NCBI GenBank assembly: GCA_903870545.1
Contig: CAIQDI010000026.1
Location: forward strand, 1 to 64,000
Reading direction: 5' to 3'
DNA: 64,000 bases
Source of the DNA: an uncultured Pseudomonadota bacterium
GTDB lineage: Bacteria > Pseudomonadota > Gammaproteobacteria > Methylococcales > Methylomonadaceae
Both the position numbers and the translations under genes were made by a program. The notes below the pieces were generated by a model, which made no database searches, had not been told where the DNA came from, and worked only from the letters and a program-made list of their open reading frames with translations. Below are positions 1 through 64,000 of this stretch, in pieces (positions within the stretch are counted from its first letter, which is position 1; each line of letters opens with the position of its first letter).

Positions 1-717
1 CCGCGCAAATCAGTTGGAACGATGACCGAATTTCAGGCGACAATTTGACGGTGAGCAGCAGCGCGGCGAGTTTTGCCAATAAAAACGTCGGCATCGCGAA
101 ACCGATTACCGTTTCTGGCATTACGTTGGCGGGAACGGATGCAGGCAATTACACCTTTAATACTTCAGCGACTACAGCGGCTGATATTACGGCGAAAACG
201 TTGGCGATTAGCGCGACAGGAATTCCCAAAATTTACGACGGCTTGACCGCCGCGCAAATCAGTTGGAACGATGACCGAATTTCAGGCGACAATTTGACGG
301 TGAGCAGCAGCGCGGCGAGTTTTGCCAATAAAAACGTCGGCATCGCGAAACCGATTACCATTTCAGGAATTACGTTGGCGGGAACCGATGCGAGCAATTA
401 CACCTTCAATACTTCAGCGACCACGACGGCTGATATTACGGCGAAAACGTTGGCGATTAGCGCAACAGGCAGCAACAAAATTTACGACGGTTTCACCGCC
501 GCGCAAATCAGTTGGAACGATGACCGCATTGCGGGCGACAATTTAACACTGAGCAGCAGCGCGGCGAGTTTTGCCAATAAAAATGTCGGCATCGCGAAAC
601 CGATTACCGTTTCTGGCATTACGTTGGCGGGAGCGGATGCGGGCAATTACACCTTCAATAATGCCACTTCGACCACCGCTGATATTACTGCGAAAACGTT
701 GGCGATTAGCGCAAATT
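1..717 (+). repeat. Tandem 249-bp repeat (three copies) in the YDG exoprotein
   Basis: The motif CCGCGCAAATCAGTTGG recurs at 1, 250 and 499, giving an exact period of 249 bp (83 codons). Copies 1 and 2 are identical over at least their first 60 bases. Copy 3 has more differences and runs into the MBG-like segment near 717. The array probably continues upstream of the window. The near-identity suggests recent duplication or homogenisation by recombination. Confidence 0.92.
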
Positions 718-1916
718 CAGCCAGTAAAACATACGGCGAAAGCGATACAATCGAATTCACTTATACGCCAACAGGTTTAATTGGCGATGATTCAATCAGT
801 GGAAAACTCATTCGCACCGAAGGAGAAACCGTTAAATCCTACGACATTAACAGCCAACTCGATGCGGGTTCAAATTACACCATCGATTACAGACCTGCGT
901 TATTTACGATTAACCGCGCTCAAAATATCGCATGGATTGGCGGAAAAAATAGTGATTGGATAAATACCGAAAATTGGAATCAAGGTGTTTTACCAGACGA
1001 AAATCAAAATGTAACGATTCAAACTAACGAGATTATTAACGTCTCAGATGTGCAATTTGTGAATTCGCTGACCAGTTCCGCATCATTAAATTTACAAGCG
1101 GCAACACTAGAAATTAAAAATGATTTTTCATTGAATTCAGGTTCGATTTTACAAGGTAACGGAACGGTCATTACCCCGAATTTTAATAATACACTCGGCG
1201 GTGGAATTAGCCCTGGACATTCACCTGGAAATATAAAAATTGATGGCAATTATGAACAGCGTGGAAGTGGATTTGTGTATTTTGAAATGGCAGGCGATTC
1301 ACCCGAACTTCATGATCATCTCGACGTAACAGGAAACGCGATATTGGGCGGCATTTTAAAAATTGCCGTGTTAGGTGATTACAAACCCTCACAATTAAGT
1401 CAATCGATGTTTTTTAGTGCGGCAGGAAAAATAGACGGTAAATTTGAACAAACCCAAGCCAGTGCGGAAATTTTAGCTGTTCTTGATACGCCGCCACAGC
1501 TTGATAAACCTGTCGAACCTGTTGTGATAAATCCAGACGCAATAAAACCAGATTCACCGATAAAAGAAACACTTAATGAATTATTGAAAGATAAAACACC
1601 CGAAGAAGTGAAAACAATTACCGCCAAAGTTGAAACAAATATCGATTTGGAAACCAAAACCGTTTTAATTATGCAAACAGCATCCACCGCGCCAATACTG
1701 ACCATTGCGCCTGCTTCAACCACAACAAAACTATCGGAAGAATCTCCAGTTTCTAGTGCTGCTGCACCTTCTGAAAAATCGAATTCGGCAACCGAATCTA
1801 AAAGTTCCAAAGATGAAAAAGACGTAAAAGAGAAAAAAGAGAAAAAATTAGACGTTTCAATCATCACAACAACCACCGAAACGAAAAGCGTTAAACCGCT
1901 GCAACAATGTAAATAA
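3..1916 (+). CDS. YDG/MBG-repeat exoprotein, 3' part (5' end outside window)
   Basis: The frame is open from the first bases of the window, so the gene begins upstream; about 637 residues are visible. The first ~240 residues are three copies of an 83-residue YDG-type repeat (core K-I-Y-D-G, then T-L-A-G-x-D-A-x-N-Y-T-F). An MBG-like segment follows (KTYGESD...NYTIDYRPALFTI). Next comes a beta-helix-like stretch with the motif GISPGHSPGNIKIDGNY, as in autotransporter and FHA-like passengers. The last ~150 residues are low complexity, rich in Pro, Thr, Ser, Glu and Lys. No outer-membrane beta-barrel is visible, so this is more likely a two-partner or otherwise secreted adhesin than a classical autotransporter; that role is inferred. 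It converges on the ABC ATPase gene with a 7-bp gap. Confidence 0.8.
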   Translation, partial: AQISWNDDRISGDNLTVSSSAASFANKNVGIAKPITVSGITLAGTDAGNYTFNTSATTAADITAKTLAISATGIPKIYDGLTAAQISWNDDRISGDNLTVSSSAASFANKNVGIAKPITISGITLAGTDASNYTFNTSATTTADITAKTLAISATGSNKIYDGFTAAQISWNDDRIAGDNLTLSSSAASFANKNVGIAKPITVSGITLAGADAGNYTFNNATSTTADITAKTLAISANSASKTYGESDTIEFTYTPTGLIGDDSISGKLIRTEGETVKSYDINSQLDAGSNYTIDYRPALFTINRAQNIAWIGGKNSDWINTENWNQGVLPDENQNVTIQTNEIINVSDVQFVNSLTSSASLNLQAATLEIKNDFSLNSGSILQGNGTVITPNFNNTLGGGISPGHSPGNIKIDGNYEQRGSGFVYFEMAGDSPELHDHLDVTGNAILGGILKIAVLGDYKPSQLSQSMFFSAAGKIDGKFEQTQASAEILAVLDTPPQLDKPVEPVVINPDAIKPDSPIKETLNELLKDKTPEEVKTITAKVETNIDLETKTVLIMQTASTAPILTIAPASTTTKLSEESPVSSAAAPSEKSNSATESKSSKDEKDVKEKKEKKLDVSIITTTTETKSVKPLQQCK

Positions 1917-1923
1917 TCGCTTT

Positions 1924-2712
1924 TTACGACTTTGTGAGAATGTTAAACGCCTCGGCAAGTTGGTCGGTTTGGGTTAAATTTAAAATTTCTGGCACGCTGC
2001 CCATTGCCTTAATTTGTCCGTGATGCAGCACAATTAAACGGTCTTCCGAATACACTTCGTCAATCAAATGACTCGCCCACAGCACCGCTATTTTTTCATC
2101 CGCCACCAACTGATGCACATAATCAACCAGACTTTTACGGCTAGGAATATCCAGCCCAACGGTCGGCTCGTCGAGCAATAATAACGCGGGTTTGTGCAAC
2201 AACGCCCGCGCAATTTCCACGCGCCGTTTGTGACCGCCGTTCAATTGCCGCACTTTTTCGCCGCGCCGTTCATACATTTGCAACCGTTCCAATTCTTCTT
2301 GAATGCGCTGTTTTGCCAATTTTCCGCTCATACCGTGCAATGCCGCGTGATAATTTAGATTCTGTAAAACCGTTAAATCCATGTCCAACGTGGTTTGTTG
2401 AAATACCACGCCCAACCGCGCCAAGGCTTGTCGTGATTGGGTTTGAATATCAAAACCACACAATTCAATGCGCCCCGCGTGCGTGTCGTACAAATGCGTA
2501 ATCAACGAAAATAACGTGCTTTTTCCCGCGCCATTGGCACCGAGTAAAATCGTGCATTCACCCGCTTGAATTTGAAAATTGACATTATCGAGAGCTTTTT
2601 TTTGTCCGTAAGAAAACGTTAAATTTTCAACCGTTAAAGCCCCCCTTTTTGAAGGGGGGTTGGGGGGATTTGCTTTAGTTCTATTGATTGAAATGACATT
2701 ATTTTTGTTCAT
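1924..2712 (-). CDS. ABC transporter ATP-binding protein, PQQ-dependent catabolism type
   Basis: 262-aa ATPase subunit resembling the TIGR03864 family, which is linked to PQQ-dependent alcohol dehydrogenase loci. Visible motifs are Walker A GANGAGKST, a signature region [16 protein letters not shown] (N in place of the usual S) and Walker B LLLLDEPT, followed by a switch histidine (ASHLID). The ATG at 2712 is preferred because it overlaps the stop of the beta-propeller gene as ATGA, which implies translational coupling; an in-frame ATG at 2733 is less likely. Residues ~14-25 (ANPPNPPSKRGA) come from a palindromic repeat inserted just before the nucleotide-binding domain. The permease normally expected next is not encoded downstream. 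Confidence 0.85.
   Translation of the reverse strand: MNKNNVISINRTKANPPNPPSKRGALTVENLTFSYGQKKALDNVNFQIQAGECTILLGANGAGKSTLFSLITHLYDTHAGRIELCGFDIQTQSRQALARLGVVFQQTTLDMDLTVLQNLNYHAALHGMSGKLAKQRIQEELERLQMYERRGEKVRQLNGGHKRRVEIARALLHKPALLLLDEPTVGLDIPSRKSLVDYVHQLVADEKIAVLWASHLIDEVYSEDRLIVLHHGQIKAMGSVPEILNLTQTDQLAEAFNILTKS
2639..2676 (-). repeat. GC-rich palindromic element inside the ABC ATPase gene
   Basis: On the coding strand it reads AGCAAATCCCCCCAACCCCC and continues into a C6/G6 hairpin (plus strand C run 2640-2645, G run 2654-2659) plus a second G run at 2662-2667. The same element, in the same orientation and frame relative to coding, occurs in lptA and sdhB. Here it encodes Asn-Pro-Pro-Asn-Pro-Pro-Ser-Lys-Arg-Gly near the N-terminus. 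Confidence 0.85.
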
Positions 2713-3668
2713 GGTTTCACCGCCAAACCCCAAGGATAATTTCCAACGCCCACCGATTTCGTCACGGTTTGCGATTCTAAATCAATAATCGACACGTCAT
2801 TCGTCACGCCATTCGCGGCATACAACCGTTTTTGGTCGGGCGAAAACGCGACATTCCACACGCGCGAACCGACTAAAAGATATTTTTCGATTTCAAACGT
2901 TTGCGCGTTAATCACCGCGATACGATTTGCCGTTCCCAACGCAACATAAGCACGAGTGCGGTTTTTATCAATCGCAATGCCAACGGGTTGAATTTTGTCA
3001 GCCGGCACGCCTTGAATCGCAAAGTTAATCGTTTTAATCGGCTGTTTCGTTTGCGTATCCAACACCATCAAACTCCCCGCCATTTCTGACGTGACCCACA
3101 ATTGCGAACTGTCCGGCGTGAAGGTGACGAAACGCGGACGCGCATCCACCAGCGTATTTTCGACAATCGTCTGCGTTTTGGTGTCAATCCAATGCACCAT
3201 ATTCGTGGTTTCGGACGCGCTAATTAACCATTGATTATCGGGGCTGACGGTAATTCCTTCGGGTTCAACGCCGACTTTGATTTGTTTGATGACTTTCTTT
3301 TTCGCCACATCAATCACCGTCACCAAACTGTTGTCTTCATTTGAAACATACATTTTGTCGCCAGTCGGACTGAGCGCGAACGTTTCGGGATCTTCGCCAG
3401 ACGGCAAACGTCCGGTTTCTTTCAACGTTTCTGCGTCGAAAATTTTAATCGTGTTGTCGTCGCTGGTCGCAATGTACAACGATTTATTATCCGCACTTAA
3501 CGCAATGCCGCGCGGACGTTTACCGACCGGAACGGTTTTAATTAACGTGCCGTCAATCGGATTCATGACGGCTAAAGCGTTGTCTTTTTCGAGCGTGACA
3601 AAAACCGTTTCGGCGTGCGCGTTCATCGTTGCGAATAGCGCGAAGGTTAAAAATTTTTTGTTTATCAT
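2709..3668 (-). CDS. YVTN beta-propeller protein, PQQ-dependent catabolism type
   Basis: 319-aa exported protein built almost wholly of YVTN/NHL-like blades. Recurrent signatures are GKRPRGIALSADNKSLYIA, GEDPETFALSPTGDKMYVS and GNYPWGLAVKP. It resembles TIGR03866, the beta-propeller that accompanies the PQQ-linked ABC system; its exact function is unknown but probably periplasmic binding. A short signal peptide is visible (MINKKFLTFALFATMNAHA). Its start overlaps the stop of the upstream DUF1566 gene by 4 bp and its stop overlaps the ATPase start by 4 bp, so all three are probably translated in series. Confidence 0.85.
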   Translation of the reverse strand: MINKKFLTFALFATMNAHAETVFVTLEKDNALAVMNPIDGTLIKTVPVGKRPRGIALSADNKSLYIATSDDNTIKIFDAETLKETGRLPSGEDPETFALSPTGDKMYVSNEDNSLVTVIDVAKKKVIKQIKVGVEPEGITVSPDNQWLISASETTNMVHWIDTKTQTIVENTLVDARPRFVTFTPDSSQLWVTSEMAGSLMVLDTQTKQPIKTINFAIQGVPADKIQPVGIAIDKNRTRAYVALGTANRIAVINAQTFEIEKYLLVGSRVWNVAFSPDQKRLYAANGVTNDVSIIDLESQTVTKSVGVGNYPWGLAVKP

Positions 3669-4999
3669 TTCCGAATCGCCACCGTCGTACGCGCGATATT
3701 ATCTTTCATATTGACATCTTTTTCGTTTGCCCACGAAGTTACACCAAAACTCAAACCGCCCGCTTTCGTCATTTTAACCGTCACCGTTTTCGTGATGGAA
3801 CCATTCGGCACAACATTTCCCACCGCACACACCACGCTCAAACCCGTAAAATTACAGTCATCTGGTTTTGTCACTAAACTCACCGTATTTTTTGGCAACC
3901 CAAAACTCATTTTGGCATCGGTCGCCGTCGCGGTTCCTTTGTTGGTCAACGTCGCGGTAAAGGTAATGTTGCCATTCACGGTTGCGGGGTTTGGTGTTGC
4001 GGTAATGGTGGGAGCTAAATCAACGCCTCCTGTTAGCGTTGTTACTGTTGAATTCCCCCACAACGTGCCACGAACCAGCCGCGCTGAATACTCCGTCGTT
4101 TTCGATGTGTATCCACCCTGACCACTCTTAAATCCCACGTTCCAAAAGGAATCCGCCTCTTCAGCTTTTGGTGTTGTTGTCCAAAAGTCAGTTACTGGTG
4201 TATCGGGAAAAACGGTTGAATTTATTGCAGGTGCGGATGTTCCATAATCGACAATTGTTAGTAATTCTTTGTACGTCGGTAAACGCCAATCTGTTTGTCC
4301 ACCTAAATCACTGGTTAATTTTGCAGCGTCACTTTGTTTATAAGTTGTCGCCGTGCCATCACAATAACCATCATTCCACGTTTTCCCCATCACGCAACGT
4401 TGCCACGTCAATCCCGTTTTGTTGTTTGTCACTGTGCCATTTTTGTTATCCACGAAATCAGTTAAATTAACAAAGGAAAAAGACTGTCCCCCACGCACAA
4501 AACGGATTGCGCTGCCACCATCTGTGGTGTCGCCCTGGTTATAGTAGTTACCGTAACCATAACCGTCACGGAAGTCCACAAACCATGCGTTATGAGGACT
4601 ATCAGTCGCAACCGAAGATGACCAAAAATTAACAGCTGGTGTGTTAGGAAAAAATGATTTGTTAATCGCGGGACTTGTTCTTTTTGCATCGATGATTGTA
4701 TTCAGTTCGGCAATAGTAGGAAGTCGCCAATCTTTTTGACCTGCGAAATCGCTGGTGACTTGGATTGCCCCAATCTTGTCTTCGTCAGAGTATGCGAATT
4801 TTTTTGCTTCGCCTGTGCAAGTTGCAAATGAAGCATCCCAAGTTTGCCCGACCGCGCAGGCTTGCCAAACTAAATCGGTCGGCGTGTGCGTGATGGTGCC
4901 GTCACCATTGCTGATGAATTCGGGTTTATCGGCGGCGAAAGCGTGGCTTGAAAGTAGCAACAACGCGATGGTGGCGGCGAGTAGTTTTGGTTTGTTCAT
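3665..4999 (-). CDS. Exported DUF1566-repeat protein with C-terminal DUF11-like domain
   Basis: 444-aa protein. The ATG at 4999 has a good Shine-Dalgarno (AGGAAC) and starts a clear signal peptide (MNKPKLLAATIALLLLSSHAFA), so the longer frame to 5047 is rejected. Two DUF1566 (Lcl C-terminal-like) modules follow, each with the pattern ...GLTWQ.C..G..W......DWRLPT..EL.TI.D....PAIN...FP.TP...FW. The last ~110 residues (from about PTITATPNPATVNGNITFT) look like a DUF11/CARDB-type Ig-like domain. The family is usually surface or periplasmic with unknown ligand. It is translationally coupled (ATGA) to the beta-propeller gene and is not a usual member of that operon. Confidence 0.8.
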   Translation of the reverse strand: MNKPKLLAATIALLLLSSHAFAADKPEFISNGDGTITHTPTDLVWQACAVGQTWDASFATCTGEAKKFAYSDEDKIGAIQVTSDFAGQKDWRLPTIAELNTIIDAKRTSPAINKSFFPNTPAVNFWSSSVATDSPHNAWFVDFRDGYGYGNYYNQGDTTDGGSAIRFVRGGQSFSFVNLTDFVDNKNGTVTNNKTGLTWQRCVMGKTWNDGYCDGTATTYKQSDAAKLTSDLGGQTDWRLPTYKELLTIVDYGTSAPAINSTVFPDTPVTDFWTTTPKAEEADSFWNVGFKSGQGGYTSKTTEYSARLVRGTLWGNSTVTTLTGGVDLAPTITATPNPATVNGNITFTATLTNKGTATATDAKMSFGLPKNTVSLVTKPDDCNFTGLSVVCAVGNVVPNGSITKTVTVKMTKAGGLSFGVTSWANEKDVNMKDNIARTTVAIRK

Positions 5000-5016
5000 A
5001 TTTTGTTCCTGGTGAA

Positions 5017-5250
5017 TTAAATCAGATTTGGATGGCAATTGACCCATTCGCGCAACACATCATTCATGCGTGATTGCCAATTTTCGCCGGTGGCTTTGAA
5101 AGCGTTGATAATATCGGCATCGTAAGAAATCGAAAGGTCTATTTTCGTTTTAGTCGGAATTAAATGCGGGAATAGTTCAGCGGCTGTTTTCGCTTCTTTA
5201 AACATTGACGCTGTCCATTCTGGATTTTCGTCATCAAATTCTATTTTCAT
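5017..5250 (-). CDS. BrnA-family antitoxin-like protein without BrnT partner
   Basis: 77 aa. The C-terminal half (KIDLSISYDADIINAFKATG, then ENWQSRMNDVLREWV) matches the ribbon-helix-helix pattern of BrnA antitoxins, which bind DNA and normally neutralise the BrnT RNase. The gene starts 38 bp after the Rpn-type nuclease stops and ends 17 bp before the DUF1566 start, so no room exists for brnT on either side. It may be an orphan regulator or a relic that controls the genes it sits among; both are inference. Confidence 0.7.
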   Translation of the reverse strand: MKIEFDDENPEWTASMFKEAKTAAELFPHLIPTKTKIDLSISYDADIINAFKATGENWQSRMNDVLREWVNCHPNLI

Positions 5251-5288
5251 TTCGTTTTGTCATTCCTTGTGAGTTTGAATCGCAAAGT

Positions 5289-6086
5289 TTAACGCAAATT
5301 CTCAATTTCAGCGTGCGTTAAACCGGTTGCTTGGGCGATAGTTTCAATCTCTAAACCCGTTGCGAGTAGATTTTGGGCGATGGTGTGCGTGGCTTTTAAT
5401 CCGCCTTCTTTAATACCGTCAGCGAATCGTTCTTTTTTGTCGGACTCAAAATTGTATTCTTCAATCATCCAGTATTTTTCTTCGGGCGACACCAGATTTT
5501 TGGCAATTAAATCAAACACCGTTTGTAATTCAGGACGATGATAATTGGATTCTTCAATTTGCCCCGTTAAACTTTCCTTAATCGCGCTCAACCATTCTCG
5601 ATAAACTTCGGGCGTGTCATCCGTGACATATTTTGGCGAAAGGTAAATTATTTTGTGTTTAATTTCGTTTAACCCGTTGCCGTAACGGTCTTTCGGGTCA
5701 AAATCAATCACCGCGACATCGGTTTTATGTTTGTCCGCAGACGTTAAAACGACAATCGTGTAGACCGTCAAATTGGGGCGATAATTTCTGTAATTCTCAG
5801 CTTGTTCCAACAACGCGACGCAATGATAATGCAAAAAACGGTCGTAATAATCCGAACCATTTTGATGTTGAATTTCCACAATCACGCGATTTTTTAAATC
5901 TTCGGCATACAAATCAAATTCGACTTTGATGTTGCCGATTTTCTGGGTAAAGGATTTTTCCGTTTCAATTTTGTCGATTTCTAACTCGATGCCGATAATA
6001 TCTTTGACGAACGCTTTGAAAATCTCGAGGTTTGAAAAGGCTTTTTTAAAAATTACGCCGTATTGCAAGGAAGCGACTTGTTTCAT
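5289..6086 (-). CDS. Rpn-family recombination-promoting nuclease / putative PD-(D/E)XK transposase
   Basis: 265 aa from the ATG at 6086 (MKQVASLQYGVIFKKAF, the usual N-terminus of the family); the frame is open to 6140 but that would overlap the upstream gene. The core (KVEFDLYAEDLKNRVIVEIQ) fits the D...E-x-Q nuclease motif of the PDDEXK_2/TIGR01784 group. The C-terminus carries the family's short helical repeat (KEGGLKATHTIAQNLLATGL, then EIETIAQATGLTHAEIENL). Rpn proteins promote RecA-independent recombination or act as nucleases. It sits inside the PQQ-ABC gene order, so it is a plausible agent or passenger of that rearrangement. Confidence 0.82.
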   Translation of the reverse strand: MKQVASLQYGVIFKKAFSNLEIFKAFVKDIIGIELEIDKIETEKSFTQKIGNIKVEFDLYAEDLKNRVIVEIQHQNGSDYYDRFLHYHCVALLEQAENYRNYRPNLTVYTIVVLTSADKHKTDVAVIDFDPKDRYGNGLNEIKHKIIYLSPKYVTDDTPEVYREWLSAIKESLTGQIEESNYHRPELQTVFDLIAKNLVSPEEKYWMIEEYNFESDKKERFADGIKEGGLKATHTIAQNLLATGLEIETIAQATGLTHAEIENLR

Positions 6087-6124
6087 GTTTGAATTCTCGA
6101 AGTGGTTAAATGTGTCAGGAAAGT

Positions 6125-7306
6125 TTAGCGCAAATGACAACCTGATTCATGTTCATCAAAACCGAGCGTATCCAATTCGGTTTTCGGATGCAAAAATCCT
6201 TCGATGGGCGCGACGGCAACTAATGAACGTGGCGCGGCGAGCAAAATGGATTGGCGCAATTGTCCATCCCACGCGCGAAATGACAACGCATTGCCTTTAT
6301 AACCTTGCAAGGTAAATTGTGGGCTGCGTAAATAATCTCGAACAGTTTTTAAATCAGCGGATTTGGTGCGCGTTGCCGCTTCGCCAATCGCCCGAACCGC
6401 TAAATACGCGCCATAATCGGGTTCTTCCATATTGCGTTTCGCCAATTCTTGAAAACGATGTTGAATTTGTGTCGCGCCCCATAAATCGTGGGTCGAATGC
6501 CACGCGGTCGCTGTCAAACCTTGCGTGCCAACAATCGGACGTGCCAACCAAGTTCGATACGCTAGATATTCACCGAACAAACCTTGTTCATCGGCGACGA
6601 CTAACACATCGTAATCGTCACTTTGTGTAAAAACCGATACGTCGGATTGTGTGCTTTTACGCGCATCGAACGTGTGTTCCCATTTTTTTTCGGTGACGAT
6701 TTTCATGCCGAATTTTTTGGCGGCTCGTTTCAACGCAGTGGCAAATAACGCATCTTCGGGCGCATTTCCCACCACTAAAAACCATTTTGCCCAGCGTTTT
6801 TTCATTAGATATTGCGCCAACGCATCGGCTTTCATGGCGCGACTGGGTAACAAATGCAGCGTATTTTGGCGGCATTGTTCATTGCGTAATGCGTCGTCAA
6901 CCGTTCCGGCATCGAAAAAAAGCGTGTCGGAATTCGTTGCTAAATCTGAAATTTCCAACGTTTTCGCGGCATTTAAATTGGTAATAACGTAATGAAATTT
7001 AGTGGCGATATTTTGTTTAAAAACGTCCGCCACATTTCCGGCGGGCGGCACGTTGAATTTGTGCAGAATAAAATTTTGGTGAGTAAATTGTCCGGTCGTG
7101 TTGTTATCGCTAATCGCTAATTCCGCGCCTTCAACGCCTTTATTCGCAATAAACGGGTCAAGGTTCGACAGCATTTCTGTCGGTGGCGCGAGTTCTTGAC
7201 TGAGATAAGCAATATCGATATTTTGAACGGCGGGTGTGGGTAGTTTTGTGGCGGCGAATGATTGCAAACTGTTGATGGCTAATAAGAAATAAAGGAAGTT
7301 TTTCAT
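6125..7306 (-). CDS. ABC transporter substrate-binding protein, PQQ-dependent catabolism type
   Basis: 393-aa periplasmic type-1 binding protein resembling TIGR03863. The start at 7306 gives a signal peptide (MKNFLYFLLAINSLQSFAA); the frame is open to 7390 but the added residues come from an intergenic palindromic repeat. Family features include the N-terminal IAYLSQELAPPTEMLSNLDP and the C-terminal EGFLHPKTELDTLGFDE. It would bind a ligand delivered to the ABC transporter whose ATPase is encoded at 1924-2712, but three unrelated genes now separate them. Confidence 0.85.
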   Translation of the reverse strand: MKNFLYFLLAINSLQSFAATKLPTPAVQNIDIAYLSQELAPPTEMLSNLDPFIANKGVEGAELAISDNNTTGQFTHQNFILHKFNVPPAGNVADVFKQNIATKFHYVITNLNAAKTLEISDLATNSDTLFFDAGTVDDALRNEQCRQNTLHLLPSRAMKADALAQYLMKKRWAKWFLVVGNAPEDALFATALKRAAKKFGMKIVTEKKWEHTFDARKSTQSDVSVFTQSDDYDVLVVADEQGLFGEYLAYRTWLARPIVGTQGLTATAWHSTHDLWGATQIQHRFQELAKRNMEEPDYGAYLAVRAIGEAATRTKSADLKTVRDYLRSPQFTLQGYKGNALSFRAWDGQLRQSILLAAPRSLVAVAPIEGFLHPKTELDTLGFDEHESGCHLR

Positions 7307-7324
7307 GATAATTTGGGTGATTTC

Positions 7325-7350
7325 GTAGGGGCAGGTCTTGTTGCCTGCCC
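7325..7350. repeat. GTAGGGGC-type palindromic repeat
   Basis: GTAGGGGCAGG, an 8-base loop, then CCTGCCC form a hairpin in the gap between the protease and substrate-binding genes. It starts with the same GTAGGGG motif as the intergenic elements at 48133 and 50301. Confidence 0.6.
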
Positions 7351-7367
7351 TTTCATAACGAATGTTT

Positions 7368-7401
7368 GAAAATAAAAGCAGGGCAATCACACCGATTGCC
7401 C
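7368..7401 (-). terminator. Rho-independent terminator of the Do-type protease gene
   Basis: On the minus strand GGGCAATC, a 5-base loop and GATTGCCC form a perfect 8-bp stem starting 18 nt after the stop at 7420, followed by the T-rich run TGCTTTTATTTT. Confidence 0.65.
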
Positions 7402-7419
7402 GTACAAAATGGAAAAAAT

Positions 7420-8844
7420 CTATTTCAATTTCAATGCTAAAAACACCGGATTTCCTTGGCGTTGAATTAGCACCGCAATCGATACGCCCGTCGGTAATTT
7501 TTTGACAATTTTGTCAAATTCATTCAAATCTCGCACGATGGTATTTTGAATGCGTAACACCACGTCACCGCGTTGAAGTCCCGCATCCCGCGACGCGCCC
7601 GCCATCACTTCTTGCACCAACACGCCATTTTTCGGAATTTGTAACAATTGTCGCTGATCGGGCGTAAGTTCTGAAACCGTAATCCCCAACTGATTCGCGG
7701 GCGATTTGCTGGCGTTACTTTTCGCCAACGCTAATTTATCTTCTTCTTCTGGCAACAAACCGACATTGAAATGCAGCGTGCGTGTTTCGCCTTGGCGAAT
7801 AATTTTCAACGTCGCCGAATTGTTAATCGGCGTAATGCCAACCATCGGCGGTAAATCTGCCGAATGATCAATTAACTGGTCGTTAAATTCGGTAATAATA
7901 TCGCCAATTTGAACGCCCGATTGTTCGGCGGGCCCGCCTGCAATTACTTTTGCGACCAACGCGCCTTGTGGTTTTTTCATGCCAAACGATTCTGCTAATT
8001 CGCGGGTCACATCTTGAATTTGTACGCCCAACCAACCGTGCGACGCTTTGCCTTTCACTTTGATTTGTTCGACCACATTCATCACGACATCCATCGGAAT
8101 CGAAAACGATAAACCCATCGAACCGCCGGTGCGGCTGTAAATTTGAGAGTTAATGCCGACGACTTTGCCTTCCATATTGAACAACGGGCCGCCCGAATTT
8201 CCAGGGTTAATCGCCACGTCTGTTTGAATAAACGGCACATAATTTCCGCCGGGCAAACTGCGACCTTTTGCGCTGACAATGCCCGCCGTCACCGATTGGT
8301 CAAAACCAAACGGCGAACCAATCGCCAACACCCATTCGCCGACTTGCAATTTATCGGGTGCGCCAATCGTGACGGTGGGTAAATCACGCGCGTCAATTTT
8401 TAATACTGCGACATCGGTGCGAGCATCCGAACCAATTAACTTTGCCACCAATTCACGGCGATCCGATAATTTCACCACAATTTCAGTCGCATCTTTGACA
8501 ACGTGATGATTCGTTAAAACATAACCGTCGGCGGAAATAATAAAGCCCGAACCCAATGAACGCGCCTCTTTCGGTGCCGCACCGCCACCGCCTTGTTGTT
8601 CATTAAATCGGCGTAATAATTCTTCTAATTCGGGCGGAATCGCACCTTCGGGAAATTGTGGCACGTCTTCGCCAGCCCCTGATTCTGCACCAGCCGGAGC
8701 TTTTTGCGTGGTACTGATATTCACCACTGCGCCACCGTTCGCTTTCACCATGTCAACAAAATCAGGCAATTGCGCCCAGGTTGAAAAACTCCAAAAACTC
8801 AACAAAAACACACTCAAAAACCACACACGGATTTTGTGTTGCAT
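7420..8844 (-). CDS. degQ: Periplasmic serine endoprotease of the Do/DegQ/MucD family
   Basis: 474 aa, normal for the family. The signal peptide probably ends at FSTWA-24. The catalytic triad is His114 (TNHHVV), Asp144 (ARTDVAVLK) and Ser217 (NPGNSGGP). Two PDZ domains follow (about 275-365 and 385-470, each with a G-x-x-x-GD motif). A Gly-rich stretch (QQGGGGAAP) lies in the LA-loop region. It degrades or chaperones misfolded envelope proteins. It is transcribed divergently from tilS across 77 bp and has its own terminator. DegP, DegQ and MucD cannot be told apart with certainty here. Confidence 0.92.
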   Translation of the reverse strand: MQHKIRVWFLSVFLLSFWSFSTWAQLPDFVDMVKANGGAVVNISTTQKAPAGAESGAGEDVPQFPEGAIPPELEELLRRFNEQQGGGGAAPKEARSLGSGFIISADGYVLTNHHVVKDATEIVVKLSDRRELVAKLIGSDARTDVAVLKIDARDLPTVTIGAPDKLQVGEWVLAIGSPFGFDQSVTAGIVSAKGRSLPGGNYVPFIQTDVAINPGNSGGPLFNMEGKVVGINSQIYSRTGGSMGLSFSIPMDVVMNVVEQIKVKGKASHGWLGVQIQDVTRELAESFGMKKPQGALVAKVIAGGPAEQSGVQIGDIITEFNDQLIDHSADLPPMVGITPINNSATLKIIRQGETRTLHFNVGLLPEEEDKLALAKSNASKSPANQLGITVSELTPDQRQLLQIPKNGVLVQEVMAGASRDAGLQRGDVVLRIQNTIVRDLNEFDKIVKKLPTGVSIAVLIQRQGNPVFLALKLK

Positions 8845-8921
8845 AACTTCTTCCTATTTTCTACGGCGTTGAAAAAACGGTATTATCAGGTTGCTATCCA
8901 TAAATCTCAAGGTAAGACAAA

Positions 8922-10259
8922 TTGAAAGAGTCAAAGCGTAAAATTTACGGTGAAATCGAGGCGGCGGCGCATTTGCAATTAGTAGATGTTGCGGCAAATG
9001 TGCAGCGAATTTATATTGGTTACAGCGGCGGCGTGGATTCGCACGTTTTGTTGCACGCTTGCGCGGCATTGCCCGAATTTAAAGCGAAAATCACCGCCGT
9101 TTATATTCATCACGGATTACAATTTGAAGCGGATGAATGGGCAATTCATTGTGCCAAAATTGCAGAAAAATTGGGCGTTGCGTTTTTAATGCAGCGTGTT
9201 TACGCGCATCCGAATTCAGGCGAAAGTCCCGAAGAAGCGGCTCGCAATGCGCGTTATGCGGCGTTTAAAAATTTGATTAACGAGAACGACGTATTATTGA
9301 TTGCTCAACATCGTGAAGATCAACTTGAAACGGTATTATTGCAACTTTTTCGGGGCAGCGGTTTACGCGGGTTGGCGGGAATGCCTGAAAAAACGCCGTT
9401 TGGCGACGGCGAATTATTGCGTCCATTGCTCAATATCAGCAAAGAAACTATCAACATTTACGCCGCTGAACATCAATTAAATTGGATTGAAGATCCGAGC
9501 AATCAAAGCACGATTTATGACCGAAATTTTTTACGTCGAGAAATTATTCCGCATTTAAAACAACGCTGGCAATCGCTCGACAAAACAGTGGCGCGAGCTG
9601 CGACGCATTGTGCCGAAGCGCAAACGGTGATTTCAAACTTCGCACAAACGCAATTTGAAACTGTTTTTAATCCGCTCGATAACACGCTGAACATTCCCAC
9701 ATTGCAAACGTATTCGCCGAGCGAACAACGCTTGATTGTGCGGCAATGGTTTGATTTTTTGGGTTTAAAAATGCCGTCACACAATTTTGTGCAACGTATT
9801 TTGAATGACGTGATGGCTGCGCGTGTTGATGGTTCGCCGATTTTAACGGGTCACGGCGTGAAAATTCGCCGTTATCGCACGAAATTGTACGCGATGACGC
9901 GCGTTTTAACGGGCTTTGAATGGTGTGATTGGCAGCACGGAAAAACAACCTTGACGCTTTCCAATCAGCAAGTTTTGACCATTCAATCGGCAGATTGTGG
10001 TATTTCGCACGTCGTTTGGAATGCGGCGACGATTACCGTAAAAATGCGGCGTGGCGGCGAAACATTAGCATTACCGAACCGTGACGGGCATCACGAATTA
10101 AAAAAACTGTTTCAAGAAGCCAACATTCCGCCGTGGCAACGGGAAAATATGCCGTTGATTTATTTAAACGGTGAACTTGCGGCGGTTGGAAATTTATGGA
10201 TTTCGGCTGCGTTTTTCACGGAAAAAATGGCGGCGTGCGTTCAAATCGTGTGTGAATGA
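8922..10259 (+). CDS. tilS: tRNA(Ile)-lysidine synthase
   Basis: 445 aa. It attaches lysine to C34 of tRNA-Ile(CAU), changing its codon and amino-acid identity. The PP-loop SGGVDS lies at residues 35-40; further N-terminal family motifs are HHGLQFEADEW and AQHREDQLET. The C-terminal substrate-binding domain begins near 345 (VKMRRGGETLALPNRDG). The start is TTG at 8922, preceded by AAGG 8 bases upstream; no in-frame ATG precedes the PP-loop at a sensible distance. Confidence 0.93.
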   Translation: MKESKRKIYGEIEAAAHLQLVDVAANVQRIYIGYSGGVDSHVLLHACAALPEFKAKITAVYIHHGLQFEADEWAIHCAKIAEKLGVAFLMQRVYAHPNSGESPEEAARNARYAAFKNLINENDVLLIAQHREDQLETVLLQLFRGSGLRGLAGMPEKTPFGDGELLRPLLNISKETINIYAAEHQLNWIEDPSNQSTIYDRNFLRREIIPHLKQRWQSLDKTVARAATHCAEAQTVISNFAQTQFETVFNPLDNTLNIPTLQTYSPSEQRLIVRQWFDFLGLKMPSHNFVQRILNDVMAARVDGSPILTGHGVKIRRYRTKLYAMTRVLTGFEWCDWQHGKTTLTLSNQQVLTIQSADCGISHVVWNAATITVKMRRGGETLALPNRDGHHELKKLFQEANIPPWQRENMPLIYLNGELAAVGNLWISAAFFTEKMAACVQIVCE

Positions 10260-10384
10260 ACAGAGCGTCAGACGCACGAAGATTCACGCGGCGTTACGGC
10301 GTGCTAATTCGCGTCACTAAATGTTTTTCGTTATACTAATCAACAATCAGTGAATGTACTTTAAAAAATTTAAATAGGAACAGA

Positions 10385-10750
10385 ATGAACACAGAAAAAT
10401 TATTAGCGTTAGTGGAAAGCGTTTTAGACGAACGTAAGGCGTTAGAAATGGTGGTTTTAGATGTGCGCGGTCGAACCAGTTTTACCGATTATATGGTTGT
10501 CGTCACTGGCACATCGAATCGACACATTAAAACGTTGTGCGATTACGTTGAAATTTCGGCAAAAGAAAGCGGCTTTCATCCATTAGGTATGGAAGGCGAC
10601 ATGACTTCAGATTGGGTATTACTCGATTTGGGCGATGTGATTGTTCACGCTATGACAAAACAAGCGCGTGACAATTATCAATTAGAAAAGCTGTGGGCGG
10701 TTGGCGGCGAAATCGACATGGGTTTGGGCGCGGTGGTAGCGGCAGCTTAA
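10385..10750 (+). CDS. rsfS: Ribosome silencing factor RsfS
   Basis: 121 aa. It binds ribosomal protein L14 and blocks subunit joining in starvation. Family motifs are DVRGRTSFTDYMVVVTG and YQLEKLWAVG, with the conserved D-W-V-L-L-D-L-G-D-V-I-V-H segment. An A-GG-A-A-rich ribosome site (AATAGGAACAG) precedes the ATG. The usual neighbours nadD and rlmH are not next to it; it stands alone between tilS and convergent purM. Confidence 0.93.
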   Translation: MNTEKLLALVESVLDERKALEMVVLDVRGRTSFTDYMVVVTGTSNRHIKTLCDYVEISAKESGFHPLGMEGDMTSDWVLLDLGDVIVHAMTKQARDNYQLEKLWAVGGEIDMGLGAVVAAA

Positions 10751-10756
10751 AACTCG

Positions 10757-10783
10757 TCGGGCAGGTTTTAGAACGCTGCCCGA
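10757..10783. terminator. Hairpin between convergent rsfS and purM
   Basis: TCGGGCAG and CTGCCCGA form a perfect 8-bp stem around an 11-base loop, 6 bp past the rsfS stop and 14 bp past the purM stop. T runs on either side are short, so termination is probable but not certain. Confidence 0.5.
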
Positions 10784-10797
10784 TTCAATATCAATAA

Positions 10798-11841
10798 TTA
10801 GTGGTAACGCACTTCGGCTTTACCTTCACCTGCGATAATTTCACCCATCACAAAAGCCGTTTCGCCTAATTCAGTCAACAAATTCAACGTCGCCGCTTCA
10901 TCTTCTGGCGCGACACAAATAACCATTCCCACACCACAATTAAACGTAATCAACATATCGGCTTGCGATACGTTGCCGTTGCTTTGCAGCCAATCGAAAA
11001 TCGCGGGGAATTGCCATGATTTCAAATCAATTTTCGCGTTCAAATTATCCGGAATGACACGCGGTAAATTTTCGGTCAAGCCGCCGCCAGTAATATGCGC
11101 GAGGGCGTGAACAGGAATTTGTTTGATTAACGTCAACAACGATTTAACATAAATGCGCGTCGGAGCTAACAACGTTTCGCCCAATGTTTTGCCATCAAAT
11201 GGTTCATCTAATGACGACTGATTGCGTTCGATAATTTTACGAATTAACGAATAACCGTTGGAATGTGCGCCCGAAGAGGCTAAACCAATCAATTTGTCGC
11301 CTGCGCTGACTTTGCTACCGTCGAGCATGTCGGATTTTTCGACGATGCCGACACAAAAACCGGCTAAATCGTAATCGCCATCGGCGTACATATTGGGCAT
11401 TTCAGCGGTTTCGCCGCCCACCAACGCCGCGCCCGCTAATTCACAGCCTTTGCCAATGCCTTCAATAACAGCGGCAGCAATGTTTACGTCCAATTTACCG
11501 GTAGCAAAATAATCTAAAAAGAACAGCGGTTCTGCCCCTTGAACGATAATATCGTTCACACACATTGCCACTAAATCAATACCGACGGTGTTGTGGATGC
11601 CAGAATCAATCGCTAATTTTAATTTTGTACCCACGCCGTCCGTTCCAGACACCAACACGGGATTTTTATATTTATTCAACGGTAATTCAAACAATGAACC
11701 AAATCCACCCAAACCCGCCATCACACCGGGAATACGAGTTCTCGCCGCAATCGGTTTAATTCGTTCAACCAACGCATTTCCCGCCACAATATCCACGCCT
11801 GCATCTTTATAATTCAAACCGTTTTTGTTTTCTACATTCAC
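10798..11841 (-). CDS. purM: Phosphoribosylformylglycinamidine cyclo-ligase (AIR synthetase)
   Basis: 347 aa, standard length. It catalyses ATP-dependent closure of FGAM to AIR, step five of purine synthesis. Signatures are [45 protein letters not shown] and [13 protein letters not shown]. purN, its usual partner, is not downstream; the gene faces rsfS. It follows the DUF2802 gene by 45 bp on the same strand but is unrelated to it. Confidence 0.95.
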
Positions 11842-11886
11842 AATGTGTTCTCTATCAAATTTTTTGAGGATACAAACCTTGGTTCG

Positions 11887-12348
11887 TTAATTCGGCTTTT
11901 TGCCACCGTGTAAACGAATGAGCAACGCCGCTTCGTCGTAGCTTAAATCCGATTGGTGCATTAGCTCATCGATACTCGCGCCATCTCGAATTTTACGAAT
12001 ATCGATATTATAAGGACTGTCCACATTCACTAATTGGACTTGTTGCAATTCACTTATTTTGTCGAGAACGCCCGCTAATTGCTGTTTTAAATCGTGTAAT
12101 TGTTCGTGCGCTATCGCCGTATTTTCATTCACCGTCAGCGCAGCGGAACACAAACCAAATACATCGTTTTTGTTACCGTCTACCAGCGTCATCAAATTCG
12201 CATAATCACGTTTCAACTGCCACACCGAACGACTCAACCAAATTAAGGCAATTATGCTGGCGACAAATATCACCAGCATAATGTTAAAGCCTATTAACAC
12301 AACGTCATAATTAAACACGTTCGTCAATGTGTTGGCTAGGGATGACAT
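11887..12348 (-). CDS. DUF2802 protein of the flagellar/chemotaxis region
   Basis: 153 aa. One N-terminal membrane segment (VVLIGFNIMLVIFVASIIALIW is hydrophobic) precedes a predicted coiled-coil (~60-105) and a conserved tail (YDEAALLIRLHGG) typical of DUF2802. In other polar flagellates this family lies at the end of the cheA-cheB-motCD-cheW cluster; here those genes are missing and it is reached directly from fliA. Its start lies inside the preceding 56-aa frame. The function is unknown. Confidence 0.78.
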   Translation of the reverse strand: MSSLANTLTNVFNYDVVLIGFNIMLVIFVASIIALIWLSRSVWQLKRDYANLMTLVDGNKNDVFGLCSAALTVNENTAIAHEQLHDLKQQLAGVLDKISELQQVQLVNVDSPYNIDIRKIRDGASIDELMHQSDLSYDEAALLIRLHGGKKPN

Positions 12349-12481
12349 CTTGCTCTTCCTTAGGTTCGTCTAATTGTGGATTATTTCTGTGCGGTTTGTC
12401 AGGCGTGCGATATTCGTCTTGATGAATTTTTTTTGCTTTGATAACAGGGAATGACGGCGAAACAGCTTGAATTTCTAACAT
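12311..12481 (-). CDS. Small charged/proline-containing protein (56 aa), flagellar region
   Basis: The frame runs from ATG at 12481 (good Shine-Dalgarno, CACGGAG 6 bases upstream) to TAA at 12311 and overlaps the DUF2802 gene by 38 bp. The product begins MLEIQAVSPSFPVIKAKKIH, has a polar Pro/Asn/Lys-rich middle and ends PSQHIDERV. From memory, small proteins ending in HIDE-x-x occur next to DUF2802 genes in other polar flagellates, which supports a real gene; a database comparison has not been made. Function unknown. Confidence 0.6.
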   Translation of the reverse strand: MLEIQAVSPSFPVIKAKKIHQDEYRTPDKPHRNNPQLDEPKEEQDVIPSQHIDERV

Positions 12482-12525
12482 AATTTTTCTCCGTGATAAA
12501 CGCTCACATTTTCATTACAAATAAG

Positions 12526-12567
12526 AAAGGCGGGTAAATTTAGTCATAAGCTAATTTCCCCGCCTTT
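12526..12567 (-). terminator. Hairpin downstream of fliA / motC remnant
   Basis: AAAGGCGGG (12526-12534) pairs perfectly with CCCGCCTTT (12559-12567), with further partial pairing of the AAATTTAG/CTAATTT inner arms. On the minus strand it is followed by CTTATTTGT, a weak T-tract. It could end or attenuate fliA-operon transcription before the 56-aa gene. Confidence 0.45.
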
Positions 12568-12633
12568 CAATGTTATGCCTGCTAGAATCGCATCGATACC
12601 AACGATAAGTCCAACAATGCTTAAAATATTCAT
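12544..12633 (-). pseudogene. motC: MotC/PomA-like N-terminal remnant (29 codons)
   Basis: ATG at 12633 to TGA at 12544. The peptide MNILSIVGLIVGIDAILAGI continues TLKGGEISL. It matches the invariant start of flagellar motor proteins PomA/MotC/MotA (MDVLSLIGLILAFVAI-x-GG-x-x-x-GG type), then stops at once. It lies 59 bp after fliA, where polar flagellates usually carry cheY-cheZ-cheA-cheB-motC-motD. The simplest reading is the scar of a deletion that removed these genes and most of motC. A functional one-helix peptide cannot be excluded. Confidence 0.5.
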
Positions 12634-12692
12634 TCGTTTGCCTATATCTGTGTTGATAACACGCTGACCACAGCGGCAAAACGTGTTAAAAG

Positions 12693-13424
12693 TTAGTCAT
12701 TATCTATCCAGCTACTAAGTCGAGAACGTAACCGTAATACAGCTTGAGAGCTAATTTGACTCACTCGAGATTCGGTCAGATTTAAAATTTTTCCAATTTC
12801 ACGCAGATTTAATTCTTCGTCGTAATACAGGGAAATAATCAACCGTTCACGTTCAGGCAAACTCGCAATAGCCGCACTGAGGGCGCATTGAAAACTTTCA
12901 CGAGTGACACTTTCAAGCGGAGCTTCGACCACGCCAGAGGACTCTTCGAGGTAATTATCGCCAGTTTGCGCTAATTCTTCAATACTGAACACGCGGCAAT
13001 TACTCGAATCACGCAAAATTCGGTGATATTCATCGAGACTAATTCCCAGATATTCCGCGACATCACTGTCTTTTGCAGCACATCCAGTTTGATTTTCTAA
13101 AACTCGAATTGCCTCGCTAATAATACGCGATTTCTTATAAACTGAACGTGGCACCCAGTCACAGCGGCGCACTTCGTCCAGCATTGAACCGCGAATCCGA
13201 ATGCCCGCATAAGTGTCAAAACTCGCGCCTTTGCTGGAATCATAATTTTTCATCGATTCCAGCAAACCAATCATTCCGGCTTGAATTAAATCATCGACTT
13301 GCACCGTATCGGGCAATTTACTCAATAAATGGTAGGCGATACGTTTAACCAGCGGCGCGTGCTGCATGATTTGCGCGTTAACTCCCCCTGTTTGAACAGA
13401 GCTGTACATGGCTACGGCACTCAT
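12693..13424 (-). CDS. fliA: Flagellar sigma factor sigma-28 (FliA)
   Basis: 243 aa, normal size. Region 2 (VDDLIQAGMIGLLESMKNYD), region 3 and region 4 (LPERERLIISLYYDEELNLREI is preceded by AIAS; then TESRVSQI) are all present. It directs RNA polymerase to late flagellar and chemotaxis promoters and is normally held by FlgM. It is the last core gene of the operon, 34 bp after fleN. Confidence 0.95.
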   Translation of the reverse strand: MSAVAMYSSVQTGGVNAQIMQHAPLVKRIAYHLLSKLPDTVQVDDLIQAGMIGLLESMKNYDSSKGASFDTYAGIRIRGSMLDEVRRCDWVPRSVYKKSRIISEAIRVLENQTGCAAKDSDVAEYLGISLDEYHRILRDSSNCRVFSIEELAQTGDNYLEESSGVVEAPLESVTRESFQCALSAAIASLPERERLIISLYYDEELNLREIGKILNLTESRVSQISSQAVLRLRSRLSSWIDND

Positions 13425-13458
13425 TCGACCCCCAATTTAAATTTTAAAATGGCATTAC

Positions 13459-14328
13459 TCATGCGACCTCCTTTTGGGAATACTTCACCATGCGTTCAAT
13501 GAAAAATTCAATATAACCACCTGCTTGTGTTTTGAGCGGCCAAGTATCAATTTTCGTGGCAATCGCTCTCATCGCTTGCGCCGATTTACTGCGTGGAAAT
13601 CCCAACACAACCGGCATTTGTTTTTGCACCGACTGGCGCAAATACTCATCGAAAGGAATCGCCCCGACAAATTGCAACGTCACATCTAAATAATTGTCGG
13701 TGACTTTATTGAGTTTTTGAAATAACGTTCTGCCATGTTGCACCGACTGCACCATATTTGTCAAAATATGAAAATGATTGCAACCGTAATCCCGATTCAA
13801 TAATTTGATAAACGCATACGCATCCGTTAGCGAAGTCGGTTCGTCACACACCACCACAATAATTTCCTGGCAAGCGCGTGAAAAATTCACCACGCTAGAC
13901 GAAATTCCTGCTGCCGTATCGACAATTAACACGTCGATTTGCTGGTCAATTTCACTGAATGCGCGAATCACCGCCGCTTGTTCGATGGTCGAAAGTTCCG
14001 TCATTTTTTGAATCCCAGACGCACCTGGAATCAATTTCAAACCAGACGGCGATGTCACCATGATTTCGTCGAGCGTTTTTTCACCCGTCAAAACGTGCGA
14101 CAAATTGTATTTCGGATAAACGCCCAGCAAAATATCCACATTCGCCAGACCCATATCTGCGTCCATTAACACGACACGCTGCCCCATTTGTACCAACGAA
14201 ATGCCTACATTTACTGACACATTGGTTTTACCTACGCCGCCTTTTCCACTGGCAACCGCAATAACACGCACCGGTTTATTTTTGTTCATTTTGCGAATAC
14301 CCGCCGCTTGATCTGGTTGTTTAAGCAT
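13459..14328 (-). CDS. fleN: Flagellar number regulator FleN/FlhG (MinD-like ATPase)
   Basis: 289 aa from ATG at 14328, which overlaps the flhF stop by 8 bp and follows AAGG; the frame is open to 14397 but that would place 23 extra residues inside flhF. The deviant Walker A is ASGKGGVGKTNVSVNVG, and VVLMDADMGLANVDILLG and VDTAAGIS follow. The N-terminal LKQPDQAAGIR is the conserved motif that stimulates FlhF GTPase. It limits flagellar number and antagonises FleQ in polar flagellates. Confidence 0.94.
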   Translation of the reverse strand: MLKQPDQAAGIRKMNKNKPVRVIAVASGKGGVGKTNVSVNVGISLVQMGQRVVLMDADMGLANVDILLGVYPKYNLSHVLTGEKTLDEIMVTSPSGLKLIPGASGIQKMTELSTIEQAAVIRAFSEIDQQIDVLIVDTAAGISSSVVNFSRACQEIIVVVCDEPTSLTDAYAFIKLLNRDYGCNHFHILTNMVQSVQHGRTLFQKLNKVTDNYLDVTLQFVGAIPFDEYLRQSVQKQMPVVLGFPRSKSAQAMRAIATKIDTWPLKTQAGGYIEFFIERMVKYSQKEVA

Positions 14329-16102
14329 AACCTTGAGCCACCCATGCTTCATTGTTTTCTTCGTAATCGTCTTGTTCAACATCCAACTCTTCAACACATT
14401 GCGCTACTAATTCTCTCGCACTTGACGAACGCATATCTTCCGGGACTTGTTGACCATTAGTGATAAACGACAACGGTAAATTATGTTCAATTAACGAGGA
14501 CAACGCCGACCCGATGGTTGCCGCTTCATCCAGTTTGGTCAGAATTGCCGCCTGCGGTTTGAACAAGTGAAACGCATCGATAATTTCGTTCATCGCTTTG
14601 TATTCAGTCGCTGCCGACATCACCAAGTACGATTTAATGGTCAACTCGTTCTCTTTTAAGGTGTTAATTTGTTCAATCAATTTCATATCACGTTGGCTCA
14701 TGCCGGCGGTATCAATCAAAATCAATTTCTTATCTGAAAAACTGTGAATGAGTTGTCTTAATTCTGCTGCACTCGACGCAATTCGTACTGGAATGTTAAG
14801 TATACGTCCATAAGTGTTTAATTGTTCATGTGCGGCGATACGATAATTATCGGTGGTAATTAACGCGACTTGATTGGCACCGTGTTTTAGTGTGAATTGC
14901 GCGGCAATTTTGGCAACACTAGTGGTTTTTCCCACGCCGGTTGGCCCAACTAATGCAATCACACCGCCTATTTCGAGTAAGTTATCTTGCACAATCGGCA
15001 ACACTTTAGTTAATAATTCTTGTGCTTGCGTGAACACAAAATCAAAATTGGTGTGATTGGCGAAACGATTCGCGATTTTGACACTTAATTTTTTTGATAC
15101 ACCCATTCGCGCTAATTTTTGCAACAATTCGTTGCGAATCGGCGTGGAATTCGGATTTTGAGAATGATGTGCAAAATTGATGTTGGATAATTTGCTGTCC
15201 ATCGAGTTGCGTAACGACTTAATATCTTTCGTCATTTGCAGCAACAGTTTATCCGACAAATTTTCTTTTTCTTCAATTATCAGCTGCGGCACTGGTTCAG
15301 CGGCTATTTCGTGCATGACCGGTTCAACACGCGCGGCTTCACGATTGGATACCGCATACGTTTCTTGGGCAGCCTCATCTAAAAATTCATCAAACTCATC
15401 TTCGTAATCGTCATGAAAATGTTGACGCAATTCGTGCGCTTCATTTTGAACTTCTGCGCGAGTTTCCCGCGCTTGCGGCATAATCGGTTCACGTTTTGGC
15501 GCAGGTTCACGATAGATTTCACGTTGTGGCGGTTCGCGATACATTGATTCGCGTTGCGGTGTTTGCTCGCGAAACGGTTCACGGTGTTCACGTTGATTGA
15601 CTGGAACGAGCGACTGTTTCACTTTTTTCGTCGGTACTTTAATCATAATCGACGGTGCAAAAGGCGTTGATGCAGGTTTAGCCGCCGATTTAAAATCGTG
15701 TTTCACAGCGTCAGGATTACCGCGCAATTGCACTTTTTCAGCGTAACCGACATATTGATCAATGCCACGTTTGGCGGCACTTGAACCGAATGCGCCATCG
15801 TCTTGTTTGCGCGGACTACTAATAACGTGCAAACGATTTTTTTCAGCTTGAAAATCTGGCAAATCGACTTTTTTAATGGGTTTCGACGAGTTAGATTGCT
15901 TGAAAAAATCAGGCGAAACGTCTTCGCTTCGCACTGATGGGTTAGCACGAATTACTTGTTCATCAAAATCACGAGCAGCAACGATTTCAACGCCACCATC
16001 GACTGCTCGATTAGACATAATGACTGCGTCTGCGCCTAATTCTTCGCGTACCATTTGCATGGCTTGTCGTATGTTTTCTGCAAAAAAACGTTTAATTTTC
16101 AT
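14321..16102 (-). CDS. flhF: Flagellar biosynthesis GTPase FlhF
   Basis: 593 aa. It is an SRP-type GTPase that sets the polar site of the flagellum. The N-terminal B domain begins MKIKRFFAENIRQAMQMVRE. The middle (about 165-260) is a variable linker with repeated R-E-P motifs and an acidic tail. The NG domain has G1 GPTGVGKTTSVAKIA, DTAGMSQRD and TKLDEA. At nearly 600 residues it is longer than many homologues, the excess being in the linker. Upstream flhA is 28 bp away. Confidence 0.95.
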   Translation of the reverse strand: MKIKRFFAENIRQAMQMVREELGADAVIMSNRAVDGGVEIVAARDFDEQVIRANPSVRSEDVSPDFFKQSNSSKPIKKVDLPDFQAEKNRLHVISSPRKQDDGAFGSSAAKRGIDQYVGYAEKVQLRGNPDAVKHDFKSAAKPASTPFAPSIMIKVPTKKVKQSLVPVNQREHREPFREQTPQRESMYREPPQREIYREPAPKREPIMPQARETRAEVQNEAHELRQHFHDDYEDEFDEFLDEAAQETYAVSNREAARVEPVMHEIAAEPVPQLIIEEKENLSDKLLLQMTKDIKSLRNSMDSKLSNINFAHHSQNPNSTPIRNELLQKLARMGVSKKLSVKIANRFANHTNFDFVFTQAQELLTKVLPIVQDNLLEIGGVIALVGPTGVGKTTSVAKIAAQFTLKHGANQVALITTDNYRIAAHEQLNTYGRILNIPVRIASSAAELRQLIHSFSDKKLILIDTAGMSQRDMKLIEQINTLKENELTIKSYLVMSAATEYKAMNEIIDAFHLFKPQAAILTKLDEAATIGSALSSLIEHNLPLSFITNGQQVPEDMRSSSARELVAQCVEELDVEQDDYEENNEAWVAQGYA

Positions 16103-16130
16103 TAGAAGTCCTTAGTTTCCCTTTAACTCT

Positions 16131-18230
16131 TTAATTAGTGCGTCGCCCAACATTTGCAATCACCTTCACCTGCCGATCGGCGGGGATTTCGTTGTATGCC
16201 AAAACGTGTAAATTTGGAATCGAATGACGAACGAAGCGGGACAACCAAGGTCGGATATAGGAGGACACCAACAAAATAGGTAACAAGCCATCTATTTCCA
16301 TTTGCTGTGTATTTTCTTGCAATGAGTCGTGCATTTGATCAGCAAGTCCTGGTTCAACGCCGGTGCCGCTTTCGCTTGCCGTCTGCAATGACTTCTGCAA
16401 TATCTGTTCCAACTCACTGTCTAAGGTGATAACGGTCAACTCGTCCGACGAGCCGGTAATTTCATGAATAATTAAACGTCCTAGCGCGGTACGGACGGCG
16501 GAAGTCAAAATGTCGGTATCTTGACTCTTTGAACCGTATTCTGCCAAGGTTTCGGCAATCGTCCGCATATCTCGAATTGGTACTTGTTCGATAAGCAAAT
16601 TTTGCAATACTTTCGCCACCACGCCCAACGCCAACGTTTTCGGTACTAAATCTTCGACTAATTTCGGTGCTGTTTTCGCCAAATTATCCAACATTCGTTG
16701 CGTTTCTTCGTAGCCCAATAATTCATGCGCGTGCGATTGCAATAAATGACTTAAATGTGTCGCCACCACAGTTCCGGCATCGACCACGGTATAACCCATT
16801 GTTTGCGCGTAATTTTTTTGATTAGGTTCAATCCACACCGCATCCAAACCAAACGCGGGATCTTTGCAGGCTTTTCCGACTAATTCACCAAAAACACGAC
16901 CCGGGTTAATCGCCATTTCCATTTCAGGGACAATTTCCGCTTCGCCCACCGTTACGCCCATTAACGAAATGCGGTACGTTGTCGGACTCAAATCTAAGTT
17001 ATCGCGAATGTGAACAGATGGAATTAAGAAACCCAATTCTTGCGACAATTTTTTCCGCACGCCTTTAATTCGCACCATCAATTGGCCACCTTGGTTTTTA
17101 TCCACCAACGGAATCAAACGATAACCGACTTCTAGCCCAATAATATCCACGGGCATCACGTCTTCCCAACTCAAATCGCGATTTTCGCTCGGAGCTTGTA
17201 ACGTTTCGGGCTTTTTCATCGTCAATGCGTCAATCGCTGCTTGTTTACGGCGTTTGTCGATTAAATATGCCGAACCGCCTAACGCCGACGATAATAACAA
17301 AAACACGACATTCGGCATGCCAGGAATTAAACCTAACGCGCCGATAATGCCGCCGGTAATCATTAACGCTTTGGGATTTTCAAATAATTGTGCGCTGACT
17401 TGTTGACCGATATTTTGACCGGTTGCGCCGACTTTCGTAACCACTAACGCGGACGCGGTGGACAATAATAACGACGGAATTTGCGCCACCAAACCGTCAC
17501 CGATGGTTAATAAAACGTACTTTTCGCCGGCATCGGCAAAGGTTAAATTGTGTTGCAACATGCCGATAATCAAGCCGCCGATAATGTTGACGAACAGAAT
17601 AATAATCCCCGCAATCGCATCGCCGCGCACGAATTTACTCGCGCCATCCATCGAACCGTAAAAATCCGCTTCCATGGCGACTTCGGCACGTCGAGCGCGG
17701 GCTTCGTCTTGCGTAATTAAACCGGCGTTCAAATCGGCATCCACAGCCATTTGTTTTCCAGGCATCGCGTCCAACGTAAAGCGTGCGCCCACTTCGGCAA
17801 CTCGCCCCGCGCCTTTCGTGACCACCATAAAATTGATAATCACCAAAATGGTAAATACAACCAAACCCACCGCAAAGTTGCCGCCAATAACAAACGCGCC
17901 AAAGGCTTCAATCACTTTTCCCGCTGCGTCGCCGCCGTTGTGTCCTTCGAGTAAAACAACGCGCGTCGAGGCGACGTTTAACGCCAAGCGTAATAAAGTT
18001 GCCAACAAAATGACGGTCGGAAACGACGCAAAATCTAACGGTTTGAGCGTGTAAATCACCACCAATAAAATAATCAGCGAAAAAGCAATGTTGAAGGTAA
18101 AGAAAATATCGAGCAAAAACGCTGGCAAAGGCAGCATTATCATTGCCAAAATCACGACAATAACAAACGGCGCACCGAGTTCGGCTTTTCCGAGCATTGC
18201 CCCAAAGGCTTTGAGTTTAGTTAAATCCAT
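16131..18230 (-). CDS. flhA: Flagellar type III export gate protein FlhA
   Basis: 699 aa, typical length. Eight N-terminal membrane segments lie in about residues 15-310. The FHIPEP signature region (TRVVLLEGHNGGDAAGKVIE, FGAFVIGGNFAVGLVVF) is intact, as is the FPN loop with KQMAVDADLNAGLI. The C-terminal cytoplasmic domain runs from ~350. With FlhB and FliPQR it forms the export gate. It follows flhB by only 6 bp. Confidence 0.96.
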   Translation of the reverse strand: MDLTKLKAFGAMLGKAELGAPFVIVVILAMIMLPLPAFLLDIFFTFNIAFSLIILLVVIYTLKPLDFASFPTVILLATLLRLALNVASTRVVLLEGHNGGDAAGKVIEAFGAFVIGGNFAVGLVVFTILVIINFMVVTKGAGRVAEVGARFTLDAMPGKQMAVDADLNAGLITQDEARARRAEVAMEADFYGSMDGASKFVRGDAIAGIIILFVNIIGGLIIGMLQHNLTFADAGEKYVLLTIGDGLVAQIPSLLLSTASALVVTKVGATGQNIGQQVSAQLFENPKALMITGGIIGALGLIPGMPNVVFLLLSSALGGSAYLIDKRRKQAAIDALTMKKPETLQAPSENRDLSWEDVMPVDIIGLEVGYRLIPLVDKNQGGQLMVRIKGVRKKLSQELGFLIPSVHIRDNLDLSPTTYRISLMGVTVGEAEIVPEMEMAINPGRVFGELVGKACKDPAFGLDAVWIEPNQKNYAQTMGYTVVDAGTVVATHLSHLLQSHAHELLGYEETQRMLDNLAKTAPKLVEDLVPKTLALGVVAKVLQNLLIEQVPIRDMRTIAETLAEYGSKSQDTDILTSAVRTALGRLIIHEITGSSDELTVITLDSELEQILQKSLQTASESGTGVEPGLADQMHDSLQENTQQMEIDGLLPILLVSSYIRPWLSRFVRHSIPNLHVLAYNEIPADRQVKVIANVGRRTN

Positions 18231-18236
18231 GACAGC

Positions 18237-19367
18237 TTATTCCTGTTTAAATTCCGGCGGCACTTTAATATCTTTGGGTACAGCAGGTTTCGTGCCGTGC
18301 GTTTTATAGGCTTCTTTCAGCTGGAAAATATAGGCTAACACTTGCGCCACGGCTAAATATAAGCCTTGCGGAATTTCGTTATCTAATTCGGTGGAATAAT
18401 ACAAAGCACGCGCCAACGGTGGCGCGGCAACCAGCGGCACGTTGGCTTCAATGGCTAAATTACGAATTTGGGCAGCGATTAAATCAATGCCTTTAGCGAT
18501 TAAAATGGGCGCGTTACCGGAACCTTCGTCGTATTTCAACGCAATCGCGTAATGGCTAGGATTGGTAATAATCACATCGGCATTCGGTACTTCTTGCATC
18601 ATGCGATTTTGCGCCATTTCCATTTGCGTGCGCCGAATTCGCCCTTTAATTTCAGGGCTACCTTCCGATTCTTTCATTTCGTCTTTGATTTCTTGCAACG
18701 ACATTTTTAAATCTTTGCTGTGTTTGTGCAATTGATACGGCACATCAATCGCCGCGACCGCAATCAACGCGGCACTTAAAATTAAAAAACTGTGAGCAAT
18801 CAATTTGACGGCGTGAATAATCGCTTGTTCCATTGGTTCGGAACTCAAACCTAATAATTCTGCGAAAATGGAATTGAACAGCAACCAGCCAATGGTGCCA
18901 ACAAGCGTAATTTTGAGCATCGCTTTGAGCAGTTCGACCAAACCGTTCATGGAAAATAATTTTGGCAAACCTTTAATCGGATCGAGTTTGTCGAATTTAG
19001 GCATTATGGTTTCCATATTAAAAATCCAACCTCCTAAGGCGATGGGCGCAAGAATAGCGGTGACGGTGAGAATCGCTAACAGGGGCGCGATGAGTAATAA
19101 GCCGTCGCTCATGGCTTGTTTAAAAAAAACAACTGTCGCTTGTGGTTCAAAAATAACGTCACGGGAAATATGAAAATGACTTTTCATCATGGTAATTAGA
19201 CCTTGCCCGATGCGCTCACCTTGTGATGACAATAACCACGCGCTGACAATCATCATTAAAAAGGTATTTAGTTCGCGCGACCGTGCAATTTGACCTTTAT
19301 TTTTGGCATCAGTCAGCCGTTTCTGTGTGGGTTCTTCGGTTTTTTCTTGTCCGGAATCTTCAGCCAT
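18237..19367 (-). CDS. flhB: Flagellar export switch protein FlhB
   Basis: 376 aa. Four membrane segments are followed by the cytoplasmic autocleaving domain; the cleavage motif NPTH appears as NPSH (VIITNPSHYAIAL), which keeps the key Asn-Pro pair. The N-terminus EDSGQEKTEEPTQKRLTDA is the family hallmark. It switches export from rod/hook to filament substrates. It lies 3 bp after fliR. Confidence 0.95.
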   Translation of the reverse strand: MAEDSGQEKTEEPTQKRLTDAKNKGQIARSRELNTFLMMIVSAWLLSSQGERIGQGLITMMKSHFHISRDVIFEPQATVVFFKQAMSDGLLLIAPLLAILTVTAILAPIALGGWIFNMETIMPKFDKLDPIKGLPKLFSMNGLVELLKAMLKITLVGTIGWLLFNSIFAELLGLSSEPMEQAIIHAVKLIAHSFLILSAALIAVAAIDVPYQLHKHSKDLKMSLQEIKDEMKESEGSPEIKGRIRRTQMEMAQNRMMQEVPNADVIITNPSHYAIALKYDEGSGNAPILIAKGIDLIAAQIRNLAIEANVPLVAAPPLARALYYSTELDNEIPQGLYLAVAQVLAYIFQLKEAYKTHGTKPAVPKDIKVPPEFKQE

Positions 19368-19370
19368 AAT

Positions 19371-20144
19371 TTACGTTAAGCGCAGTAATTGTTTAATCAA
19401 ATCGTAACCGTCGTTCAATAAATCCGGCAACAACGCGAGGGTTTCGGGAATCGTCAGCCAAATTAACAAAATGCCCAACATCAAGGTAATCGGAAAACCA
19501 ACGGAGAAAATTTGTAATTGCGGCGCGGATTTCGAGGCTACGCCAAAAATCACGTTCACCAATAACAAACTAATAATCACCGGCATCGACAACAATAAGC
19601 CGTCCGAAAATATCCGTCCGCTCCACGCAATAATCGCCCAGACATCGTTCATATTAAAGGCTTCGCCAATCGGCAAAGACGCAAAACTATTGACCAATAA
19701 TTGAATCAACAGCAAATGCCCGTCCAAACTTAAAAATAATAACGTGGTGCTAATCATGTAAATTTGCGAAATGACGGGAACTTGTTGACCATTGAGCGGA
19801 TCGACCATCGACGCAAAACCCAAACCCATGCCGTAAGCGATACCTTGTCCGGCAAAAATCACCGCCGCAAACACCATTTGCAAAATAAAACCGGTCGTCA
19901 AACCAATCGCCACTTGCTGTACGCCAATCATAATACCCGCGTAACTTAACATTTCCACGGGTGGAATCGGCGGCAATAACGGCATGACGATGAACGAAAT
20001 TGCGCCCGATAAAATCACGCGAATTCGTGCGGGAACAGCGTGAACGCTCAACACCGGCATCGACACAAACATCGCGCTGATTCGCATGAACGGAAACATC
20101 AACATTGCCATCGAATTCAGCAATTGCGCTTCGGTGAAGTTCAT
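19371..20144 (-). CDS. fliR: Flagellar export protein FliR
   Basis: 257 aa, strongly hydrophobic, with six or so membrane segments and the family motif GxxxGxxxQMVFAAVIFAGQ (visible as QMVFAAVIFAGQGIAYGMGL). It is part of the FliP5Q4R1 export gate. Only 4 bp separate it from fliQ upstream. Confidence 0.94.
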   Translation of the reverse strand: MNFTEAQLLNSMAMLMFPFMRISAMFVSMPVLSVHAVPARIRVILSGAISFIVMPLLPPIPPVEMLSYAGIMIGVQQVAIGLTTGFILQMVFAAVIFAGQGIAYGMGLGFASMVDPLNGQQVPVISQIYMISTTLLFLSLDGHLLLIQLLVNSFASLPIGEAFNMNDVWAIIAWSGRIFSDGLLLSMPVIISLLLVNVIFGVASKSAPQLQIFSVGFPITLMLGILLIWLTIPETLALLPDLLNDGYDLIKQLLRLT

Positions 20145-20148
20145 TGAA

Positions 20149-20418
20149 TCAACCGATTAGCGTGGGAATATCGCGAATTAAATCTTTAAAATAATCGAGA
20201 AAAAGTTGCAACATCGCGGGACCCGCCAGTAGCAAAACGCCGCCGATCACCACAATTTTCGGTACAAATGTTAGGGTCGATTCGTTGATTTGCGTGGCGG
20301 CTTGAAACATAGCGATAATTAAGCCAACCACCAGCGTCGGCAACAATAAAGGCACACTGAGTTTGACGGCAACAATCATCGCCTGTTGCGCGACGGTATA
20401 AATAACTTCGGGAGTCAT
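20149..20418 (-). CDS. fliQ: Flagellar export protein FliQ
   Basis: 89 aa with two membrane helices and the conserved TPEVIYTVAQQAM start, LVVGLIIAMFQAATQINEST centre and PKIV motif. It is one of the gate subunits. It sits between fliP (15-bp gap) and fliR. Confidence 0.95.
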   Translation of the reverse strand: MTPEVIYTVAQQAMIVAVKLSVPLLLPTLVVGLIIAMFQAATQINESTLTFVPKIVVIGGVLLLAGPAMLQLFLDYFKDLIRDIPTLIG

Positions 20419-20433
20419 GCGTTTGACGCTCCG

Positions 20434-21195
20434 TTAAGTGCCAACAAAAAAACTCGCCGCGAGCATTTCCATAATCAGCGACCAGCCATCAGCGAGAACA
20501 AACAACATAATTTTAAACGGTAACGAAATAATCATCGGCGACAACATCATCATACCCATCGACATCAACACGCTAGCGACTACTAAATCGATAATCAGAA
20601 ACGGCAAAAAAATCAGAAATCCAATTTGAAACGCGGTTTTAATTTCGCTGGTCACATAAGCGGGCAACAATAACGAAAACGGAATTTCGTCCGCATTGGT
20701 CAATTCCGCTTTGCCAGAAATTCGCACGAACAATTCTAAATCACTTTCGCGCGTTTGTTTGGTCATGAATTGACGAAACGGAATGGAGGCTTTTTCCACC
20801 GCTTGCATCGCGTCAATTTTCTCTTCCATGTACGGTTGCACCGCTTCAATATTCACTTTGTCGATAACCGGCATCATGATAAAAATGGTCAGAAACAACG
20901 ACAAACCCAGCAAAACTTGATTGCTCGGAACTTGTCCCGTGCCAAGAGCTTGGCGCAACAAACTAAATACAATCATGATTCGCGTGAACGAAGTCATCGT
21001 CAGCAACATCGCGGGCAACAACGTCATCATGGTCATCAACGCCAAAATCTGCAAGGTCACGCTGTAAGTTTGACCGCCTTTCGGATTCGACGTGACGGTC
21101 AACGCTTCAATTCCTACCGGCATCGACCACGCCACGCCACTCAAACCCAATGCGGCAAGCGTCAGCAAAATGAACATCACGGTACGTTTACGCAT
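20434..21195 (-). CDS. fliP: Flagellar export protein FliP
   Basis: 253 aa. A cleavable N-terminal signal ([20 protein letters not shown]) precedes the family core: [39 protein letters not shown], then C-terminal [20 protein letters not shown]-like helices (here [20 protein letters not shown]). Its start overlaps the fliO stop by 8 bp. Confidence 0.96.
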
Positions 21196-21544
21196 CGACT
21201 TTTCCTTTCATAACTTGTTTTAATTTATAAGCAAAACTGTTTTCGGACGGTTCAACGGTGATTTTATGCAAACAGTCGTCGCCTTCTAAAACGTGTAACA
21301 TTTCAATGCGGTTCGGTGTCACACCGAGAATCAATTGCTTTTTTCCGGCTTGCACCAACACTAACTTTTCACGCATGCCCAATGACAAACCGCCCACAAT
21401 TTGCAAACGTTCGCCGTCGGTTTGTGTAGCCGATTGAAGTTGCCGAATCGCCCACACACACACGGCGAAAATCGCTAAAACCACCAGCAATCCAACCGCC
21501 CACGTTAAAAAGTCGGAACTAGAAATTAACGGATTTTGCTGCAT
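21188..21544 (-). CDS. fliO: Flagellar assembly protein FliO
   Basis: 118 aa. A single membrane helix ([20 protein letters not shown]) precedes a short cytoplasmic domain with [20 protein letters not shown] and ILGVTPNRI, which is the FliO/FliZ pattern. It acts as a scaffold for FliP assembly. Start and stop overlap the neighbouring genes (fliN by 1 bp, fliP by 8 bp). Confidence 0.92.
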
Positions 21545-21894
21545 TATGCCAAACGTTTGACGCGCTCAGACGGACTAATTACGTCGGTTAAACGAATGCC
21601 GAATTTATCGTTAATCACTACCACTTCGCCGTGTGCGATTAACATTCCGTTCACCAAAACGTCCAGCGGTTCGCCGGCAAAACGTTCTAATTCGACCACC
21701 GAACCTTGATTCAATTGTAATAAATTCCGAATGCTAATGTTGGTGCGTCCAATTTCCATGGAAATGATGACTGGCACATCTAAAATGACATCTAAATTCA
21801 CTTCTTCCAAATTTTCATCACGTTCGTGTTGCCCGTTGTGATCTTCAAATTCTTTAAAGGACATGGTTTCCATATCGTCGTCTTGCTGGCTCAT
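21544..21894 (-). CDS. fliN: Flagellar motor switch protein FliN
   Basis: 116 aa. The acidic N-terminal tail is followed by the SpoA domain (VILDVPVIISMEIGRTNISI, then LNQGSVVELERFAGEPLDVL and NGMLIAHGEVVVINDKFGI). It forms the C-ring with FliM and FliG and carries the export chaperone docking site. It is 43 bp after fliM. Confidence 0.96.
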   Translation of the reverse strand: MSQQDDDMETMSFKEFEDHNGQHERDENLEEVNLDVILDVPVIISMEIGRTNISIRNLLQLNQGSVVELERFAGEPLDVLVNGMLIAHGEVVVINDKFGIRLTDVISPSERVKRLA

Positions 21895-21937
21895 GTTATG
21901 ACTCTTTTTATAAGTTTAAATTTAGGGTTAAAAAATA

Positions 21938-22948
21938 CTAACTGTTAATCCGGTCGGTAATTTGAATCGCATAATTGCCATCTGAAATGCCGACTTTGCC
22001 GGCGAATATCGGTACATGAGCGGCATTTAATGACACAAAATCAGGCAAATCAATCGGAATCACATCGCCTTTTTTCAGTTCTAGCACGCTACGAATCGAC
22101 ATATTTTTTTCCGCTAATACGCTATTCACCGGAATGTTGACGCGCGTGACCTCGCGATAAAGTGAGTCATACCAATTTTCATCCACCTCGTCTTGGCTGG
22201 TATTGATTACGTCGAGCAAATCTCGAATTGGCTCCAGCATTGCATATGGCAGCGCAATGTGAATATCGCCGCCACCCCCTTCTAAATCAACGTGAAACGT
22301 CGAAATAACAATCAATTCATTCGGCTCAATAATGTTGGCAAAACGCGGATTGATTTCTGAACTTAGATATTCAAAATCTAAATTCAAGACGGGTTTCCAC
22401 GATTCTTTTTGGTCTTTAAAAATCAACTCCACCAAAATCATCACAATCCGCATTTCGGTGTTGGTAAATTCTTTGCCTTCCGACGGCGCGTTTTCAAAAA
22501 ACCCGCCGCCGCCAAAAAAGTTATCTACGGCGGTAAAAATCAAACTCGGTTCAATAACAATCAACGCTTTACCGCGCAACGGATTGACACGAATCACACT
22601 CAAACTGGTTGGTACGAGTAAGCTCTGGGTAAATTCAGAAAACTTTTTAATTTGAATGCCTGAAATATAAATCTCAGCGGAACGACGAATAAATTGAAAT
22701 ACGGATACCCGAAACAACCGCGCGAATCGCTCGTTAATCATTTCGAGCGTTGGCATTCGACCGCGTACAATTCGTTCCTGATGCGCTAAATCGTATTTTT
22801 TGACGATGCCGCGCACTTGCATTTCTTCGGCCACTTCTTCGGAATAAACACTCGACTCCTCTTCTTCATTACCTGAAAATTCGTCGGCACCGCCGCCCAT
22901 GCCGTTTAATAAGGCATCAATTTCTGCTTGTGAAAGTAAGTCACTCAT
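21938..22948 (-). CDS. fliM: Flagellar motor switch protein FliM
   Basis: 336 aa. The N-terminal CheY-binding motif is intact (LLSQAEIDALLNG), followed by a CheC-like middle domain and a C-terminal SpoA domain (ELKKGDVIPIDLPDFVSLNA). Retention of the CheY-binding segment implies that CheY is made elsewhere, although che genes are missing behind fliA. It is 4 bp after fliL. Confidence 0.96.
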   Translation of the reverse strand: MSDLLSQAEIDALLNGMGGGADEFSGNEEEESSVYSEEVAEEMQVRGIVKKYDLAHQERIVRGRMPTLEMINERFARLFRVSVFQFIRRSAEIYISGIQIKKFSEFTQSLLVPTSLSVIRVNPLRGKALIVIEPSLIFTAVDNFFGGGGFFENAPSEGKEFTNTEMRIVMILVELIFKDQKESWKPVLNLDFEYLSSEINPRFANIIEPNELIVISTFHVDLEGGGGDIHIALPYAMLEPIRDLLDVINTSQDEVDENWYDSLYREVTRVNIPVNSVLAEKNMSIRSVLELKKGDVIPIDLPDFVSLNAAHVPIFAGKVGISDGNYAIQITDRINS

Positions 22949-22952
22949 AACG

Positions 22953-23450
22953 TTATTGCATGATAAATGAAGTAAAAAAGACTTCTTTAATTTCAGCTTC
23001 GGGCGACATTTTTTCCAACATCGCCGTCACGTCATCAAAAATAGCATTACGCAAGGCAATTTTGCCTTCGTGCGTTCTCAAACCATCGGTATTTTGTGCG
23101 CTAATAAGCATTAACAAATTATTCAACAGCATCGGCTCATTCTTTTTTAACAACGCAATGGTCGCTTCATTTTCCGCTGCCATTGAAAGGTTAATTTTCA
23201 CCAATCGAATCGACGAATTTTGGGGGAAATTGACCATTAACGGTTTGCTTATTTCATAATAAACCGTCGTAACGGGCGGTAACGGCGTATTTTCACAGGC
23301 GGCGGGGCTTTCATGAGCGACTTGTTGCTTCATGTAAAAAAACATTCCACCGGCTCCTGCCGCTAAAGACACCATGACCGCGAGTATCAAGATAATTAGG
23401 GGTTTTTTGGATGGCTTTTTTTCACCAGCCTCTTGTTCAATTTGAGCCAT
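22953..23450 (-). CDS. fliL: Flagellar basal-body protein FliL
   Basis: 165 aa. One membrane helix (PLIILILAVMVSLAAGAGGMFF) and a periplasmic domain ending VKEVFFTSFIMQ-like (EIKEVFFTSFIMQ) fit FliL, which stabilises stators around the motor. It is the first gene of the operon; a -24/-12 site lies 139 bp upstream. Confidence 0.93.
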   Translation of the reverse strand: MAQIEQEAGEKKPSKKPLIILILAVMVSLAAGAGGMFFYMKQQVAHESPAACENTPLPPVTTVYYEISKPLMVNFPQNSSIRLVKINLSMAAENEATIALLKKNEPMLLNNLLMLISAQNTDGLRTHEGKIALRNAIFDDVTAMLEKMSPEAEIKEVFFTSFIMQ

Positions 23451-23507
23451 ATCGACAAACCTATACGTTTTTAGTCATTAACTTAGACACCAGAAATATC
23501 GCTGGGA

Positions 23508-23513
23508 ATTATA
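23508..23513 (-). promoter_or_regulatory. Possible sigma-70 -10 box before fliL
   Basis: The minus strand reads GCAGGTATAATTCCC, a perfect TATAAT, 58 bp before the fliL start. No convincing -35 hexamer is at 16-18 bp spacing, so this is a weak call and the sigma-54 site upstream is preferred. Confidence 0.25.
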
Positions 23514-23588
23514 CCTGCATTCAATAACGGTCGTTCATTTGCGCCGTTTTATCACACACGAGGTGCTTTTGCTGTTAAGTTTATAAAA

Positions 23589-23604
23589 TGCAGATTTTAT
23601 GCCA
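23589..23604 (-). promoter_or_regulatory. Candidate sigma-54 (RpoN) promoter of the fliL operon
   Basis: The minus strand reads TGGCATAAAATCTGCA. Against TGGCACG-N4-TTGCA it keeps GG and GC at the exact -24/-12 spacing with three mismatches elsewhere. A leader of about 128 nt would precede fliL. The fliL operon is RpoN/FleQ-dependent in Pseudomonas, and rpoN is encoded at 27099. Confidence 0.5.
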
Positions 23605-23708
23605 GATAACAGATTGTCGCTTAATTCTTTAATTCAGTTGATTTGCAAGCAACACCAATTCTGGAAACCGTGGCATAATAACGGCATTATAATTTTGCCT
23701 ATTTTTCT

Positions 23709-24686
23709 ATGAAAATCCATGATGACGCGCTACGGGAATTAGGTCTCGCAGTGATTCAAGTTGAAGCGCAAGCTATTTCTGATTTAGCGACACGAATCGA
23801 TGCCCATTTTGTGGCGGCGTGCAAAGTATTATTTTCCTGTAAAGGTCGAATTGTTGTGACTGGCGTAGGAAAGTCAGGACATATCGGCGGGAAAATTGCC
23901 GCGACCTTAGCCAGCACGGGAACGCCGGCTTTTTTCGTGCATTCGGGTGAAGCCAGTCACGGTGATTTGGGCATGATGACCGTGCAAGACGTGGTGTTAG
24001 CGTTATCGAATTCGGGCGAAACACCCGAAATTTTGGCGATTTTACCGTTGATAAAACGGCTTAACATTTCGCTGATTGCCTTAACGGGAAATTCTAATTC
24101 GACACTGGCAAAATTTGCCACGATTCATTTAGACGTTTCGGTTAAACAAGAAGCGTGTCCGTTAGGTTTAGCTCCGACTTCCAGCACCACAGCCGCGTTG
24201 GTGATGGGCGATGCGTTGGCGGTTTCGTTATTGGAAGCGCGTGGTTTTACCCGTGACGATTTTGCTTTTTCCCATCCAGGTGGACAATTAGGACGACGTT
24301 TATTACTGCGTGTCAGCGATATTATGCACACCGATTCCGCAATTCCAAAAGTAAGCGAACACACATCGGTCAGTGGCGCAATTTTAGAAATGACGACCAA
24401 GAAATTAGGCATGACGGCGATTATCAATTCAGAAAATGAATTGCTTGGCATTTTTACCGATGGCGATTTGCGGCGGTTACTGGGTAATAATTTGAGTTTA
24501 CCGAATGGTGAAATTCGCGAAGTTATGACCCAAAATAGCAAAGTGATTCACGCCGATTGTTTGGCGGCAGAAGCGATGCAAATTATGCAACAACAAAAAA
24601 TTAGTGCTTTGTGCGTGGTTGATGACCAGCAAAAAGTGTGTGGCGCGTTAAATATGCACGATTTAATTCGTGCGGGGATAGTTTAG
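23709..24686 (+). CDS. kdsD: D-arabinose 5-phosphate isomerase
   Basis: 325 aa. It converts ribulose 5-phosphate to arabinose 5-phosphate for Kdo. The SIS domain (GRIVVTGVGKSGHIGGKIAA, HSGEASHGDLGM) is followed by two CBS domains (~205-325). Metal/substrate residues of the KpsF/GutQ family are visible. It opens the LPS operon; kdsC begins directly after its stop. No clear Shine-Dalgarno precedes this ATG (the leader is CTATTTTTCT), yet no better in-frame start exists. Confidence 0.94.
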   Translation: MKIHDDALRELGLAVIQVEAQAISDLATRIDAHFVAACKVLFSCKGRIVVTGVGKSGHIGGKIAATLASTGTPAFFVHSGEASHGDLGMMTVQDVVLALSNSGETPEILAILPLIKRLNISLIALTGNSNSTLAKFATIHLDVSVKQEACPLGLAPTSSTTAALVMGDALAVSLLEARGFTRDDFAFSHPGGQLGRRLLLRVSDIMHTDSAIPKVSEHTSVSGAILEMTTKKLGMTAIINSENELLGIFTDGDLRRLLGNNLSLPNGEIREVMTQNSKVIHADCLAAEAMQIMQQQKISALCVVDDQQKVCGALNMHDLIRAGIV

Positions 24687-25217
24687 ATGATACCAGTTCG
24701 AGTAATGGAACAAGCCCGTCAAATTCGACTTCTGATTTTAGATGTCGATGGTGTTTTGACCGATGGAAAATTGTTTTTTGACCATTTGGGCAATGAATTT
24801 AAATCTTTTCACGCTCACGATGGTCACGGCATCAAAATGTTGCAACAAACCGGCGTGGAAATCGCGGTAATTTCGGGACGTGAATCGTTCATTGTCACGA
24901 AACGCATGGAAGAATTAGACGTGACGTTAGTTTATCAAAATCAACGTGATAAGCGTGCCGCATTTCAAGATTTACTGCGAAAATTAGACTTAACACCTGA
25001 GCAAGTGGCTTATGTTGGCGACGATGTAGTGGATTTGCCAATTATGACGCAAGTCGGTTTGGCGATTGCCGTGGCGGACGCGAATGAAGCGGTGACGGCG
25101 TGTGCGGATTGGTCTACACGATTAGGCGGCGGACTCGGTGCGGTGCGTGAAGTGTGCGATATGATTATGCAATCTCAAGATAATTTTGAGGCGATTTTGG
25201 CGGACTATTTACAATGA
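24687..25217 (+). CDS. kdsC: 3-deoxy-D-manno-octulosonate 8-phosphate phosphatase
   Basis: 176 aa. HAD-superfamily C0-type phosphatase that makes Kdo from Kdo-8-P. The nucleophile motif is LLILDVDGVLTDG, with FHAHDGHGIKML, VISGRES and the C-terminal YVGDDVVDLPIM. It abuts kdsD and overlaps lptC by 4 bp (ATGA). Confidence 0.96.
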   Translation: MIPVRVMEQARQIRLLILDVDGVLTDGKLFFDHLGNEFKSFHAHDGHGIKMLQQTGVEIAVISGRESFIVTKRMEELDVTLVYQNQRDKRAAFQDLLRKLDLTPEQVAYVGDDVVDLPIMTQVGLAIAVADANEAVTACADWSTRLGGGLGAVREVCDMIMQSQDNFEAILADYLQ

Positions 25218-25780
25218 TAGCCAAACATAACGCTTTTTATGGTTATGTGATTGCGTTGGCAATCGTGAGCAGTTTATTGGCAAAATGGTTGGTCAATGAG
25301 GACGTTGAACGTCGTGAAGCCGTCGCCCACAGCGCAGATTTTTTCAGTGTCGGTTATCAAAAATGGCAAATGAATGAGCAAGGCGGTTTGGGTTCTCATT
25401 TGACTGCCAATAAAATGGCGCATTACAGCGACGACGGCACGACACAATTAGAAAATCCGTTGATGTTTTTTTATAACGCGCCCAATCCCGCGTGGAAAAT
25501 TCATTCTGAATCAGGTCAATTATCAAAAGGCGGCGACTCGTTATTATTGAATGGCAAAGTCGAAATCGAACGTGCCGGCAGTTCGCAAGGACGCGAGTTA
25601 ATTATTCACACCTCAAATTTAACCGTTTCGCCGCAAACGTCTTTTGCGGAAACGAATGAATTTACCGAATTACGCAGCGGCAACAATATCACCACCGGTT
25701 TAGGCATGAAGGCGACGTTTAGTTCGCCAGTTCATTTGGAATTATTAGCAAAAGTACATGGCAACTATGAAAAAAAATAA
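25214..25780 (+). CDS. lptC: LPS export ABC transporter periplasmic protein LptC
   Basis: 188 aa. A single N-terminal membrane helix (FYGYVIALAIVSSLLAKWLV) anchors a periplasmic beta-jellyroll with NPLMFFYNAPNPAWKIHSES, GDSLLLNGKVEIER and LTVSPQTSFAETNEF, all family features. It hands LPS from LptB2FG to LptA. Its end overlaps lptA. Confidence 0.93.
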   Translation: MIAKHNAFYGYVIALAIVSSLLAKWLVNEDVERREAVAHSADFFSVGYQKWQMNEQGGLGSHLTANKMAHYSDDGTTQLENPLMFFYNAPNPAWKIHSESGQLSKGGDSLLLNGKVEIERAGSSQGRELIIHTSNLTVSPQTSFAETNEFTELRSGNNITTGLGMKATFSSPVHLELLAKVHGNYEKK

Positions 25781-26336
25781 ATCAAAAGCAAATCCCCCCT
25801 GCCCGCCTTTTCAAGGGGGAAAAGCAAAAATTCCCTTTTTGAAGGCGGTTGGCGGATTTGCTCTCAGCGCGTTAATTTGCAGCACGCCAACTTTTGCATT
25901 GGAAAGCGACGCAAAACAGCCAATTACGATTGATTCCAATGGCGCGACGTATGACGAAAAATCGGAACTCAGCACTTACACCGGAAATGTCATTGCCACG
26001 CAAGGCAGTATTCGGGTGAATTCCGACAAATTAGTGGTGCATTTCAAAGATGGCGAAGCTGAAAAATTAGTCTTCACCGGTAAAAATGCAAAATTCAAAC
26101 AAACGCCGAGCGCAGGTGGAAAAGACATTACCGGTCAGGCTTCCACCGGTGAATTTTATCCGAAACGTAATTTGCTGGTGTTAATCGATAATGCCACGGT
26201 TTGGCAAGGCAATGGAACGTATTCGAGCGATTATATTGAATACGATATTAAAACCTCGCTCGTCAAAGCGGGCGATAAAAATACTTCTGACAACAGTCAA
26301 CAGCGCGTCCACGTTGTCATTCAACCGAAATCCTAA
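25758..26336 (+). CDS. lptA: LPS transport periplasmic protein LptA
   Basis: 192 aa. The OstA-like domain is clear from ~residue 53 ([46 protein letters not shown]). It forms the periplasmic LPS bridge. The N-terminus is unusual: two inverted copies of a palindromic repeat encode [11 protein letters not shown] and FLKAVGGFA, so the signal peptide has a lengthened n-region and part of its hydrophobic core comes from the repeat (cleavage near TFA-L). The start is either 25758 (MATMKK) or 25767; both overlap lptC. Confidence 0.93.
25787..25862. repeat. Two inverted copies of the GC-rich palindromic element in lptA
   Basis: Copy 1 (25787-25820) begins AGCAAATCCCCCCTGCCCG and copy 2 (25830-25862) is its inverse, ending GGTTGGCGGATTTGCT. 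Both match the element in the ABC ATPase gene. They lie within the first 35 codons of lptA and leave the frame intact. Confidence 0.85.
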
Positions 26337-26338
26337 CG

Positions 26339-27061
26339 ATGATTCTCGCGGCGAAAAATTTACAAAAAAACTATAACAAACGCGCCGTGGTCAATGGCGT
26401 GACGTTGCACGTCAAAACGGGTGAAGTGGTGGGTTTGCTCGGCCCAAATGGCGCGGGGAAAACAACGAGTTTTTATATGTTGGTCGGTTTGATCAAAGCC
26501 GATGGTGGCGATATTACGCTCGATGAACAATCGATTACCCACATGCCGATGCACGTTCGCGCCACGAATGGCATTGGTTATTTACCACAAGAACCGTCTG
26601 TTTTTCGTAAATTATCGGTGGCTGATAATTTACGCGCGGTGCTGCAATTACGTTCTGATTTAAACGCGGGGCAAATTGAATTACAAATTATGGATTTAAT
26701 GGACGAATTCAGTGTGACGCATTTGAAAAATCAATTGGCGTTAAGTTTGTCGGGTGGCGAACGGCGGCGCGTTGAAATTGCTCGCGCTCTTGCGTCGAAT
26801 CCAAAATTTATTTTGCTTGATGAACCGTTTGCCGGCGTGGATCCGATTTCCGTTGAAGACATCAAAAAAATCATTCAACATTTAACCGAGCGTGGCATTG
26901 GCGTTTTGATTACGGAACACAATGTGCGCGAAACGCTCGACATTTGTCATCGTGCTTATATTTTGAGCGATGGCAAAGTGATTGCCGAAGGCAACGCGGA
27001 AGAAATTGTCGCGAATAAAGAAGTTCGTGATGTATATTTAGGCAAAAATTTTAGTCTGTAA
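26339..27061 (+). CDS. lptB: LPS export ABC transporter ATP-binding protein LptB
   Basis: 240 aa. Walker A is GPNGAGKTT at 35-43, the signature [15 protein letters not shown], Walker [14 protein letters not shown] and the switch His in [11 protein letters not shown]. It powers LPS extraction with LptF/LptG, which are encoded elsewhere. It starts 2 bp after lptA and the order lptC-lptA-lptB-rpoN is conserved in the class. Confidence 0.97.
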
Positions 27062-27098
27062 ATTCAAACAAAGTTATCAAATCACAGGTTTATCGCTT

Positions 27099-28580
27099 AT
27101 GAAACAATCTTTACATTTACGAATGGGGCATCAATTATCGATGACTCCGCAGTTGCAACAAGCGATTAAACTGTTGCAAATGTCCACGTTAGATTTACAG
27201 CAAGAAATTCAACAGGCGTTAGAATCTAACATTATGTTAGAGCTGGAAGATGAATTCGATTCGTTTTCATCAGATGAACCGTTGCACGATAAAAAAAGCG
27301 ACAACTTAGATTTAATGCACGGTAGCGAAGGTTCACAAACCGATATTCCTGACGATTTACCGATTGATACCTCGTGGGACGATATTTACGAACCCGAACA
27401 AGATTTTGAAATTGCACCGGATTACGAATTTGGTACGATTCAAGAAATATCGAATTTTGACGGCGAATTTGAAAGTCAACGCACCACCACATTGAGTTTG
27501 CAGGCGCATTTGTTGGAACAATTAGATTTAGTTTCATTTTCAGAACGTGATTACGCGATTGCGATTGCGATGATTGATTCGATTAACACGGAAGGTTATT
27601 TAATGACCGCTGTGGACGATATTTTTTACAGTTTGCGCGAACAATTGATCGATTTGGAATTAGATGAAGTTCACGCGGTTTTGCATCGTATTCAGTATTT
27701 TGATCCAGCGGGTGTGGCGGCGGTGGATTTAAGCGATTGTTTGCGTTTACAGTTGCAGCAATTATCTGACGATACGCCACACAAAGCAGACGCGCTGATT
27801 TTGGTGACGCGCCATTTAGATTTACTTGCCACGCACGAACAAAATAAATTGGTGCGAAAATTGGCGGTGACGGAAGAAGAATTAGATGCGATTGTGGCGT
27901 TAATTCGGACGTTGGATCCCAAACCTGGCGAACAAATTCAAAGTACACTTTCAGAATATGTGGTGCCAGATGTGTATGTGCGAAAAATCAATGATTGGTG
28001 GCGAGTTGAATTAAATCCAGAAATTGCGCCAAAATTGCGCGTGAATGAGCTGTATGCGGGATTGATTAAAAAATCAGACAGCAGCAAAGACAATACCGTG
28101 ATGAAAGAACATTTGCAGGAAGCGAAATGGTTTATCAAAAGTTTGCACAGTCGCAACGATACATTATTACGGGTGGCGCGGTGCATCGTCGAAAAACAAA
28201 CGGCATTTTTTGAACACGGTTCAATTGCGATGAAATCGATGGTGTTGCGTGATGTAGCGGAAGAATTAGAATTACACGAATCGACCATCTCGCGCGTCAC
28301 GACTCAAAAATATATGCACACGCCGAATGGCATTGTTGAATTTAAATACTTTTTTTCAAGTCACGTTTTAACGGATGGCGGAGGTGAATGTTCATCGACA
28401 GCGATTCGCGCGTTGATTAAAGAGTTAATCAGCAATGAAAATGTCACAAAGCCGCTGAGTGATAGTAAAATAGCGGAGTTTTTAAAAGCTAAGGGCATTA
28501 ACGTTGCTCGTAGAACCGTGGCTAAATATCGTGAAGCGATGTTTATTTCCTCGTCCAGCCAACGCAAGCGTTTATTATAA
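27099..28580 (+). CDS. rpoN: RNA polymerase sigma-54 factor
   Basis: 493 aa. Region I is glutamine/leucine-rich (LRMGHQLSMTPQLQQAIKLL), region II acidic, and region III holds the core-binding part, the HTH (VAEELELHESTISRVTTQKY) and the RpoN box ARRTVAKYRE near the C-terminus. It recognises -24/-12 promoters and needs AAA+ activators. One candidate target is the site before fliL in this window. Confidence 0.97.
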   Translation: MKQSLHLRMGHQLSMTPQLQQAIKLLQMSTLDLQQEIQQALESNIMLELEDEFDSFSSDEPLHDKKSDNLDLMHGSEGSQTDIPDDLPIDTSWDDIYEPEQDFEIAPDYEFGTIQEISNFDGEFESQRTTTLSLQAHLLEQLDLVSFSERDYAIAIAMIDSINTEGYLMTAVDDIFYSLREQLIDLELDEVHAVLHRIQYFDPAGVAAVDLSDCLRLQLQQLSDDTPHKADALILVTRHLDLLATHEQNKLVRKLAVTEEELDAIVALIRTLDPKPGEQIQSTLSEYVVPDVYVRKINDWWRVELNPEIAPKLRVNELYAGLIKKSDSSKDNTVMKEHLQEAKWFIKSLHSRNDTLLRVARCIVEKQTAFFEHGSIAMKSMVLRDVAEELELHESTISRVTTQKYMHTPNGIVEFKYFFSSHVLTDGGGECSSTAIRALIKELISNENVTKPLSDSKIAEFLKAKGINVARRTVAKYREAMFISSSSQRKRLL

Positions 28581-28643
28581 AAACAAAAACGCGCGTTGTT
28601 ATTTTCATTTTTACGTTTTATTTTTTACTACAAGGGATTAGTT

Positions 28644-28931
28644 ATGCAAGTCATTATTAGCGGTCATCATTTAGAAATCACTGACGCTTTAAAAGCGCAC
28701 ACGGAAGAAAAATTTGCGAAATTAGCGCGTCATTTCGACAAAGTGACAGATGTTCACGTTATTTTAAGCGTAGAAAAATTGGTACAAAAAGCGGAAGCCA
28801 CGTTGCATTTTGCGGGTACAAAATTTTTTGCCGAAGATCATCAAGAAGATATGTATGTAGCGATTGACGAATTAGTGACGAAATTAGATCGTCAAATTCT
28901 GAAACACAAAGAAAAACACGCCTCGCACTAA
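28644..28931 (+). CDS. hpf: Ribosome hibernation promoting factor (short HPF)
   Basis: 95 aa. The ATG at 28644 follows a strong ribosome site (AAGGGA, 7-base spacing); the longer frame from 28596 adds an untypical hydrophobic lead. Typical motifs are VIISGHHLEITDALKAHTEE and EDMYVAIDELVTKLDRQILK. It dimerises ribosomes in stationary phase. The ptsN and rapZ genes that commonly follow are absent; a terminator follows instead. Confidence 0.94.
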   Translation: MQVIISGHHLEITDALKAHTEEKFAKLARHFDKVTDVHVILSVEKLVQKAEATLHFAGTKFFAEDHQEDMYVAIDELVTKLDRQILKHKEKHASH

Positions 28932-28989
28932 AACTGAGATTCAAGGTAAATTGTTTTGAACCTTGAATTGATGAGTTAAAAAAAGGTGG

Positions 28990-29014
28990 GCGCGAATTTA
29001 TTCGCGCTTTTTTT
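28990..29014 (+). terminator. Rho-independent terminator after hpf
   Basis: GCGCGAA and TTCGCGC form a perfect 7-bp stem around a 4-base loop (TTTA), followed directly by seven T residues, 58 bp past the hpf stop. Confidence 0.9.
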
Positions 29015-29041
29015 ATTGCACAAAGTTAAGGTAAAAACACG

Positions 29042-31306
29042 ATGCGGCTGTTATTGCTCGGAACGTCTGGCTGTCATTTGTGTGAAGACGCGCAAAGACT
29101 TTTGGATAATTTAAACATTGCCGTTGAAACGGTTGATATTGCTGAACATGACGAATGGCAAACGCAATTTTCCGTGCTAATTCCCGTTTTGTATCATGTC
29201 GAAACACGCCGTTATTTGAATTGGCGTTTTGATGCGCCGACCTTACTTTCTTTTATTGAATCTTTGACCATGACGAATCCATTATTAAATCAAACTGATT
29301 TGCCGCATTTTAGCCAAATCAAACCCGAACACATTGAATCTGCGATTGACGAATTATTGGCGAATGCCCGAAAAGCCGTGGCGGATTCATTGAGCGCAAA
29401 CACAATTTATACTTGGGCAAATTTAATCGAACCTATTGAAACTGCCGAAGACCGTTTAAGTAAAGCGTGGTCGCCCGTCAGTCATTTAAATGCGGTGATG
29501 AATAATGACGAATTGCGTGATGCGTACAATGCCTGTTTGCCGAAATTGAGCGATTACGCCACCGAAATGGGTCAAAACGAAACGCTGTTTCACGCTTACG
29601 AATCGATTGTTTCCGGCGAAACGTTTGCGACATTATCGAAGGCGCAGCAAAAAGTGATTACCAATGCGTTGCGTGATTTTCAATTATCGGGCGTGGCGTT
29701 ACCAGTCGAACAAAAACACCGTTACAAAGAAATTTCGCAGCAACTCAGTTCCTTAACCAGTCGTTATGAAGAAAACGTTTTAGATTCGACCAATGCGTGG
29801 ACGAAGTTAATTACCGACGTGAACGAATTGGCGGGTTTGCCAGAAACCGCGTTGGCGCAAGCGAAACAAAGTGCTGGCGAGGCGAATGGCTGGTTAATCA
29901 CGTTGCAATTTCCGTCCTATTTAGCGGTGATGACGTATGCCGATAATCGCGAATTGCGCCGCGAACATTACACCGCGTTTGCCATTCGCGCCACGAATGC
30001 CGATTTTGATAACAGCGAAATCATGGAACAAATTCTCGCATTGCGTCACGAAGAAGCGCAATTACTCAATTTTGAAAATTACGCGGATTTGTCATTAGCA
30101 ACCAAAATGGCAAATTCGACCGATGAAGTAATTTCATTTTTGGAAGATTTAGCGCAAAAATCATTGCCGCAAGCCCGTCAAGATTTTGCAGATTTACAGC
30201 AATTTGCGCGTGAAAATGTAGGCATTGAAACCGTGCAAGCGTGGGACGTGAGTTATTTATCTGAAAAAATGCGCCAGCAACATTACCAATTGTCGCAAGA
30301 AGAAGTAAAAAGTTATTTTCCGGTGCCGCACGTTTTGAAAGGGTTATTTGAAATTGTGCAACGTTTGTACGGGTTGCAAATTACGGAATTAAACGATTTT
30401 GACCGTTGGCATGAATCGGTACAATTGTTTGAAATTTGCGATTCGACTGGACAAAAACGCGGACGTTTTTATTTGGATTTATTCGCTCGAACCAAAAAAC
30501 GTGGCGGCGCGTGGATGGATGATTGCATGGGACGACGCAAATTGGACGCTGAAACTGTACAAACGCCCGTCGCGTATTTGGTGTGTAATTTTACGCCGCC
30601 CACCGCAGACACGCCGTCGTTGTTGACGCATGACGATGTGACGACATTGTTTCACGAATTCGGACACGGTTTGCATCACGTTTTGACGCAAGTGGATTAT
30701 TTGGGTGTGTCGGGAATCAGCGGCGTGGCCTGGGATGCGGTTGAATTGCCGAGCCAATTTATGGAAAATTGGTGTTGGGAAAAAGACGCTCTGGCGTTAA
30801 TTTCTGCCCATTATCAAACGGGTGAAGCGTTGCCTGAAACGTTATTTGCAAAAATGCTCGCGGCGAAAAACTTTCAAGCGGGCATGACAATGGTTCGGCA
30901 ATTGGAATTCAGTTTGTTCGATTTTCACATTCACCGCGATTTTGAGCCGCAAAAAGGCGGACGCATTTACGAAATTTTGAATACGATTCGAGCAAAAATT
31001 GCGGTGTTACCGATTCCAGAATTCAACCGTTTCGCGCACAGTTTTTCACATATTTTCGCAGGTGGTTACGCGGCGGGATATTACAGTTACAAATGGGCAG
31101 AAGTGTTGTCGAGCGATGCGTTTTCATTGTTTGAAGAGAAAGGGATTTTCGACGCTGAAACTGGCAAAGCCTTTTTGACCAACATTTTAGAAATGGGCGG
31201 CAGCGACGAAGCGATGGAATTATTCAAAAACTTCCGTGGACGCGAACCGTCGTGTGACGCGCTGTTGCGACACAATGGAATTCAAGTAAATGACGACAAC
31301 CGCTAA
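29042..31306 (+). CDS. prlC: Fusion: glutaredoxin-like (DUF836) domain + oligopeptidase A (M3 peptidase)
   Basis: 754 aa. Residues 1-76 are a glutaredoxin-like domain (LLLLGTSGCHLCEDAQRLL, with CxxC motif C-H-L-C). Residue 77 is a Met starting MTNPLLNQTDLPHFSQIKPE, the canonical N-terminus of oligopeptidase A. The remaining ~678 residues equal a full-length OpdA. The zinc site HEFGH lies at 538-542 (LFHEFGHGLHH). OpdA degrades short peptides including cleaved signal peptides. There is no stop between the two parts, so either a true fusion is made or an internal start at 29270 also gives free OpdA. Confidence 0.9.
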   Translation: MRLLLLGTSGCHLCEDAQRLLDNLNIAVETVDIAEHDEWQTQFSVLIPVLYHVETRRYLNWRFDAPTLLSFIESLTMTNPLLNQTDLPHFSQIKPEHIESAIDELLANARKAVADSLSANTIYTWANLIEPIETAEDRLSKAWSPVSHLNAVMNNDELRDAYNACLPKLSDYATEMGQNETLFHAYESIVSGETFATLSKAQQKVITNALRDFQLSGVALPVEQKHRYKEISQQLSSLTSRYEENVLDSTNAWTKLITDVNELAGLPETALAQAKQSAGEANGWLITLQFPSYLAVMTYADNRELRREHYTAFAIRATNADFDNSEIMEQILALRHEEAQLLNFENYADLSLATKMANSTDEVISFLEDLAQKSLPQARQDFADLQQFARENVGIETVQAWDVSYLSEKMRQQHYQLSQEEVKSYFPVPHVLKGLFEIVQRLYGLQITELNDFDRWHESVQLFEICDSTGQKRGRFYLDLFARTKKRGGAWMDDCMGRRKLDAETVQTPVAYLVCNFTPPTADTPSLLTHDDVTTLFHEFGHGLHHVLTQVDYLGVSGISGVAWDAVELPSQFMENWCWEKDALALISAHYQTGEALPETLFAKMLAAKNFQAGMTMVRQLEFSLFDFHIHRDFEPQKGGRIYEILNTIRAKIAVLPIPEFNRFAHSFSHIFAGGYAAGYYSYKWAEVLSSDAFSLFEEKGIFDAETGKAFLTNILEMGGSDEAMELFKNFRGREPSCDALLRHNGIQVNDDNR

Positions 31307-32003
31307 ATTTTGGGGAATTGTGCCAGCGGCGGGCGTGGGCAAACGCATGAATGCCAATCGCCCGAAACAATATCTTTTGCTTTCAGAAACCCAAACCGTT
31401 CTTGAACACACGTTGACGCGGCTGTGCGACGCGCAAATTTTTGAAAAAATCGTGGTGGCGATTTCGGATGGTGATGAATATTGGGATGATTTGCCGATTT
31501 CAAAACACGATAAAATCATTCGCGCAAACGGCGGAAAGGAACGTGCCGATTCGGTTTTAAATGCGTTGGCGACAATTGAATCGCAAGCGAATTTAAAGGA
31601 TTGGGTTTTGGTTCATGATGCGGCGCGTCCGTGTATTACGACGCACGACATTCATAATTTAATTGCCGAATTGCGCGACGATGAAATGGGTGGAATTTTG
31701 GCGTTGTCGTCGCACGATACGTTGAAAGATGTGGCTGAAAATCAAATCGTTAGCACGTTAAATCGCAACCGAATTTGGCGAGCCTTAACGCCTCAAATGT
31801 TTCGTTATGGCGCGTTGAAATCGGCGTTAGAATTCACGCAAGGCAACGCAGAAATTACCGACGAAGCCAGCGCGTTGGAAGCGCAAGGATTTTCACCAAA
31901 AATTGTCGAAGGGCGTTCCGACAACATTAAAATTACTCGCCCCGAAGATTTAGCATTGGCGCAGTTTTATTTAGCGCAACAAACAAAAACTCAGGAAACC
32001 TAA
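31290..32003 (+). CDS. ispD: 2-C-methyl-D-erythritol 4-phosphate cytidylyltransferase
   Basis: 237 aa. Third-step enzyme of the MEP isoprenoid pathway. Signatures are [20 protein letters not shown], the V-H-D-A-A-R-P motif (LVHDAARPC) and the C-terminal [15 protein letters not shown]. It overlaps the prlC fusion by 17 bp. ispF, its frequent partner, is not adjacent; gatA follows after 5 bp. Confidence 0.95.
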
Positions 32004-32008
32004 ACATT

Positions 32009-33454
32009 ATGCACAACAAAACGATTACCGAACTCGCGCAAAGTTTACGCGCCAAAGAATTTTCCAGCGTTGAACTGACGCAGCATTTTTTGAATCGCGT
32101 CAATCAACACGCCGATTTAAATGCGTTTATTACCGTCACGGAAGATTTGGCGTTACAAGCCGCGAAAGTTGCTGACGCTCGCATTGCCGCCGGAACTGCT
32201 GAATTATTAACGGGTATTCCGATGGCGCACAAAGATATTTTTTGCACCCAAGATGTGAAAACAACGTGCGGTTCAAAAATGCTGGATAACTTTATCGCGC
32301 CCTACAACGCCACGATTGTTGAAAAATTAAACGCAGCGGGCGCGGTGAATTTGGGTAAATTAAACATGGACGAATTCGCCATGGGTTCGTCAAATGAAAC
32401 CAGTTTTTATGGCGCGGTGAAAAATCCGTGGAATAAAAACGCAGTTTCAGGCGGTTCGTCAGGCGGTTCAGCGGCGGCGGTTGCGGCACAACTCGCAGTT
32501 TGCGTAACTGGCTCCGATACGGGCGGTTCAATTCGTCAACCCGCCGCATTTTGTGGCATCACGGGAATCAAACCGACTTACGGGCGCGTGTCACGTTTTG
32601 GCATGATTGCTTACGCATCGAGTTTGGATCAAGGCGGTTCGATGGCGCAAAGTGCTGAAGATTGCGCGATTTTGTTGCAAGCAATGGCGGGTTTTGACGC
32701 GAAAGATTCCACTAGCGTCGATGTTTCCGTTCCGGATTATTGTGCGGATTTAAATAAACCGTTGGCAGGTTTAAAAATTGGCTTGCCGAAAGAATTTTTT
32801 ACCGCTGATTTGAATGCGGATATGGCGGCAACGTTAGAAACGGCGATTAACGAATACAAAAAATTGGGCGCAGAAATCAAAGAAGTTTCCATGCCGAATT
32901 TGAAATACGCGATTCCTGCTTATTACGTTATTGCATCGGCAGAATGTTCGTCGAATTTGTCCCGTTTTGACGGCGTGCGATTTGGTTATCGCTGTGAAAA
33001 TCCTGCTGATTTGAATGATTTGTACACCCGTTCACGCGGCGAAGCGTTTGGCAAAGAAGTGAAACGCCGGATTTTGATGGGAACTTACGCGCTTTCAGCC
33101 GGTTATTACGATGCGTATTATTTAAAAGCGCAACAAGTTCGCCGGTTGATTAGCGATGATTTTAAAAATGCGTTGAACGAAGTCGATGTGATTTTCAGCC
33201 CCGTTACGCCAACGCCGGCGTTTAATATCGGTGAAAAAATCGCCAATCCGATTGAAATGTATTTGGCGGATATTTACACGATTGCGATTAACCTCGCGGG
33301 ATTGCCTGCGATGTCGATTCCAGCTGGATTTATCAACGGTTTGCCGGTCGGTTTGCAAGTGATTGGCAATTATTTTGACGAGGCGCGTTTATTGAACGTC
33401 GCGCACGCTTATCAAAACGCCACCGATTGGCATAAACAATCGCCTTCGCTTTAA
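32009..33454 (+). CDS. gatA: Asp-tRNA(Asn)/Glu-tRNA(Gln) amidotransferase subunit A
   Basis: 481 aa. Amidase-signature protein that releases ammonia from glutamine. The Ser-cisSer-Lys triad region is visible: Lys in MAHKDIFC, and [16 protein letters not shown] with [13 protein letters not shown]-terminal [11 protein letters not shown] is typical. It pairs with GatB 25 bp downstream; gatC, normally the first gene of the trio, is not here. Confidence 0.96.
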
Positions 33455-33479
33455 ATTCGACAAAATTCAAAGGAACAAA

Positions 33480-34916
33480 ATGAACACACAATGGGAAGTC
33501 GTGATTGGTTTAGAAATTCACGCACAATTAGCTACAAAATCTAAAATTTTCTCAGGCGCAGCAACGGCTTACGGCGCAGAACCGAACACACAAGCCTGCG
33601 TTATTTCATTGGGAATGCCAGGCGTTTTACCTGTTTTGAACGAAGATGCCGTGCGAAAAGCGGTGATTTTCGGCATGGCGATTGAGGCAGAAATCGCTCC
33701 GTATTCGGTATTTGCCCGCAAAAATTATTTTTATCCTGATTTGCCCAAAGGCTACCAAATCAGCCAATTTGAATTACCGATTGTTGGCAACGGACATTTA
33801 GATATTGAAGTCGAAGGCGAAACCAAACGCATCGGTGTCACGCGAGCGCATTTAGAAGAAGACGCGGGCAAATCATTACACGAAAATTTTCACGGTTCGA
33901 CCGGCATCGATTTAAACCGCGCCGGCACGCCGTTGTTAGAAATCGTGTCCGAACCCGATATGCGTTCAGCGAAAGAAGCCGTCGCGTACATGCGAAAAAT
34001 CCACGATTTGGTGCGCTATTTAAAAATCTGCGATGGCAATATGCAGGAAGGTTCATTTCGTTGCGATGCCAACGTTTCTGTGCGTCCCAAAGGTCAAATC
34101 GAATTCGGAACTCGCGCTGAAATTAAAAATATCAATTCGTTTAAATTTGTCGAAAAAGCCATCAACCACGAAGTCGAACGCCAAATTGAAGTGATTGAAA
34201 ATGGCGGGCGCGTCGTGCAAGAAACCCGTTTGTACGATTCCGACAAAGACGAAACACGCTCAATGCGTAGCAAAGAAGAAGCGAACGATTACCGCTATTT
34301 CCCCGACCCCGATTTGTTGCCAGTGTTTGTCAGCGACGAATTGAAAGCTGAAATCAAAGCCGCGTTGCCTGAATTACCCGAAGCAAAAAAACGTCGTTTC
34401 ACAACCGATTACAAATTGAACGATGAAAGCGCGACGATTTTGACGGCTTCGCGAGAATTAGCGGATTTCTTTGAAAACGTGGTGAAAATTTCGGGTTGTG
34501 AAAGCGCGATTTGTGCGAATTGGATTACCGGCGATTTATCGGCGGCATTGAATCGCGCGGATTTAGAAATTACAGAATCACCGATTAACGCGGAACGTTT
34601 TGCGGGTTTGGTGGCGCGAATTGCCGACGATACGATTTCAGGCAAAATTGGCAAACAAGTGTTTGAATTTTTGTGGAACGGTTCAGAATCCGCCGACGAA
34701 ATTATTGAAGCGCAAGGTTTGAGACAAATTACCGACACCGGTGCGATTGAAGCGATCATCGACACGATTTTGGCGGCGAACGAAAAACAAGCGGAACAAT
34801 ATCGTGGCGGCAATGAAAAAATGTTTGGTTTCTTCGTCGGGCAAGTCATGAAAGCCATGCAAGGCAAAGGCAATCCCGCTGAAATCAATAAAATTTTGAA
34901 AGCGAAATTGGCGTAA
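33480..34916 (+). CDS. gatB: Asp-tRNA(Asn)/Glu-tRNA(Gln) amidotransferase subunit B
   Basis: 478 aa. It phosphorylates and amidates the misacylated tRNA using ammonia from GatA. Motifs are [53 protein letters not shown] and, at the end, the YqeY-like tail ([19 protein letters not shown]). Its presence implies indirect Gln-tRNA or Asn-tRNA formation. Confidence 0.96.
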
Positions 34917-34945
34917 AAATCTTAAACCAGTGTGTTATAGTCGCG

Positions 34946-34964
34946 CCTAATGAGAATAGTTATT
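34946..34964 (+). promoter_or_regulatory. Candidate Fur box upstream of feoA
   Basis: CCTAATGAGAATAGTTATT matches 13 of 19 positions of the Fur consensus GATAATGATAATCATTATC. It lies 48 bp before the feoA start, and further AT-rich half-site-like sequence follows to about 34978. Ferrous iron uptake genes are classic Fur targets. Confidence 0.55.
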
Positions 34965-35011
34965 GATAAGTCATCATTCTGTTTTCGATTATTTACGTTG
35001 AGGCGCGTTTT

Positions 35012-35248
35012 ATGACTACTAGTTTAAACAATCTTGCCGTCGGTGATACCGGCAAAATAACCGGTTTCGATGCTGCCGGAAAGGCTTACCGCAAACGCTT
35101 ATTGGCGATGGGTTTAACGCGCGGCACGGAATTCAAAATTACCCGATTCGCGCCACTCGGCGACCCAATTGAAATAAAATTGCGCGGCTTTTCACTGACG
35201 TTACGAAAAGAAGAAGCCGCGTTCGTGTTGGCGGAATTAGTCAAATGA
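35012..35248 (+). CDS. feoA: Ferrous iron transport protein FeoA
   Basis: 78 aa, SH3-like small protein. The pattern LAVGDTGKITGF, KRLLAMGLTRGTEFKITRFA and PLGDPIEIKLRGFSLTLRKE is diagnostic. It is thought to assist FeoB in the cytoplasm. Its stop overlaps the feoB start by 4 bp (ATGA). Confidence 0.96.
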   Translation: MTTSLNNLAVGDTGKITGFDAAGKAYRKRLLAMGLTRGTEFKITRFAPLGDPIEIKLRGFSLTLRKEEAAFVLAELVK

Positions 35249-37554
35249 AAACCGATTTTATCATTGGTATTGTCGGCAATCCCAATTGCGGAAAAACGAC
35301 ATTATTCAACGTATTAACCGGTTCAAAACAATACGTCGGAAATTGGGCGGGCGTAACCGTTGAAAAAAAAACCGGCGAATACAATTTTGCCGACAAACGT
35401 TTTGAATGTGTCGATTTGCCTGGAACGTATTCGCTCGAATCGTCAGACGACAACGTGTCGCTCGACGAAAAAATTGCCCGCGATTACGTCGCCTCGCGGG
35501 AAGCCGATTTAATTATCAACATCGTCGATGCCTCGAATATCGAACGCAATTTGTACCTCACCGCGCAACTTATTGAAATGCGCGTGCCGATGTTGGTGGT
35601 GTTGAATATGATGGATGCGGTGAAAAAACGCGGCATTAAAATCGATCTCGAACTGCTCGCGCAACAATTTGACTGTCCCGTTGTGGCAATTTCTGCGGCA
35701 ACAAAACAAGGCATTCCAGCGTTAAAAACCGCCATTCATCACGCCGCCACTCAACAACCCATTCCGCACACACCGATTTTTTACATTCCTGAAATTGAAA
35801 ATGCGCTCGCGGTGTTAATGCCGAAATTAACCAAAATCGCCCAAAATTATCCGTGCGATGGTCGGTGGTTAGCGATGCGATTATTAGAAAATGACACGCT
35901 CGCCCAAACCATTGCGGGCGCGGATTTGTTGCCGTTTGTCGCCGAATTACAAACTCAAATTGAAACGGAAACCGACGATGAAATTGATATTCTCGCGGCA
36001 GATGCACGTTACGAATTCGTCAATCAATTAACAAAAAAAACCATTTGCAAACTCAGCGAAGTTAGCCGTCACACCAGCGAAAAAATCGACCGATTCGTGT
36101 TAAATCGCTTTTTAGGCATTCCGATTTTTTTGTTGGTGATGTACACCATGTTTTTGTTCACCATCAATGTCGGCAGCGCGTTTGTGGATTTTTTCGAGCA
36201 ATTCGTCGGCGCATTTTTAATCGACGGTTTGGGCGTTTTATTGACCGCCTACAATTGCCCCGATTGGCTCACGGTTTTATTGACGCAAGGCGTTGGCGGC
36301 GGCGTGCAAGTCGTGGCAACGTTTATTCCGATTGTCGGTTTCTTATTTTTGTTTTTGTCGATGTTGGAAGATTCTGGCTACATGGCACGTGCCGCGTTTG
36401 TTATGGATCGATTTATGCGCTTTTTGGGCTTACCGGGCAAAGCATTTGTGCCAATGATTGTCGGTTTTGGCTGCAACGTTCCAGCGATTATGGCAACGCG
36501 CACGTTGGAAAATCCCCGCGATAGAATTTTGACCAATTTGATGAATCCATTTATGTCTTGCGGCGCACGTTTGCCTGTTTACGCGCTGTTTGCGGCAGCA
36601 TTTTTTCCGATTAACGGGCAAAATATCGTTTTCAGTTTGTATTTATTAGGCATTGCCGTTGCGGTTTTAACGGGTTTGATTATGCGTCACACTTTGTTCA
36701 AAGGCGAAACGTCGTCGTTCTTGATGGAATTACCTGCGTACCATTTGCCGACGTTGCAAGGCGTGTTGATTCGCACTGGCGACCGATTAAAATCATTTGT
36801 GTTGAACGCGGGAAGAATTATTGTGCCGATGGTTTTGGTGTTGAATTTTTTAAACGCGCTGGGAACGGACGGCAGTTTTGGACGCGAAAATACCAATCAA
36901 TCGGTGTTAAGTGAAATCGGTCGAAAATTAACTTTCGCGTTTGAACCGATGGGTATTCACGAAAATAATTGGGTGGCGACGGTCGGAATTTTCACTGGTG
37001 TTTTGGCGAAAGAAGCCGTGGTCGGAACATTGAACGCACTTTATGGACAACTCGAAATCTCGGATTCACCGATTGAAAAACCCGAATTTGATTTGCAAAA
37101 CGCGCTGACGGAAGCCTGTTTAACCGTACCGAAAAATTTATCGGAAGTGACCAATCGTTTGCTGGATCCGCTCGGTTTAAACGTGGGGAATTTAGAAAAT
37201 ACCGCCGAAGCCGCCAGCGCACAAAATGTGAATGCGGCGACATTCACCGCGATGCAACACAGTTTCGACGGGCAAGCGGGCGCATTTGCGTATTTATTAT
37301 TTATTTTGTTATACGCGCCGTGCGTGGCAGCGACAGCGGCCATTTATCGCGAAACATCGGCAGGTTGGGCGGCATTCACTGTGGCGTGGACAACGGGAAT
37401 TGCCTACATCACCGCCACGATTTTTTATCAAACCGCCACCTTTTCTAAACATCCTGAAAGTTCGTTGAGTTGGATTTTAGGATTGAGCAGTTTGTTAATT
37501 GCGGTGATTTTTAAACTTTGGTTGCAAGGTCGGCACGAGGCGAAAACAGTATGA
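35245..37554 (+). CDS. feoB: Ferrous iron transport protein FeoB
   Basis: 769 aa. The N-terminal G domain has G1 GNPNCGKTT (residues 11-19), G3 DLPGTYSL and G4 NMMD; a GDI-like linker follows, then the membrane part with two Gate motifs including FGCNVPAIMATRTLENPRDR and the SCGARLPVYALF pair. A cytoplasmic insertion lies around 610-670. It imports Fe2+ across the inner membrane. It is coupled to feoA and feoC by ATGA overlaps on both sides. Confidence 0.97.
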   Translation: MKTDFIIGIVGNPNCGKTTLFNVLTGSKQYVGNWAGVTVEKKTGEYNFADKRFECVDLPGTYSLESSDDNVSLDEKIARDYVASREADLIINIVDASNIERNLYLTAQLIEMRVPMLVVLNMMDAVKKRGIKIDLELLAQQFDCPVVAISAATKQGIPALKTAIHHAATQQPIPHTPIFYIPEIENALAVLMPKLTKIAQNYPCDGRWLAMRLLENDTLAQTIAGADLLPFVAELQTQIETETDDEIDILAADARYEFVNQLTKKTICKLSEVSRHTSEKIDRFVLNRFLGIPIFLLVMYTMFLFTINVGSAFVDFFEQFVGAFLIDGLGVLLTAYNCPDWLTVLLTQGVGGGVQVVATFIPIVGFLFLFLSMLEDSGYMARAAFVMDRFMRFLGLPGKAFVPMIVGFGCNVPAIMATRTLENPRDRILTNLMNPFMSCGARLPVYALFAAAFFPINGQNIVFSLYLLGIAVAVLTGLIMRHTLFKGETSSFLMELPAYHLPTLQGVLIRTGDRLKSFVLNAGRIIVPMVLVLNFLNALGTDGSFGRENTNQSVLSEIGRKLTFAFEPMGIHENNWVATVGIFTGVLAKEAVVGTLNALYGQLEISDSPIEKPEFDLQNALTEACLTVPKNLSEVTNRLLDPLGLNVGNLENTAEAASAQNVNAATFTAMQHSFDGQAGAFAYLLFILLYAPCVAATAAIYRETSAGWAAFTVAWTTGIAYITATIFYQTATFSKHPESSLSWILGLSSLLIAVIFKLWLQGRHEAKTV

Positions 37555-37775
37555 TTTTGTCAGATTTACGCAGTTATTTGAAACAACAAAAAAGCGTCGC
37601 GTTGCGAGATATGATATTGCATTTTGATATTGATGCCGAAGCCTTGCGCGGCATGTTGCAAATTTTGGTGGCGAAAGGTTATGTGCGAAAAGTTTCCGCA
37701 AAAGAAGCGTGTGGCACAAGTTGCTGCAAATGCGATAGCACCTTGACCGAAATTTACGAATTTTCAAAATCTTAA
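37551..37775 (+). CDS. feoC: FeoC-like transcriptional/regulatory protein
   Basis: 74 aa from ATG at 37551, which overlaps the feoB stop (ATGA). A winged-helix N-terminus (MILSDLRSYLKQQKSVALRD) is followed by a Cys cluster (CGTSCCKC) like the Fe-S or zinc-binding wing of FeoC. FeoC stabilises FeoB or regulates the operon in enterics. The longer frame to 37518 is rejected because it lies inside feoB. Confidence 0.88.
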   Translation: MILSDLRSYLKQQKSVALRDMILHFDIDAEALRGMLQILVAKGYVRKVSAKEACGTSCCKCDSTLTEIYEFSKS

Positions 37776-37862
37776 AAATCCACGTTATTGAAATCGGCGG
37801 TTAATGTTAAGATTACACCCATAATTTTGATGTTACACCGCCTTTAAATAACGAGCCAATTC

Positions 37863-39419
37863 ATGTTTTTACGTTCTGCTTTACCACGCCACCTTTTTTT
37901 CGTTTATGTGATGCTGCAAACTGTCGCGTTCGCCGAAGATTTCCCCGTGTTGTCGCCCGCGACCACGACCACCATTAGCCAAGAAATCAGCACGATTCTC
38001 AACACCAAACAAAATCCGTTGCTGACTCGCGCCAATTTTGAATACCGCGCTGAAGATGTTGACGCGCTGTATAAATTGAATAATTACGCGCCACTTTGGT
38101 TGAATAATCCGCAAGCCGAAAAAAATGTCACCGACGTTTTGAACGTGCTGGCAAATGCTGCCGCGCAAGGTTTGAATGCTGAAACGTATTCGACCCGCGA
38201 ATTGCAACAAAAATTACCCGCGATTTTGTTGTTAAAACCCGAATCGTCGGCGGAATTAGCGTTGTACGACACGGCGTTGACGGTTTCGTTGATGCGCTTT
38301 TTACACGACGTGCATTATGGGCGCGTCAATCCGCACAATCTGAATTACCACATCAAATTACGCACGAAAAAAAGTATCGATTTTCCGCAACTGATTAAAA
38401 CTGCGATAAACGAAAATACTGTGTCGCAATTGGCGTTGAAAGTCGAACCGAATTTGCAGCAATATCGTCAATTACGCGCCGCGTTGGCAACGTCTCAAAA
38501 CGTCGCGGTGAATCAACCGGCAGAAAAATCGCATAAAAAAAGCCACGTTAAACACACGGTGAATTCTTCTGAACGGACGACCAAAATCAGTTTGGCGATG
38601 GAGCGTTTGCGCTGGTTGCCAGAAATGACGACCGGGCAACAATCGATTATCGTCAACATTCCGGCATTTCAATTGTGGGCAATCGATGCCACGGAACAAG
38701 CGAATACGCCGATGTTGAATCTTCATGTTGTGGTCGGGAAAGCAGAAAAAACGCCCACGCCGATTATTATGGCGGAAATGAATTCGGTGGAATTTATGCC
38801 GTATTGGAACGTGCCACCGAGCATTTGGAAAAAAGAAATCCAACCGAAATTAGCGCGTAATCCTGGTTATTTATCGGGTCAAAATATGGAAGTTGTGTCG
38901 TTGAAAAACGGCGGAATTCGCGTTCGTCAACGTCCAGGCGGTAAAAATGCGTTGGGTCGCATTAAATTTATTTTCCCGAACAGCGAAGGCGTGTATTTAC
39001 ACGATACACCGTCGAAAGCGTTATTCGGTCGTCCGCGTCGTGATTTTAGTCACGGCTGTGTGCGTGTGCAAAATCCCAGTTTGTTGGCGCAATTTGTGTT
39101 GAAAAATCAAGAAGGCTGGACGCAAAGTCGCATTGATGCCGCGCTGAAAAATAGCACGCATCATCAAGTGAGTTTAAAAACCACCATTCCAGTTTTATTT
39201 TTCTACACTACCGCGTTTTATGAATCAAACGATAAATTGACTTTTTACAGTGATATTTATGGACACGATGCCACGTTATTAGCGGCATTAGCGAAAGTGG
39301 GCGACGTGTCGGATGCGGCGTTAATTGTTACTGAGCCTTTGAACACACCCATACTTGAACCCGATGACAGCCTGCTATCTTCAGTGCCATCGCCAGCTCC
39401 TGAGCCGTTGATCCCGTAG
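37863..39419 (+). CDS. L,D-transpeptidase family protein (YcbB/LdtD-like)
   Basis: 518 aa, exported (signal MFLRSALPRHLFFVYVMLQ, cleavage near AFA-E). An N-terminal scaffold domain of the YcbB type (~35-200) is followed by the YkuD catalytic domain with the motif F-S-H-G-C-V-R-V (catalytic Cys399). It forms 3-3 peptidoglycan cross-links or attaches proteins. The final ~30 residues (TPILEPDDSLLSSVPSPAPE) are Pro/Ser-rich and are encoded by DNA that is antisense to the conserved end of comF, so they probably arose by stop-codon loss and overprinting. YcbB-type enzymes usually carry a peptidoglycan-binding domain, which I cannot see clearly here. Confidence 0.88.
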   Translation: MFLRSALPRHLFFVYVMLQTVAFAEDFPVLSPATTTTISQEISTILNTKQNPLLTRANFEYRAEDVDALYKLNNYAPLWLNNPQAEKNVTDVLNVLANAAAQGLNAETYSTRELQQKLPAILLLKPESSAELALYDTALTVSLMRFLHDVHYGRVNPHNLNYHIKLRTKKSIDFPQLIKTAINENTVSQLALKVEPNLQQYRQLRAALATSQNVAVNQPAEKSHKKSHVKHTVNSSERTTKISLAMERLRWLPEMTTGQQSIIVNIPAFQLWAIDATEQANTPMLNLHVVVGKAEKTPTPIIMAEMNSVEFMPYWNVPPSIWKKEIQPKLARNPGYLSGQNMEVVSLKNGGIRVRQRPGGKNALGRIKFIFPNSEGVYLHDTPSKALFGRPRRDFSHGCVRVQNPSLLAQFVLKNQEGWTQSRIDAALKNSTHHQVSLKTTIPVLFFYTTAFYESNDKLTFYSDIYGHDATLLAALAKVGDVSDAALIVTEPLNTPILEPDDSLLSSVPSPAPEPLIP

Positions 39420-40026
39420 TCATTACGTCATCAACAATAGCGACGTGTTTTGCCTGAAAAGTGGGCGACACCGAAAACGCATTTTTGATATTTTCATTGC
39501 GTTGTTCACCGCTTAAACCGACTTGATGCGCGGTGTCACGATGCCGCGAACAGCTGTGAATATCGAGCGGTACCTGTAATCGTTTAGCGAGAATGCGGGC
39601 AATTTCAATCGATTGATTGAAACCGCGTTCTCGATAACGATTTTTGTGCAACGGCACGGGAATAATACAATCGGGCAATTCAGCAGTTTGCAGCACATAA
39701 TCCGCCAACAAATCGCCCAGCAATCGCGCACTTGGATAATGTTTGTGGAATTTAAGTTGTAAAATAAAATGCCGAATGGCGCGAGAATGCTCAAACGGCG
39801 CAAACGTTTCATCGAACGCCGGCGGATTTTTTACACACGTCGGACAAATTGCCGTCTGTAAATCGGGTGAGTCAAAATCACTCGCACAACAATAACAACG
39901 TGGCGAATGGCGCGGTAATTCTGCGTAACACGCCGCGCACAAATCTCGATTTCCAACGCCTTTATCGCCGCACAAAATACAGCGTGGCGGAAAAATAAGA
40001 GAAAAATAGTTTTGAATCATTTTCAT
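39328..40026 (-). CDS. comF: ComF-family phosphoribosyltransferase-like protein
   Basis: 232 aa. A double-zinc N-terminus (CILCGDKGVGNRDLCAACY; CYCCASDFDSPDLQTAICP) precedes a type I PRTase fold with the PRPP loop VAIVDDVMTTGSTAQELA. ComF proteins are linked to natural transformation or DNA uptake in some bacteria. It is divergent from bioB, as in many gammaproteobacteria. Its 3' end overlaps the L,D-transpeptidase gene by 92 bp on the opposite strand. Met at 40026 or 40020 could be the start. Confidence 0.9.
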   Translation of the reverse strand: MKMIQNYFSLIFPPRCILCGDKGVGNRDLCAACYAELPRHSPRCYCCASDFDSPDLQTAICPTCVKNPPAFDETFAPFEHSRAIRHFILQLKFHKHYPSARLLGDLLADYVLQTAELPDCIIPVPLHKNRYRERGFNQSIEIARILAKRLQVPLDIHSCSRHRDTAHQVGLSGEQRNENIKNAFSVSPTFQAKHVAIVDDVMTTGSTAQELAMALKIAGCHRVQVWVCSKAQ

Positions 40027-40049
40027 AATAATTGAGGAGTTTTAGTTTC

Positions 40050-41027
40050 ATGTTGAGTTCAACTGTTTCAACCATTCGCCACGATTGGCAAGCCGACGAA
40101 GTGTTGGCGTTATACGCTTTACCGTTCAACGATTTATTATTTAAAGCGCAAACGATTCATCGCGAAAATTTTAACCCCAACGAAGTACAAATCAGCAGTT
40201 TATTGAGTATTAAAACCGGTTCATGTTCCGAAGATTGCGGTTATTGTCCCCAAAGTGCGCGTTACGATTCAGGTTTGAAATCGGAACCGTTGATGGCGAT
40301 TGGCGACGTTTTAGAAGCGGCGGCAAATGCAAAATCTCAAGGCGCGACACGTTTTTGCATGGGTGCAGCGTGGCGCAAACCGAAAGATTCCGACATTGAG
40401 CGCGTCGTTGAAATGGTGCAAGGCGTGAAAGCGTTGGGCATGGAAACCTGTGTGACGTTGGGAATGTTGACCGACGACCAAACGACCCGATTAAAAGACG
40501 GCGGTTTAGATTATTACAATCACAATTTAGACACCTCTGAAGAGTATTATTCTGAAGTAATTACCACGCGGACTTATCAAGACCGTTTGGACACGCTGGA
40601 GCGCGTGCGAAATTCTGGCATGAATGTCTGTTGTGGCGGCATTGTTGGCATGGGCGAAAGTGATTTAGATCGCGCCAATTTGTTAATTCAACTGGCGAAT
40701 ATGCCCAAACATCCTGAAAGCGTTCCCGTCAATATGCTGGTGCAAGTCGAAGGCACGCCGTTAATGGGAACGGAACAACTCGATGCGCTGATGTTTGTGC
40801 GTACGATTGCGGTCGCAAAAATCATGATGCCCAAATCGCGCGTGCGGTTGTCAGCGGGACGAAATGAAATGAGCGACGAAATGCAGGCGTTATGTTTTTT
40901 TGCCGGGGCGAATTCGATTTTTTACGGCGATAAATTATTAACTACCGATAATCCCATGACCAATCACGATTTGCGATTATTTGACCGATTAGGTTTGAAA
41001 TCAGCGGGTTCGAGTTATGCGTCGTAA
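40050..41027 (+). CDS. bioB: Biotin synthase
   Basis: 325 aa from ATG at 40050, with GAGGAG 10 bases upstream; an in-frame TTG at 40032 is less likely. Radical SAM Cys motif C59-x3-C63-x2-C66 ([13 protein letters not shown]), then [20 protein letters not shown] and the [17 protein letters not shown] end. It inserts sulfur into dethiobiotin. bioF lies separately at 51862, so the biotin genes are split. Confidence 0.97.
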
Positions 41028-41097
41028 ATGATTGACAAAAAATCGCCAATAATTGCATGTTTGCAATTGCACCCACTAATGAAGGCGAAAAATTAAA

Positions 41098-43920
41098 ATG
41101 GTTTTGAAAGATATTCTACAGCGACCTGTGTTCATCAGAATGTTGCACATTATTGGGCTGGCGGCAGCGTATTTTATTGCAGGAAAATTTGGTAACTTGC
41201 TTGCTATTCCACCCGGTTATGCGTCCGCTATTTTTCCGCCTTCTGGCATTGCTTTGGCAGGAATTCTACTTTATGGAAATCGTGTTGGCTGGGGAATCTG
41301 GCTCGGCGCGTTTTTACTCAACGCGCTCATTCCGGTGGTGGCAAATAATCTTTCCGAAAGCCTAAATTCCGCGCTGATTTCAACAGCCATTTCTACCGGT
41401 GCAACACTTCAAGCTCTTGTTGGTGCGTATTTAGTAAAACGATTTGCTGGATTTCCGAACGGATTGGATAATCAAAAAAACATTTTTTCATTTATATTTT
41501 ATGGCGGTGTGCTGGGGGCGTTGGTGAATTCAACGCTCTCGGTTCCACTAATGGTCGCAACAGGTCGAATGCCGTCTGAAACATTTCTGTTCAACTGGCT
41601 GGCTTGGTGGGGCGGCGATGCCTTAGGCATTATTGTCTTTACGCCGCTGGTTTTGGTGTGGATGTCACCACATAATCCCGTGTGGCAAGATCGGCGATTG
41701 GCGATGACGCTGCCTATTTTCACCATGTTTTTTTTGACGGTTTTCGCCGTTTTTTATGAAATAGAAAGCCGCAATACACAGATAAAAATGGACTTTGAAC
41801 AACAGACGAAACAATTGAATGCGGCTTTGAAATCGTCTATCGCTGCTCAATTTAACGTGTTGCAGTCGCTGAACAGTTTGTATATTTCTTCAGAAACCGT
41901 GTCCGAGAAACAATTTAATTCCTTTACCGAATCCGTGTTAAATTCATCCACAAGCATTCTCAGCATTGGATTTGCGCCCATTATTGGTACGGCGGAACGT
42001 ACCGCTTATGAAAAAAACTTACAGCTCGAAGGTGTTGATGATTTTCAAATTACCGAAATGAATGCCGACAAAAAACTGGTGCGTGCTGAAAATCGTGCAG
42101 AATATGCGCCCATTCGTTATGCCAAACCTGATCAAGCGAACGAAGGAGTCCATAATTTTGATTTGTATTCCACGGTAGAGCGGCATGACGCACTTTTCAG
42201 AGCAAAAGACACGGGCGAAATTTCCATGACAAGCAAAGTGACCTTGATTCAGAATCAAGGAAAATACACGGGAACGGTGGCGTATCTGCCGATTTATCAT
42301 TATGAATTGCCACACCACAATTTAGCAGAACGTCGCAAAGCCATTTCAGGCTACATTGTGGGAGCTTTTAGAAGTAATGAACTGGTTTCAGCCGCTCTCA
42401 AAAATCAGAATTTAGCGGGATTGTCTTATCAACTAATTGATGAAAATGCACCTGTAACAGAGCAGATGCTATTTGCCAGCGACGAACAGGAGTTCAAACC
42501 GTTTGTCCTACAAGAAAAAGGTCTGTTTCGCGATACAAAAACGTTCATCAGCCACGCAGAATTTTTAGTCGGTGGGCAAGTGTGGCGGTTTGAAATCGTA
42601 CCTACCCTTGATTATTTTAATCAAAGTCGTTTTCGTAATGCCTGGTTGATTCTGTTTGTTGGCGTTTTGCTAACGCTCATCACGACAGTCGCTGCGCTGA
42701 TTTCTTCTGGTCGTAAACACCAACTTCAACAAATGGTCGATGAACGAACGGCAGAACTCACGGTGATGAATAGAGAGCTTATGTTTGAGCGCGATGAAAA
42801 AGAAGCCAGTGCTACCGAATTGATTGTTGCAAATGAAAAATTGGCGGCAGTGAATGAAGAATTTGCCGCTACCAATGAAGAACTCATTTTTCAAGGCTAC
42901 GAAAAAGCAAAGCGGGCTGAAGAACTTTTAATTGCGAATAAGGAACTGGCTTTTCAAAACGCTGAAAAAGAAAAACGGGCTGAAGAACTGGTGATTGCGA
43001 ATGAACAATTAGAATTTCAAAATACGGCAAAAGAACGACGTGCAATGGAATTGATTATTGCCAATGAAGAGTTGGCGTTTCAAAACACTGAAAAAGAAAA
43101 GCGGGCGGTTGAACTGATTCAATCTTACGAACAAAATTCACTGTTGAATTCCCAAGTCAATCAAATGCAAAAGTTGGAAAGTATTGCACGACTGACTTCG
43201 GGAATTGCTCACGATTTTAATAATATTTTGTCGTGTATGTTGGGCTACAACGAAATGAATGTGTACATCAGTGACGATATGACCGATAACGCATTAAAAA
43301 TTGAACTCGAACAAAATACCAAACAAATTTCTGACGCAGGTCAACGAGCGGTGGCGTTAATTAAAAAAATGATGACGTATTCGCGCCAAGATACGCATAA
43401 AGAAAGCATTGAGGTAAGACCGACGCAGGAAGCGATTGACGAAGTGGCTAGCATGTTACGCCCGGCATTAACCAGTCGAGTCAATCTGCAAGTAGAATTA
43501 AAATCTAATCAAGATATTCAAATTGATGTGATTGATTTGCATCAAATTCTGACAAATTTGGCAGTGAATGCGCGAGATGCGATGAAAGAGCGCGGCGGCA
43601 TGATTACGATTGCGTTGAATACCGCCACGAATGTGTCAGCTCAATGTGTCGCCTGCGCTGAAATGATTCAAGGCGATTTTATTGAATTAAGCGTATCGGA
43701 TAATGGAACGGGCATTGAACCCAAAATTATTCATCGTCTTTTCGATCCGTTTTTCACCACCAAACCGCAAGGCGAAGGTACTGGTTTAGGATTATCCACC
43801 GTCATCGGCATGGTGCATTCTGCAAACGGACACGTTCTGATTGATTCAAATATGAGCGAAGAAAAGCACGGCACGACGTTTAGATTATTATTTCCACAAT
43901 CATTGAATCTTGCTGCGTGA
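41098..43920 (+). CDS. MASE1-CHASE sensor histidine kinase
   Basis: 940 aa membrane kinase. An N-terminal MASE1 sensor (about 10-225, several membrane helices, GNLLAIPPGYASAIFPPSG) is followed by a periplasmic CHASE domain (~235-510), another helix (~525) and a long coiled-coil (~545-695) with three 21-residue repeats. The kinase core has H-box His705 (GIAHDFNNIL), N-box NLAVNARDAM, G1 DNGTGIEP and G2 GTGLGLSTVIGM. There is no receiver domain and no response regulator next door. The stimulus is unknown. rlmG begins at its stop codon. Confidence 0.9.
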   Translation: MVLKDILQRPVFIRMLHIIGLAAAYFIAGKFGNLLAIPPGYASAIFPPSGIALAGILLYGNRVGWGIWLGAFLLNALIPVVANNLSESLNSALISTAISTGATLQALVGAYLVKRFAGFPNGLDNQKNIFSFIFYGGVLGALVNSTLSVPLMVATGRMPSETFLFNWLAWWGGDALGIIVFTPLVLVWMSPHNPVWQDRRLAMTLPIFTMFFLTVFAVFYEIESRNTQIKMDFEQQTKQLNAALKSSIAAQFNVLQSLNSLYISSETVSEKQFNSFTESVLNSSTSILSIGFAPIIGTAERTAYEKNLQLEGVDDFQITEMNADKKLVRAENRAEYAPIRYAKPDQANEGVHNFDLYSTVERHDALFRAKDTGEISMTSKVTLIQNQGKYTGTVAYLPIYHYELPHHNLAERRKAISGYIVGAFRSNELVSAALKNQNLAGLSYQLIDENAPVTEQMLFASDEQEFKPFVLQEKGLFRDTKTFISHAEFLVGGQVWRFEIVPTLDYFNQSRFRNAWLILFVGVLLTLITTVAALISSGRKHQLQQMVDERTAELTVMNRELMFERDEKEASATELIVANEKLAAVNEEFAATNEELIFQGYEKAKRAEELLIANKELAFQNAEKEKRAEELVIANEQLEFQNTAKERRAMELIIANEELAFQNTEKEKRAVELIQSYEQNSLLNSQVNQMQKLESIARLTSGIAHDFNNILSCMLGYNEMNVYISDDMTDNALKIELEQNTKQISDAGQRAVALIKKMMTYSRQDTHKESIEVRPTQEAIDEVASMLRPALTSRVNLQVELKSNQDIQIDVIDLHQILTNLAVNARDAMKERGGMITIALNTATNVSAQCVACAEMIQGDFIELSVSDNGTGIEPKIIHRLFDPFFTTKPQGEGTGLGLSTVIGMVHSANGHVLIDSNMSEEKHGTTFRLLFPQSLNLAA
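42919..43107 (+). repeat. Three tandem 63-bp units in the kinase coiled-coil
   Basis: Units start at 42919, 42982 and 43045 and encode 21-residue blocks of the type EELLIANKELAFQNAEKEKR plus Ala, exactly three heptads each. Partial units flank them on both sides, so the array could expand or contract without loss of helix register. Confidence 0.85.
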
Positions 43921-45053
43921 TGGAAAAATTGTGTGTTTCTCAAGGTGAATTTGCCTTGCAACGGCTGCCCAAACAAACGCAAGAACCTTTACGCGCGTGG
44001 GATGCAGCCGATGAATATATTTTAGAACACGTTGTGAATTTGAATTTATCGCCGACCACCAAAATTCTGTTGATGAATGACAGTTTTGGCGCGTTAGCGG
44101 TGGCATTGCATTCATTTCACCCGGTCGCGCTGTCGGATTCTTATCTTTCGCAACAGGCGACGCGGTTGAATTTAGCCGACAATAATTTGCCTGACGAGGT
44201 GGTGACGTTGCTCAATAGTTTGGAAGCGTTACCGAATGCGGTTGATTTGGTCGTTATTAAAGTCCCGAAAACGTTGGCGTTGCTGGAGTTTCAATTATTG
44301 CAATTACGTTCCGTTATTTCCGAAAAAACGCAGATTATCGTGGCGGGAATGGTGAAAATACTCACGCCCAGCGTTTGGAATTTAGTGGCGCGGATTATTG
44401 GCGAAACCCAAACATCGTTGGCGCAAAAGAAAGCGCGGCTGATTTTCACCACGTTCAATCCGAATTTGCCCACGCCGCAAAATCCATATCCGATTCGTTA
44501 CGTTTTAGAAAATACCGATTTTTTAATTGCCAATCATGCCAACGTTTTTTCGCGTGAAAAGTTAGATATTGGTACGCGCTTTTTTCTGGAATACTTGCCG
44601 AAATCTGAAAATTTCCGCGATATTGTGGATTTAGGGTGTGGAAATGGCATTGTCGGTTTGATGGCGGCGAAAGCTAATTTGACGGCACAGATTCATTTTG
44701 TGGATGAATCGTTTATGGCGATGGAATCGGCGCGGGAAAACTTTGAACGGGCTTTTAATTCGCGCCTCGCGCACTTTCACGTTGATGATTGTTTGACCAA
44801 TTTTGCGGCGAATTCAGCCGATATTATTTTGTGTAATCCGCCGTTTCATCAGCAACATGTTATCGGTGATTTCATTGCACAAACGATGTTTAAACAAGCG
44901 AAAAACGTGTTGCGAAACGGCGGAGAATTGTGGGTGATTGGCAATCGTCATTTGAATTACGGCGTGTCGTTGGCGCGACTTTTTGAAAAACAAAACGTGA
45001 AACTCGTCGCCCAAAACAGTAAATTTATGATTTGGGTGGCGCGGTTCGTCTGA
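43920..45053 (+). CDS. rlmG: 23S rRNA (guanine-N2)-methyltransferase RlmG
   Basis: 377 aa from the ATG at 43920, which shares its A with the kinase TGA; a GTG one codon upstream is possible. The RsmC/RlmG two-domain layout is visible: an inactive N-terminal MTase-like half with LRAWDAADEYILEHV and NDSFGALAVALH, then the active half with SAM motif VDLGCGNGIVGLMAAK and catalytic NPPF (LCNPPFHQQH). It methylates G1835 of 23S rRNA. It converges on ugd with a 3-bp gap. Confidence 0.88.
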   Translation: MEKLCVSQGEFALQRLPKQTQEPLRAWDAADEYILEHVVNLNLSPTTKILLMNDSFGALAVALHSFHPVALSDSYLSQQATRLNLADNNLPDEVVTLLNSLEALPNAVDLVVIKVPKTLALLEFQLLQLRSVISEKTQIIVAGMVKILTPSVWNLVARIIGETQTSLAQKKARLIFTTFNPNLPTPQNPYPIRYVLENTDFLIANHANVFSREKLDIGTRFFLEYLPKSENFRDIVDLGCGNGIVGLMAAKANLTAQIHFVDESFMAMESARENFERAFNSRLAHFHVDDCLTNFAANSADIILCNPPFHQQHVIGDFIAQTMFKQAKNVLRNGGELWVIGNRHLNYGVSLARLFEKQNVKLVAQNSKFMIWVARFV

Positions 45054-45056
45054 ACT

Positions 45057-46376
45057 TCAACGTCCCATGGCGTAATAATGTAGCCCGTGACGTTTGACCG
45101 TGGCGGGTTCGTACAAATTCCGTCCATCGAAAATAACTTTATCAATGAGCAATTCGTTCAAACGTTGAAAATTCGGACTGGCAAACTGTTTCCATTCTGT
45201 GACAATCGCCAACGCATTCGCGCCTTCGAGAGCGTCTTTCGCAGAATGACAAAAACGAATGCCCGCTTTTTCATCATACAAACGCGCCGCTTCTTTCATC
45301 GCTTCAGGATCGTAGGCTTGAACGCTCGCGCCCGCTGCCAATAAAGCGTCAATTAACACGCGACTTGGGGCTTCGCGCATATCGTCGGTGTCGGGTTTAA
45401 ACGCCAATCCCCACAACGCAAATACCTTGCCGTTCAATTCGCCGTGATAATGCGCGGTAATTTTTTCAAACAAGCGTTGTTTTTGGCGATGATTGACATT
45501 TTCGACGGCAGTTAATAATTCTGCTTTGTAACCCATTTCAGCCGCCGTGCGTTCTAACGCTTTGACATCTTTGGGAAAGCACGAACCGCCATAACCACAT
45601 CCTGCGTAAATAAAACTGTAACCAATTCGGCTGTCCGAACCGATACCGTGGCGAACGTGTTCAATGTCTGCGCCTAAAAATTCTGCTAAATTTGCCAGCT
45701 CATTCATAAAACTGATTTTGGTCGCCAACATCGCATTAGCGGCGTATTTCGTGAGTTCCGCAGAACGCACGTCCATAATAATAATGCGTTCTTCGCGACG
45801 ATTGAACGGCGCGTACAACGCTTTCAATAATTCGGCGGTACGCGGATTATCGGTGCCGATGACGATTCGATCCGGCTTCATAAAATCGTTTAACGCCGCG
45901 CCTTCTTTTAAAAATTCCGGATTTGACACCACATCAAATTCCAACTGGCTACCCCGCGCATCGAGAATCGCTTGAATCGTGGCTTTCACTTTATCGGCGG
46001 TACCCACGGGAACGGTTGATTTGTCGATAATCACGCGATAATCGTCCATATTTTCGGCAATACTTTTCGCGACGGCTAACACATATTGCAAATCTGCCGA
46101 ACCGTCTTCATCGGGCGGTGTGCCGACAGCGATAAATTGAAATAAACCGTGCGCCACGGCTTCTTTTACGTCGGTGGTAAAACGCAGACGTTCCATCGCC
46201 TGATTTTCTTTCACCATTTCTTCTAAGCCGTGTTCATAAATCGGAATAATGCCTTGCTGAAGTTTGGCGATTTTGTCTGCGTCAATATCCATGCAAACCA
46301 CGTCATTCCCGACTTCCGCTAAACATGTCGCCGTGACCAAGCCAACGTAACCGCTTCCAAAAACCGTTATATTCAT
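45057..46376 (-). CDS. ugd: UDP-glucose 6-dehydrogenase
   Basis: 439 aa. It oxidises UDP-glucose to UDP-glucuronate with two NAD+. Rossmann motif [30 protein letters not shown], and the catalytic Cys in [17 protein letters not shown]; the C-terminal NAD half has [20 protein letters not shown]. It supplies sugar for surface polysaccharide or lipid A modification. The rhomboid gene lies 13 bp upstream. Confidence 0.95.
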
Positions 46377-46389
46377 GTTTTAAAAAATC

Positions 46390-47100
46390 TCAATGTAAAG
46401 AATTGGTGTCGTCGTCAGCGGATGTTGAATTCAAAAACCAGCGATAACTTAAACAACCCGCGATGAATCCGCCTAAATGCGCCCACCACGCGACATTTGC
46501 TACATCACCACCTGTGAAAAATATGGCTTCCGTGGCATTGTGTAATTGCAACATCACCCATAAACCTAAAAAAGCAATCGCGGGAATCGGCAAAAGAATG
46601 GGGAAAATAAACGGAATCCAAACAATGACGCGCTCGAGCGGATATAAAAAGAAATAAGCGGCCAACACGCCAGCAATTGCGCCGGATGCGCCAATCACTG
46701 GAATCGTTAAAGACGGATCAAAATACCATTGTAAAAAGGTCGCCAACGCGCCACACCAAAGATAAAAAAGTAAAAATCGCCAGCGTCCCATTCGATCTTC
46801 GACGTTATCGCCAAAAATCCACAAAAACCACATATTCGCTAATAAATGCGTCCAATCAGCGTGAAAAAACAAATTGCTGATAAACGAAAAACCGTAATCC
46901 GGTCGCAAACCAAAATCGTGCGCCCATTGTGGATTGGAATAGCGAATTGCTATCATGCCAAACTGGTTGATTGCCTGATAACTGATATTGTCGGGCAATA
47001 CCCATTGCATCACGACAAAAATAATGGTGCAAAGCGCGATAATTATCCACGTCATAATCGGACGATGGTGGCAGGGCGCGGTATCTCGAATGGGAATCAT
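46390..47100 (-). CDS. Rhomboid-family intramembrane serine protease
   Basis: 236 aa with about six membrane helices. Catalytic Ser in the GASGAIAG motif (VIGASGAIAGVLAAYF) and catalytic His in WWAHLGGFIAG. A large cytoplasmic/periplasmic loop after helix 1 contains the L1-like W-R motif (MGRWRFLLFYL). It cleaves membrane proteins within the bilayer; the substrate is unknown. A palindromic repeat lies between it and ilvE. Confidence 0.92.
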   Translation of the reverse strand: MIPIRDTAPCHHRPIMTWIIIALCTIIFVVMQWVLPDNISYQAINQFGMIAIRYSNPQWAHDFGLRPDYGFSFISNLFFHADWTHLLANMWFLWIFGDNVEDRMGRWRFLLFYLWCGALATFLQWYFDPSLTIPVIGASGAIAGVLAAYFFLYPLERVIVWIPFIFPILLPIPAIAFLGLWVMLQLHNATEAIFFTGGDVANVAWWAHLGGFIAGCLSYRWFLNSTSADDDTNSLH

Positions 47101-47117
47101 GGATTTTCTCTCTTAAA

Positions 47118-47176
47118 TGCAGACCAAGGTCTGCACTCCAATCAAAAAATACGGAGTACAAACCAGGGTTTGTACC
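47118..47176. repeat. Paired intergenic palindromes between ilvE and the rhomboid gene
   Basis: GCAGACC-AA-GGTCTGC (47119-47134) and GTACAAACC-AG-GGTTTGTAC (47156-47175) are two perfect small palindromes. Their inner flanks CACTCC and GGAGTA are also nearly inverse, so the whole 59 bp is an imperfect inverted repeat. It occupies almost all of the 79-bp gap. Confidence 0.75.
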
Positions 47177-47179
47177 GAT

Positions 47180-48100
47180 TTAAACGTAGGTCAACCAATC
47201 TGCATATTTGTCGCCGCGCCCGTGAACGGCATCGAAATAGGCGGTTTGCAATTTTTCCGTAATCACACCGCGACTACCGCTACCAATTTGACGATTATCC
47301 AATTCACGAATTGGTGTCACTTCTGCCGCTGAACCGGTGAAAAACGCTTCATCCGCCACATAAATTTCGTCGCGCGTAATGCGTTTTTCAATCACTTCAT
47401 AACCTAAATCTCGCGCAATGGTCATGACTGAATCGCGTGTAATGCCTTCTAACGCTGACGTGGTTTCAGGTGTGTAAATTTTGCCGTTACGAATAATGAA
47501 TAAATTTTCCGCGCTACCTTCTGCCGCAAAACCTTGGTGATCCAGCATTAACGCTTCGTCATAACCGTTGGCTTGCGCTTCTTGTAATGCCAAAATTGAA
47601 TTGATGTAATTGCCGTTGGCTTTCGCTTTGCAGAATGTGCTGTTGTGGTGGTTCCGGGTGTAAGACGATGTGCGAATTCGAATGCCTTTTTCAATCGCAT
47701 CCGCGCCTAAATATGCGCCCCACGACCACGCGGCAACCATCGTGTGAACTTTCAAATTATCCGCACGCAAACCCATTCCTTCTGAACCCAAAAAACTCAT
47801 CACGCGAATATACGCGGTGTCTAACGTGTTTTTTCTGATGGCATCGATTTGAACTTGGTTTAATTCTTCTTTCGAGTGCGGCAATTTCATATTCATGATG
47901 TGCGCTGAACGAAATAATCTGTCGGTGTGTTCTTGCAGACGGAAAATCGCCGTGCCTTTTTCAGCGTGATAAGCTCGAACGCCTTCAAAAACGCCCAATC
48001 CATAATGCAGCGTGTGCGTCAAAACGTGAATTTTTGCGTCGCGCCAATCGACCCAACTTCCATCCATCCAAATAAAACCGTCGCGGTCATCCATAGTCAT
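47180..48100 (-). CDS. ilvE: Branched-chain amino acid aminotransferase
   Basis: 306 aa, class IV PLP aminotransferase. It performs the last step of Val/Leu/Ile synthesis. Features are FIWMDGSWVDWRDAKIHVLT, HTLHYGLGVFEGVRAY, the PLP Lys region (CKAKANGNYINSILALQEAQ) and GTAAEVTPI-like ending (TGSAAEVTPIRELDNRQIG). Between it and rdgC is a 76-bp perfect-ended inverted repeat. Confidence 0.95.
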   Translation of the reverse strand: MTMDDRDGFIWMDGSWVDWRDAKIHVLTHTLHYGLGVFEGVRAYHAEKGTAIFRLQEHTDRLFRSAHIMNMKLPHSKEELNQVQIDAIRKNTLDTAYIRVMSFLGSEGMGLRADNLKVHTMVAAWSWGAYLGADAIEKGIRIRTSSYTRNHHNSTFCKAKANGNYINSILALQEAQANGYDEALMLDHQGFAAEGSAENLFIIRNGKIYTPETTSALEGITRDSVMTIARDLGYEVIEKRITRDEIYVADEAFFTGSAAEVTPIRELDNRQIGSGSRGVITEKLQTAYFDAVHGRGDKYADWLTYV

Positions 48101-48132
48101 GTTTCAAGTCTCCGAAAATAAAAATTTAAATT

Positions 48133-48208
48133 TGTAGGGGTTCACTGCGTGAACCCGCCAATTACGAAAAGTAGTAGAAATAACGGGTTCACGCAGTGAA
48201 CCCCTACA
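48133..48208. repeat. 76-bp element with perfect 25-bp terminal inverted repeats
   Basis: The left arm (48133-48157, starting TGTAGGGGTTCACTGCG) and the right arm (48184-48208, ending GTGAACCCCTACA) are exact reverse complements, with a 26-bp spacer. It fills much of the ilvE-rdgC gap. The TGTAGGGG end is shared with the element at 50301. The size and structure suggest a MITE-like or BIME-like repeat. Confidence 0.88.
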
Positions 48209-48225
48209 CAATCAAATTGTGTGAA

Positions 48226-49134
48226 TTAAGCGCGGTTTTCGCCGCCAAAAATTGCCAACAAACTGGGTAAAAATTTTGCTAATTCGGCGGTCATAATTGA
48301 AAAATCGATGTCGAATTTTTCTTCAAATGTTGCCGCCTCGGATTCGCCGACTTGTTCTTGAATCAAATCGAGGAATTTCAACCGTTTCACGCCTAAATTT
48401 TCATCTAACACAAACGACAAACGCTCTTCCCAGGTCAACGCTAATTTGATGACTTGTTTGCCAATGTCTAAATGATTTTTGATTTCTGGTGCCGCTAAAT
48501 CGTGACGTTTGCAACGAATAATTCCGCCATCTTCTTCGGGCGCACGCAATTCACACTCGTCTTCAATCGTAATTTCAGACGGCGGATTTTGATTTAACAG
48601 CCATTCCGTCATCGTCAAAACGGGTTTATCAACGGTATTCAGTGGAATCGCCGCCAATCCACCCAATGTTTTACGCAACGCACTCAATAAATCTTCGGCT
48701 TTTTTGGTCGAAGCGGTATCAACCACCACAAAACCATTTTTCGTATCGATATAAGCAAACGTGTTGTGCGAAAACGTGAACGCGCGGGGCAATAATTCAA
48801 AAATCAAATTGTCTTTGAGTTCGGTTTTTTCTTTTTTGGATAGTTTGCGATCGTCTTTTTCTTGAAGTTCGTCGATTTTCTCTTGCAGCATTTCGTTGAC
48901 GACGGAACTGGGCAAAACACGTTCTTCTTTTTTCGCACAAATCATCAAAAAGCCGTTTGAACTATGCACCAATTGTTCTGCGCCTTTGCCGAGTGGAGCC
49001 GTCCAGCCAAAACTAAATGTTTGTTGACTGGTGCAAGGATGAAACGCTTGTGTTTCAAGTTTTTCAGATAACGCTTCAGCATCGAGCGGGAACGTTTCAG
49101 TTAAGCGAAATACGCTCAAATTTTTAAACCACAT
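48226..49134 (-). CDS. rdgC: Recombination-associated protein RdgC
   Basis: 302 aa, standard length. The start MWFKNLSVFRLTETFPLDAE and the pair TSQQTFSFGWTAPLG and VNEMLQEKIDELQ are diagnostic. RdgC is a ring-shaped DNA-binding protein that restrains RecA. It begins 64 bp after the mrp stop on the same strand. Confidence 0.95.
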   Translation of the reverse strand: MWFKNLSVFRLTETFPLDAEALSEKLETQAFHPCTSQQTFSFGWTAPLGKGAEQLVHSSNGFLMICAKKEERVLPSSVVNEMLQEKIDELQEKDDRKLSKKEKTELKDNLIFELLPRAFTFSHNTFAYIDTKNGFVVVDTASTKKAEDLLSALRKTLGGLAAIPLNTVDKPVLTMTEWLLNQNPPSEITIEDECELRAPEEDGGIIRCKRHDLAAPEIKNHLDIGKQVIKLALTWEERLSFVLDENLGVKRLKFLDLIQEQVGESEAATFEEKFDIDFSIMTAELAKFLPSLLAIFGGENRA

Positions 49135-49198
49135 TTATTTTTCCTGAATTTGGGTAAACGTTAAGAATGGCGCATTATCGCATAAATTATTACTGACA

Positions 49199-50287
49199 TT
49201 ACGCAGCGGAATTCTGCACCACGATATTGGGAAATTTACTGCTAAAATCTTTCGGTTTTAACGCCAATTTCGCCACCATTTTTCGTGCAATATCACGGTA
49301 AATTTGAGCTGCACGACTTTCGGGATAAGCCACTACAATCGGTGCGCCCACGTCGGCTTGTAAACGAATTTGAATATCGAGCGGCAACGCACCCAAGCAT
49401 TCAATTTTGTTAATTTCCGCCATCGTCACGCCGCCGTCCGTTCCAAAAATAGCTTCTTCATGTCCACAATGACTGCAAATATGAACGCTCATATTTTCGA
49501 CTAAACCCAAAACGGGAACGTTCACTTTTTCAAACATACGCAAACCGCGTTGTGCGTCGAGCAGCGCAATATCTTGAGGTGTCGTAACGATAATCGCGCC
49601 ACTGACGGGAACATTTTGCGCGAGCGTCAATTGAATATCGCCCGTTCCAGGCGGTAAATCGATAATCAAATAATCGACCGCATCCCAACACGTTTCTTTC
49701 AGTAATTGTTGCAACGCACTCGTCACCATTGGCCCGCGCCAAATCATGGCTTGATCTTCCGCCACGAGATAACCAATCGACATCGTTTGTACGCCAAAGG
49801 CTATTTTGGGTTGCATGGTTTTGTTGTCGCGGCTTTCGGGTGCGCCCGATAATCCCAACATCATCGGAATACTAGGGCCATAAATATCAGCATCTAAAAT
49901 CCCAACATTCGCGCCTTCTGCCGCCAACGCCAACGCTAAATTCACCGCTGTGGTAGATTTTCCCACCCCGCCTTTTCCTGATGCGACCGCGATAATGTTT
50001 TTCACGTTCGGCAAGGGTTTTAACGTTTGTTGAACCGCGTGCGATGCAATTTTTACCCGCGCATTCACGCTAATTTCACCAATTTCTGGCAACGATTTTA
50101 AAAGGTCGGTGAGTTCCGCTTTTAATGTTTCTAAATAGCTTTGCGCCGCGTAACCCAATTCCACCTCAACGCGCACATTTACGCCGTCGATTTCAAGGAT
50201 TTTGATGGCTTTCGCGGTGATTAAATCCACGCCGTAATGCGGGTCGATGAAGGTTTTTAAATGGTTTTCGATGTCTGTTTTTGTCAT
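49199..50287 (-). CDS. mrp: Iron-sulfur cluster carrier ATPase Mrp/ApbC
   Basis: 362 aa from ATG at 50287; the frame upstream to 50332 runs into an intergenic palindromic repeat. An N-terminal MIP18/DUF59 domain (~1-85) precedes the P-loop ATPase with ASGKGGVGKSTTAVNLA, ILDADIYGPSIPMMLG and the CxxC cluster-binding pair (HICSHCGHEE). It transfers Fe-S clusters to apoproteins. Confidence 0.95.
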   Translation of the reverse strand: MTKTDIENHLKTFIDPHYGVDLITAKAIKILEIDGVNVRVEVELGYAAQSYLETLKAELTDLLKSLPEIGEISVNARVKIASHAVQQTLKPLPNVKNIIAVASGKGGVGKSTTAVNLALALAAEGANVGILDADIYGPSIPMMLGLSGAPESRDNKTMQPKIAFGVQTMSIGYLVAEDQAMIWRGPMVTSALQQLLKETCWDAVDYLIIDLPPGTGDIQLTLAQNVPVSGAIIVTTPQDIALLDAQRGLRMFEKVNVPVLGLVENMSVHICSHCGHEEAIFGTDGGVTMAEINKIECLGALPLDIQIRLQADVGAPIVVAYPESRAAQIYRDIARKMVAKLALKPKDFSSKFPNIVVQNSAA

Positions 50288-50300
50288 ATTATTTTCTGAT

Positions 50301-50380
50301 TGTAGGGGCAGTGCCTTGTGCCAGCCCTTCATTAACGAATTTTATTGATGAAAGGGCGACCACAAGGGTACGCCCCTACA
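50301..50380. repeat. 80-bp palindromic element between mrp and the rhodanese gene
   Basis: It runs from TGTAGGGGC (50301) to GCCCCTACA (50380) with inner complementary parts (GCCCTTCAT near 50323 and ATGAAAGGGC near 50348; TTGTG near 50316 and CACAAG near 50361). It fills most of the 94-bp gap and resembles the 48133 element at its ends. Confidence 0.8.
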
Positions 50381-50381
50381 A

Positions 50382-50891
50382 TTATTTTTTCGCAGATTCC
50401 ACAGGAAAGCCCGCATCTTGCCAGCCTTTAATGCCACTGGTGACGCGATAAACGTGGTGATAGCCTAACTCTTTTGTCCACATGGCCGCCGTATTTGAAC
50501 GTCCGCATTTGTTGCCACCACAATAAACCACGATTTTATGATTTAAATCATGACCCAAAAGAGTTTTGTAAGCCTCTTCGCTGCCACCGACGACATCGTC
50601 TTTCCAGTTGCGCGTAAATTGACCTTGGAATTCAAAATTGTTTGCGCCAGCAATGTGAGCTTCTTTGAACTGGTTTTCTGGATGCGCGTCGATTAAAACG
50701 AAGTTTTCTTTGTCATCAATCAGTTTTTTTAAATCCGCCACTGACAACAATTCATAACCGCCTTGATCGGCTTCATGATGAATTTTCAGCGCGATTTCTT
50801 CGACTTCGTTTTCTTTGTAAGTTTGCGGTTCCGCAAACGCTTGTGAGGCGAATAACGCGGTTAATGCAATAGCTAAAAGTGTTTTTTTCAT
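50382..50891 (-). CDS. Exported rhodanese-domain protein
   Basis: 169 aa with a clear Sec signal peptide (MKKTLLAIALTALFASQAFA). The rhodanese fold follows: FVLIDAHPENQFKEAHIAGA, then the active-site loop VVYCGGNKCGRSNTAA with catalytic Cys, and GYHHVYRVTSGIKGWQDAGF. Periplasmic single-domain rhodaneses move sulfane sulfur or act in redox/cyanide handling; the actual substrate is unknown. It follows sdhE by 17 bp and may be co-transcribed with it. Confidence 0.9.
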   Translation of the reverse strand: MKKTLLAIALTALFASQAFAEPQTYKENEVEEIALKIHHEADQGGYELLSVADLKKLIDDKENFVLIDAHPENQFKEAHIAGANNFEFQGQFTRNWKDDVVGGSEEAYKTLLGHDLNHKIVVYCGGNKCGRSNTAAMWTKELGYHHVYRVTSGIKGWQDAGFPVESAKK

Positions 50892-50908
50892 GGTAAATCC
50901 TTCGTAAG

Positions 50909-51091
50909 TTAAGTTAAAAAAGCCAGTAACGCGGGTAATAAATCATCATCTTCAAGTTTCAAAAGCTGGGCAAATTGCTCACGTTTTTGTTTCGTTTCGT
51001 GTAAATAATCGCCTTCTAAATAATTTTTCAACAACAAATCCAATTCCAAACTACCGCGTCGGCATTGCCAATAAAGTTGCGCTGTTTTCAC
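50909..51091 (-). CDS. sdhE: FAD assembly factor SdhE
   Basis: 60 aa, slightly shorter than most homologues. The family motif R-G-x-x-E is present ([15 protein letters not shown]), and the remainder ([37 protein letters not shown]) fits. It promotes covalent FAD attachment to SdhA. The start overlaps the sdhB stop as ATGA, so the two are translated together. Confidence 0.93.
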
Positions 51092-51858
51092 GCGCGTTTT
51101 AGCAATAATTGTTTAATATCCGCAATCGCTTTCGCAGGATTTAAATCTTTCGGACAAGTATCGACGCAATTCATAATCGTGTGGCACCGGTACAATTTAA
51201 ACGCATCATCCAGCGCGTTTAAACGGTCGTCCGAATTTTCGTCTCGACTGTCTGCTAACCAACGGTAGGCTTGCAACAAAACCGCTGGCCCTAAATAACG
51301 GTCGCTGTTCCACCAATAACTTGGGCAACTGGTCGAGCAACACGCGCACATGACGCAATCATATAAACCGTCTAACTTCGCGCGTTGTGTTTCACTTTGC
51401 AAACGTTCGCGTTCGGGCGTGGTTTCATTTTCGAGCCATGGTTTAATCGCTGCATATTGCGCGTAAAAATGCGCCATATCAACCACCAAATCTTTCACCA
51501 CGCTCATGTGCGGCAACGGATAAATGCGTAATGTTTCACCGGCGTAACTTTCCAGCGATTTGGTGCAAGCCAGCGTATTTTTACCATTCATATTCATCGC
51601 GCACGATCCACAAACGCCTTCGCGGCACGAACGGCGAAAGGTCAACGAACCGTCCAACTCATTTTTAATTTTCAGCAACACATCTAAAACCATCGAACCG
51701 CATTCATCGCGCAGAATATCGAACGTGTCAACGTGCGGATTTTCACCCGAATCGGGCGACCAACGATACACTTCAACCCGCTGAAAATCGCCCCCCTTTG
51801 AAGGGGGGCGGAGGGGATGTGTGACCACAGAATTTTTCGGCAACGTGAATTCAACCAT
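51088..51858 (-). CDS. sdhB: Succinate dehydrogenase iron-sulfur subunit
   Basis: 256 aa. The [2Fe-2S] site is CREGVCGSC followed by a distal Cys (NTLAC); the [4Fe-4S]/[3Fe-4S] motifs are [11 protein letters not shown] and [11 protein letters not shown]. It passes electrons from SdhA to ubiquinone. Residues ~13-25 ([13 protein letters not shown]) come from an inserted palindromic repeat between the start ([10 protein letters not shown]) and the first domain strand ([10 protein letters not shown]). sdhA, sdhC and sdhD are not adjacent; bioF lies 3 bp upstream. Confidence 0.94.
51788..51823 (-). repeat. GC-rich palindromic element inside sdhB
   Basis: The plus strand CCCCCCTTTGAAGGGGGG (51791-51808) forms a stem with a 2-base loop, and a further GGAGGGG follows. 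On the coding strand it matches the elements of the ABC ATPase gene and lptA in sequence, orientation and reading frame. Confidence 0.85.
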
Positions 51859-51861
51859 TTT

Positions 51862-52992
51862 TCAGTTCTCCCATTTGTATAATCGGTGCAACGTTTCAAG
51901 TAATCGCGCCACGTCTTCAGATTCGTGCAAAGCTGAAAACGTAATCCGCAACCGTGCTTTATTTTTTGGCACTGTCGGTGGACGAATCGCACTGACTAAA
52001 AAACCTGCATTTAAAAGTTGTTCGCTCATTTGCGTGGCGCGAAAACTATCGCCCATCAACAGCGGTTGAATTGGCGAATCGGACGGCATCAACGGTAAAT
52101 TTAGTTGCGCCGCACCCGTTTTGAATTGCGAAATCAAAGCCTGTAATTTTTCTCTGCGCCACGTTTCATGAATGATAATTTTCAGGCTAGCGCGTGTCGC
52201 TTCGGCAATCGCAGGCGGCAAAGCGGTGGTGTAAACATAAGTCCGAGCGGATTGGATTAGCGTTTCAATGAGCGTTTCTGAACCGGCGATAAACGCGCCA
52301 AATGTACCAAATGCTTTACCCAATGTTCCCATTAAAATTGGCACATCGTTTTGCGTTAAATTTAATTGTTCGACCAGCCCGCCGCCGGTTTTTCCTAAAA
52401 CGCCCAAACCGTGTGCGTCATCGACCATTAACCACGCCGACTTTTGTGTGGCGATTTTCGCTAATTCGCGCAAAGGTGCCACGTCGCCATCCATACTGAA
52501 AACGCCATCGGTGACAATCAATTTTTGTCCGCTTGCGACGGTTAATAATTTTTCGAGTTGCTTCAAATCCGCGTGTGGATAACGCTTGAAATGTGCGCCC
52601 GACGATAAACCACCATCTAATAATGACGCATGATTTAATTTGTCTTCAAATACGCTGTCGCCCTGTTTAAGCAAAGCGTTGAGGGTTCCGACATTTGTCA
52701 TGTAACCCGTTGAAAATAATAACGCGCGTTCACGTCCGGTAAATTCGGCAAGTTCTTCTTCTAAAGCGTGATGCGCGTGAGAATGTCCGCAAATTAAATG
52801 CGCTGAACCGCTGCCCACACCATAAATATCCGCTGCTTTTTTGAATGCCGCGATGACGGTTTCATTTTTTGCCAAACCCAAATAATCGTTACTGCAAAAA
52901 TTAACAACCGTTTTGTCGTCGATAATTCGGCGTGAACGGTACAAACCTTGTGCTTTTAGGCTTTCAAGTTGGGCGGCAAGTTTTGATTCCAT
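51862..52992 (-). CDS. bioF: 8-amino-7-oxononanoate synthase
   Basis: 376 aa PLP enzyme. It condenses pimeloyl thioester with alanine in biotin synthesis. Motifs are VNFCSNDYLGLAKNE, GSGSAHLICGHSHAHHALE, DDAHGLGVLGKTGGG and the PLP Lys segment MGTLGKAFGTFGAF. It stands apart from bioB and lies between perM (12-bp gap) and sdhB (3-bp gap). Confidence 0.95.
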   Translation of the reverse strand: MESKLAAQLESLKAQGLYRSRRIIDDKTVVNFCSNDYLGLAKNETVIAAFKKAADIYGVGSGSAHLICGHSHAHHALEEELAEFTGRERALLFSTGYMTNVGTLNALLKQGDSVFEDKLNHASLLDGGLSSGAHFKRYPHADLKQLEKLLTVASGQKLIVTDGVFSMDGDVAPLRELAKIATQKSAWLMVDDAHGLGVLGKTGGGLVEQLNLTQNDVPILMGTLGKAFGTFGAFIAGSETLIETLIQSARTYVYTTALPPAIAEATRASLKIIIHETWRREKLQALISQFKTGAAQLNLPLMPSDSPIQPLLMGDSFRATQMSEQLLNAGFLVSAIRPPTVPKNKARLRITFSALHESEDVARLLETLHRLYKWEN

Positions 52993-53004
52993 GATGTTTA
53001 CGTT

Positions 53005-54108
53005 TTAAACGGCGGCAGAAAATTCATTGGTTTCACCCAAACGCGGCCACGCGGTTAACACGGCTTTGACAACGGTGGCGAGTGGAATCGCTAAAAATAC
53101 GCCCCAAAATCCCCACAATCCACCGAAAAATAAAATCGCCACGATAATCGCAATCGCGTGTAAATTCACGGCTTCTGAAAAAAGTAATGGCACGAGCAAC
53201 ACGCCGTCCACCGCTTGAATAATCGCGTAAGCAATCACAATCGCCATAAAATCATCGTTGCTTAAACCCCATTGAAAATACGCTACGCCTAAAACAGGAA
53301 ACGTCACCACCGTCGCGCCAATGTACGGCAAAATCACTTGCAAACCCATCAGCACCGCCAATAATAGCGCGTAATTCAAGCCCATCACCGCGTAAGTGAC
53401 GTAACTGACCGCGCATAAAATCAACACTTCGGCACATTTTCCGCGCACATAATTACCGATTTGCGTATCGACTTCGTGCCACACGCCAATACTTAAATGA
53501 CGCTCTTTAGGTAAAAATTGCATGAACCACGCCATCAATAATGCTTTGTCTTTCAATAAAAAAAACACCATCATCGGCACCAAAAACAAATAAATCATCA
53601 CGCTAATCAGCCCCATCAATGACGCGGCAGACACCGATAACAAACTTTGGCTGTAACTGAGCAATTCTTTTTGCACGACGAGCATAATTTCTTGGATTTT
53701 ACTGTCGGAAACCAATTTGGGATACAGTTTCGGCAATCGCATAATGCCGGTTTGCGCGTGACTGATAATGTCCGGAATTTGCTGCACCAATTCCACCGCT
53801 TGTTGCGAAATAATCGGAATTAAAATAAATAGCAAAAAAACTAAACAAGCGATAAAAAAGGAAAAAACCAAAATCACTGCGGGAAATCGTGGCATATTTA
53901 AACGCTGGGCTTTACGGACAATCCCTTCGAGTAAATACGCAACGCCGATTGATACAAACACCGGCATCAATAAATCCGACAGCGAATAAATGAGTACAAA
54001 ACTGACGAGCAAAATAATGGCTAACGAAACGGCTTGCGGGTTGGGTAAAAAGCGTTTCACCGCGCGGCTGACGAAGTGCAAACTGACAAATTGATTCGGC
54101 GTATTCAT
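53005..54108 (-). CDS. perM: AI-2E family transporter (PerM/YhhT-like permease)
   Basis: 367 aa with about eight membrane helices in the PF01594 layout: two to three N-terminal helices, a central loop (~120-165) and a C-terminal bundle with GLQVILPYIGATVVTFPVLG and FGGLWGFWGVFLAIPLATVV. Members export small molecules or Na+ in some species; no substrate can be assigned. Its start overlaps the corC stop by 4 bp. Confidence 0.88.
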   Translation of the reverse strand: MNTPNQFVSLHFVSRAVKRFLPNPQAVSLAIILLVSFVLIYSLSDLLMPVFVSIGVAYLLEGIVRKAQRLNMPRFPAVILVFSFFIACLVFLLFILIPIISQQAVELVQQIPDIISHAQTGIMRLPKLYPKLVSDSKIQEIMLVVQKELLSYSQSLLSVSAASLMGLISVMIYLFLVPMMVFFLLKDKALLMAWFMQFLPKERHLSIGVWHEVDTQIGNYVRGKCAEVLILCAVSYVTYAVMGLNYALLLAVLMGLQVILPYIGATVVTFPVLGVAYFQWGLSNDDFMAIVIAYAIIQAVDGVLLVPLLFSEAVNLHAIAIIVAILFFGGLWGFWGVFLAIPLATVVKAVLTAWPRLGETNEFSAAV

Positions 54109-54941
54109 TTTATTTTTTTGAGTTTAATTAAATGTACACGACGATTGTCGGCTTTGATTACTTCAAACCTTAAATTATTCACGGTCAAATTTTCACCTTT
54201 GTGCGGCATGTGTTCGAGTTGACTCACAATAAAACCGCCAATCGTGTCGTATTCGTCCGTTGCCAATTGCGTGCCAAAATACTCGTCAAAATCATCCATC
54301 GGCATCAACGCTTTCAACATATATTCGCTTTCACTGCGTTGAAATACATAATTTTCGTCGTCCGGATCATCGTGTTCGTCTTCGATGTCGCCCACAATTT
54401 GTTCTAACACATCTTCAATTGTGACCAATCCCGCCGCTTGTCCGTATTCATCGACCACCACTGCCATGTGATTGCCATTCGTGCGTGATTCTTTGAGTAG
54501 CACATTCAGCCGTTTACTTTCTGGCACGATGCTGACGGAGCGCATAATGTTGTGAACTTTGAGTGTTTTATTTTCCAGTATTTGCACTAATAAATCTTTC
54601 GCGAGTAATACGCCAATGACTTTGCTTTTGTCGCCGTCAATCACGGGATAACGTGAATGACCGGATTCAGCGACAAGCGGCAAAATACTTTCGAGCGTCG
54701 CCTCTTTCGGCAACACCACCATTTGCACACGCGGAATCATGATGTCGCGCACGCGCATTTGCGACACTTGTAACACGCCTTCAATCATCGCCAATGCGTC
54801 GGTATCTAACAAACTTCGGGCTTTAGCTTCGCGTAATAATTCCACTAAATCGTCCACATCTTGCGGTTCGCCGGTGAGTAAATGACTGATTTTATCGCGC
54901 CACGTTTTAGTGGGCGCGGCTGGGGGATAATCGTCACTCAT
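54105..54941 (-). CDS. corC: HlyC/CorC-type magnesium/cobalt transport accessory protein
   Basis: 278 aa, soluble form. Two CBS domains (~60-190, VSQMRVRDIMIPRVQMVVL, HSRYPVIDGDKSKVIGVLL and DEYGQAAGLVTIEDVLEQIV) precede the CorC/HlyC C-terminal domain (ALMPMDDFDEYFGTQL, TIGGFIVSQLEHMPHKGE). It is linked to Mg2+/Co2+ efflux. It is coupled by 4-bp overlaps to both ybeY and perM; lnt, a frequent neighbour, is absent. Confidence 0.93.
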   Translation of the reverse strand: MSDDYPPAAPTKTWRDKISHLLTGEPQDVDDLVELLREAKARSLLDTDALAMIEGVLQVSQMRVRDIMIPRVQMVVLPKEATLESILPLVAESGHSRYPVIDGDKSKVIGVLLAKDLLVQILENKTLKVHNIMRSVSIVPESKRLNVLLKESRTNGNHMAVVVDEYGQAAGLVTIEDVLEQIVGDIEDEHDDPDDENYVFQRSESEYMLKALMPMDDFDEYFGTQLATDEYDTIGGFIVSQLEHMPHKGENLTVNNLRFEVIKADNRRVHLIKLKKIK

Positions 54942-55405
54942 AAATCAGCACCGTCTTCGTAAGGATTAGGAATCAATAATGTGTGTAATAAAGCAATTTC
55001 TTTCGCTTCCATTTCTTCAGCCTCCGCGTCGTCAATGTGATCGTAACCCAATAAATGCAACGTTCCGTGAATCACAATATGCGCCCAATGATGATGTAAC
55101 GGTTTCTGTTGTTCAGCCGCTTCACGTTCCAAAACTGGCGCACAAATCACTAAATCGCCTAATAAAGTTAACACCAAATCAATGCCTTCAGGTTTTTCAA
55201 ACGGAAAACTAAGAACGTTGGTCGCGCCTTTTTTATGACGATACGCTTCATTCAATTCTGCCGATTCGGTTTCGTCCACAATCCGAATAACCAATTCACA
55301 TTCTTCGTCTAAATTCGCTAAAACGGCGTTAACCCAAGATTTCAATTCTTCCTTACTCGGCTGAGAAGCGGTTGCACAAATTCGTTGAACTTCAATAATA
55401 TTCAT
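54938..55405 (-). CDS. ybeY: Endoribonuclease YbeY
   Basis: 155 aa. The zinc-binding signature [11 protein letters not shown] is intact, with [13 protein letters not shown] and [15 protein letters not shown] upstream. It matures rRNA 3' ends and supports ribosome quality control. It overlaps miaB and corC by 4 bp each. phoH, normally between miaB and ybeY, is missing. Confidence 0.95.
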
Positions 55406-56742
55406 TTTGGCGAGGTTAAATCAATCATGCGACCGCGCAATGAATTCGGCATTGCTTCGGTAATAATTACGTCCACAAATTGACCGGTTAAACGCGGATG
55501 CCCAATAAAATTCACCACGCGATTATTCTCAGTTCGACCCTGTAATTGCAGCGCATTTTTCTTGGCTTGTCCTTCTACTAAAACGGTTTGCGTCGTGCCA
55601 ATCATGCAGGTAGAAATCGCCAGCGTCATCTCGTTAATGCGATTTTGGAAGCGTTCCAAACGCTGTTTCTTAACCTCCATTGGCACATCGTCAGGAATTT
55701 CGGCGGCGGGCGTTCCAGGTCTCGCGCTGTAAATAAAACTAAACGAAAAATCAAAGCCAATTTCGTCCACAAATGCCATCGTCTCTTCAAATTCAGCATC
55801 GGTTTCACCTGGAAAACCAATAATAAAATCGGATGACAAACTAATATCGGGACGCACCAGCCGCAGTTTGTGAATGATTTCTTTATAATCGGCGACAACG
55901 TGACCGCGTTTCATTTTTTGCAAAATCGCATTGCAGCCACTTTGAACAGGCAAATGTAAATGATTGACGAGTTTCGGAATTTCCGCAAACGCTTCAATCA
56001 AATTATCGGTAAATTCCATCGGGTGCGACGTGGTAAAACGGAGGCGGTCAATGCCTTCCAACGCGGCTACCGCATGCAGTAATAAAGCAAAATCTGCTAT
56101 TTCGCCATCTTCCATTCCACCGCGATAAGCGTTGACGTTTTGCCCTAATAAATTGATTTCGCGCACGCCTTGTTTTGCCAACACGCGAATTTCAGCCAAT
56201 ACGTCTTCCAGCGGGCGACTGATTTCCTCGCCGCGCGTGTACGGCACGACGCAATAAGTGCAGTATTTGCTACATCCTTCCATAATTGACACAAATGCTT
56301 TTACGCCATCCGCTTTTGCTTCGGGCAAATTGTCGAATTTTTCAATTTCGGGAAATGAAATATCCACGACGGGTTTATGTTTTTCGCGCACATCGTTCAA
56401 TAATTGTGGCAACCGGTGCAAGGTTTGCGGCCCAAAAACAATATCAACAAACGGCGCACGTTTTTGAATCGCCGCGCCTTCTTGACTGGCGACGCAACCG
56501 CCCACGCCAATAATCACGTCAGGGCGAATGTCTTTTATTTTTCGCCATTTTCCCAACGCGGAAAACACTTTTTCCTGTGCTTTTTCACGAATCGAACAAG
56601 TGTTCAGCAATAACACATCCGCCAATTTTGGGTCGTCGGTCAATTCAAACCCGTGCGAGGCTTGCAAAACGTCACGCATTTTGTCCGAATCGTATTCGTT
56701 CATTTGGCAACCGTTGGTTTGAATATAAAGTTTTTGGGTCAT
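55402..56742 (-). CDS. miaB: tRNA-2-methylthio-N6-dimethylallyladenosine synthase
   Basis: 446 aa. It methylthiolates i6A37 in tRNA. The N-terminal MTTase cluster uses Cys12 (QTNGCQMNE), [10 protein letters not shown] and GGCVAS; the radical SAM motif is [15 protein letters not shown]; the C-terminal TRAM domain begins near 375. It is 16 bp after waaA and heads the ybeY-corC-perM translational chain. Confidence 0.96.
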
Positions 56743-56758
56743 AATTTTGGGTGAACAG

Positions 56759-58012
56759 TTAAAGGTTTAATAAATGATAAATTCGTTCTGTCGCGCCTTG
56801 ATTTTGTGCGACAAAGTTTTTAGCGCGTGTGATTAAATCACAGCGTAATTCGGGTTGAGTATAAAGTTTAATGACAGCAGTTTCTAATTCAGTGATATTT
56901 TCGCATTGAATGGCGGCTTGCTCGACTAACATTTTTTCAGCAATTTGCGCGAAGTTTCGCATTTCCAAACCGAATAAAACCGGCACGCCGACAGCAGCGG
57001 CTTCTAACACATTATGACCGCCAATCGGCACAAAACTTCCACCGACAAACGCAATATCAGCGGCGGCGTAAAATAATTTTAATTCGCCCAACGTATCAAT
57101 TAAAAAAATGTCCGTTTTATTATCGCAGAATTTTTGCGAGGTGCGCGTAATGAGATTGAAGCCGGCGTTTTTTGCTAACGTTTTGACGGTTGCAAAACGT
57201 TCGGGATGACGTGGCGCGATGGCGAGTAATAATTCGGGAATTTTTAATTTTAATTTTGCGTAACACGCGAGCAATAACGCTTCTTCGCCGTCGTGGGTGC
57301 TGGCGGCTAATAAAATAAAACGTGCCGCGAAAAGTATATTTTTTAAAGCGTGTCCTTCGGACAAAATGGCATCTGAAACGGTTACGTCGAATTTGATATT
57401 GCCTAAATTTTGAATTTTGTCAGGATTTGCACCGATTGAAATAAAACGATTTTTATCATTTTCAGTTTGAGTGGCAATTTTCGTTATCGCGTTTAAGGCG
57501 GGAATGACTAATGCCGGAATTTTTTGATAACCGCGCACCGATTTTTCCGATAAACGGGCGTTGATTAAATACAGTGGAATTTGTTGTGCTGCGCAAGCGT
57601 GATAAAGATTTGCCCAGATTTCTGTTTCAACAATAACGGCAATTTTTGGTTTAAAAGTTTTTAAAAATCGGGCAATTACATTCGGCAAATCGTAAGGCAA
57701 ATAAACGTGTTGAACGCTTTCGCCCAAAACGGTTTTAACTCGTGCCGAACCGGTTGGCGTGGTGGTGCTAATTAAAATGGCGCGTTGTGGCAGGCGGTTT
57801 TGAATTAAAAAAATCAACGGAAATAATGCCTCGCATTCACCGACTGAAACGGCATGAAACCAAATCACATTTTGTGAATACGTTTGCGAATAAATACCAA
57901 AGCGTTCGAGCCAACGTTGGCGATAAGCGGGATTTTTAAGACTACGCCACCAAAGACGCAAAATAACGAAGGGAATTACAAAATAAAACAGAAGCGAATA
58001 AAGTCGTCGCAT
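56759..58012 (-). CDS. waaA: 3-deoxy-D-manno-octulosonic acid transferase
   Basis: 417 aa. It transfers Kdo to lipid IVA. The N-terminal membrane anchor ([20 protein letters not shown]) and the GT30 motifs [24 protein letters not shown]-like ([15 protein letters not shown]) and [19 protein letters not shown] are present. With kdsD/kdsC at 23709-25217 it forms the Kdo branch of LPS assembly. Confidence 0.94.
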
Positions 58013-58026
58013 AATGTGAGAGTGTC

Positions 58027-58052
58027 AGGCGCAAAGTTAAAACTTCGCGCCT
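58027..58052 (-). terminator. Hairpin between rplI and waaA
   Basis: AGGCGCAAAGTT and AACTTCGCGCCT form a 12-bp stem with one G-T pair, 13 bp after the rplI stop. No T-run follows on the minus strand, so it may attenuate rather than end transcription. Confidence 0.4.
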
Positions 58053-58064
58053 TTCAAGCTGTGG

Positions 58065-58514
58065 TTAAGCCTCAGCAGTGATTTTAACTGCACAAACCGC
58101 ATTAACGTCCGCGTGCAAATGGACATGAACTTCGAAATCGCCTAAATGACGAATTGTGCCGTGTGGCAAACGAATTTCACTTTTATCAACCGCAACGCCT
58201 GCTTTTGCAATCGCGTCAGCAATCGCATGTGTGCCGATTGAACCAAATAAACGACCTTCGTCACCGGCTTTATGCGCGATAACAATTTGTAATTTACCTA
58301 ATGCTTCCGCGCGTGATTGAGCGGCTAACAATTTTTCGTTTGCTGCTTTTTCTAATTCTGTGCGACGCACTTCAAACTCAGCGATTTTTTTCGCAGAAGC
58401 GACAACCGCTTTTCTTTGTGGAATTAAATAGTTTCTAGCGTAGCCATTTTTAACGGTGACTTTGTCGCCTAAACTGCCTAAATTTGCAATTTTCTCAAGA
58501 AGAATGATTTCCAT
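58065..58514 (-). CDS. rplI: 50S ribosomal protein L9
   Basis: 149 aa, standard. The N-terminal domain [20 protein letters not shown] with [14 protein letters not shown] is invariant; the long helix and C-terminal domain ([34 protein letters not shown]) follow. dnaB, which often lies downstream, is replaced by waaA. Confidence 0.97.
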
Positions 58515-58591
58515 CGTTACAACCTCGGTATTTGTATAAAATTTCGCGCCAATTTCGACGCACTTAATTGTGATTGATTAACGGTTTTTGT

Positions 58592-59473
58592 TTATTTCTG
58601 TTGGAATTTTTGACGTAGATTCAACCACGCATCCGCCACGCCAATCGTCGCGACTGGAATCAGCAGATGGGGAATCAAAAACACCGTCATATAAAAGCCA
58701 ATAACAAAGTAGCGACCTTGTTTCAGCGGGGCAAGTAAACTGTGCATCACGGCTGTTCCCACGAAGGTATACAGCACAAAAGTGAGAATACTAAGATTCC
58801 ACGCCAGTTCGGCAAGTTCGCCAGATGTAAATACTGCCATAGCGACTAATCCAATACTGCCCGACGCTAAACGTGGCGACGTGGATAAAGCTAAATATTC
58901 CGCTCTAAATCCGTTTGGATTATACAATTGTGCTTGCCACCAACGAGCCAAGAATAGCGCGAATATCCAGCTAAATACCGTACCCGCTGCAACAATTCCG
59001 GTCATGTAATGGGCAATGGCTTCTAAATTCGGCTGCATAGTTTCTAGCGAAGTGTTATCGGGAGCCATTTGTGCCAAAAGTTTTTGCCACATTTCGGCGG
59101 CATCGGGCTTGTACAAAGTAAAGCCAATAATGCCAACGCCGCCCAATAAAACCGCGCTTTCAATAGCGAGTGACAGTTGCCGACCCGCTCGCAGTAACAC
59201 CGCAATAACCCAAATCGGCACCCATAATACTACGCCGTAAAGTAACACAAACTGTGCGCTACCCAGTAACGCGCCAAGCACGCCAATCGTCGCCAAGGCA
59301 ATCGCAAAAACCGTTAATCCCTCGACAGCTCCGCGACGCAAAGTGACTAATGCCACCGCCGCCGAACTGACAATGCTGATGGGTGGCATAAACAAAGACA
59401 AAAACGCCAGTCCGAAAGCCGCCGTAATGGCTTGCCAACGTCCGCGCATAATGTAAGTGGCTAAGAATCCCAT
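58592..59473 (-). CDS. DUF2232 (YybS-like) integral membrane protein
   Basis: 293 aa, seven or eight membrane helices, no soluble domain. Proteins of this family lie between rpsR and rplI in many gammaproteobacteria, and the position here (12 bp after rpsR, 77 bp before rplI) agrees. The function is unknown. The start MGFLATYIMRGRWQAITAAF fits the usual N-terminus. Confidence 0.85.
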   Translation of the reverse strand: MGFLATYIMRGRWQAITAAFGLAFLSLFMPPISIVSSAAVALVTLRRGAVEGLTVFAIALATIGVLGALLGSAQFVLLYGVVLWVPIWVIAVLLRAGRQLSLAIESAVLLGGVGIIGFTLYKPDAAEMWQKLLAQMAPDNTSLETMQPNLEAIAHYMTGIVAAGTVFSWIFALFLARWWQAQLYNPNGFRAEYLALSTSPRLASGSIGLVAMAVFTSGELAELAWNLSILTFVLYTFVGTAVMHSLLAPLKQGRYFVIGFYMTVFLIPHLLIPVATIGVADAWLNLRQKFQQK

Positions 59474-59485
59474 CAGATTTTCAAT

Positions 59486-59716
59486 TTATTTGTGTGCGTC
59501 GCAATAAGGCAATAACGCGATGTAACGCGCACGTTTAATCGCGGTGCAGATTTGTCTTTGGTATTTCGCAGGCGTTCCTGTGATACGACTTGGAACGATT
59601 TTACCCGTTTCGGTAACGTAATCACCTAACAAACCCAAATCTTTGTAATCGATTTTAATGCTGTTTTCTGTATTACTAAAACTGGAGAATTTTTTACGTC
59701 TAATGTTGCGTGCCAT
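59486..59716 (-). CDS. rpsR: 30S ribosomal protein S18
   Basis: 76 aa. [40 protein letters not shown] and [15 protein letters not shown] are diagnostic. It binds S6 on the 30S platform. priB, usually between rpsF and rpsR in gammaproteobacteria, is absent; only 29 bp separate them. Confidence 0.98.
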
Positions 59717-59745
59717 GTTAATTCCGTAATGAAAGTGAAAAAGGA

Positions 59746-60234
59746 TTATTCTGCTGAATCATCAGCATCAAAGTCTTCATCCGCGTCATCTAATTCGATG
59801 TCGCTTGCAGGTGCTAAAGCCGCTGCTGCGCGTGCTGCTGCGTCTTCGCGAGCCGCATTTTCTTCACGGATAGCGGCTTCTTTAGCACGGATTTCAGCCG
59901 CTCTATTTTCTTCAGCTGTTGAAGTCGCAATGATAGACGGTTCAGTAATCGCTTCTTCTTGTAACAAAATCAAGTTACGCAAAATCGCATCATTAAAACG
60001 GAAACCACTTTCAAGTTCGGTTAATGCCGCTTGGTCACATTCAACGTTCATTAAAATATAATGCGCTTTGTGAATTTTTTTAATCGGGTACGCCATTTGG
60101 CGACGACCCCAATCTTCTAAACGGTGAATTTTTCCTGAGGTTGCTTCAATGATTGTTTTGTAACGCTCAATCATCGCAGGCACTTGGCTACTTTGATCGG
60201 GGTGAACTAAAAAGACAATTTCGTAGTGTCGCAT
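59746..60234 (-). CDS. rpsF: 30S ribosomal protein S6 with long acidic tail
   Basis: 162 aa. The S6 core ([50 protein letters not shown]) ends near residue 100. It is followed by a ~60-residue Ala/Glu/Asp-rich extension ([20 protein letters not shown] and [16 protein letters not shown]). S6 tails vary and are the site of RimK glutamylation in E. coli; this one ends DSAE rather than Glu-Glu. It heads the rpsF-rpsR-DUF2232-rplI cluster. Confidence 0.96.
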
Positions 60235-60266
60235 TTTGTTTCCTTTTGGTTAAGCCTTCCATCACT

Positions 60267-60272
60267 ATTATA
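60267..60272 (-). promoter_or_regulatory. Possible -10 box of the rpsF operon
   Basis: The minus strand reads TTTTTTATAATAGTG, with TATAAT 32 bp before the rpsF start. No good -35 at proper spacing is seen. The 285-bp gap to divergent parC should carry promoters for both operons; I can name no other element in it apart from the parC ribosome site AAGGA just before 60520. Confidence 0.35.
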
Positions 60273-60519
60273 AAAAATGGTAAAGCAAGGAGGAGCGGGA
60301 TGCTCGTAAAAGAGTGGCAATTATATATATTTTTCAGTTAATTGCAAAACCGAACAAATGCGCGTGGACATTACAACCGCGAAATTCAAAATTTAAGTTA
60401 AACTTAGCCCATGCGACACAAAATAATTCACTCAATCATCGGAACGGTAAAACACGACAACCGCGATAACGCGAGTTACTTTTCAAACTGAAACTACACA
60501 ATTTAAGGAAAATAGTTAA

Positions 60520-62754
60520 ATGGTCAGCTTTGCGGATACTTTTGAACAACAACAACTGAAAGATTTTGCCGAAAAAGCGTATCTCGATTATTCGATGTAT
60601 GTGATTTTAGACCGCGCGTTGCCGCATATTTCCGACGGTTTGAAACCCGTGCAACGCCGCATTATTTATGCGATGTCGGAACTCGGTTTGAACTCGCAAG
60701 CGAAATATAAAAAGTCGGCGCGGACGGTCGGCGACGTGTTGGGCAAATATCATCCGCACGGTGATTCGGCGTGTTACGAAGCGATGGTGTTAATGGCGCA
60801 ACCGTTTTCGTATCGCTATCCGTTGGTCGATGGACAAGGAAATTGGGGGTCTCCCGACGACCCGAAATCATTTGCCGCGATGCGTTACACGGAATCGCGT
60901 TTAACGCCTTACGCCAACACGTTGCTCAATGAAATTGAACAAGGCACGGTCGAATGGGGCGATAATTTCGATGCGTCGCTGAAAGAGCCTGAACGTTTAC
61001 CCGCGCGTTTGCCAAACATTTTACTCAACGGCACGACGGGCATTGCCGTTGGTATGGCGACGGATATTCCACCGCATAATTTGCGTGAAATTGTCAGCGC
61101 GTGCGTGCAATTACTCGACACGCCCGACACGAATTTAGACACCTTGTTAACGTTCGTTTCTGCGCCCGATTATCCGACCGAAGCCGAAATTATCAGCAGT
61201 CGCGAAGAGTTGCAGAAAATTTATCGCACGGGCGGTGGTTCGGTCAAAATGCGAGCGACTTACGAATTGGAAGACGGCGTAATTATTATTACCGCGTTGC
61301 CGCACCAAGTTTCCGGCTCAAAATTGATGGAACAAATTGCCGCGCAAATGTTGGCAAAAAAATTGCCAATGTTAGAAGATTTGCGCGACGAATCCGATCA
61401 CGAAAATCCGTGTCGGTTGTTGATTATTCCGAAATCAAAACGGATTAACGCTGAAGAAATCATGTCGCATTTATTCGCCACGACGGATTTGGAAAAAAGT
61501 TATCGCGTCAATATGAACATGATTGGCTTGGACGGTCGTCCGCAAGTCAAAAATCTGCACGAAATTTTGAGCGAATGGCTGGCGTTCAGAATCGAAACGG
61601 TGCGCCGTCGGCTGCAACATCGATTGAATAAAGTGCTTTCACGGCTGCATATTTTGGAAGGTTTGTTGATTGCGTATTTGAGTATCGACGAAGTCATTGC
61701 GATTATTCGCACCGAAGATGCGCCAAAATTCGTGTTAATTGAACGTTTTGCATTGAGCGAAATTCAAGCGGAAGCGATTTTAGAGTTGAAATTGCGCCAG
61801 TTGATTAAACTCGAAGAAATCAAAATTCGCGGCGAACAAGATTCACTTTCAAAAGAACGCGACGGATTGGAAAAAACGTTGGGTTCTGAAACGTTGCTGA
61901 AAAAACTCATTAAAAAAGAATTACAACAAGATGCCAATGTTTATGGTGACGAACGCCGTTCGCCGATTGTTTCGCGCCAAGCCGCGCAAGCGTTGAATGA
62001 ATCGGCGTTAATTTCAAATGAACCGTTGACCGTGATTTTGTCGCAAAAAGGCTGGATTCGCGCGGCGAAAGGTCACGATGTTGAAGTTGAAAATTTGAAT
62101 TATCGCGCGGGGGATGGTTTTCAAACGGCGGTGAAAACTCGTTCGACGCAAAACGTTTATTTATTTGATTCGACCGGGCGCGTTTACAGTTCGACCACGC
62201 ATGATTTGCCGTCCGCGCGAACGCAAGGTGAACCGTTGACGGGGCGTTTTAATCCGCCTGAAGGCGCGATATTTACGCATTTAATCGCGGGGAATTCGGA
62301 CGATTTTGTCATTTTGGTGAATCATTGGGGTTATGGTTTTAAAACGCAGCTGAAAGAATTAGCGAGTAAAAATAAAGCGGGGAAAACGTTGATGACGCTG
62401 GCGAATAATGAAAAACTGTTGCCGCCATTATTGACTGCTGATGAATCGAATTTGTTGGCGGTTGTTACCGAACAAGGGCGGTTGTTAATTTTTCCGCTGA
62501 ATGACATTCCAACGTTACCGAAAGGAAAAGGCAATAAATTGATTCTAATTCCAGCCAATGATTTACAAACGGGAACCGATTTTGTGAAAACGTTTACCGT
62601 GTTAAAACCAGATTGCGCGTTGAAAATCGTAGCGGGTAAACGCTTTTTAACGTTGAAAGTGAGCGATTTGGTGCCTTATATTGGCACTCGTGCCAAACGC
62701 GGTTTGGCGTTACCGCGTGGTTTTCAACGAGTGGATGCGTTGGAATGTGAGTGA
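60520..62754 (+). CDS. parC: DNA topoisomerase IV subunit A
   Basis: 744 aa. The breakage-reunion domain has the QRR region ([18 protein letters not shown]), the HPHGD motif ([16 protein letters not shown]) and the catalytic Tyr in the [12 protein letters not shown] segment. The C-terminal part (~500-744) has degenerate GyrA-like blades, as in ParC rather than GyrA (no full GyrA box). It decatenates chromosomes with ParE, which is not adjacent. The ribosome site AAGGA lies 10 bases before the ATG. Confidence 0.94.
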
Positions 62755-62965
62755 TTTTTAAACCGGCTTTATCGCCAAAATATGAAGGCAAAACATGTTA
62801 AAAACGATTTGACCGAAACATTTTTAGGAGAGAGTCATCAGCCACTATCGGTGTGGATTTTACAGTTTAAGTTCGATATAAATTTGAAAAAAACTTTAAG
62901 TGATTTCCCACAATTATCGGTGTATCCTTGCCGCAATTTTTTTAATTTTTACAGGAATTTAGTCA

Positions 62966-64000
62966 ATGAAAATCAAAGTCAGTCAGTCAGTCAGTAAAAA
63001 GCGTAGTTTGTTTGCATTAACCCTTGCAAGCCTTATTTTTCCAACAGCCAGTTTTGCTGTTGACGGTTTCAACTCATGCAACGCATTACTCACCGCTGGC
63101 ATTTACAACGTTTCGCAATCAAGCAGCTCCACTGATTCAGAAACCATAAAAAAAGCAAATTTTTGTGCTTATGATTACAGCAAAGTCGCAAGTGGCTCTT
63201 CACAGGCACAGGGAATTGAAGCCTCTTATGGTCCTATAAGCGGCGGCTACAATACATCTGGTAGCAGTTCGTCAATCAATGAAAAACAATCAAGCGTTTG
63301 TGGCGGAACATTTGGTTATGACAAATGGATTTCTAAAGCCTCGCAATTTGCACAAAACGTAAATCAAGGTTCTTTAGATGCTTGGAATAGATGCCAAGCC
63401 TTAAATCAACAAGGCGTGAATTTCGATTTGCAAGTTGACCAAAGTATGCAAGGCGCAACGGTTACACTTTCAACAACCTCATCAGGTTCAACCATCAATT
63501 TTAATGGCTTAGACCAAATCGGTTTAGGTCGCTCAATTTGTACTACAACACGCAATTCAAAAACGGGTTCATCAACGGGCAAAGTCTTAACGGTTGATAA
63601 AACAACGTCGCTTTCTTTTAATGCAGGTAGCAAATTAACCATTACTTGCGAACGTCAAATGTCAGGCGATGGCAAAGGCGGTTTATTTGCCGACGCGCAA
63701 ACGTTGGTTTTCAACACCAGCGCAGGTTCTTATCAAGTGCCAATGGTCACAATTGGTTTGTCGCCTCGTGTGTCGGTTGAACAAGCGGTTGCTAATCTTC
63801 AAGCAGATACAAATACAAAAATTGCTCAAGTGAAAACTGATAATCAAGCAGCAATTGCTAATGCTTCACCAGCTAATTCAATCAATTCATTAAATAGTTC
63901 CGTTAGTTCCTTGCAATCAACTGTCAATCAATTAGCTTCAGCACCTTCATCGAAAATGTGGTGGAAGGTTGGTAATAATGGAACCGTTAGTTGTGATATA
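62966..64000 (+). CDS. Unrecognised secreted protein, 5' part (continues past window)
   Basis: ATG at 62966 opens a frame that remains open for 345 codons to the window end. A signal peptide is clear (KKRSLFALTLASLIFPTASFA, cleaved before VDGF). The mature part has about seven Cys (FNSCNALL, ANFCAYD, SSVCGGTFG, WNRCQAL, SICTTTR, TITCERQ, VSCDI), many Ser/Thr/Gln/Asn and a late segment with coiled-coil features (VEQAVANLQADTNTKIAQVK). I recognise no family. A tail-fibre-like or surface-adhesin role is speculation. Codons 4-10 contain an AGTC repeat. ACAGGAATTT before the ATG holds the ribosome site. Confidence 0.75.
   Translation, partial: MKIKVSQSVSKKRSLFALTLASLIFPTASFAVDGFNSCNALLTAGIYNVSQSSSSTDSETIKKANFCAYDYSKVASGSSQAQGIEASYGPISGGYNTSGSSSSINEKQSSVCGGTFGYDKWISKASQFAQNVNQGSLDAWNRCQALNQQGVNFDLQVDQSMQGATVTLSTTSSGSTINFNGLDQIGLGRSICTTTRNSKTGSSTGKVLTVDKTTSLSFNAGSKLTITCERQMSGDGKGGLFADAQTLVFNTSAGSYQVPMVTIGLSPRVSVEQAVANLQADTNTKIAQVKTDNQAAIANASPANSINSLNSSVSSLQSTVNQLASAPSSKMWWKVGNNGTVSCDI
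62977..62995 (+). repeat. AGTC tetranucleotide repeat (4.75 units) after a start codon
   Basis: AGTCAGTCAGTCAGTCAGT lies within codons 4-10 of the secreted protein that starts at 62966. Each unit gained or lost shifts the frame, the arrangement seen in phase-variable surface genes. Confidence 0.9.

Follow-up and report, generated by a model that had tools for sequence, protein, structure and literature searches.

The window analysed here is the whole stretch of 64,000 nt taken from contig CAIQDI010000026.1 (GCA_903870545.1) of a lake methanotroph of the Methylococcales, whose genome (G000 hereafter) is a 2.68-Mb draft in 39 contigs. It contains lptC, lptA, lptB and rpoN in this order. The 3' end of lptC overlaps the start of lptA, likely an arrangement for translational coupling. 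LptA is essential in Escherichia coli. The product of lptA matches PF03968 as well as TIGR03002, the latter model covering residues 47-191 only, and it is the sole full LptA match in a protein search of its own genome; the second match there is the repeat-derived N-terminus of another protein. Two inverted copies of a short palindromic element lie at the beginning of the gene. The features are as follows, with element scores from R1, a model built from 26 hand-picked copies, and with type A designating short copies (R1 hit under 45 nt) and type B longer ones with an extra stem-loop:

25214-25780, forward strand: lptC (PF06835, E 7.7e-37; TIGR04409, E 1.8e-36)
25758-26336, forward strand: lptA ORF with a repeat-built N-terminus, 192 aa (TIGR03002, E 1.5e-39)
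25767-25769, forward strand: most likely start codon of lptA, M4 of the ORF
25767-25898, forward strand: predicted signal peptide of 44 residues (MKKNK...STPTFA), from congener alignment, hydropathy and the AXA-type rule
25782-25821, forward strand: repeat unit 1, type A (53.8 bits, E 1.1e-14), coding for a charged, proline-rich n-region
25831-25867, reverse strand: repeat unit 2, type A, degenerate and inverted (37.3 bits, E 4.6e-9)
25839-25841, forward strand: TTG inside unit 2, an alternative in-frame start read from the sequence, giving a 20-residue signal form
2640-2679, reverse strand: second copy of the element in the window (57.9 bits), in frame near the N-terminus of the ORF at 1927-2712 (reverse strand), a predicted ABC ATPase named from its sequence rather than by a family search

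An earlier note on this DNA had LptA begin at 25758. The ORF does begin there, but the likely start is ATG 25767, because several out-of-genus relatives retain just that ATG, which shortens the signal peptide from 47 to 44 residues. Between 25758 and the mature N-terminus, the only in-frame ATG, GTG or TTG codons are ATG 25758, ATG 25767, TTG 25839 and TTG 25899. The first three each place the repeat-coded residues AVGGFA in the hydrophobic core, and the last is the mature N-terminus itself, so that a start there leaves no signal at all. By its own terms, the note would have been contradicted by translation that begins beyond the repeat and yields a different signal sequence; the DNA offers no codon for this. 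Since lptA is a single-copy gene and every start that keeps a signal includes AVGGFA, export of LptA would necessarily make use of the repeat-coded residues.

The predicted signal peptide is partly encoded by the repeat, as the note had claimed, and the details can be read from its parts. The n-region is extended to around 25 residues, mostly by unit 1; it is basic, rich in prolines and unusually long. Its net charge of 8 (script count), the uninterrupted run of 14 hydrophobic residues that follows and the small residues at positions -3 and -1 of the predicted cleavage site make up the anatomy of a Sec (SPase I) signal. Unit 2, read on the forward strand, codes for the end of the n-region and the first half of the h-region. 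The repeat supplies AVGGFA(L), i.e., 6-7 residues of the run; the note had placed FLKAVGGFA in the core, of which FLK belongs to the charged side. The part of the h-region that the repeat encodes contains two glycines, and its hydrophobicity is only moderate. Following the AXA-type rule, cleavage would occur at TFA/LESD, and the predicted mature protein begins with LESDAKQP, the motif at which 16 congeners lacking the repeat resume in the alignment. We rejected a lipoprotein reading of ALIC, which in our own reading is not a lipobox.

The signal peptides of 14 relatives lacking the repeat are 21-31 residues long, with a best 10-residue Kyte-Doolittle mean of 1.61-2.80 (G011 and G014, which share the sequence of G004, were left out as duplicates). 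The LptA form with the repeat scores 2.11. Without the repeat-coded residues the value is 1.34, below all 14 congeners, a score that describes simple excision and not the true ancestor, and the hydrophobic run is reduced to 8 residues. Searched with a tolerance of 3 mismatches, a 22-mer pattern of the element has one match in the window and none in 100 shuffles. In the whole genome of 2.68 Mb, its palindromic core is matched 59 + 63 times (122 in both directions, overlapping and two-strand matches of one palindrome being counted more than once), and the reversed control pattern has no match. Hence, the repeat in lptA is not there by chance.

LptA was found by protein search in all 61 genomes, and its N-terminus was read in 30 genomes with loci, 18 of the genus and 12 of other genera. 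Only two of the 18 congeners, G000 and G010, carry the repeat in lptA; the other 16 have ordinary signal peptides, e.g., MIKNKRIWLFAALLYSTCCVA, all followed by LESD. The repeat is absent from lptA at all 12 loci read in other genera. The alignment with close relatives that the note had proposed as a check thus identifies the insertion as the derived state. We built a tree from the 1,000 nt that follow the start of mature lptA (mature lptA and lptB DNA; 21 rows, including 3 outgroups). It groups G000 with G010 with moderate support (87/72) and places G005, which lacks the repeat, as their sister (99/100), so that one gain of the insertion suffices. The closest sequence to the ancestral remainder of G000 among those lacking the repeat is that of G008, NLALGALIFSSP.

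G010 is a lake MAG assembled separately (locus L100, CAISXF010000044.1), in which the insertion is shared, the frame is open and the protein is 97% identical. Unit 1 differs between the two genomes at 2 of 38 bases, both changes being synonymous in our own reading of the alignment. Unit 2 differs at 7 of 34 bases (79% identity), with the changes I25G, P26F, V31A and F34L, and the 14-residue hydrophobic run is kept. Such drift with retention of hydrophobicity is the pattern that a signal peptide would show, in numbers that are small. Across positions 24258-27061 of the window, the two genomes are 99.3% identical in the first stretch and lptC and around 95% identical in lptA and lptB, a drop that suggests recombination between both lineages. 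A search of plasmids with the lptC-lptA DNA returned zero matches.

The protein search with LptA also matched further proteins through their repeat-derived N-termini. The first, of 530 aa and found in 11 of the 18 genomes, has no NCBIfam match and one sub-threshold Pfam match; calling it an outer-membrane barrel is a guess. It has the repeat at its N-terminus in G000, with close forms in G014 and G001, and lacks it in G010 (MTKRFCLFLFVVSTTNAFA), in G011, G007, G004 and G005, which have similar forms, and in G013, G012 and G006. A multihaem cytochrome has the repeat in G001 only, among the 9 genomes with the gene. The ApbE lipoprotein has the full pair in G001, nothing in 15 of the 18 genomes, and a remnant of the second part just before the lipobox in the other two (PFLKGAGGFAL in G010, PFLKGAAGFAL in G000). 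Hence, for all four proteins, LptA included, there are orthologues without the insert in relatives. Judging by these alignments, at least four exported proteins have a signal start rebuilt from one and the same element.

The unit has the consensus TTAAAGCAMATCCCCCCTGCCCCCCTTCAAAGGGGGGA, its M taken from the alignment, and the second half is palindromic. The R1 model has 58 matches in G000 at E≤1, 37 of type A and 21 of type B. Of the 37 type A copies, 27 lie within an ORF that is at least 150 aa long and has an upstream ATG (six of the ten exceptions belong to one cluster on contig C15); for type B copies the count is 2 of 21. As 2,420 of 3,000 random 40-nt positions in the same stretches fall within such ORFs, type A is found in genes at about the frequency expected from coding density, and type B is excluded from them. 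Genes with in-frame copies encode MurG (two units; L073), NadE (two units; L083), HypF (L072), CysS (L095), KdsB (L128), ModC (L079), Csy2 (L086), Csy4 (L090) and RapA (L114), and others hit encode a pyruvate dehydrogenase E2-like protein, a solute-binding protein and an ABC auxiliary lipoprotein. In-frame insertions thus reach essential enzymes and two proteins of the type I-F CRISPR system (Csy2 and Csy4). In NadE, two units occupy the same linker in G000 and in G015 (L138), in different reading frames, which suggests a reusable insertion-tolerant site. Copies are found in 16 of the 18 genomes of the genus (E≤1e-4). Across the family, stricter filtering at E≤1e-8 leaves copies in 26 of 151 genomes.

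In G010 and G015, copies of the element form the terminal inverted repeats of an ORF of 111-119 aa with a DUF559 domain. The unit is around 425-450 nt long, and its ends are nearly identical for more than 40 nt. PD-(D/E)XK Vsr-like nucleases are described as often containing DUF559 (PMC12907096). Candidate minimal mobile units of around 450 nt, each a DUF559 ORF bounded by inverted copies, are at 1422-1871 of L238, 1423-1871 of L237, 1423-1847 of L248, 1451-1902 of L241 and 329-781 of L244. PF04480 has 13 matches in 6 of the 18 genomes, 9 of them full length or nearly so (E≤1e-28). All nine of these genes have an R1 match within around 100 nt on at least one side, and six are flanked at both ends, in (-)..(+) order, by type A or B copies with E≤0.001; for the others, L246 has a fragment only on the second side and L239 and L243 are flanked on one side. 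A DUF559 remnant at L245 also has the element on both sides, and the weak PF04480 matches at L242, L247 and L249 have no flanking R1 match. A rough estimate of the chance of finding the element beside DUF559 at one locus is 0.007. Since all nine genes adjoin copies and six lie between inverted ones, the element seems to be the terminus of a small mobile unit that carries DUF559. The association is plain in these genomes, and from it we infer that DUF559 may mobilise the element.

Some observations complicate this picture. G001 has 41 copies and no DUF559, which counts against a simple story, and PF04480 has no match in G000 itself. What G000 does have, at the end of contig C15 (L227, 3542-5462), is a cluster of six copies, including (-)(+) pairs of 155-172 nt; at their inner ends, these pairs carry sequence that matches the leader and the beginning of DUF559 (MLPYSETSQKR). 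They resemble MITE deletion derivatives of the DUF559 unit, and, as in MITEs, the inverted ends of the element are common to a larger gene-carrying unit. No target-site duplication is obvious in the element flanks, as judged by eye on the printed flanks. The pair in lptA is in (+)(-) order, opposite to the (-)(+) ends of the DUF559 unit, as are the other signal-peptide pairs. We also considered a Y1 transposase of the RAYT type as general mobiliser. PF01797 was found in 10 of the 18 genomes and has no match in G015, G003 and G016, which have 40, 12 and 10 copies of the element, and this candidate was rejected.

Taken together, we regard it as highly probable that an inverted pair was inserted in lptA, was kept in frame and now provides a repeat-derived signal peptide that is put to use. 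The palindromic mobile element would have entered just past the lptA start codons in the common ancestor of G000 and G010, in frame, taking the place of the last part of the former n-region and the first part of the former h-region. Translation from ATG 25767 would now give a precursor in which most of the basic, proline-rich n-region derives from unit 1. Its h-region would be composite, with a first half (AVGGFA) contributed by unit 2 and an ancestral second half (LSALIC). Export would proceed through Sec and end in cleavage at TFA/LESD, leaving mature LptA unchanged; expression of the gene and a need for the repeat-coded residues are likewise presumed from sequence. The element itself probably spreads as the palindromic end of the unit of around 450 bp with the Vsr-like nuclease, if DUF559 is its mobiliser. 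Its reuse in three more signal peptides could be explained by a site that tolerates insertions and by a peptide, K-rich and then F-L-K-x-V-G-G-F-A, that may work as a signal start.

The insert might instead be a tolerated passenger, with LSALIC alone supporting export and the repeat residues adding nothing. Signal peptides do tolerate much, and an RPE in the guanylate kinase of Rickettsia has been described as neutral or slightly detrimental (PMC2229807). We nevertheless consider this unlikely, given that excision leaves an 8-residue run with a best-10 mean of 1.34, under all 14 congeners without the repeat, and that ApbE of G010 and G000 has largely lost the first unit and kept PFLKGA(G/A)GFAL. 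Translation could also start at TTG 25839, which is in frame, is present in G010 too and would yield an ordinary-sized signal peptide of 20 residues with the same best-10 hydropathy of 2.11, unit 1 being then an untranslated leader. No Shine-Dalgarno-like run is visible by eye 5-10 nt upstream of this codon, a G-rich run being around 20 nt away. Furthermore, the ATG region that overlaps lptC is conserved across the genus, and unit 1 is open and has only synonymous changes between G000 and G010. These observations make a start at TTG 25839 improbable, and the signal peptide that it would give is still repeat-derived.

The earlier note had also pointed to a strong stem in the mRNA start region, and one may ask if the element acts mainly as such a stem, with a regulatory effect on the translation of lptA or on the lptC-lptA junction. 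Positions 25740-25900 of G000 do fold at -55 kcal/mol (z -4.34, with 0 of 200 shuffles as good). Yet the predicted stem begins around 20 nt downstream of the likely start ATG 25767, and the same stretch in G010, which has the insertion, folds no better than expected for its composition (z -1.14; 25 of the 200 shuffles fold equally well) and so does not support a conserved stem; the insertion is, besides, missing in 16 of the 18 congeners. As the stem is strong in G000 and not in G010, the protein is the better-supported role. The stem itself is probably a by-product already decaying in one of the two lineages, and there is very little chance that it is the main function. The draft state of the genome, in 39 contigs, could finally raise the suspicion of an assembly artefact or a pseudogene. 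The separately assembled G010 carries the insertion with a differing sequence, which makes an artefact very unlikely, and the frame and mature LptA are intact in a single-copy gene placed between lptC and lptB; we give this explanation next to no weight.

This kind of event is already known, since a signal peptide built from a repeat was predicted earlier by Delihas 2007 and the Rickettsia palindromic elements (RPE) offer a further precedent. In Yersinia, the signal peptide predicted for YPO1552 is reported to consist in part of an RU-2 (YAPL) repeat, and relatives of this protein elsewhere have unrelated signal sequences (Delihas 2007, PMC2759123). YPO1552 is a putative exported protein of 144 aa, whereas the present case concerns the conserved, single-copy LptA, with an insertion placed on a phylogeny, 16 congeners without the repeat and three more recurrent cases. 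RPE are described as in-frame insertions in many conserved genes, forming multiple families and being also intergenic (PMC2229807, PMC10969869). Our element resembles them as a dispersed palindrome in many copies (58 at E≤1) that lies in frame within conserved genes. It is set apart by description, the sequences being presumably unrelated: the host belongs to the Methylococcales, the unit of around 40 nt is often single or in an inverted pair, and there is the DUF559 link. With the REP/REPIN-RAYT systems, it shares short palindromes, single or in inverted pairs, that flank a small dedicated gene. Unlike in those systems, the partner gene encodes DUF559 and not a Y1 transposase, as would define a RAYT, and the unit sits within genes rather than being extragenic. 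Searches on intragenic palindromes of methanotrophs or Methylococcales and on DUF559 with repeats gave titles and abstract beginnings, with few subscription papers among them and with PMC2817692 and PMC3116915 on REP/REPIN-RAYT systems, in which we recognised no description of the element. As far as these literature listings show, what is new is the organism group, the LptA target with its placed insertion and its orthologues lacking the repeat, the recurrence of the event across four exported proteins, and the link to DUF559.

Tentatively, and with somewhat less than even confidence, one may see the DUF559 nuclease with its palindromic ends as a counterpart of REPIN-RAYT that seeds peptides within genes, including a ready-made signal start that has repeatedly replaced export signals. 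If so, in a genus of free-living methanotrophs, selfish DNA would have taken the place of export signals, that of an essential envelope protein included. LptA itself gives a phylogenetically placed case of single origin, with sister genes lacking the repeat, where part of the predicted export signal of a core protein of outer-membrane biogenesis comes from selfish DNA, and the event is repeated independently in three further exported proteins. The distinction between in-gene palindromes that are tolerated and those that are put to use becomes directly testable by reporter export assays. To our knowledge, the mobility of protein-coding palindromes is unexplained, and the link to DUF559 offers a candidate enzyme for this class.

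The window has two other repeats. At the contig start (positions 1-747), a 249-nt unit is present in three tandem copies, the first sharing 93% identity with the second and 82% with the third. At positions 48123-48218 there is a 35-nt inverted repeat, 91% complementary and with 26 nt between its arms, a palindrome distinct from the element described here.

What the first reader, a model, noticed from the sequence alone, without database searches (positions are those of the whole stretch)
62966..63010. Possible phase-variation repeat at the start of a secreted protein
Nearly five AGTC units directly after the start codon of an exported, Cys-containing protein is the classic layout for slipped-strand switching of surface antigens. 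A different frame (from 62782) also runs through the repeat and ends at 62997.
Basis: partly seen in the sequence, partly recalled or inferred. Interest (0 to 1): 0.6.

Follow-up and report, generated by a model that had tools for sequence, protein, structure and literature searches.

The report
Short frameshift repeat in methanotroph signal peptide
A 19-base AGTC repeat sits in the export signal of a secreted protein of an uncultured freshwater methane-eating bacterium, where gaining or losing one unit would switch the protein off; relatives carry longer AGTC or GCAA repeats at many similar genes, so these free-living bacteria probably gamble on surface traits as some pathogens do.

Summary
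Window 62977-62995 is a perfect AGTC run of 4.75 units, the only such repeat in the window and far beyond chance. It lies in codons 4-10 of a 391-residue exported protein that is in frame (ON). One unit more or less gives 11 or 16 residues. The repeat is short, and a 53%-identical homologue in another species lacks it, so this copy may switch rarely or not at all. Read data were not available.

The genome is a gammaproteobacterial methanotroph. In its genus AGTC and GCAA arrays recur in two places. One is inside signal-peptide coding DNA (lectin-like proteins, TonB-dependent receptors), with ON and OFF examples. The other is in a conserved 5' leader: start codon, array, spacer, intrinsic terminator, then a gene for a secreted or signalling protein. 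In 14 of 16 leaders exactly one frame stops early and two reach the terminator; no shuffle of 1000 exceeded 11. That is the layout of the proven Streptococcus gallolyticus Pil1 switch. Orthologous leaders differ in unit number and predicted state. The window gene is a modest member of a known kind; the leader family is the more interesting result. No switching is shown.

The parts
62977..62995 (+). AGTC tetranucleotide array, 4.75 perfect units, encoding VSQSVS in the n-region of the signal peptide
   Evidence: chance level
62966..64000 (+). ORF of exported protein (391 aa; the stop lies outside the window at contig position 64138-64141), in frame through the array (ON)
   Evidence: ON/OFF table
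62966..63058 (+). Sec-type signal peptide MKIKVSQSVSKKRSLFALTLASLIFPTASFA; cleavage site placed by eye
   Evidence: sequence; hydrophobic core LFALTLASLIF
62953..62956 (+). AGGA ribosome-binding site within a stretch conserved in the G001 homologue
   Evidence: alignment
62995..62997 (+). TAA met immediately after the array when one unit is gained (11-aa product)
   Evidence: and sequence
63018..63020 (+). TAA met when one unit is lost (16-aa product)
   Evidence: and sequence
62782..62997 (+). Overlapping 71-aa ORF in another frame; not conserved, probably spurious

Best explanation
The AGTC run is a short translational contingency tract. Slipped-strand mispairing adds or removes 4-nt units inside the signal-peptide coding sequence. 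At 4.75 units (also 1.75 or 7.75) the 391-residue exported protein is made; at any neighbouring number translation stops within a few codons of the tract. An OFF state would probably also lower the downstream PD40-propeller gene through polarity. Shown: the tract, the reading frames, the stops, the two-gene arrangement in three species, and recurrent longer AGTC/GCAA tracts in the genus at equivalent positions in ON and OFF phase. Inferred: slippage, polarity, and that this short copy still switches, probably at a low rate.
For: Perfect run far above chance. Unit length not a multiple of 3, with early stops in both other frames. Same position, n-region of a signal peptide just after the start, in lectin-like (Laminin_G_3) proteins of the genus: G010:C37 20.5 units ON, G010:C96 24.5 units OFF, G014:C118 5.75 units OFF. 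GCAA arrays of 12.5-25.75 units at the start of TonB-dependent-receptor-type genes in four species. Three further array loci in the same genome: C18 12.25 units, C27/C28 at least 19 units, C17 GCAA 24 units. GTCA x6 found in no other genus among 29 sampled in the family. Precedent: meningococcal autB, AAGC repeats (3-19 units) in signal-sequence DNA (PMC5118866); AGTC right after a start codon in H. influenzae (PMC2651432).
Against: Only 4.75 units, so the mutation rate is expected to be low. The G001 homologue lacks the repeat and the G004 copy lacks its N-terminus, so no orthologous length variation could be seen for this gene. No reads or second strain were available. The gene is in only 3 of 18 species of the genus.
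Confidence: 0.6

Rival explanations
1. A nascent or shrunken microsatellite that is now effectively fixed in the ON state: it arose by the slippage common in this genus but is too short to switch at a useful rate, and serves only as a hydrophilic n-region of the signal peptide.
For: Shortest of the AGTC arrays found with the 16-base seed; a homologue exists without it; frame kept ON. One leader, G010:C54, is down to 2.5 units, so tracts do decay.
Against: H. influenzae analysis treats 3 tetranucleotide units as the threshold and expected maximum (PMC2651432), and meningococcal autB varies among 3-19 units. The 5.75-unit tract of G014:C118 is OFF relative to its own conserved start, so short tracts in the genus have changed length.
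Confidence: 0.33
2. Chance or codon-usage coincidence: the residues VSQSVS happen to be written as AGTC units.
For: The peptide is tolerable in a signal-peptide n-region.
Against: 6912 synonymous ways to write VSQSVS, 0.002 such runs expected per genome, and the same unit recurs at many loci in the genus but not elsewhere in the family.
Confidence: 0.02
3. The array belongs to an upstream leader ORF (from 62782) and acts as a phase-variable attenuator, like the leader arrays elsewhere in the genome.
For: The 62782 frame passes a weak hairpin at 62918-62933 and ends in the array; leader arrays exist in the same genome.
Against: Here the array is downstream of the hairpin and inside the exported ORF; the conserved leader sequence and terminator are absent from the window; the upstream ORF is not conserved in G001.
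Confidence: 0.03

Closest known systems
autB/autA of Neisseria meningitidis (AAGC repeats in signal-sequence DNA; PMC5118866)
   Same: Tetranucleotide run just after the start codon, within the signal-sequence coding region of an exported protein; ON/OFF by frame; low unit numbers (3-19) occur
   Different: Unit AGTC; unrelated protein (no Pfam match); free-living methanotroph; switching not demonstrated
AGTC and GCAA/CAAG SSR loci of Haemophilus influenzae (PMC2651432)
   Same: Same two unit sequences (AGTC, GCAA) and 5'-coding placement
   Different: H. influenzae targets listed there are mainly LPS enzymes, adhesins and methyltransferases; here secreted lectin-like, RTX and RCC1 proteins, TonB receptors and signalling proteins
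Pil1/Pil3 phase-variable attenuator of Streptococcus gallolyticus (PMC3894217)
   Same: For the leader loci elsewhere in this genus, not the window: SSR inside a leader-peptide ORF, one frame stopping early and two reaching a premature intrinsic terminator
   Different: Pentanucleotide GCAGA at pilus operons of a Gram-positive, against GTCA or GCAA tetranucleotides in a conserved leader before many gene types in a Gram-negative

Membership tests
Slipped-strand (SSR) translational contingency locus | Perfect short tandem repeat longer than expected by chance | tested here: met
   19 nt perfect; none of 16 nt or more in 40 simulated windows
Slipped-strand (SSR) translational contingency locus | Unit length not divisible by 3, located early in an ORF, with early stops in the other two frames | tested here: met
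Slipped-strand (SSR) translational contingency locus | Unit number differs between strains or orthologues of this gene | tested here: inconclusive
   G001 homologue has no repeat; G004 copy lacks its N-terminus. Other loci of the genus do differ between species
Slipped-strand (SSR) translational contingency locus | Mixed unit numbers within a population, or reversible expression | not testable with these tools
   no reads, no culture
Phase-variable transcription attenuator (S. gallolyticus Pil1 type), for the window locus | Array inside a leader ORF followed by an intrinsic terminator before the gene | tested here: not met
   Array is inside the exported ORF; no leader-type terminator in the window and no leader-model match in it
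Phase-variable transcription attenuator (S. gallolyticus Pil1 type), for the leader loci of the genus | Leader ORF containing the SSR, premature intrinsic terminator, frame-dependent stop before or at/through the terminator | tested here: met
   (14 of 16 leaders with 1 early and 2 late frames; shuffle mean 5.6, maximum 11)
Phase-variable transcription attenuator (S. gallolyticus Pil1 type), for the leader loci of the genus | Leader translation raises transcription read-through | not testable with these tools
   needs reporter or RNA data

The most novel reading that the evidence does not exclude
A genus of free-living freshwater methanotrophs runs a genome-wide phase-variation programme built on interchangeable GTCA and GCAA arrays. 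Besides frame switches in signal peptides, it uses a conserved leader (start codon, array, spacer, intrinsic terminator) as a portable three-frame attenuator in front of secreted RTX, RCC1 and lectin-like proteins and of a histidine kinase, a response regulator and a GGDEF protein, so that whole signalling outputs switch at random.
Probability: 0.6. Interest if true: 0.68.

Novelty: new member of a known kind. Interest (0 to 1): 0.5.

Why it matters
SSR phase variation is known mainly from host-adapted bacteria. A methane-oxidising lake bacterium with switchable surface and signalling genes would mean that clonal populations of a climate-relevant guild are heterogeneous in attachment, phage sensitivity or nutrient uptake. 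The leader family, if confirmed, would turn the one SSR attenuator found in the papers searched here (Pil1/Pil3) into a widespread regulatory device that also occurs in a Gram-negative.

Tried and rejected
Pfam and PHROGs on the 391-aa protein gave no match. The scan of genome contigs with the protein found no relative. Rfam on leader loci gave no leader family above its curated cut-off. The backwards-pattern control is uninformative for AGTC, since CTGA is the same array on the other strand; it is valid for GCAA, where the control gave 0 hits in 18 genomes. The idea that the array is a chance string was rejected, as was the idea that it is itself a leader attenuator. Weak leader-model hits (E above about 1e-6; L059-L063, L069-L071, L074, L075) lack an array and were discarded as ordinary terminators and tRNA contexts; one weak hit, L080, does have an array (GCAA 11.75 units) and was kept. 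L072, strong but without an array or a downstream ORF, looks like a decayed leader.

Full report
OBSERVATION. Window 62977-62995 reads AGTCAGTCAGTCAGTCAGT, 4.75 perfect AGTC units. It is the only perfect repeat of period 2-9 with at least 14 nt and 3 copies in the 64-kb window. Third-order Markov sequences of the same composition gave 0.05 period-4 runs of 15 nt or more per 64 kb and none of 16 or more in forty trials; the simple expectation for 19 nt is 0.002 per genome. The array starts in codon 4 of an ORF beginning at ATG 62966, preceded by ACAGGAATTTAGTCA, and the ORF runs beyond the window to contig position 64138 (391 aa). The product starts MKIKVSQSVSKKRSLFALTLASLIFPTASFA, a typical Sec signal peptide, the array coding for VSQSVS in its n-region. 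The second frame from 62782 to 62997 is there but its upstream region is not conserved.

FRAME LOGIC. Changing the unit number on paper: 4.75, 1.75 and 7.75 units leave the protein in frame; 5.75 gives an 11-residue peptide (TAA at the very end of the array) and 3.75 a 16-residue one. The assembled copy is therefore ON.

THE PROTEIN. No Pfam or PHROG family matches the window protein. Homologues occur in 2 of 17 other species of the genus and in none of 23 genomes of other genera tested. G001 (53% identity) lacks the repeat: MKFHSNPILALTIASIIFPTVSVADGF. The stretch before its start codon is conserved with the window, which fixes the start codon. The G004 copy lacks its N-terminal part near a contig end. 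All three are followed directly by a gene for a PD40-propeller protein. The C-termini differ: G004 ends in a phage tail-collar domain (PF07484; PHROG tail fibre families), G001 and the window in other short domains. This looks like an exported stalk with exchangeable tips (inference).

THE ORGANISM. The genome carries pmoA (PF02461, 430 bits), so it is a methane or ammonia oxidiser and, with its gammaproteobacterial gene content, most likely a methanotroph. Records of related genomes that surfaced in a DNA pattern search are MAGs labelled uncultured proteobacterium. I infer fresh water from the sample codes and from my own knowledge of such studies.

ARRAYS IN THE SAME GENOME. A search for AGTC x4 found C18:38416-38464 (12.25 units) and the ends of contigs C27 (19 units) and C28 (16.75 units). 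C28 ends with the upstream half and C27 begins with the downstream half of the same kind of leader, so they are probably one locus broken in assembly (inference). C17 has GCAA x24.

ARRAYS IN THE GENUS. AGTC x4 occurs in 6 of 18 genomes, GCAA x6 in 6 of 18 with a backwards control of zero. In 121 genomes sampled from the family, GTCA x6 is confined to this genus and GCAA x6 to 3 of 29 genera.

PLACEMENT A, INSIDE SIGNAL-PEPTIDE CODING DNA. Three lectin-like proteins (Laminin_G_3) share GGAGATTCAAAAATG followed a few codons later by AGTC arrays: G010:C37 20.5 units, ON; G010:C96 24.5 units, OFF; G014:C118 5.75 units, OFF. GCAA arrays of 15.75, 12.5, 25.75 and 13.5 units start TonB-dependent-receptor-type genes in G004, G007, G010 and G009 (the L083 and L085 products were assigned by similarity of their first residues). 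The window locus belongs here.

PLACEMENT B, A CONSERVED LEADER. Seven leaders were aligned, modelled and sought in the genus. Eighteen real leaders in seven species carry either GTCA or GCAA at exactly the same place; one of them (G010:C54) is down to 2.5 units. Order: in most, a ribosome-binding-site-like stretch and ATG or TTG; the array; a spacer with AAATT and GTCAA conserved; a hairpin AACCCGC..GCGGG with a T run; then the gene. Genes include RTX, RCC1 and Laminin_G_3 proteins, an ALTTAQ-repeat protein, a response regulator, a histidine kinase, a MASE1-PAS-GGDEF protein, an Lcl_C protein, and a lipoprotein with a PD40/RTX protein. In GCAA leaders the three frames typically stop at +3 or +21, at +46 or +49 (the terminator starts at +49), and at +89 (behind the T run). 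Over 16 leaders, 14 have exactly one early and two late frames; dinucleotide shuffles of the spacers gave 5.6 on average and at most 11 in 1000 trials. The leaders are related to each other, so this is not 16 independent tests. Orthologous leaders differ: G011:C193 13 units (predicted ON) against G004:C87 18 units (OFF); G000:C18 12.25 units (OFF) against G010:C40 6.25 units (ON). A leader of the same design, found by its GCAA array and not by the model, precedes a putative secreted protein in G117, another genus (stops +16, +54, +101; terminator at +58).

MECHANISM. For the window: slipped-strand change of frame in the signal peptide, with probable polarity on the PD40 gene. For the leaders: translation in a long frame keeps the terminator from forming; in the short frame transcription stops. 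The latter is demonstrated for Pil1 in S. gallolyticus, where 22 GCAGA repeats stop 39-49 nt before the terminator and 21 or 23 stop next to or within it (PMC3894217); here it is an inference from anatomy. The former has an exact precedent in meningococcal autB (PMC5118866) and AGTC precedent in H. influenzae (PMC2651432). Paper searches combining methanotrophs or Methylococcales with phase variation or tetranucleotide repeats found nothing relevant, within the limits of that library.

LIMITS.

VERDICT. The repeat is real and is best read as a short, currently ON contingency tract, perhaps nearly frozen. Its main value is that it leads to a genus-wide system of which the leader attenuators are the surprising part.

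Noticed in passing
G000:C18:38303-38464, C27:1-190, C17:15519-15701 and loci L052-L058, L064-L068, L073, L076-L080: Conserved 5' leader family: start codon + GTCA or GCAA array + spacer + intrinsic terminator before genes for secreted or signalling proteins; a probable phase-variable attenuator family.
   Followed up: yes
L081, L083, L084, L085: GCAA arrays (12.5-25.75 units) at the start of TonB-dependent-receptor-type genes in four species of the genus.
   Followed up: partly
L087-L094 (genomes G145 and G045, another genus): Eight GCAA arrays in short ORFs just upstream of genes, many of them apparently PAS/phytochrome-like sensor proteins; no terminator of the leader type noticed, suggesting translational coupling instead.
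   Followed up: partly
L095 (G117): A leader of the same design (GCAA x10, terminator at +58) in a third genus, before a 603+ aa putative secreted protein.
   Followed up: partly
window 62966-64000 and homologues L016:7221-8411, L017:2531-3481: Homologous exported proteins with unrelated C-terminal tips, one a phage tail-collar domain, always followed by a PD40-propeller gene.
   Followed up: partly
window 1-714: Tandem 249-bp repeats, 2.9 copies, 91% matches, running off the window's start; probably part of a large repetitive surface protein.
   Followed up: no
window 42901-43119: 63-bp tandem repeats (3.5 copies) in coding-like sequence.
   Followed up: no
L010:2635-2720 (G000:C18): Two CRISPR-DR4 direct repeats 58 bp apart (Rfam RF01317).
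   Followed up: no
L072 (G000:C28:18598-18709): Leader-like sequence without an array and without a downstream ORF; looks like a decayed copy.
   Followed up: no
L030:631-726 (uncultured Nitrosomonadales MAG): GTCA x24 in the middle of a gene for what looks like a membrane acyltransferase, currently out of frame; another candidate contingency locus.
   Followed up: no
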